Positions 1-21,950 of a stretch of 21,950 bases of DNA are shown here, piece after piece. Within the stretch, counting starts at the first letter, position 1; each line of letters begins with the position of its first letter. Position numbers and translations under genes: made by a program. This DNA comes from a virus: positions 1 through 21,950 of IMG/VR virus record IMGVR_UViG_3300032820_000141; one strand, 5' to 3'. The notes beneath the pieces were generated by a model. It had not been told where the DNA came from and ran no database searches. It was given only the letters and a program-made list of their open reading frames with translations.

Positions 1-105
1 AGTTTGATTTTCCGATGTCACTACCTAGAGGGGGGGGTCTTGCCCGTGGGGGGCCGGAAAGGGGCCTAGAAGGCGTGTCAACAAGGGTCTACGGACTGCG
101 GTCTT
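1..105. other. G-tract-rich leader upstream of the terminase genes
   Basis: This non-coding leader precedes the small terminase gene. It contains an 8-G run (30-37), a 6-G run (48-53) and a 4-G run (61-64), with short CCTAGA direct repeats at about 25-30 and 65-70 flanking the G-tracts. No clear Shine-Dalgarno sequence or good sigma70 promoter is visible. In many cos-type phages the packaging site lies just upstream of terS, so the position suits a packaging/recognition region, but nothing in the sequence proves a cos site. The window edge may cut the element. Confidence 0.35.
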
Positions 106-597
106 ATGCCTAATCCGAAGGGCGGGATGCCTAGAAAGCCCGATGCGCTCAAAAAACTCCACGGGACGGCGCGAAAGGATCGCTCCGTGGGGTCCACCGC
201 AACGCCTACCGGGATGCCGACGCGCCCGACAGGGCTGAGTTCACAGGCCGCTCGCGTCTGGAAATCGCTCGGCCCGAAGCTCCACGGCCTTGGATTGCTG
301 TCTGAGATCGACCAAAGCACCTTCGCCGTCTACTGCCAAGCCTACGCCGATTGGCTGGAAGCGACTCGACTCCTCAACAAGCTCGGCATCGCCAACTGGT
401 ACAGCGAAACCGAGTCCGGCTATCGCCAAGTGATCCCCGAGGTCGCCGTCCGCGACAAGGCATACCAAGTGATGCAACGCCTAGAGACCCGCTTCGGCCT
501 AGACCCGTCCAGCCGCAGTGGCATCGCCATAGAGGGCCAGCAGAAGATCGCGAACGCGACCGAAGAGTTCCTCTTCGCTCCGCGAGTCATCGCGTGA
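106..597 (+). CDS. terS: Terminase small subunit, P27 family
   Basis: The small terminase recognises phage DNA and brings it to the large subunit for packaging. The 163-aa protein starts with the basic GMPRKPDALKKLHGTARKDR-type N-terminus typical of the P27/Terminase_4 family, followed by a mostly helical body (residues about 45-140) with conserved-looking aromatic and arginine positions. Its length is normal for the family. It lies directly before the large terminase and overlaps it by four bases (GTGA), so the two are probably translationally coupled. The start at 106 has no clear Shine-Dalgarno sequence; the in-frame ATG at 127, just after a GGGCGGG tract, is a plausible alternative that would remove seven residues. 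Assignment rests on the N-terminal motif plus context. Confidence 0.85.
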   Translation: MPNPKGGMPRKPDALKKLHGTARKDRSVGSTATPTGMPTRPTGLSSQAARVWKSLGPKLHGLGLLSEIDQSTFAVYCQAYADWLEATRLLNKLGIANWYSETESGYRQVIPEVAVRDKAYQVMQRLETRFGLDPSSRSGIAIEGQQKIANATEEFLFAPRVIA

Positions 598-2276
598 GCC
601 CTGCCGTCGCCGCTCTAGACAGTGGGACGGAGTTGGTGGCTGACCTGTTGGAGACAGATCGCGCTATCGGAGAGCTTGAGACGCTGGCACGGGAGCGCAT
701 CTTGCGGGCGCACGAGGAGTGGCCTGCGAAGGGCTACACCTTCGACCTCGCCGCTGGCCTGCGCGTCATCGAATTTGTGGAGGGCTACTGTCGCCACTAC
801 AAGGGCGAGTGGGCCGGGACGCCGATGCTGTTGGAGAATTGGCAGAAGGTCATCCTGCTGGAGTCGTTCGGGTGGATGCGCGAGGACGGCCTGCGCGTCC
901 ATCGCACGATGTGGCTGGAGCTAGGTCGCAAGAACGGCAAGTCGGCACTCGCCGCCGCGCTCGGCGTCTACCTCCTCATCGCTGACGGCGAGCAGGGCGC
1001 GGAGGTCTACTCGTCGGCCACCAAGCGCGACCAAGCGCGGATCGTGTTCCAGTTCGCCAAGGAGATCGTGAACCAGAGCCCTCAGTTGGCGGAGCACATC
1101 AAGGTCCAGCGCACCAACATGAGTGTGCTCCGCACCCGCTCCAAGTTCGAGCCCCTAAGTGCCGAGGGTGACACGCTCGACGGGCTCAGTCCCCACGGCA
1201 ACATCATCGACGAGTTGCACAGCCACCGCGACCGCAACGTCTACGACAAGCTGATCACCGCGCAGGCGGCACGTCGCCAGCCGATGAGCGTGTGCATTAC
1301 TACGGCTGGGATCTACGATCCCGAGAAGATCGGCTGGCAACTCCATGACCACGCGACTGCTCTGCTCAACGGTACAGTCGAGGATGACTCGTGGTTCGTC
1401 TGGATCAGTGCGGCAGACCGGGACGATGACCCCTATGCTCCTGAGACGTGGCAGAAGGCCAATCCGAATCTGAATGTGTCGATCTACCCTAGCTTCATCG
1501 AACAGCGAGCGAGCGAGGCTCTGTCCCAGCCCAGCAGTCTGAACGCCTTCATGCGTCTGCACCTGAATCAGTGGACCCAACAGATCGAACGCTGGCTCGA
1601 CATGGCCCACTGGGACGCCTGCAATCACGAGGTCGATCTGGATGCGCTGGAAGGCCGGGAGTGTTACATGGGGCTCGACCTCAGTAGCAAGCTCGACCTC
1701 ACGGCGCTGGCTCTTATCTTCCCGCCAACGGACGATGACCTGTGGCGGCTCTGGGTGAACTGCTATATACCAAGGGAGACTATGGTGGAGCGCGAGCGGG
1801 TGGACCGCATCCCTTACTCGACGTGGGAGCGCGAGGGATGGATTACGCCCACGGAGGGCGATGTGATCGACTACAAGTGGATCGAAAAAGACATCCTAGA
1901 ACTCAGCGAACGCTTTAACGTGCAAGAGGTTGCTTACGATCCGTGGTCAGCCCAGCAGACGGCGCTACGGATACGAGACGACATGGGCATCCCGGTCGTG
2001 CCCATCCGTCAGGGCTTCATGTCGCTCTCGGAGCCGACCAAGGAGTTCGAGCGGTTGGTCGTGAGCGGGAAGCTGGCCCACGGCGGCAACTCATGCCTCG
2101 CGTGGCAGGCGAACAATGTGACGGTGCGACACGATCCGGCAGGCAACATCAAGCCCGATAAGGGCCAGCAGACGCACAAGATCGACGGCATCGCGGCATC
2201 CATCATCGCGCTGGCCCGTGCATCACTGTGGGACGGCGGTAGCGTTTACGAGGAGGAGGGTATCCTAGTCCTATGA
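594..2276 (+). CDS. terL: Terminase large subunit (Terminase_1 / HK97-type)
   Basis: This is the packaging motor: an ATPase that translocates DNA into the prohead and a nuclease that cuts the concatemer. With the GTG start at 594 the protein is 560 aa, normal for the family. Visible motifs are a Walker A-like GRKNGKS (residues 111-117), Walker B NIIDELH with D206/E207, and an RNase H-like nuclease centre built from D362 (MGLDLSSKLD), D449 (AYDPW) and D531 (HKIDGIAA). The open frame extends upstream to 351, but that part lies inside terS and reads as low-complexity basic shadow sequence, so the GTG overlapping the terS stop is preferred. The stop overlaps the next start as ATGA. Confidence 0.95.
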   Translation: MSPAVAALDSGTELVADLLETDRAIGELETLARERILRAHEEWPAKGYTFDLAAGLRVIEFVEGYCRHYKGEWAGTPMLLENWQKVILLESFGWMREDGLRVHRTMWLELGRKNGKSALAAALGVYLLIADGEQGAEVYSSATKRDQARIVFQFAKEIVNQSPQLAEHIKVQRTNMSVLRTRSKFEPLSAEGDTLDGLSPHGNIIDELHSHRDRNVYDKLITAQAARRQPMSVCITTAGIYDPEKIGWQLHDHATALLNGTVEDDSWFVWISAADRDDDPYAPETWQKANPNLNVSIYPSFIEQRASEALSQPSSLNAFMRLHLNQWTQQIERWLDMAHWDACNHEVDLDALEGRECYMGLDLSSKLDLTALALIFPPTDDDLWRLWVNCYIPRETMVERERVDRIPYSTWEREGWITPTEGDVIDYKWIEKDILELSERFNVQEVAYDPWSAQQTALRIRDDMGIPVVPIRQGFMSLSEPTKEFERLVVSGKLAHGGNSCLAWQANNVTVRHDPAGNIKPDKGQQTHKIDGIAASIIALARASLWDGGSVYEEEGILVL

Positions 2277-2431
2277 AGAGATTGAAACTTGATCTGCGCG
2301 ATGCTCACATCTATGGCGGTATGATCCTCATCGCCATCGGCACCTTCGGCCTCACTGGCTGGGAGGGTGCGCTGATCGCTCTCGGCGTCGTCGGCCTCTA
2401 CCTCGGCACCTATCGCATGGGGAGATTGTAA
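2273..2431 (+). CDS. Small membrane protein between terminase and portal
   Basis: This 52-aa gene begins with an ATG overlapping the terL stop (ATGA) and ends in TAATG, overlapping the portal start by one base. A strong AGGAGGAGG lies at 2251-2259, somewhat far (13 nt) from the ATG. The protein has a charged N-terminus (MKRLKLDLRDAHIYGG), then hydrophobic residues about 16-46 rich in Gly, Ile, Leu and Val with one Trp-Glu break near 30-31, which fits one long or two short membrane segments, and a short basic tail (YRMGRL). Small membrane proteins at this position occur in many siphophages, but their role is unknown. A structural or holin-like role cannot be decided from sequence. The tight coupling on both sides argues that it is a real gene. 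Confidence 0.75.
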   Translation: MKRLKLDLRDAHIYGGMILIAIGTFGLTGWEGALIALGVVGLYLGTYRMGRL

Positions 2432-4452
2432 TGGGAATTTTCACCGTACTAGAGGAGCGGCAAGCGCCGGGACCGCTGGACGACTTCTGGTACGAGCCGA
2501 TCAGCAGATGGAAGGATCAGGCGGAGGTCAGTCCGCACGAGGCGCTGAGTTCGACGCCTGTCTGGGCGGCGGTCAACCTCATCTCCGGCACCATTGGCTC
2601 CCTGCCGCTCGTGCTCTATCGCGAGCTAGGGAACGGCGGCAAGGAACGCGCTGATGATCAGCCGCTCTACGATCTCCTGCGCTGGCAACCCAACGGCTTC
2701 CAGACGGCGGTGGAGATGATGGAGATGGGGCAGGGCCACCTGTGTTTGAGGGGCAACGCCTTCTTCCGGCTGGAGACCAACGTCGGTGGCGAACTGATCG
2801 CCATCGTGCCGCTCCATCCTGACCGGATGAAGCTGAAGTCCAGTGGGGGCGTCATCGAATACCACTACGCGAAGGGCGTGGGCAATCCCCGAGTCTTCTC
2901 ATCCGAGGAGATCCTGCACGTGAAGGGGCTCTCCAGCGACGGGCTGATAGGCTACAGTCCCATCACCGTTGCGGCTGGCACCATCGCGCTCAGTCAGGCG
3001 GCGGAGCACTACGGTGCTCGCTTCTTCGAGAACTCGGCGACACCGAGCGGCATACTCTCCCACCCCGGTAAGCTCAAACCAGAAGCGCGTGGCAATATAA
3101 AGAAGTCGTGGGAGGCCGCGCACGGTGCGGGGAAGCAACATTCCGTCGCGTTGCTGGAGGAGGGCCTGTCGTGGACGGCGCTCTCCGTGACGCCAGAGGA
3201 GGCCCAGTTCATAGCTACTCGGAAGTACCAAGCCGAGGAGATCGCCCGCTTGTTCAACGTGCCGCCTCACCTCTTGATGCTCCTCGACCGCTCGACGTTC
3301 AGCAACGTGGTGGAGCAAAACAAGTCCTTCGCGGTGAACTGCATCAGACCGTGGGCGATCAGGTGGGAGCAGGCTATTCGTAAGTCGATCCTTGAGAGGT
3401 TCGGAGATAGCTCGCTGTTCACGGAGTTCGAGATGGATGCCCTGCTCCGGCCCGATACGATGGCGAGAGCACAAGCGAACCAGATCCTGCTCCAGAACGG
3501 AGCACTCACTATCGACGAGTGGCGGGCTCGCGAAAACATGAACCCGCTGGACTCACGCGCTGGCGAGGTCCATTGGATGCCGCTGAACATAGCGCCCGTC
3601 AGTGTGGCCGAGGCGGGTCCAAGCGAAGAGGATGCGGCTCGCCACCTACGCAACGAACTCCGAAGCCAGCACGTCGAGGTCGACGACAGCTTCGGCCTGC
3701 GCGAGCTTCGCAGTCTGGCCAACCGCCGCAAGATCGCGGAGGCGACGAGGCCGCTGATTGAGGACGCCAGCCAGCGCCTGATCAAGCGCGAGGTCAAGGC
3801 GGTGAAACGCATGATGACGAAACAGTTGTCCGGCCTGCCGGATGGTCGCGAGTTGCGTGGCACTGACGGACTCTTCACTGAGTTGGATGAGTTCTATCAC
3901 GGTGAGTTCATGGAGGTCATCGCGGAGGCGTTGCTCCCGGTCATCCGCTCCTATGCCAGAGAGATCTACACACAGGCGGCGTTGGAGGTAGGCTTCCCGC
4001 CGGAGTTCACTCCTGACTTGGAGGAGTTCATCAGGGGCTACGTGTCGGTCGCCTCAGTGCAACACGCCAAGACATCGCGGCAGGAGCTACAGTCGCTGAT
4101 CAGCAATCTCGACTTCACGGAGGTGCTCAACGCCTTGGAGTTGAAGCTCGCGGAGTGGCTGGAGAAGCGAGCGGCGAAGATGGCCAAGCGCCAGACGACG
4201 GAGGGCAATGGTGCCTTCAGCAAGTTCGCCTACATCGCTGGCGGCGTTGTCAGCCTGCGCTGGGTGACAGCCGGAAGCGCGACGTGTCCGTTCTGTAAGA
4301 AGCTGAACGGCAGAAGCGTACTCGGCGCAGAGACTTTCCTGCAAGCTGGGACCGCCTTGGAGAGTGACGAGGGCAAACTCAGGGTGTCTCGTAACGTGAA
4401 CCATCCGCCAGCGCACCCCGGTTGTGACTGTTTCATATCCCCCGGCATCTAG
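2431..4452 (+). CDS. Portal protein fused to a Mu F-like (MuF) minor head domain
   Basis: The portal is the dodecameric ring at one capsid vertex through which DNA enters and to which the neck attaches. The 673-aa protein starts after a good GGGGAG site (2419-2424, spacing 6). Residues about 1-400 match HK97-family portals: SSTPVWAAVNLISGTIGSLP near the N-terminus, then a YSPITVAA stretch and a FNVPPHLL / STFSNVVEQN segment. HK97 portals are normally about 400-450 aa; the extra C-terminal portion (about 410-673) is helical and ends in a Mu gpF-type signature with C619-x2-C622 (CPFCKKLNGRSV), H658, H662, C665 and C667 (HPGCDC). Mu F proteins are usually separate minor head proteins injected or placed near the portal, so this is a fusion of the two. 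I see no frameshift between the parts. Confidence 0.93.
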   Translation: MGIFTVLEERQAPGPLDDFWYEPISRWKDQAEVSPHEALSSTPVWAAVNLISGTIGSLPLVLYRELGNGGKERADDQPLYDLLRWQPNGFQTAVEMMEMGQGHLCLRGNAFFRLETNVGGELIAIVPLHPDRMKLKSSGGVIEYHYAKGVGNPRVFSSEEILHVKGLSSDGLIGYSPITVAAGTIALSQAAEHYGARFFENSATPSGILSHPGKLKPEARGNIKKSWEAAHGAGKQHSVALLEEGLSWTALSVTPEEAQFIATRKYQAEEIARLFNVPPHLLMLLDRSTFSNVVEQNKSFAVNCIRPWAIRWEQAIRKSILERFGDSSLFTEFEMDALLRPDTMARAQANQILLQNGALTIDEWRARENMNPLDSRAGEVHWMPLNIAPVSVAEAGPSEEDAARHLRNELRSQHVEVDDSFGLRELRSLANRRKIAEATRPLIEDASQRLIKREVKAVKRMMTKQLSGLPDGRELRGTDGLFTELDEFYHGEFMEVIAEALLPVIRSYAREIYTQAALEVGFPPEFTPDLEEFIRGYVSVASVQHAKTSRQELQSLISNLDFTEVLNALELKLAEWLEKRAAKMAKRQTTEGNGAFSKFAYIAGGVVSLRWVTAGSATCPFCKKLNGRSVLGAETFLQAGTALESDEGKLRVSRNVNHPPAHPGCDCFISPGI

Positions 4453-4466
4453 AGAGGAAGACGAAC

Positions 4467-5375
4467 ATGAACATCGAACGCAGAGATTATGACCTTGAGG
4501 GCCTAGAGGTTCGCGAGACGGAGAGCGGGAAGACCATCAGGGGACTCGCTCTTCCCTTCAATCGAAACAGCGCCGACTTGGGGGGCTTCATCGAACGCAT
4601 CCAACCGGGAGCCGTCTCGGTCGACAACACCGACATCGTGATGCTCTGGCAACACGACTCGACGGACCCGATCACCAGACAGTCGAGCGGGCTCGAACTC
4701 GAAGTGCGGAAGTCCGGTCTCTGGTTTGAGGCACAGGCCACGGACTTCAGCGACCGCCAGTTGGATCTACTCCAGCGCGGCGTGGTCAAGCACATGAGCT
4801 TCGGCTTCGTCACCATCGACGACGAGTGGGAGCAGGAGTCGAAGCCCGTCAGGCGGACGCTCAAGGAGATCGAACTGCGCGAGATCAGTCCGGTCACTTG
4901 GCCAGCGTACAAGCAGACGAGCGTGGCGGTGCGTAGCGCCCAAGAGGCGGGCATCGACTTGCGCGTGGTGCCTGACAACATCAGCACGGCAGTGGACGAG
5001 GACCGTCGCACCCCGTGGGAGAAGCCTCGGCTCGAAGACTTCACCTCGGAGCAGTGGGCTGATCTCAGCGCAGAGGAGCGCGACGACATAGCGGGCCACT
5101 TCACGTGGGCACCGACGATGCCGCCGGACAGCTTCAGTGAGTTGGCGCTACCGCATCACAGGGCGTCGGACGGCAAGGTGATCTGGCGTGGCTTGGTCGC
5201 CGCCGCTGGCAGGCTCGACCAGACGCGACTGCCTGAGAGCGCGATGGGCGCGGTACGAGCCCACCTCGCGGCCCACTACAAGGCGTTCGGCGAGGAGGCA
5301 CCGTGGGAGAGGAGCGCACCGGACGACGAGACGATGCGGCGGGAGCGGTTGCGGCTGGTCACGCTCGACCTATGA
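4467..5375 (+). CDS. HK97-type prohead (maturation) protease with extra C-terminal domain
   Basis: This serine protease cleaves the capsid N-terminal scaffold (delta) domain during head maturation. In the 302-aa protein, residues about 1-165 form the protease: GLALPFN near residue 27, catalytic His63 in LWQHD, catalytic Ser111 in KHMSFGF and the ELREISPVTWPAY block (137-148) are all family hallmarks. Typical HK97 proteases are about 170-230 aa. Here residues about 180-285 form an additional domain with WADLSAEERDDIA, LPHH (228-231), VIWRGLVAAAGRL and AHLAAHYKAFG blocks, a module I recognise as an appendix of other phage head-maturation proteins, without known function. The ribosome-binding site GAGGA (4454-4458) has 8-base spacing. 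The stop overlaps the next start as ATGA. Confidence 0.93.
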   Translation: MNIERRDYDLEGLEVRETESGKTIRGLALPFNRNSADLGGFIERIQPGAVSVDNTDIVMLWQHDSTDPITRQSSGLELEVRKSGLWFEAQATDFSDRQLDLLQRGVVKHMSFGFVTIDDEWEQESKPVRRTLKEIELREISPVTWPAYKQTSVAVRSAQEAGIDLRVVPDNISTAVDEDRRTPWEKPRLEDFTSEQWADLSAEERDDIAGHFTWAPTMPPDSFSELALPHHRASDGKVIWRGLVAAAGRLDQTRLPESAMGAVRAHLAAHYKAFGEEAPWERSAPDDETMRRERLRLVTLDL

Positions 5376-5527
5376 GGTTGTGGGGGCTGGTCGCTGGGTC
5401 CGTGTTCTTCAGCATCATCGTCGCCGCCAGCCTTGCACCCAATGAAGAGCAGACGAGGTATCGCGACTTCAAGAAACTGGAGCGAGCGCACAGATACGGC
5501 TCTTACGGCGGGGGCGTCGAGGGGTAG
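5372..5527 (+). CDS. Small membrane-anchored or exported protein
   Basis: This 51-aa gene uses an ATG overlapping the protease stop (ATGA). The same frame is open from 5303, but that extension lies inside the protease gene, so the coupled start at 5372 is preferred. Residues about 3-21 (LWGLVAGSVFFSIIVAASL) form one hydrophobic segment that could be a membrane anchor or signal peptide; the remaining 30 residues are charged and end in a glycine-rich tail. No lipobox cysteine is present. It is the last plus-strand gene before the reversed helicase cassette. No function can be assigned. Confidence 0.6.
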   Translation: MRLWGLVAGSVFFSIIVAASLAPNEEQTRYRDFKKLERAHRYGSYGGGVEG

Positions 5528-5531
5528 GGAC

Positions 5532-5559
5532 AAAAAAAAGAGGGGGCCTCTCGGCCCCC
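5532..5559 (-). terminator. Intrinsic terminator of the reversed helicase gene
   Basis: A perfect 7-bp GC stem lies at 5542-5548 and 5553-5559 (GGGGGCC / GGCCCCC) with a 4-base loop. Read on the minus strand it is followed by a short TC and eight T residues (the plus-strand A8 at 5532-5539), a textbook Rho-independent terminator starting just 11 bases past the helicase stop. On the plus strand no T-run follows the stem, so it should not stop plus-strand transcription efficiently. Confidence 0.9.
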
Positions 5560-5570
5560 CCCCTCTCCCC

Positions 5571-7523
5571 TCAGTATTCGCCGCCGCCCCAGTGCGTAGC
5601 GCAGATGGGGCCGATCCCGTCCTTCACTGACTTGGGGTCGGTGAGTTCGGCTCCGCAGTTGGAGCAGACGCCCGTCTCGCGACCGTGGCGGCGGGCGGCA
5701 CCGATGGGGTCTTCGTCAATCGCGAGGAGGTCGATGCCCGTCTGGGTGTCGGCGCTTCCCACGGGGCGGAACACGCTGTCCGGCGTGACCTTGCCCTGAT
5801 ACTCTCCGTCACGCTTCACGTACAGGCATCCGGCGTTGTTGCCCTGCTCTGGCGCGGTCGTGATCCTCAGTGATCCGACGGCGAGGCGCGGACGGTTGAC
5901 CGTTGCGCCTGCCCGATTGAACGCCCCTATGAGTCCCGGCACTGTGATGGCGCTCTGGGGCGCTGGGGTGGCTTCTAACAGGTCGCGCAGTGTGACCACT
6001 GGGGCTGGTGCGGCTGGGGCCTTGGGGGCCGCTACAGTGTCGAGGCTGGCGTCGAGCACTCCCTGCTTCTGGACGACCAGTTCGACCTGACGGGCGTCGA
6101 TGCTCTGGTCGACCACTAGGTGCTGAACCAACACGCTGTCGTGTTGGCCGATGCGGTGGCACCTGTCCTCGGCCTGCGACAGGTTCCCCGGCACCCAATC
6201 CAGTTCGGCGAAGATTACGTGGGAGGCGCGGGTCAGCGTGATGCCGACGCCAGCCGCTCCGAGGGAACCGATGAACACGTCCACGTCGCCGCGCTGGAAG
6301 CTCTCTACTGCCGCCTGCCGCTCCTCGGAGGTGTTGTCGCCTGTCAGGGTTACGCAGTCGAGTTCCGACGCGAGGGCGGTGATCACGTCCTTGTGGTGGG
6401 CGAAGACTACGACCGGATGGTCGATGTTTTTCAAGTGGTCGAGGATCGCTGGCACCTTGGCTCGTGCCATCAGGTGGCGCTCACCCGAAAGCTCGTCGAA
6501 CTTGATCCGAGGCGATGTGGTCTGCGACTCGGCTTCCGCGAGTTCCTGCACCCTGAGTTCCTCTGTGTAGTCTGCGCCGTCGAGCACGATGACCTGACGC
6601 CGCTTCGGCGGTAGCTCGTTGAGCACGTCGGCCTTGAGGCGGCGTACCATGATGGAGCTACGCAGTTGCTCCTGAAGCTCGGGGAGGTTGGACGCGCCCA
6701 AGAAGTCCCAGCCGTGGCGAGTCTGGTGGGCGTTGCAGTAGCGTTTGGCGAACTTGAAGAAGTGGCCGAAGCGCGACGGCGCGAGGTAGCCAGCGATGGG
6801 CTGGATCTCGACGGGCCTGTTCGGGATCGGCGTCCCCGTGAGTACCAGCTTCCGCTCGGCGCTGATGGCGAGCGCGGCCTTGGTGCGCTTGGTCTTCGGG
6901 TTCTTGCAATAGTGGGACTCGTCGAGCACGACGATGCCCCACGTGCGTCCGTGCAATGCGTCGGCGTGTTTGGCCAGCACGTCGTAGTTGATGACCACGA
7001 CATCTGGATCGGCTGGGAAGACTTGCCCCCCACCGTTCACGATGTCGATCCGACGCTCGTCCACCAGCCACCGCTGGAGTTCGTTCCTCCAGTTGAGCTT
7101 GAGCGAGGCAGGGCAGACGATGAGCACGGTCTCGGGGCGCGTGGCGTTGATGACGCCGATGGCTTGGATGGTTTTTCCCAAGCCCATCTCATCGGCTATG
7201 AGCGTGGCGTCACGCCCGAGCGCGTAGGCGATCCCGGCCCGCTGGAACGGGAGGTACTCAAGCCCGTCAGGGGAGGGGATGTCGATGGTCGCGTCGGTGG
7301 CGCGGGACGCCTCGACGGTGGCCTCGACCTCGGCGGCGTCAGGCGTCGTCCAGTGGGAGACTTGCCACTTGCCCTGATACTTCGAGACGCGGTAGCCCAG
7401 CGCCTTCAGATCATCCTTGTGCGAGCGCCACACTTCCCAGAACTCGGGCGTGGGCGTGGCCGAGCGCACGGTGCGTCCGTCCGGCAGTTCCTTGGTCTCT
7501 CCCCACGTCAGGTCGAACTCCAT
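5571..7523 (-). CDS. SNF2-family (SMARCAL1-like) helicase/ATPase with C-terminal zinc-binding motif
   Basis: This is an ATP-driven DNA translocase of helicase superfamily 2. The 650-aa protein has Walker A DEMGLGKT (111-118), DESH (201-204), TGTP (229-232), a GVGITLTRASHVIF block (425-438) and arginine-finger motif RCHRIGQ (454-460). It then has a Pro/Ala-rich linker (about 498-525) and a C-terminal C620-x2-C623...C641-x2-H644 motif in a CGAELTDP...GIGPIC context, like DUF6011-type zinc modules. The start at 7523 is chosen because AAGGGGAG sits 7 bases upstream; the frame is open to 7808, but the upstream part lacks family character. Such helicases normally sit in phage replication modules. 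Here it lies alone, reversed, between protease and capsid genes, with its own terminator. It could aid replication restart, recombination or transcription. ATPase identity is sure; role is not. Confidence 0.93.
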   Translation of the reverse strand: MEFDLTWGETKELPDGRTVRSATPTPEFWEVWRSHKDDLKALGYRVSKYQGKWQVSHWTTPDAAEVEATVEASRATDATIDIPSPDGLEYLPFQRAGIAYALGRDATLIADEMGLGKTIQAIGVINATRPETVLIVCPASLKLNWRNELQRWLVDERRIDIVNGGGQVFPADPDVVVINYDVLAKHADALHGRTWGIVVLDESHYCKNPKTKRTKAALAISAERKLVLTGTPIPNRPVEIQPIAGYLAPSRFGHFFKFAKRYCNAHQTRHGWDFLGASNLPELQEQLRSSIMVRRLKADVLNELPPKRRQVIVLDGADYTEELRVQELAEAESQTTSPRIKFDELSGERHLMARAKVPAILDHLKNIDHPVVVFAHHKDVITALASELDCVTLTGDNTSEERQAAVESFQRGDVDVFIGSLGAAGVGITLTRASHVIFAELDWVPGNLSQAEDRCHRIGQHDSVLVQHLVVDQSIDARQVELVVQKQGVLDASLDTVAAPKAPAAPAPVVTLRDLLEATPAPQSAITVPGLIGAFNRAGATVNRPRLAVGSLRITTAPEQGNNAGCLYVKRDGEYQGKVTPDSVFRPVGSADTQTGIDLLAIDEDPIGAARRHGRETGVCSNCGAELTDPKSVKDGIGPICATHWGGGEY

Positions 7524-7625
7524 CTCGGTACTCCCCTTATGAAGGCGAACATCATCCATACAGTCAATCTGGGGACATCTGTCCTCTGACGCAAGGGGTA
7601 TGACCACATTCGTTTCGAGGTCGTG

Positions 7626-7655
7626 TTGACGGGTGGGCGGGCATCCCCCTAGATT
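7626..7655 (+). promoter_or_regulatory. Candidate sigma70-like promoter for the capsid operon
   Basis: TTGACG (7626-7631) is separated by 18 bases from TAGATT (7650-7655). The -35 matches five of six consensus positions and the -10 four of six. It lies about 175 bases upstream of the major capsid start, in the correct orientation. The capsid gene needs its own promoter, or very long read-through across the antisense helicase, which supports the reading. GC-rich DNA gives few chance TTGAC sites, but the -10 is imperfect. Confidence 0.4.
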
Positions 7656-7799
7656 GCCTTCAGTAAATCGGGAAAGCGTGACGGGGGCGGACGGCCCACG
7701 ACAACCGGATCGCTTTCTCAGGTCAGTGCGTGACGCTCGGCGAGCGCGACTGCCCAACGTACCACATGGTTCACGTGGTGCTGGGGCAGTCCATCTTTC

Positions 7800-7821
7800 C
7801 CCCGGCACAACACAACCGGGG
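7800..7821 (+). promoter_or_regulatory. Hairpin overlapping the major capsid ribosome-binding site
   Basis: CCCCGG (7800-7805) and CCGGGG (7816-7821) form a perfect 6-bp GC stem with a 10-base A/C-only loop. The 3' arm contains the GGGG of the ribosome-binding site GGGGAG (7818-7823), which is 5 bases before the capsid ATG. The stem would hide the site when folded, so it could set or delay capsid translation. Regulation is inferred; the pairing is seen. Confidence 0.45.
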
Positions 7822-7828
7822 AGACCTA

Positions 7829-9196
7829 ATGAAGATTCGCGAGAAGGCGCGAGAACTGAAGGCTCAGTGTGAAGAGCTTTTGAGTTGCGCCGAATCCGAG
7901 GATCGCACCCTGAGTGACGACGAGCAGAAGCAGTACGACGCCAGCTTCGTCGAACTCGAAGGTGCCTTGGCGCAGATCCGACGCGCCGACGAGCTTGCGG
8001 TAGTCAGCGCAGGGCTCGCAGAGCCAGCAACGCCACCGCTAGGGCCGACAGCGGCACTAGAGCCGGAGCAGACACGCGACGAGACGGCAGACATAGTTGT
8101 CGGCCACGACCGCGCTGTTGCGAAGGGCTTCGACAACATCGGCGAGCAGTTGCAGGCAATCGCACACGCTTCGCATCCAGAGAGTCGCTATGAGAGTATC
8201 GACAAGAGGCTCTTCTTCCTGCAAGAGCGTGGTGGCAATCCCGAGGGCGAGATCCGGCAATCGGGTGCCAGTGAGGCAGTCGCATCGAAGGGCGGCTACC
8301 TTGTGCAGAAGGACTTCAACGACCAGATCCTTGAGAGGGTCTACAGCATCGGCGAGGTGGCCTCCAGAGTGACGAGGCAGGCCATCGGACCCAACGCCAA
8401 CGGGCTCAAGTTCAACATCATCGACGAGTCCAGCAGGGCGGCAGGATCTCGGTGGGGCGGCGTCCGTGCCTACTGGGTGGCAGAGGCAGGAGCACTGACC
8501 GCCAGCGAGCCTACCTTCGCACAGGTCGAACTGACCTTGAAGAAGGTTGCGGCCCTGTTCTACTCCACGGAAGAACTCCTCATGGATCAGACCGCCTTGG
8601 CGGGCTTGGTCGAGAGAGTGGTTCCGCAGGAGATCATGTTCAAGGTCGAAGAGGCTATCCTTGGTGGATCAGGTTCAGGCCAGCCGCTCGGCATCAGCAA
8701 CAGTGCCGCGATAGTGAGTCAGGCCAAGAAGAGCGGCCAGACGGCGACCACTATCGTCACTGACAACGTGACCAATATGTGGTCACGCCTCTGGGGTCCG
8801 TCCAGAGCCAACGCAGTGTGGCTCGTCAATCAGGACGCAGAACCGCAGTTGAGCACTATGGCAGACGCCAACGGTAACAGTCTTTACATTCCACCGGGAG
8901 GGCTGTCAGATACGCCCTACTCGCGCCTGTTCAACAGGCCAGTGATCATGTCTGAGTACTGCGCCACGCTTGGCACCGTTGGAGACATCCAACTGCTCGA
9001 CTTGAGCCAGTACTTTGTGATCGACAAAGGCGGGGTGCGCGGAGATTCTTCCATGCACGTTCGCTTCCTCTACGACGAGAGAGCTTTCAGATGGATGTTC
9101 AGGGTCGATGGCCAGCCTAGCTGGAACTCGGCACTGACGCCGCTGAACGGCTCGAACACTCTCTCGCCATTCGTCAACCTCGCGACAAGGAGCTAG
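7829..9196 (+). CDS. Major capsid protein, HK97 fold
   Basis: This protein forms the icosahedral shell. With the ATG at 7829 (GGGGAG, spacing 5) it has 455 aa. Residues about 1-140 are charged and helical (KIREKARELKAQCEELL at the start), the usual delta/scaffold domain removed by the prohead protease; the mature part begins around the SKGGYLVQKDF block near residue 153. Family features include an E-loop/P-domain region (WVAEAGALTASEPTFAQVEL), KKVAALFYSTEELLMDQ, a GSGSGQPLGI turn and an ERAFRWMFRVDGQP end. The frame is open to 7730, but that extension has no ribosome-binding site and overlaps the regulatory region. It is followed after 6 bases by a probable decoration protein. Confidence 0.96.
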   Translation: MKIREKARELKAQCEELLSCAESEDRTLSDDEQKQYDASFVELEGALAQIRRADELAVVSAGLAEPATPPLGPTAALEPEQTRDETADIVVGHDRAVAKGFDNIGEQLQAIAHASHPESRYESIDKRLFFLQERGGNPEGEIRQSGASEAVASKGGYLVQKDFNDQILERVYSIGEVASRVTRQAIGPNANGLKFNIIDESSRAAGSRWGGVRAYWVAEAGALTASEPTFAQVELTLKKVAALFYSTEELLMDQTALAGLVERVVPQEIMFKVEEAILGGSGSGQPLGISNSAAIVSQAKKSGQTATTIVTDNVTNMWSRLWGPSRANAVWLVNQDAEPQLSTMADANGNSLYIPPGGLSDTPYSRLFNRPVIMSEYCATLGTVGDIQLLDLSQYFVIDKGGVRGDSSMHVRFLYDERAFRWMFRVDGQPSWNSALTPLNGSNTLSPFVNLATRS

Positions 9197-9202
9197 AAGA
9201 TT

Positions 9203-9682
9203 ATGGCGGCTCAAGGATTCAGCATCGGCGAGGGGCAGGGGCATTTCGTTCTGGGTGTGGCTCCTGTCGACATCGACGCCGGAGCGCAGACATCGGATGC
9301 GTTCAAGATGGCGAACTACAGCCACGCGACGATCATCATCGCGTTGGGCGTGACAGGTGCGGCCAGTACGGTCACAGTCAAGGAGAACACTGATGCGTCA
9401 GGTAGCGGTGCGACTGCTATCGCGTTCAGCTACTACTCCGAGGAAACAGCCGCTGGGGACACCACTTCGGCGCGTACCGCCGCAACGTCTTCAGGCTTTG
9501 CGACCAGTACAAATGACGGGGTTTTCTATATTATTGAGTTGAACGCAGAAGACCTCTCAGACGGTTCAGAATGGGTCACCGTGCATATGTCCGATCCCGG
9601 TTCGGCGACGTTTGCCAGCATCGGCGTGATCCTCTCAGGTGCTCGGTACGCCGAGGTCGAGGCTCCGACAGCTATCGCCTAA
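9203..9682 (+). CDS. Probable capsid decoration or head-associated protein
   Basis: This 159-aa protein starts 6 bases after the capsid stop, with AAGGAG at 9187-9192 (spacing 10). It is small, acidic, Ala/Thr/Ser/Gly-rich and apparently all-beta, with a GVTGAASTVTVKENTDASGSG block, a GVFYIIELNAEDL block and a GARYAEV end. Proteins of this pattern often follow the major capsid gene in siphophages and are found in virions, but I know of no settled function. The position just after the capsid gene and in the same transcript, before a strong hairpin, suggests high-copy expression, as for a head decoration protein. This is an inference from context; a minor tail role is less likely. Confidence 0.6.
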   Translation: MAAQGFSIGEGQGHFVLGVAPVDIDAGAQTSDAFKMANYSHATIIIALGVTGAASTVTVKENTDASGSGATAIAFSYYSEETAAGDTTSARTAATSSGFATSTNDGVFYIIELNAEDLSDGSEWVTVHMSDPGSATFASIGVILSGARYAEVEAPTAIA

Positions 9683-9700
9683 CGTACCAGCGACGATAAC

Positions 9701-9727
9701 TGGCGGGGGGCGTCGAGCCCCCCGTCA
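9701..9727 (+). terminator. Strong GC hairpin after the capsid/decoration genes (terminator or attenuator candidate)
   Basis: TGGCGGGGGGC (9701-9711) pairs with GCCCCCCGTCA (9717-9727) around a 5-base loop, giving 11 pairs including one G-T. No T-run follows, so it is not a standard intrinsic terminator. It may be a partial terminator, an RNA 3'-end stabiliser or a processing site that raises capsid mRNA over downstream tail mRNA. Confidence 0.5.
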
Positions 9728-9756
9728 GGTATTGCTCAACCGAGGGAGGACTGCAC

Positions 9757-10047
9757 ATGGGTATTGCGATTATGAGGTTGGACGGACCCACCAAGGGTGA
9801 GGTCTACGTGGAGCGCGACGATCTCGCAGAGGCGATGATCTCCACGGGTCAAGCGGAGCGGGCTACGTTTGGCCAGCACAACGTGTCGTCGCCAGCCGCG
9901 CCGGAGACGCCAGAGTCGTCGAAGCCTGTCGGCAAGATGAGTCGCGCAGAACTCGTGGCGGAAGTCGAGAGGCGAGGCGTGAGCGTCAGCGGTAGCGGGA
10001 AGAACGGCGCGGTACTGAAGGGCGATCTCGTCGATGCGTTGAGCTAA
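9757..10047 (+). CDS. Small head-tail region protein with C-terminal SAP/HeH-like motif
   Basis: The 96-aa protein has a strong ribosome-binding site (GGGAGGA 9744-9750, spacing 6). Residues 1-40 look like a small beta-rich domain (GEVYVERDDLAEAMISTGQAE), 41-58 are a Pro/Ser linker, and about 60-96 (SRAELVAEVERRGVSVSG, then NGAVLKGDLVDAL) form a helix-extended-helix of the SAP/HeH type often found in small phage proteins between capsid and connector genes. SAP/HeH motifs bind nucleic acid in some proteins, but the role here is unknown. Its stop overlaps the next start (TAATG). It likely belongs to the head completion set. Confidence 0.65.
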   Translation: MGIAIMRLDGPTKGEVYVERDDLAEAMISTGQAERATFGQHNVSSPAAPETPESSKPVGKMSRAELVAEVERRGVSVSGSGKNGAVLKGDLVDALS

Positions 10048-10652
10048 TGCACACGCAGACGCCGTGGAACCGTATCGTCACGACGACGGCGGCAGTCACT
10101 GAGCCCGTCAGCCTTGACCGTGTGAAGCGCAGTCTCGGGCTCGACAACGTGCGCGACTACGACACGACGCTCCAAGAGCTTATCAAGAGCGCGACGAACG
10201 CCGTGTCGAACGACCTCGGGCGGGCGCTCGTCACGACGGTCTACACCCTGCACTTGGACCGCTGGCCGGGACGCGAGATCCAGCTTCCGTATCCGCCGCT
10301 CATCTCTGTGGACTCTGTGAAATATTACGGAGATGTGACCGAGACCCTCGACACGTTCAGCAGTGGAAGTTACACGGTGAGCACCGGAGGCGACCCCGGC
10401 GTGATATGGCTGAACGAGGATGCGAGTGGCTGGCCGGAACTGATGGACCGTCCCAGCCCCATCGAGATCCAGTTCCAAGCGGGCTTCGGTGCTGACTCCG
10501 ATGACGTGCCAGCCGCCATCCAAGCGGCTGTCGCCATGACCGCCGCATATTTTTTCGACCAGCCGTTGCCTGTGATCACTGGCACCATCGCTACGGAGCT
10601 ACCGCTGGGCGTGAGCAGGCTGATCGACTCTGAACGCTTCCAGAGGTACTAG
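10047..10652 (+). CDS. Head-tail connector (HK97 gp6 / phiE125 gp8-like adaptor)
   Basis: This adaptor forms a ring below the portal. The 201-aa protein shows the family pattern: VSLDRVKRSLGL with following Asp-rich turn, LQELIKSATNAVSNDLGRAL helix, a beta section with LHLDRWPGREIQLPYPPLISVDSVKYYG (given here as two blocks: LHLDRWPGREIQLPYPP and LISVDSVKYYG), and a helical end with VPAAIQAAVAMTAAYFFDQP. The final LPLGVSRLIDSERFQRY is also typical. It is translationally coupled to the preceding gene (TAATG) and followed by the head-closure gene after 3 bases. Confidence 0.88.
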   Translation: MHTQTPWNRIVTTTAAVTEPVSLDRVKRSLGLDNVRDYDTTLQELIKSATNAVSNDLGRALVTTVYTLHLDRWPGREIQLPYPPLISVDSVKYYGDVTETLDTFSSGSYTVSTGGDPGVIWLNEDASGWPELMDRPSPIEIQFQAGFGADSDDVPAAIQAAVAMTAAYFFDQPLPVITGTIATELPLGVSRLIDSERFQRY

Positions 10653-10655
10653 GAG

Positions 10656-11003
10656 ATGGCCAAGCGCAAGAGCCGCCTCCGCACAAAGCTCATGTTTCAG
10701 TACGACACTCGGAGCAAAGATACTGATGGCTTCGAAACCTCCGATTGGGACGACAAGGGCGAGAGGTTCTGTCAAGTCGAGCCACTACAGGGCAGGGAAT
10801 ACTGGGACGCCCACGCAGTGCTTGGCTCTCAAGGTCTGAAGATCCGCACCCACTACGACACGGTGATCAAGGACGTGGAGCCGGATCGCTGGCGGATGAA
10901 GAACGGCACCACGGTCTACTCCATCGTCAGCATGATAAACGTGGGCGACGAGAACCGCTGGCTGGAGTTTCTCTGTACCACGGGCACCGGGGTGTTGGAC
11001 TGA
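10656..11003 (+). CDS. Head-closure / head-tail joining protein (Phage_H_T_join-like)
   Basis: The 115-aa protein is short, beta-rich and basic at the N-terminus (MAKRKSRLRTKLMFQY). The conserved-looking segments are KGERFCQVEPLQGREYWDAH in the middle and DRWRMKNGTTVYSIVSMINV near the end, matching the small beta-barrel head-closure proteins (SPP1 gp16 / HK97 head-tail adaptor type). AGAGG at 10642-10646 is a plausible ribosome-binding site. Order after the gp6-like connector supports the call. The stop overlaps the next ATG (TGATG). Confidence 0.8.
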   Translation: MAKRKSRLRTKLMFQYDTRSKDTDGFETSDWDDKGERFCQVEPLQGREYWDAHAVLGSQGLKIRTHYDTVIKDVEPDRWRMKNGTTVYSIVSMINVGDENRWLEFLCTTGTGVLD

Positions 11004-11500
11004 TGACGAAGCCGATTCACGGGATGAAGGGCACCAGAGTCGAGATAGAGGGCGACGAGGAGTTGATACGGAAGCTCAAGGGTATGTCCAAGGGATTCCA
11101 AAGCAAGGCACTCCTTCACGCAGTGACGCAGGGCGCGGAGATCATAGAGCGCGAGGCCAAGGCTAATGCTCCGCGAAGGAGCGGGCTCCTGCGCCGTGCC
11201 ATTACGACTGTCAAGCTGAAGGAGACCAAGAAGCTGGCGAAGGTGGCGGTGGGTTGGCGCAACAGCAAGGCGTCCCGGTTCCCCGCCTTCTACGGCATCA
11301 TGCAGGAGAAGGGCACCAAGCCTCGCCAGCGGAAGAGTTGGCGCAAGAAGCCACTGACAACAGGGCCAGTGAGTACGGGCACGGGTCCAGTGCGCTCATT
11401 CCTGATCCCGGCATACCATAGTAAGCGCGGACAGGCGACGAGACAGATCAAGATCGAACTCAGTCGCCTGATCCGAAAAGCAGTGAAGAAGGGGATGTGA
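11003..11500 (+). CDS. HK97 gp10-like neck/tail completion protein
   Basis: The 165-aa protein starts at the ATG overlapping the preceding stop; the same frame is open from 10745, but that part is a shadow of the head-closure gene. It has the gp10-like layout: VEIEGDEELIRKLKGM helix, AEIIEREAKANAPRRSGLLR with the typical P-R-x-SGLL turn (about residues 47-66), a YGIMQEKGT block and RSFLIPAYHSKR near the C-terminus, all on a strongly basic protein. Members attach between head and tail or complete the tail end. The context between head-closure and tail-terminator genes fits. Confidence 0.85.
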   Translation: MTKPIHGMKGTRVEIEGDEELIRKLKGMSKGFQSKALLHAVTQGAEIIEREAKANAPRRSGLLRRAITTVKLKETKKLAKVAVGWRNSKASRFPAFYGIMQEKGTKPRQRKSWRKKPLTTGPVSTGTGPVRSFLIPAYHSKRGQATRQIKIELSRLIRKAVKKGM

Positions 11501-11895
11501 TGGCGAACCAGATTGAGGACGTTATCTACTCGCGACTGCAAGCTACATCGGCGGTGACCGATCTCGTGTCTACTAGGGTCTACCCTATTCGTCGGCCAGC
11601 AGACGCCAGCTTGCCCCTCATCGTGTTCGACCGCCTAAGTGAGTTCTGCCCCCCGGCAATGGTTTCGGACCCCGGCAACGTGATCTCGCGCTTCCGGTTC
11701 AGTTGCCAAGCAGACAGCCCAGAGAACGCGAGGACTCTGGCGGCTACCGTGAAGGCCAGCATCGGTTATTATGCGGACAGCACGACGACGCCAGTGGTCG
11801 ACGGGTGTTGGCCGGAGAGCGGCTTCGAGGAGTTCGATCTGGCGGCTGACTTGTTCAGTGTCGAGAAGGACTTCAGCATCGCATATCGGGAGTAA
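11500..11895 (+). CDS. Tail terminator/completion protein (DUF3168-like)
   Basis: The 131-aa protein has features of DUF3168/gp17-like tail completion proteins: IEDVIYSRLQATSAVTDLVS at the start, RVYPIRRPADASLPLIVFDR, a beta strand RFRFSCQA and helix ARTLAATVKASIG. These form a hexameric ring that caps the tail tube. The ATG at 11500 (overlapping the preceding TGA) has AAGAAGGGG upstream with 5-base spacing; a GTG one codon earlier at 11497 is also possible but too close to that site. Confidence 0.82.
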   Translation: MANQIEDVIYSRLQATSAVTDLVSTRVYPIRRPADASLPLIVFDRLSEFCPPAMVSDPGNVISRFRFSCQADSPENARTLAATVKASIGYYADSTTTPVVDGCWPESGFEEFDLAADLFSVEKDFSIAYRE

Positions 11896-11897
11896 CT

Positions 11898-12608
11898 ATG
11901 GCGACCTATGTACAGACGAATGTAGGGCTCTACTGGGGAGGATACAGCCTAGCCTCCAGCTTCAACGCGATAGCCTTGAACCTCGGCAACAGCCCGCAGG
12001 ATGACACCGTATACGGCGATACCACTGTCTCCAACGCTAGTGGCCTGTCGACTGTGACACTCGAAGCGGAGGGCTTCTGGCAGAGCACGACCGACGCAGT
12101 ACTCCAAGCGAGCTTAGGCTCCAACGAGGTCATCAGTGTGACGCCAGTGGATCAGTCGGCAGGCTCACCCTCTATCTTCAGCAAGTACACGACCTCCAGC
12201 TACAACCCCATCGCGAAGGGTGAGGTGGGGAGCATGATGGGGTTCTCGCTCAGTGCCGAGGGGCGCGGCGAGAAGAGCGTGTCTGGCGAGATTCTCGTGA
12301 TCCCGGCCACCTACACCACATCGTCGGAGTCATCGACCAACGCCTCTATCGGGGCCGTGAGCGCCACGCAGTCGGTCTACAGCGCCCTCCACGTGACTGC
12401 CGCAAGCGGGACGCTCGACGTTATAGTGGAGAGCGCACCGTCGAACTGGTCAGGCGAAGCGACGAGGATAACACACACGCAGTTCACGGCTGTCGGCGCA
12501 GAGATGAAGTCTGCGGCGGGCGCGATCACGGACGCCTACTGGCGAGTCAAGTGGACCGTATCGGGTGGCGGCTCCTTCGACTTCATATCCTCACTCGGCA
12601 TCATTTGA
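11898..12608 (+). CDS. Tail tube protein, long paralog
   Basis: The 236-aa all-beta, Ser/Thr/Gly-rich protein sits where the major tail tube gene is expected, between tail terminator and chaperones. Residues 1-120 carry the DDTVYGDTTVSNASGL block (35-50) and a SYNPIAKGEVGSMMGFSLS block (about 100-118) that recur in the next gene. Residues about 125-236 form a second domain (SVYSALHVTAASGTLDV, AYWRVKWTVSGGGSFDF) resembling the C-terminal immunoglobulin-like domain of some tail tube proteins. GGAG lies 5 bases before the ATG. It likely polymerises into the tail tube with its C-terminal domain outside. Which of the two paralogs is the main tube subunit is not visible. Confidence 0.78.
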   Translation: MATYVQTNVGLYWGGYSLASSFNAIALNLGNSPQDDTVYGDTTVSNASGLSTVTLEAEGFWQSTTDAVLQASLGSNEVISVTPVDQSAGSPSIFSKYTTSSYNPIAKGEVGSMMGFSLSAEGRGEKSVSGEILVIPATYTTSSESSTNASIGAVSATQSVYSALHVTAASGTLDVIVESAPSNWSGEATRITHTQFTAVGAEMKSAAGAITDAYWRVKWTVSGGGSFDFISSLGII

Positions 12609-12625
12609 TCATCTAGGAGAAGAAA

Positions 12626-13039
12626 ATGGCAACCTTCGTACTGTACGACGCTTTCGTGTCCATAGCGGGGGTCGATCTCAGCGATCATGTCCGCTCAGTC
12701 ACGGTCGATGCTGGCCAGAACATGGCCGACGATACGGCTATGGGCGATGCCTTCGTCAGCAACGCCGCAGGGCTCGCGACGTGGAGCATCAGCGTTGAGC
12801 TACTTCAGGACTACGCCTCGTCGAAAGTGGATGCGACTCTGGAACCACTTTTGGGCATTGGTAACACAGCCGCCTTGGTCGTGAGGCCAGCGAGCGGATC
12901 GGTGAGTGCGACGAACCCCAACTACAGCGGCACGGGTATCCTTGAGTCGTACAACCCCATCGGCGGTGCGGTGGGTGATCAGGCGATGGCATCGGCCACG
13001 TTCCAGAGCGCGTCGGCGTTGACCAGAGCCACCTCGTAG
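12626..13039 (+). CDS. Tail tube-type protein, short paralog
   Basis: The 137-aa protein begins after a strong AGGAGAAG site 17 bases past the preceding gene. It shares with that gene the N-terminal MAT-V start, the DDTAMGDAFVSNAAGL block (35-50, same offset) and an SYNPIGGAVGDQAMAS block near the C-terminus, but lacks the second domain. It looks like a minimal tail-tube fold, and like a tandem duplicate that has diverged. It may be the actual tube subunit, with the longer paralog as a decorated version, or the two may mix. A 44-base gap follows, with no gene. Confidence 0.75.
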   Translation: MATFVLYDAFVSIAGVDLSDHVRSVTVDAGQNMADDTAMGDAFVSNAAGLATWSISVELLQDYASSKVDATLEPLLGIGNTAALVVRPASGSVSATNPNYSGTGILESYNPIGGAVGDQAMASATFQSASALTRATS

Positions 13040-13083
13040 TATGCGTTTCCAAGTCCCTCCCTTCAGACAAGGCAAGTCACATC

Positions 13084-13482
13084 ATGGTGCTATCCAAAGA
13101 GCAGATCCTTCAGGCCGATGACCTGAAGCGCGAAACCGTCGACATACCGGAATGGGGCGGTGAGGTACTCCTGCGCGAGTTGCGTGGACGCGAGCGCGAT
13201 GCGTTCGAGGAAGGGTCGATGGACAAACAGCGCAACGTCACGATGACAAATATGAGGGCTCGCCTCGTGGCGCTGAGTGCAATCGACGAAGAGGGCGAGC
13301 GCCTGTTCACCGCCAAGGAGGCCACCGAGTTGGGCGACAAGAGCGCGACGGCACTCAACCGCCTGTTCGAGGTCTGTTGTCGGTTGTCAGGCATCACGTC
13401 CGAAGACGTGGACGCACTTGAAAAAAACTTAGAGACCCATCACGACGCGAGCGACGAATTTGGTTTGACCTCGCTGAGTTGA
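13084..13482 (+). CDS. Tail assembly chaperone (lambda gpG analogue)
   Basis: The 132-aa helical, acidic protein lies between tail tube and tape measure, the invariant place of the tail assembly chaperone. Residues 10-40 (VDIPEWGGEVLLRELRGRER) resemble the N-terminal region of siphophage chaperones, and the middle contains RARLVALSAIDEEGERLF and NRLFEVCCRLSGI. It binds the tape measure before tube assembly. A -1 slippery site at 13422-13428 yields a longer GT product. A weak AAGG site precedes the ATG. Confidence 0.85.
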   Translation: MVLSKEQILQADDLKRETVDIPEWGGEVLLRELRGRERDAFEEGSMDKQRNVTMTNMRARLVALSAIDEEGERLFTAKEATELGDKSATALNRLFEVCCRLSGITSEDVDALEKNLETHHDASDEFGLTSLS

Positions 13483-13625
13483 TGGGCGTCCCCGTAGGTG
13501 AACTAATGGACCGGATGTCCAGTTCCGAGTTCGCGGAATGGATCGCTAGAAGCCGCATCAAGCAACAGGAGGCCGAGCAGGCCGAGATGATCGCCCGAGT
13601 CGACCAGAAGATGAAGCGCCGATGA
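13084..13625 (+). CDS. Tail assembly chaperone GT fusion by -1 programmed frameshift
   Basis: Translation shifts back one base at A AAA AAC (13422-13428). The first 115 codons come from the G frame, then reading continues at 13428 for 65 residues to the TGA at 13623-13625, giving a 180-aa protein. The extension includes IWFDLAELMGVPVGEL, SSEFAEWIARSRIKQQEAEQ and a Lys/Arg end; the EFAEWI segment resembles T domains of other siphophages. The shifted frame is open all the way, in the right phase, and ends overlapping the tape measure start (ATGA). Without the shift, a 47-aa frame from ATG 13482 would remain, also overlapping the G stop, so re-initiation is the alternative. Confidence 0.82.
13422..13428 (+). 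promoter_or_regulatory. -1 ribosomal frameshift slippery heptamer A AAA AAC
   Basis: The heptamer fits X XXY YYZ exactly and is in the zero-frame phase of gene G (codons GAA AAA AAC). A 5-bp stem AGCGA (13450-13454) / TCGCT (13471-13475), 22 bases downstream, is the best nearby structure and is weak. The heptamer is the same class used by several phages for G/GT expression. Confidence 0.82.
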
Positions 13626-15382
13626 TCATCAGCGAGATGAACGTCAAGCTCACGGCGTCCAGTTCAGGCTTCGCCAAGGTGATGGATGCGGCGGGCGACA
13701 AGGTGAAGAAGTTCCGTGGGGGAGCCGCCAAGGTCGGAGCCGCTCTGGGTTCGATGGCGACCGGAGTGGGGATCGCGGCGGCGGCTATCGCCGCAGTCGT
13801 GTGGCCTACCAAACTGCTCTTCGATCTGGGGGCCAGCATCGCCGAGACGGGCTCCAAGTTCAACACGGTCTTCGGACCCGAGGCGGCGGCAGAGGTGTCG
13901 GCGTTCCTCGACAACTTCGCCAACAAGGCTGGCCTGACGACGAACGAAGCGAAGGGGCTAGTGGCCACGACCGGAGCCATCGCTCAAGGGTTGGGCTTCA
14001 CTCAGAAGGCGTCCGGTGAGTTCGCCACGGAGATCACTAAGCTGGCGGGTGATCTGAGTTCGTTCAATAACATCCCCACCGAAGAAGTGCTGATGGGTAT
14101 CAACTCAGCGTTGACCGGGGAGCGTGAGCAGATGAAGCGCCTCGGGATCGTCATCCTAGAAGCCGACGTGCAGGCCAAAGCGTTCGCCCAGACAGGCAAG
14201 ACCGTGGCGAAGAACCTCACCCAGCAGGAGAAGGCTACGGCGACTCTGGCGCTGATCACGGAGAGGGCGGGAGTTGCGGTCGGTGACTTGGATCGCACCA
14301 GCGGGTCGGCGGCGAACGTGTTTAGACGGCTCAAGGCTCGCTTCTTGGAGATCCGCGATGCGATAGCCACCGCACTGATGCCAGCGTTCAGCCACATCCT
14401 GACGGGGATTGAGAACAGCGAAGGAGCAATCCAAACATTCAAGCAGGCCATCATCGACAACACCGGAGCCATCAGTGCGTGGGCCATCGTCGGCATTGAG
14501 GCGTTCAAGTTTGTCGCAGAGACGGCCATGATCCCGCTGAAAGTTATAAAAAACATCGCGGAGATTATGGGGAATCTGTTTAGGATAGCTAAGGCCGTTG
14601 TGTTCCAAGATTGGGGCTCCGTTACCGATGAGATGATAGAGGGCTGGGAGAACGTGAAGGACATAGGCAATATAGTGGTCGGTGTATGGGATCAAGCGGG
14701 GGACGTAGTTGGCGCAATCGGTGACGCAGTTAGTGGGGCGAACGAGGAGTTCATAAGGCTACAGAATCAGGTCAACGCCACGGCGGGCACAGTGGACAAT
14801 CTGCACAATAGGTGGAATGAGATTGATTGGGCCGCATGGTATGCTGGCCTTGGAGACGAGACTCCCCTTGATGCCACCATTGAGGCGGTCAAAACTCTAG
14901 AGGATAAGCTCAGGGATCTGAGCGAGAACTTCTCCAAGAACTTTGTGGGCCGCATGACGGATGCGGCACAGGGCGGCAAGGACGCCTTCAGCGGATACTT
15001 CGAGTACATGAAGAAGCAGTTGATCGCGCTGGCTATGAGGGCGCTCCTGTTCAAGCTCATCATGGGTGTCGCCACCAAGTTCGACCTCGACCTCGGTGGC
15101 TTCGCCACGTCGATGACTGGCTTCAGTCCTGCCACCAGCGGTGACTCGGGAGACACGGGCGCGGGAGCGCCGGGGGCCGGGACGCCGATCCTCTCCGGTC
15201 ATGCGGCGCGGACTCCTCGCGGCGGTATGATCGTCAACCAGAACATCAACTTTTCCGTCTCCGCTATTGATGGCAGAGACGCCGCCCGCTTCATCAAGGA
15301 ACAGGGCGCGACCATCGCGGAGGTGATCGCGACGGCGGCGAAGGACTCGACGGCCTACCGTCGCCAGCTTCAGGGCGCGTAG
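13622..15382 (+). CDS. Tail tape measure protein
   Basis: The tape measure sets tail length and is ejected during infection. The 586-aa protein is Ala-rich and helical, with a hydrophobic segment at about 45-68, a second near 284-310 and a third near 464-487, and a body motif typical of siphophage tape measures (GLTTNEAKGLVATTGAIAQG, KLAGDLSSFNNIPTEEVLMG, ITERAGVAVGDLDRTSGSAA). A Gly/Pro-rich linker lies near 505-535. By the usual rule of about 0.15 nm per residue it predicts a tail near 90 nm. It starts on the overlap with the GT stop; an internal ATG at 13637 is an alternative start. Confidence 0.92.
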   Translation: MIISEMNVKLTASSSGFAKVMDAAGDKVKKFRGGAAKVGAALGSMATGVGIAAAAIAAVVWPTKLLFDLGASIAETGSKFNTVFGPEAAAEVSAFLDNFANKAGLTTNEAKGLVATTGAIAQGLGFTQKASGEFATEITKLAGDLSSFNNIPTEEVLMGINSALTGEREQMKRLGIVILEADVQAKAFAQTGKTVAKNLTQQEKATATLALITERAGVAVGDLDRTSGSAANVFRRLKARFLEIRDAIATALMPAFSHILTGIENSEGAIQTFKQAIIDNTGAISAWAIVGIEAFKFVAETAMIPLKVIKNIAEIMGNLFRIAKAVVFQDWGSVTDEMIEGWENVKDIGNIVVGVWDQAGDVVGAIGDAVSGANEEFIRLQNQVNATAGTVDNLHNRWNEIDWAAWYAGLGDETPLDATIEAVKTLEDKLRDLSENFSKNFVGRMTDAAQGGKDAFSGYFEYMKKQLIALAMRALLFKLIMGVATKFDLDLGGFATSMTGFSPATSGDSGDTGAGAPGAGTPILSGHAARTPRGGMIVNQNINFSVSAIDGRDAARFIKEQGATIAEVIATAAKDSTAYRRQLQGA

Positions 15383-15384
15383 GC

Positions 15385-16005
15385 GTGGCCGCTTTCCCTC
15401 GCACCGTACCCCCGGCTCGGGTCACCTACCCCAAGGTTATCGGCTCTCTGCTGAGTGTGGGACAGTCAGGTGCGGTACAGACGCGCTCAGAGGCCGCACA
15501 GGGGCGAACGTGGCAGGAGGCTTGGCCTGCACTGCCTGCCGGGAGCGAGGACGTGCAGGAGCTACTTGTGACCATAGAGGATCTCTACAATACGGGAGCG
15601 ACGTGCTCCCTGAGTCACTACCTCCTCCCCGGCTCTGGCTTGGCGGCGAACGGTTCTGGCCTCGGCTCCCCGAAGGTGAACGGGGGGGGCCAGAGCGGCA
15701 CGTCGCTGATGACCTACGGGTGGACGGCGAGCGAGGCGGGGGTGATGAAGGCGGGGGATTGCTTCACTGTCCCCGGTTGCGATGTGCTCTTCAGGGTCAC
15801 CGCTGATGCCGCTTCCGATGGGAGCGGTCTGTCGACGATCACCATAGAGCCCCCCATCGTCTCTGGTAGCTCTCCCACTAACAGCGGGGCGCTGACCATT
15901 GCATCCGCCACGCTCACCGCCGTGGTGCTGGACTACGGGTCTGCTACGGCAGGACCGGACGAGTTCATCGGTGGATTGCAGGTGACCTTCAAGGAAGCCC
16001 CGTAG
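15385..16005 (+). CDS. Minor/distal tail protein
   Basis: The 206-aa protein starts at GTG 15385, two bases after the tape measure stop. It is beta-rich with Gly/Ser loops. Visible blocks are SVGQSGAVQTRSEAAQGRTW near the N-terminus, a W-E-A-W-P-A-L-P turn, then SLMTYGWTASEAGVMKAGD and FTVPGCDVLFRVTADA. The Q-x-R-S-x(n)-W followed by lysine/GD and VYRV-like strands resemble minor tail proteins located between tape measure and tail hub in many siphophages, including those related to gene transfer agents. It probably forms part of the distal tail ring. No specific function can be claimed. Confidence 0.65.
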   Translation: MAAFPRTVPPARVTYPKVIGSLLSVGQSGAVQTRSEAAQGRTWQEAWPALPAGSEDVQELLVTIEDLYNTGATCSLSHYLLPGSGLAANGSGLGSPKVNGGGQSGTSLMTYGWTASEAGVMKAGDCFTVPGCDVLFRVTADAASDGSGLSTITIEPPIVSGSSPTNSGALTIASATLTAVVLDYGSATAGPDEFIGGLQVTFKEAP

Positions 16006-16677
16006 ATGTCGCGCACCCTGACTGCGGCGATGCAGACGGCGATCAGCGCGAAGGAGGGCTATGGTGATATCTGGTTCATAGAGATCACGTCATCCGATAC
16101 GACTCTCCGCTATACGACCGCGCCCACCGACGTGTTGTGGGACTCGCAGACGTGGACAGGCGTCGGCGGGGTGATCTCTTTCGATTCTCCGCCAGAGACC
16201 TCAGACCCATCTGGTCAGAGTCTGCGGCTCAGTCTCGCGGGCGTCGACACGGCGCTGATCACGCAGATCCTCGACTACGATTTGCGCGGGCGCAACTGCA
16301 CTCTGTACTGGGGTCAGATCCTGACGAGCACGGGCGTGGTCGTGCTGGACCCGCTCGAAGCGTTCGGGGGCCTGATGAACGCCAGTTGGGATATCGCGCA
16401 CACGCCCTCTGATGAGAGTACACGGGGCACGGTGACGGTATCAACTACCATCGTCAGCGAGTTGGCCCGCTACTTATTCCGGCGCATCCTGCGGACGAAC
16501 ACGACGAGCCTGAGATTGCTCCAGAAACGGGGTGGGATCTTTGATGCGAGCAATCCCGATCTCTTCTTCCAGACACTGCCAGACCTCGTAGGGAAGCCCG
16601 TCTACTGGGGCAGGGTAGGGACACGAGCCAACCCTGCTTCGGGCTGGCGGGGACGCGCTGGCCTTGTCGAAGATTGA
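16006..16677 (+). CDS. Tail tip protein, DUF2163-like position and architecture
   Basis: The 223-aa protein follows directly (stop TAG then ATG) with AAGGAAG upstream. It contains two beta-rich halves: an N-terminal one with DIWFIEITSSDTTLRYTTAP, WDSQTWTGVGGVISFD and SLRLSLAGVDTALITQILDYD, and a second with LYWGQILTSTGVVV and LEAFGGLMNASWDI. That layout (short strand pairs, an 'a..G.i.....' segment and a later 'G.i' segment) and the place before a peptidase gene resemble DUF2163/gp13-type tail hub proteins of gene transfer agents. I am moderately sure of tail-tip location and unsure of family. The C-terminal 14 bases overlap the next gene. Confidence 0.6.
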   Translation: MSRTLTAAMQTAISAKEGYGDIWFIEITSSDTTLRYTTAPTDVLWDSQTWTGVGGVISFDSPPETSDPSGQSLRLSLAGVDTALITQILDYDLRGRNCTLYWGQILTSTGVVVLDPLEAFGGLMNASWDIAHTPSDESTRGTVTVSTTIVSELARYLFRRILRTNTTSLRLLQKRGGIFDASNPDLFFQTLPDLVGKPVYWGRVGTRANPASGWRGRAGLVED

Positions 16678-17095
16678 GCGGGTGCCCGAGTGGCAACGCG
16701 ATCTTCTGCTCTGGGGTGATCGCCAACGTCGAAGGAAGTGGCATTGGGGTGAGACGGACTGCGGCACACTGTTGCGTCAGGGCCTTGAGGTAGTCTTCGG
16801 TCATCCGCTCATGGACATCGCCTACGCATCGCGAGAGGAGGCTCGCGCATGGATGGAGGAGATGGGCACGAGCGCGAGCAAATACTTCGAGGGATGCGGG
16901 GCATCGCTTCAGCCCATTGGCGAGCTACGTGGTGGCGATGTCGTGGTGAGACCGGGGACGGTGAACAAGCTCCCCCGGCTCGCGCTCGCGCTGGACAAGG
17001 AGGTGCTCCTGACCAGTGATCCGGTACAAGGGCCGCACTGGATCGGCACCTCTGACCTGAGACGGCGGGCACGGGTTTATAGGTTCGGGCCATGA
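16664..17095 (+). CDS. Tail-tip peptidase-like protein (DUF6950/NlpC-P60-like)
   Basis: The 143-aa protein has W-x-W-G-x2-DCG (WHWGETDCGTLL, Cys33) near the N-terminus and a GGDVVVR block (about residues 89-95), the layout of DUF6950 and other NlpC/P60-like papain-fold proteins at phage tail tips. These may cut peptidoglycan during entry. The His expected in the GDVV-H position is absent (GDVVV); histidine occurs later (GPHWIG), so activity is doubtful. Start codon is uncertain: TTG at 16664 or GTG at 16682. Either way it overlaps the previous gene or begins 4 bases after it. The stop overlaps the next start (ATGA). Confidence 0.65.
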   Translation: MSKIERVPEWQRDLLLWGDRQRRRKWHWGETDCGTLLRQGLEVVFGHPLMDIAYASREEARAWMEEMGTSASKYFEGCGASLQPIGELRGGDVVVRPGTVNKLPRLALALDKEVLLTSDPVQGPHWIGTSDLRRRARVYRFGP

Positions 17096-19065
17096 GCGAT
17101 ACCGCCAAGACCATCGTGAAGTTCGCCGCCATAACTGCCGCCGTCTACTTCACGGGCGGTGCGGCGGCTAGTGTGCTAAGTATGTCATCTATGGGCTGGG
17201 GCACCGCTGCTATGATCAGCGGCCTCGTCACGAGCGCCATCTCGGGTCGCAACTTGAGGTCGCAGATCGACAAACTCGGCGATGACATCTCGACGAAACA
17301 GCCGGGGATTCAGGTCAACTCGACAGGCACGGAGGTATCGCTTCCCATCATCTACGGGAAGGCGAAGGTGGGGATGAGCATCGTCGACACTCGGCAGGCG
17401 GCTGACGTGAACACGATTGCGCTGGTAGGCGCGTTCGCCATAGCACCGGAAGCGGGGTCCGGTATTGAGGCGGTCACGGACGTGTATTTCAACGAACTGC
17501 AATCGCTCGAAGACCCCGTGTTCGGGACGAATACTAGTGGCAATAATCCCCAACCGTTCGACAACGCAGTGGTCAAGAGTCCGTGGAACGGCAACGCCCA
17601 CAGCGGCACCTTCGGCACCGACTTCTTCCTTGAGTATTTTTTGCACGACGGAGACGACGCGCAAGTGAAGGACTTCGCGCTCAACGCTGAAGTCCTCGAC
17701 GAGGTGGCTGGCTTCGGTGGAGCATGGGGTGCGGACGCTAAAGGGGTGGGCGTGGCCTATATAGTCCTCTGGCTCTATTTCACAGAGGCGATCTACACGA
17801 ATGGAGTCCCCAACGTCACACTGGAGGTGAAGGGGAATAAGGTGAAGGACTGCCAGAATCTGAGTGCCGCCGCGAGCTACTCGGAGAATCCGGCTGACTG
17901 CATCTATGACTACATGACCTCGACACGGTATGGGTTGGGCATCCCTACTGACCAGATCGACGAGGCGAGCTTCTCTGCCGCCGCCGCCTATTGCGATGAG
18001 AGCGTGACGATCACTATAGACGGCGGAGATGACGTGACGCTCGACGACAGGTTCACGTGCAACGGCTTCCTGATGCCTGACGATGGGCCGCTGAGTAACC
18101 TTGAGCGCCTGCTCTCCTCCTGTTGCGGGCGCATAGTGACGGAGGGCGGCAAGTACAAGTTGGTCCTGCGTAAGGCGCAATCGGCTGAGACGTTTGAACT
18201 GGACCGCACCAACATCGTGGGCGAGTGGAGCTTCGTCAGGACGGGCATCGACGAGACGCCTAACACGTTGGTCTGCACCTATGTGGACGTGGACCTCAAC
18301 TACACGCCGCAACCTATCACCATCCCAGAGGCGGGGGCGAGCAACGCATACCTCACAGAGGACAACGACTACGCTGTCGAGGCGCGTCTTGAATTACCCT
18401 TCACGGAGAACGCCTACATGGCACAGATGATCGCCAGCCAGCAGTTCCTCGACAGGCGAGCCGACATGGGTTGCACCCTAGTCGCGCAACGCGAGGCGCT
18501 GAAGCTGGCGGTCGGAGACGTGGTGAACGTCACGCATGACACGCCATCGTGGTCGTCTCAGACGATGTGGGTCGAGGCGGTAGGACTGAGGCGCGACGGG
18601 CTCGTAGGGCTCGCGCTCAAGGAGTACGATGCTGACGCCTATGTCGTGCCCGAGATGACTGTGAAGGGGACGATGGTGCCTTCGGTTCTGCCCGCTCGCT
18701 ACGTGGATGCGGACGCACCCACGGTTCAGATCCTCAACTTCTCCATCGAAGGAGAAGCGCAAGAGACAGAGAATCTGGTGTATTGCGACATGAGCGTGAC
18801 CTTCAGCGGTGGCATGGGGAGCTACAATGTGCATCACAAGCCCGATGGCCTCACGGGCTACGACTACGAGGTGGACTTCACGGGCACTTCCTTCTCCGCA
18901 TATCTGTTCCTAGTCAATGGCTCCACGCCCTTCGACTTCGACTCTGATCCGATTGATCCCACTGGACGCTCGACGATCACGTTGACGCCCTATCCTGAAG
19001 CGAGTCTGGAGGGCATTGCAGGGCCAGCCATCACGTTGACCTTCCAAGTGGGCATCGGTGAATAG
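17092..19065 (+). CDS. Tail hub / tip attachment protein (lambda J-like, Phage-tail_3-type)
   Basis: The 657-aa protein is the large central component of the tail tip. Residues 1-50 are hydrophobic and Ala/Gly-rich, as in many J-like proteins. Residues 80-110 carry SLPIIYGKAKVGMSIVDTRQ; about 265-330 hold NPADCIYDYMTSTRYGLGIP and DDRFTCNGFL, which are family hallmarks; then follow GGKYKLVLRKA and WSFVRTGIDETPNTL. The C-terminal 130 residues are beta-rich (fibronectin-like, host-facing). Length is about half of lambda J (1132 aa) but normal for smaller siphophages. It starts on the peptidase stop and ends with 66 bases of non-coding DNA including a promoter candidate. Confidence 0.88.
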   Translation: MSDTAKTIVKFAAITAAVYFTGGAAASVLSMSSMGWGTAAMISGLVTSAISGRNLRSQIDKLGDDISTKQPGIQVNSTGTEVSLPIIYGKAKVGMSIVDTRQAADVNTIALVGAFAIAPEAGSGIEAVTDVYFNELQSLEDPVFGTNTSGNNPQPFDNAVVKSPWNGNAHSGTFGTDFFLEYFLHDGDDAQVKDFALNAEVLDEVAGFGGAWGADAKGVGVAYIVLWLYFTEAIYTNGVPNVTLEVKGNKVKDCQNLSAAASYSENPADCIYDYMTSTRYGLGIPTDQIDEASFSAAAAYCDESVTITIDGGDDVTLDDRFTCNGFLMPDDGPLSNLERLLSSCCGRIVTEGGKYKLVLRKAQSAETFELDRTNIVGEWSFVRTGIDETPNTLVCTYVDVDLNYTPQPITIPEAGASNAYLTEDNDYAVEARLELPFTENAYMAQMIASQQFLDRRADMGCTLVAQREALKLAVGDVVNVTHDTPSWSSQTMWVEAVGLRRDGLVGLALKEYDADAYVVPEMTVKGTMVPSVLPARYVDADAPTVQILNFSIEGEAQETENLVYCDMSVTFSGGMGSYNVHHKPDGLTGYDYEVDFTGTSFSAYLFLVNGSTPFDFDSDPIDPTGRSTITLTPYPEASLEGIAGPAITLTFQVGIGE

Positions 19066-19073
19066 CATAAATT

Positions 19074-19102
19074 TTGTAGACAAGGCCGTGGCGTGGTAGA
19101 AT
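19074..19102 (+). promoter_or_regulatory. Candidate extended -10 promoter ahead of the 111-aa gene
   Basis: TTGTAG (19074-19079), 17-base spacing, then TAGAAT (19097-19102) preceded by TGG, i.e. an extended -10 (TGn). The surrounding stretch is AT-richer than the flanking genes. This is the only clear intergenic gap in the tail region and lies about 30 bases before the next start. The -10 is good (five of six), the -35 is poor. Confidence 0.5.
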
Positions 19103-19131
19103 AGTAGAGCGACACTGTAGCCCTCCGACTA

Positions 19132-19467
19132 ATGGATGAGACGATGAAACTGAACAAGCATGAATACGAGACCATCTACAGAATCCTGATCACCTCCAGC
19201 GTGGAGTCGGTCGGTGAACAGCGGAACCTGAACGACATCCTCGAAGCGTTCGAGCGGGCAGGGACCGGGATCGGTGGCGAGGCCAATGGCGTCCCGAGGA
19301 TGTATACTATTGAGCGCGACATCAAGCTGGACCTACCAGCCGGGGCACCCACTACCTTGCGCGATCATCTGGACCGTGGGATCGGGCGCTTCCAAACGTG
19401 GAGCGTCAGGTGTATACCAGACGTGCTTGATCGGCTGGACGGAACGACGACGACCAAGGGGGACTGA
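19132..19467 (+). CDS. Unrecognised 111-aa protein with its own promoter
   Basis: I do not recognise this protein. It is charged, largely helical at the start (KLNKHEYETIYRILITSS, then EQRNLNDILEAFERAG) and loop-rich later, without signal peptide, membrane segment, zinc pairs or nuclease motif. Its tail TTTTKGD is short and polar. ATG 19132 lacks a Shine-Dalgarno sequence; an in-frame ATG at 19144, behind GGATGAG, could be the real start. It follows a promoter candidate rather than being coupled to the tail hub gene, and its stop overlaps the next start (TGATG). It may be a moron-type accessory gene or a small tail-region gene expressed separately. Confidence 0.7.
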   Translation: MDETMKLNKHEYETIYRILITSSVESVGEQRNLNDILEAFERAGTGIGGEANGVPRMYTIERDIKLDLPAGAPTTLRDHLDRGIGRFQTWSVRCIPDVLDRLDGTTTTKGD

Positions 19468-19826
19468 TGGCTACAGCGGGGCCAGTGCATTTCGAGATTC
19501 CGACGTACTCGGAGTTCTCCGTGACGATGACGTGGTACACCTCCTCGGCCAAGACTGCGACCATCGACTTGAGCACCTACACGGCGGCGATGGATATACG
19601 CAGGAAGCAGTCCGACTCGGCGGCGCTGGTAGCACTCACCAGTTCCAGCGGCATCACGCTAGGCGGGAGCGGAGGCACTATTGTGATCAGCCTCACAGAC
19701 ACTCAGACTGCCGCTGTAACTCCCGGCCCCGCAGTGTGGGACTTGGAACTCATAGACTCTGGAGGCTCTAGCCTTCGATTGGTAGAGGGCACAGCAGAGT
19801 TCACTCCTAGCGTCACGAGGAACTGA
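19467..19826 (+). CDS. Small tail-associated beta-sandwich protein
   Basis: The 119-aa protein belongs to a recurrent type of roughly 110-120 aa phage protein found beside tail fibre genes: IDLSTYTAAMDIRRKQSD early, SSGITLGGSGGTIVISLTD in the middle, a VWDLELIDSGGSSLRLVEG block (the usual 'YDLE' strand) and a TAEFTPSVTRN end. They are all-beta and probably bind between the tail tip and the fibre, comparable in size to N-terminal domains of baseplate upper proteins. Function is unproven. It is coupled to the preceding gene (TGATG) and followed after 2 bases by the fibre gene. Confidence 0.65.
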   Translation: MATAGPVHFEIPTYSEFSVTMTWYTSSAKTATIDLSTYTAAMDIRRKQSDSAALVALTSSSGITLGGSGGTIVISLTDTQTAAVTPGPAVWDLELIDSGGSSLRLVEGTAEFTPSVTRN

Positions 19827-19828
19827 CT

Positions 19829-21950
19829 ATGGCCGGACCCACGCTCTTAGAGATTGACGCCACCCAGCAGACGCTGGAGATCACTAGCTCGCGTGATGCC
19901 GTCAGCATCCAAGGCCGCGCCATTGAGACGGGTACGCCCACGGACGGCGAGGTGATGACCTACTCCACCTCCTCGTCGGAGTGGATCTACCAGACGATCA
20001 CGGAGAACGTGGACGACCGTGTGGCCGCACTGATACAGGACAGCGCGGGCGGTGGGCTGACTTGGACATATGATGACTCCGCCGGGACGTTGACCCCGGC
20101 CTACGTGGGCGACAGCACGTTGGTGACTAGCGGGGCACTCAACTCGGGGTCCATCACCAGCGGCTTCGGCACCATCAACATCGGCTCCTCGGCGCTCACC
20201 GCTGGCGCGGCTTCCTTCACTACGATCAGCGGGAGCACCAGCCTCGCCCTCGCGACAGGCGCAACTGTCACGGGCATCGACAACGGTGGCGTGGCTACCG
20301 GATCGGCCACGCTCCTCGCCACGCAGGGCGCAATCAAGACCTACGTCGACGCACAGGTGACGGCGCAGGATCTCGACCTCATCACCGACAGCGGCAACAT
20401 CGACATCGACCTCGACAGCGAGTCGCTCACGCTGGCAGGCGGCACGGGTCTCGACTCCAGCGCGTCGTCTACCACGGTCACCTTCGCCATCGACTCGACG
20501 GTGGCGACTCTGGCTGGCAGTCAGACGCTGACCAACAAGACGCTCACGACTCCGGTCATCAGTTCGATATCGAACACAGGGACGGTCACCCTGCCCACGA
20601 GCACGGACACTCTGGTGGGGAAGGCCACGACCGACACGCTGACCAACAAGAGCATCTCGGGATCGACCAACACGCTCTCAGCTATCGCGAACGGCTCGCT
20701 GACCAACTCAACTGTCAGCTATGGTGGAGTCAGCCTAGCGTTGGGGGCCTCTGATGCCACCCCGGCCTTCGACTTGAGTGACGCCACCGGATACACAGGC
20801 GACAGTTCGCTCGTAACGACGGGAGCACTCAACTCGGGCTCCATCACGAGTGGGTTCACGTCTATTGATGTCGGCTCTGGGGCGATCACTACGACCGGAA
20901 CTGTGTCGGCTACCACGCTGACGGGTACGCTGTCGACTGCCGCTCAGACCAACATCACCTCGGTGGGTGCGCTCGCGGCTGGCAGTATCGCCTCGGGCTT
21001 CACCTCCATCTCCACGAGCTACACCGACGCGAAGGTGGAGTCGGTCGTGGCCGGGAACTTGATTGATGTCTCGGGTGCCACGGGTGACGTAACGGTGAGC
21101 GCGGATCTGTCGGAACTCTCGACCTCGACCAGTGACGGCGACGGCGACTACTTCGCGGTTGTCGATGCCGCTAACGCTCAGAAGAAGCTGACCAAGGCCA
21201 ACATCGACATCAGCGGATTCAACGATGCGGTCGCTACCTCCATCACCGGAACGGGTGCGCTGAACGCAGGAAGCATCACAAGCGGATTCGGAGCCATCGA
21301 CGTTGGCTCCTCCTCCATCGACGGTGGCACGATCACGGGGACATTCTCAGGAAACCTCACTGGCAACGTGACCGGGAACACATCCGGCACTGCGGCCACC
21401 GTCACGGGTGCGGCTCAGTCAGCTATCACCAGTGTCGGAACGCTCACCTCGCTCGCCTTGTCGGGCGACTTGGATATGGCCGATGATGACAAGATTCTTT
21501 TAGGCACAGGAGATGATCTACAGATTTATCACGACGGTTCCAATTCAATTATTTCTGAAGGTGGACCGGGAGGACTTTTAATTTATACAGCAGGCGTCAC
21601 TACTTCGGGATTCTATAAAGTAGGTGGAGAAGCACTGGCTACTTTTGAGCCCGATGGTGCTGTCACCCTTTACTACGATAACGCAGTCAAACTCGCCACA
21701 GTCACAGGTGGCGCAACTGTCACTGGCACGTTAACAGCCACGACACTGGCTGGCACTCTGTCCACAGCCGCCCAGACCGCGATCACCTCGGTCGGCACCC
21801 TCACAGGATTAACGGTCAGTTCATTGACCAGTGGGCGCGTGGTCTTGGCTGGAACCTCTGGTGTGTTGGAGGACGATGCTGGGATGACGTACAACACCAG
21901 CACCAACACACTCACAACGGACAACTTTGCGGGTGACTTCTCAGTCACCA
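19829..21950 (+). CDS. Tail fibre protein, repeat-rich, cut by the window end
   Basis: The frame from ATG 19829 (GAGGAA 19817-19822, spacing 6) stays open to the window end: at least 707 residues, C-terminus missing. Residues 1-100 form an attachment domain. Then come four copies of a 20-residue GALNSGSITSGF-type repeat (from 20132, 20822, 20966 and 21254), an LTNKTLTTPVI / TLPTSTDTLVGKATTDTLTN block (about 234-275), three ITSVG-L repeats (near 20951, 21410, 21770) and a DDLQIYHDGSN module (about 562-572). These modules are common in marine phage fibres and mediate trimer shaft formation; the receptor-binding tip should lie beyond the window. Residues around 555-625 are encoded by AT-richer DNA than the rest. 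Receptor binding is inferred. Confidence 0.88.
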   Translation, partial: MAGPTLLEIDATQQTLEITSSRDAVSIQGRAIETGTPTDGEVMTYSTSSSEWIYQTITENVDDRVAALIQDSAGGGLTWTYDDSAGTLTPAYVGDSTLVTSGALNSGSITSGFGTINIGSSALTAGAASFTTISGSTSLALATGATVTGIDNGGVATGSATLLATQGAIKTYVDAQVTAQDLDLITDSGNIDIDLDSESLTLAGGTGLDSSASSTTVTFAIDSTVATLAGSQTLTNKTLTTPVISSISNTGTVTLPTSTDTLVGKATTDTLTNKSISGSTNTLSAIANGSLTNSTVSYGGVSLALGASDATPAFDLSDATGYTGDSSLVTTGALNSGSITSGFTSIDVGSGAITTTGTVSATTLTGTLSTAAQTNITSVGALAAGSIASGFTSISTSYTDAKVESVVAGNLIDVSGATGDVTVSADLSELSTSTSDGDGDYFAVVDAANAQKKLTKANIDISGFNDAVATSITGTGALNAGSITSGFGAIDVGSSSIDGGTITGTFSGNLTGNVTGNTSGTAATVTGAAQSAITSVGTLTSLALSGDLDMADDDKILLGTGDDLQIYHDGSNSIISEGGPGGLLIYTAGVTTSGFYKVGGEALATFEPDGAVTLYYDNAVKLATVTGGATVTGTLTATTLAGTLSTAAQTAITSVGTLTGLTVSSLTSGRVVLAGTSGVLEDDAGMTYNTSTNTLTTDNFAGDFSVT
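20132..21313 (+). repeat. Four dispersed 60-base coding repeats in the fibre gene
   Basis: Copies begin at 20132, 20822, 20966 and 21254 and encode GAL(N/A)(S/A)GSI(T/A)SGF followed by an I-(D/N/S)-hydrophobic-G-S type end. The first two share near-identical DNA over the first 30 bases, so they duplicated more recently than the third and fourth. They are in frame and about 60 bases long, unevenly spaced (690, 144 and 288 bases between starts, all multiples of three). Confidence 0.8.

Follow-up and report, generated by a model that had tools for sequence, protein, structure and literature searches.

The protease-capsid junction of an uncultured siphophage lineage as a probable moron slot, with an SNF2-family helicase among its cargoes

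We analysed a viral metagenome record of 21,950 bases (the window) containing the head-tail operon of an HK97-type siphophage, in which an SNF2-family helicase gene stands in reverse orientation between the genes of the prohead protease and the major capsid protein (MCP). In this uncultured lineage the protease-MCP junction is very probably a moron slot with interchangeable cargo, the helicase being one mobile cargo, because the junction is empty in some relatives and otherwise filled with other genes or with the helicase, and because the helicase family also occurs in other contexts. On the same grounds, the proposal of the initial annotation that the helicase is an inserted, autonomous expression unit (moron) is upheld.

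The helicase unit and its borders

The plus strand of the window carries, in this order, genes for the small and large terminase, portal, S78 protease, MCP, connector and tail. The slot is bordered on its left by the prohead serine protease (Peptidase_S78; positions 4467-5375, plus strand, Pfam E 5e-33) and on its right by the MCP (7829-9196, plus strand, Pfam Phage_capsid E 6e-49). An MCP start at GTG 7730, as given by the longest open reading frame (ORF), was rejected, since homology and the Shine-Dalgarno (SD) sequence place the start at 7829; this leaves a 305-nt spacer that accommodates a structured leader and a pair of predicted, divergent promoters. The cargo (5571-7523, minus strand) encodes 650 amino acids from an ATG start. 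ORF, Pfam and PHROG evidence agree with the original call of a minus-strand SNF2 helicase at this place, and every other convincing gene in the window is on the plus strand, as had been claimed. The helicase also has the SD attributed to it, GGGGAG, 7 nt before the ATG (7532-7537, minus strand, within GGGGAGTACCGAG-ATG). Its intrinsic terminator (5531-5566, minus strand), recognised by a terminator scan and from the sequence, begins about 5 nt past the helicase stop codon and consists of a G+C-rich hairpin (about 5540-5566; scan core 5552-5538) followed by eight T; the T-run is absent from the plus strand, so that the terminator is indeed specific to the minus strand. The unit thus has a predicted terminator of its own, as a moron should, and similar minus-strand terminators directly follow the protease stop in L083, L084-L086 and L090.

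The protein contains both the N-terminal SNF2 domain (SNF2-rel_dom, E 1e-39) and the C-terminal helicase domain (Helicase_C, 3e-17) that define the SNF2 family, with the motifs intact (DEMGLGKT, DESH, LTGTP and QAEDRCHRIGQ, identified by eye), and a DUF6011 zinc finger at the C-terminus (9e-11). Its PHROG match is phrog_62, 'DNA helicase' (E 4e-108). The AlphaFold2 model (pLDDT 80) has the SNF2 motor fold, with fold matches at E below 1e-22, the best among solved structures being SNF2 remodellers, and the predicted activity of the enzyme is ATP-driven translocation on dsDNA. A HARP-like N-terminus, as in SMARCAL1, was sought and no Pfam match was obtained, even at E 10. Assigned from family membership, the role of the protein would be to help phage DNA metabolism or to clear proteins or structures from phage DNA.

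Phage SNF2 helicases of phrog_62 (Rhodothermus phage RM378, Thermus phages phiLo and MN1), annotated as DNA helicases, are homologous in the SNF2 core at 40-42% identity. However, they match residues 53-496 only, whereas a match over the entire protein, with the C-terminal DUF6011 part, was found only in the uncultured phages L002-L005, at 76-77% identity. Unlike these known phage SNF2-type helicases, the helicase of the window stands within a head operon. A search of bacterial and archaeal genomes returned relatives of the helicase core alone (≤51% identity), MCP matches among GenBank phages were distant (below 60% identity), and among the papers available for a search on phage SNF2 morons none was relevant.

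Occupancy of the junction in related phages

Relatives were gathered by helicase, protease and MCP, their junctions were surveyed by tblastn and the protease-MCP gap was measured; all are metagenome fragments, and the comparison covers MCPs 66-90% identical to that of the window. The uninterrupted protease-capsid junction for which the initial annotation had proposed to look was found in six phage types (L102; L087/L088; L104; L103; L105/L106; L115/L116), with a gap of 188-268 nt versus 2456 nt in the window and MCPs 66-79% identical. The remaining types have gaps of 519-1507 nt with other genes inside, and in about ten of them (L083, L084/L085, L090, L096, L097, L107, L109, L111, L113, L114, L183 and L185) the cargo is again on the minus strand. 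The helicase itself is held by just two of about 19 junction types. The second is L094, where it is 90% identical over the 180 residues present and lies behind two small genes; this fragment ends inside the helicase, and its protease side is unseen. The initial annotation had held that the helicase would be an old core gene if all close relatives carried it, and six empty types and about ten with other cargo speak against this. The helicase therefore lies between genes that are adjacent in relatives, at a site which in other relatives holds different inserts.

Cargo differs even where the capsid genes stay about 90% alike, because L085 (MCP 90% identical to the window) carries two minus-strand genes, L083 (87%) one minus-strand gene and L082 a single plus-strand ORF. 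In a tree of the MCP, g9203 and connector proteins, L085, with its different cargo, is nearest to the window by path, and an AU test did not reject a single acquisition of the helicase in the common ancestor of the window and L094 (p 0.29). L086 apparently lacks one of the two genes of L084, the proteases of both being equally close to that of the window. L096 (1-1311) has three minus-strand cargo genes in tandem with terminator-like hairpins between them. Most cargo ORFs were called from ORF, header and orientation, and a family search left most of them without a match. The orientation of the cargo is not absolute, given the plus-strand ORF in L082 and a small plus-strand gene next to the protease in distant members. 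This small gene, between the protease and the minus-strand cargo in L097, L107, L111, L183 and L185, has no family match; its product has an N-terminal membrane segment and looks holin-like by eye. The protease varies as well: its C-terminal 120-130 residues (about 170-300 in the window) are absent in L090 (5000-5294), L097 (5275) and L109, and this extension is therefore optional.

The distribution could also be read in the opposite direction, with the helicase as an old core gene of this position that was lost or replaced in relatives, so that the slot would be ancestral and no insertion would have taken place. Cargo also stands at the junction in the most divergent clade members (L183/L185, L109/L111 and the L096/L107 group), and the empty junctions belong mainly to one clade plus L102, suggesting that an occupied junction may be ancestral. 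The codon usage of the helicase, which fits the phage (RSCU correlation 0.86 vs 0.86-0.94 for structural genes), is in line with this reading; its GC content (0.65 vs 0.58-0.65 in other window genes) shows no deviation either, so that the deviant base composition which is a frequent, non-essential trait of morons was sought and not found, and a recent foreign origin, as judged by composition, was rejected. However, the helicase is confined to so few junction types, the immediate relatives carry unrelated cargo, and the closest other helicases (76-77%) stand in other genomic contexts. We therefore regard an ancestral helicase as unlikely.

Helicase relatives in other contexts and the role of the enzyme

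The helicase gene of L003/L004 (76% identical) has divergent replication genes as neighbours (DnaB_C, DUF3799 nuclease, ERF and VRR_NUC), and that of L002 (76-77%) lies on a phage fragment which matches none of the virion genes of the window. From these contexts it follows that the helicase family moves between phages. Downstream of its helicase, in the same region and direction, L004 has genes homologous to two other cargoes of the junction (small94, 88% to L094; L107c, 58%). The L003/L004 context therefore indicates that the junction shares a gene pool with what looks like an early region. The proximity of the homologues to replication genes favours a role of the helicase in phage DNA metabolism.

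Morons often serve the prophage or its host, and the helicase might accordingly be a defence or counter-defence factor (e.g., related to ZorD, DrmD or DpdE) acting in superinfection exclusion. The SNF2 cores of ZorD, DpdE and DrmD match the protein with E-values down to 9e-51, and ZorD is among the fold matches of the model. However, the match is limited to the shared SNF2 core, partner genes and a nuclease domain are both lacking, and the nearest homologues (L003/L004) adjoin replication genes. Membership in these families was rejected at the NCBIfam cut-offs for ZorD (107.6 bits vs 1500), DrmD (78.5 vs 950 and 70.5 vs 610 bits) and DpdE (59 vs 500 bits). Curated defence cut-offs being missed by far, a defence role becomes less likely, and we consider it improbable compared with a function in phage DNA metabolism.

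A shared header in front of the cargo genes

The cargo genes of many relatives are preceded by a header in which a -35 box, TTGCGT or TTTACA, is followed after 16-18 nt by a -10 box. By comparison of these headers, we predict the helicase promoter at 7566-7594 (minus strand), with -35 TTGCGT (7589-7594), a 17-nt spacer and -10 CAGATT (7566-7571); a consensus promoter scan alone did not call a minus-strand promoter for the helicase. The aligned header of L107 reads TTGCGT-N17-TATAAT. The end of the SD leader, GGAG.ACCGAG-ATG, is common to the window, L083 and L094 and similar in L248 and L004.

The promoter spacer of the window contains an operator-like palindrome, GGACATCTGTCC (7573-7584), found once in the window with 0.02 expected. 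The palindrome GGACA-N2-TGTCC is at the same place in the window, L083 and L094; other palindromes occupy the spacer in L085 (GGGCATATGCCC) and L107 (TAGACG-N3-CGTCTA). It is individually significant only in L085, L094 and L107 (window p 0.11) and absent or weak in five of 12 headers, and across all headers its significance is weak, so that we treat it as no more than suggestive.

The header recurs outside the junction. That of L094 (1001-1093) matches, over 72 nt at 87.5%, a second header in L248 (161-260; G002), which has a second copy of the palindrome and stands at the late region's distal end before a gene of 196 amino acids (phrog_9742) that is likewise directed against the late genes. 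L096 has three tandem, near-identical copies of its own header, one per cargo gene, and the operon leading to the L004 helicase opens with a similar leader. This recurrence suggests that accessory genes at dispersed places are co-regulated separately, perhaps through a repressor, and expression of the helicase before the late genes, from the shared header, is plausible from the sequence.

We propose that the cargo has a header of its own (a sigma70-like promoter with a conserved SD leader), which in several members has a palindromic, operator-like spacer, that transcription from this header would mostly run against the late operon, and that the cargo transcript would end at an intrinsic terminator just past the protease stop. 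The header would thus be a repressor-controlled promoter, making cargo expression independent of late transcription and likely early. In the window it would drive a short-leadered helicase mRNA away from the MCP, and the terminator would keep this mRNA out of the protease.

The capsid promoter and the question of interference

The MCP has its own predicted promoter, TTGACG-N18-TAGATT (7626-7655, plus strand); 0.2% of shuffled sequences contained one equally good, and equivalents are present in L174, L100, L173, L177 and L104. In the empty junctions of L102, L103 and L104 the predicted MCP -35 box (TTGACY) overlaps the last protease codons. The predicted helicase and MCP promoters of the window diverge, 31 bp separating their -35 boxes, and the terminator is predicted from sequence to halt helicase transcripts before the protease.

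It could be argued that the reversed unit is mainly regulatory, its minus-strand transcription interfering with, or separating, the terminase-portal-protease and MCP-tail transcripts. The unit and the upstream operon face each other, the terminator of the unit works in one direction only, and the junction appears to be a transcription boundary since the MCP has a promoter of its own. However, six junction types without a reversed unit retain the leader, several of them also retaining the MCP promoter, and the promoters of MCP and cargo point away from each other; moreover, the intact frame and conserved motifs of the helicase indicate that the protein is under selection. We therefore consider a mainly regulatory unit very unlikely. 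The transcription interference with the head operon suggested in the initial annotation is not supported: interference with the capsid gene is unlikely because the helicase and capsid transcripts diverge, the terminator precedes the protease, and only read-through of the upstream terminase-portal-protease transcript could collide with the helicase transcript. Overall, the earlier reading is supported as to the insertion and not as to interference, and it missed both the other minus-strand cargo of the relatives and the leader of the MCP.

A structured leader RNA of the capsid gene

The MCP leader contains a conserved structured core (7667-7755, plus strand), identified by folds, alignment and a covariance model, which consists of a bulged hairpin (P1-P1b-P2) and a second hairpin (P3). 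The rest of the leader up to the SD (7756-7828, plus strand) is predicted to fold into the hairpins CUGCCC/GGGCAG and CCCCCGG/CCGGGG, present in part of the lineage only. The core directly follows the MCP promoter in all 26 loci having the region, regardless of cargo, with E 3e-10 or better, although the 18 distinct sequences from which the covariance model was built match partly by construction. All sequences folded singly (17 of 17) share the layout of P1, bulged P1b-P2 hairpin and P3, the single-sequence z-scores being modest (+0.1 to -3.5). P1 changes freely in sequence; the P1b-P2 hairpin has its loop around GACG, and P3 lies around UGACGC..GC.CGA. Across the 17 modelled pairs, which do not include P1, 92.8% are formed in the alignment versus 77.0% in shuffled and 23-38% in slid alignments, 12 of the 17 have changed on both sides, and covariation is strong, with a score of 0.50 vs 0.19.

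The leader shares with the cis-regulatory RNAs of Rfam that it is a structured 5' leader of a protein gene. The leader region yielded no Rfam family even at E 5, and none passed the gathering threshold on the whole window. The leader was not found in those other MCP relatives that were searched (42-48% identity), and a pattern scan of viral contigs combined with the covariance model gave only weak matches outside the lineage. The two best full-length matches were rejected, one (L321) lying inside a coding ORF and the other (L191) being followed by no capsid gene in its sequence. More distant phages (L119-L123, L141 and L143) have another conserved-looking MCP leader, GTCGCTGTC..GGCAACGGCAGAATGCGCCAAATT, which might be a second leader RNA. 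Among the papers available for a search on capsid-leader RNA motifs, none was found to describe this leader. The leader RNA is probably a more novel feature than the cassette and possibly represents a new class of cis-regulatory RNA; as to its role, we would guess at control of the stability or translation of the capsid message. A still wider reading, in which the junction is the hub of a dispersed regulon (anti-late cargo with a repressor-controlled header) with the capsid operon under a new class of leader RNA, is put forward tentatively, as we consider it doubtful.

Comparison with a known moron and implications

The pid moron of phage P22 lies in the late region, where relatives have no insert or another one, and it is transcribed in the opposite direction and has a Rho-independent terminator (PMC3573128). 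The unit of the window shares with it the variable site, the opposite direction and the terminator (PMC3573128). However, pid is one ORFan of 86 amino acids, whereas the cargo here is an enzyme of 650 amino acids or, in relatives, an operon with as many as three genes. The slot described here lies between protease and MCP, and one relative has the shared promoter header at another place as well. The unit is a new and unusually well-documented moron, its unusual points being the enzyme cargo and the shared header.

For this lineage, the junction provides a clean natural series within a structural operon, in which the same site is empty or carries one gene, several genes or an enzyme; since the promoter header and terminator can be seen as well, the gain and exchange of accessory genes can be traced. 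The series also suggests that enzymes of the replication type can travel as mobile cargo inside head genes, and the adjacent leader RNA offers a testable candidate for the control by a phage of its most abundant protein.
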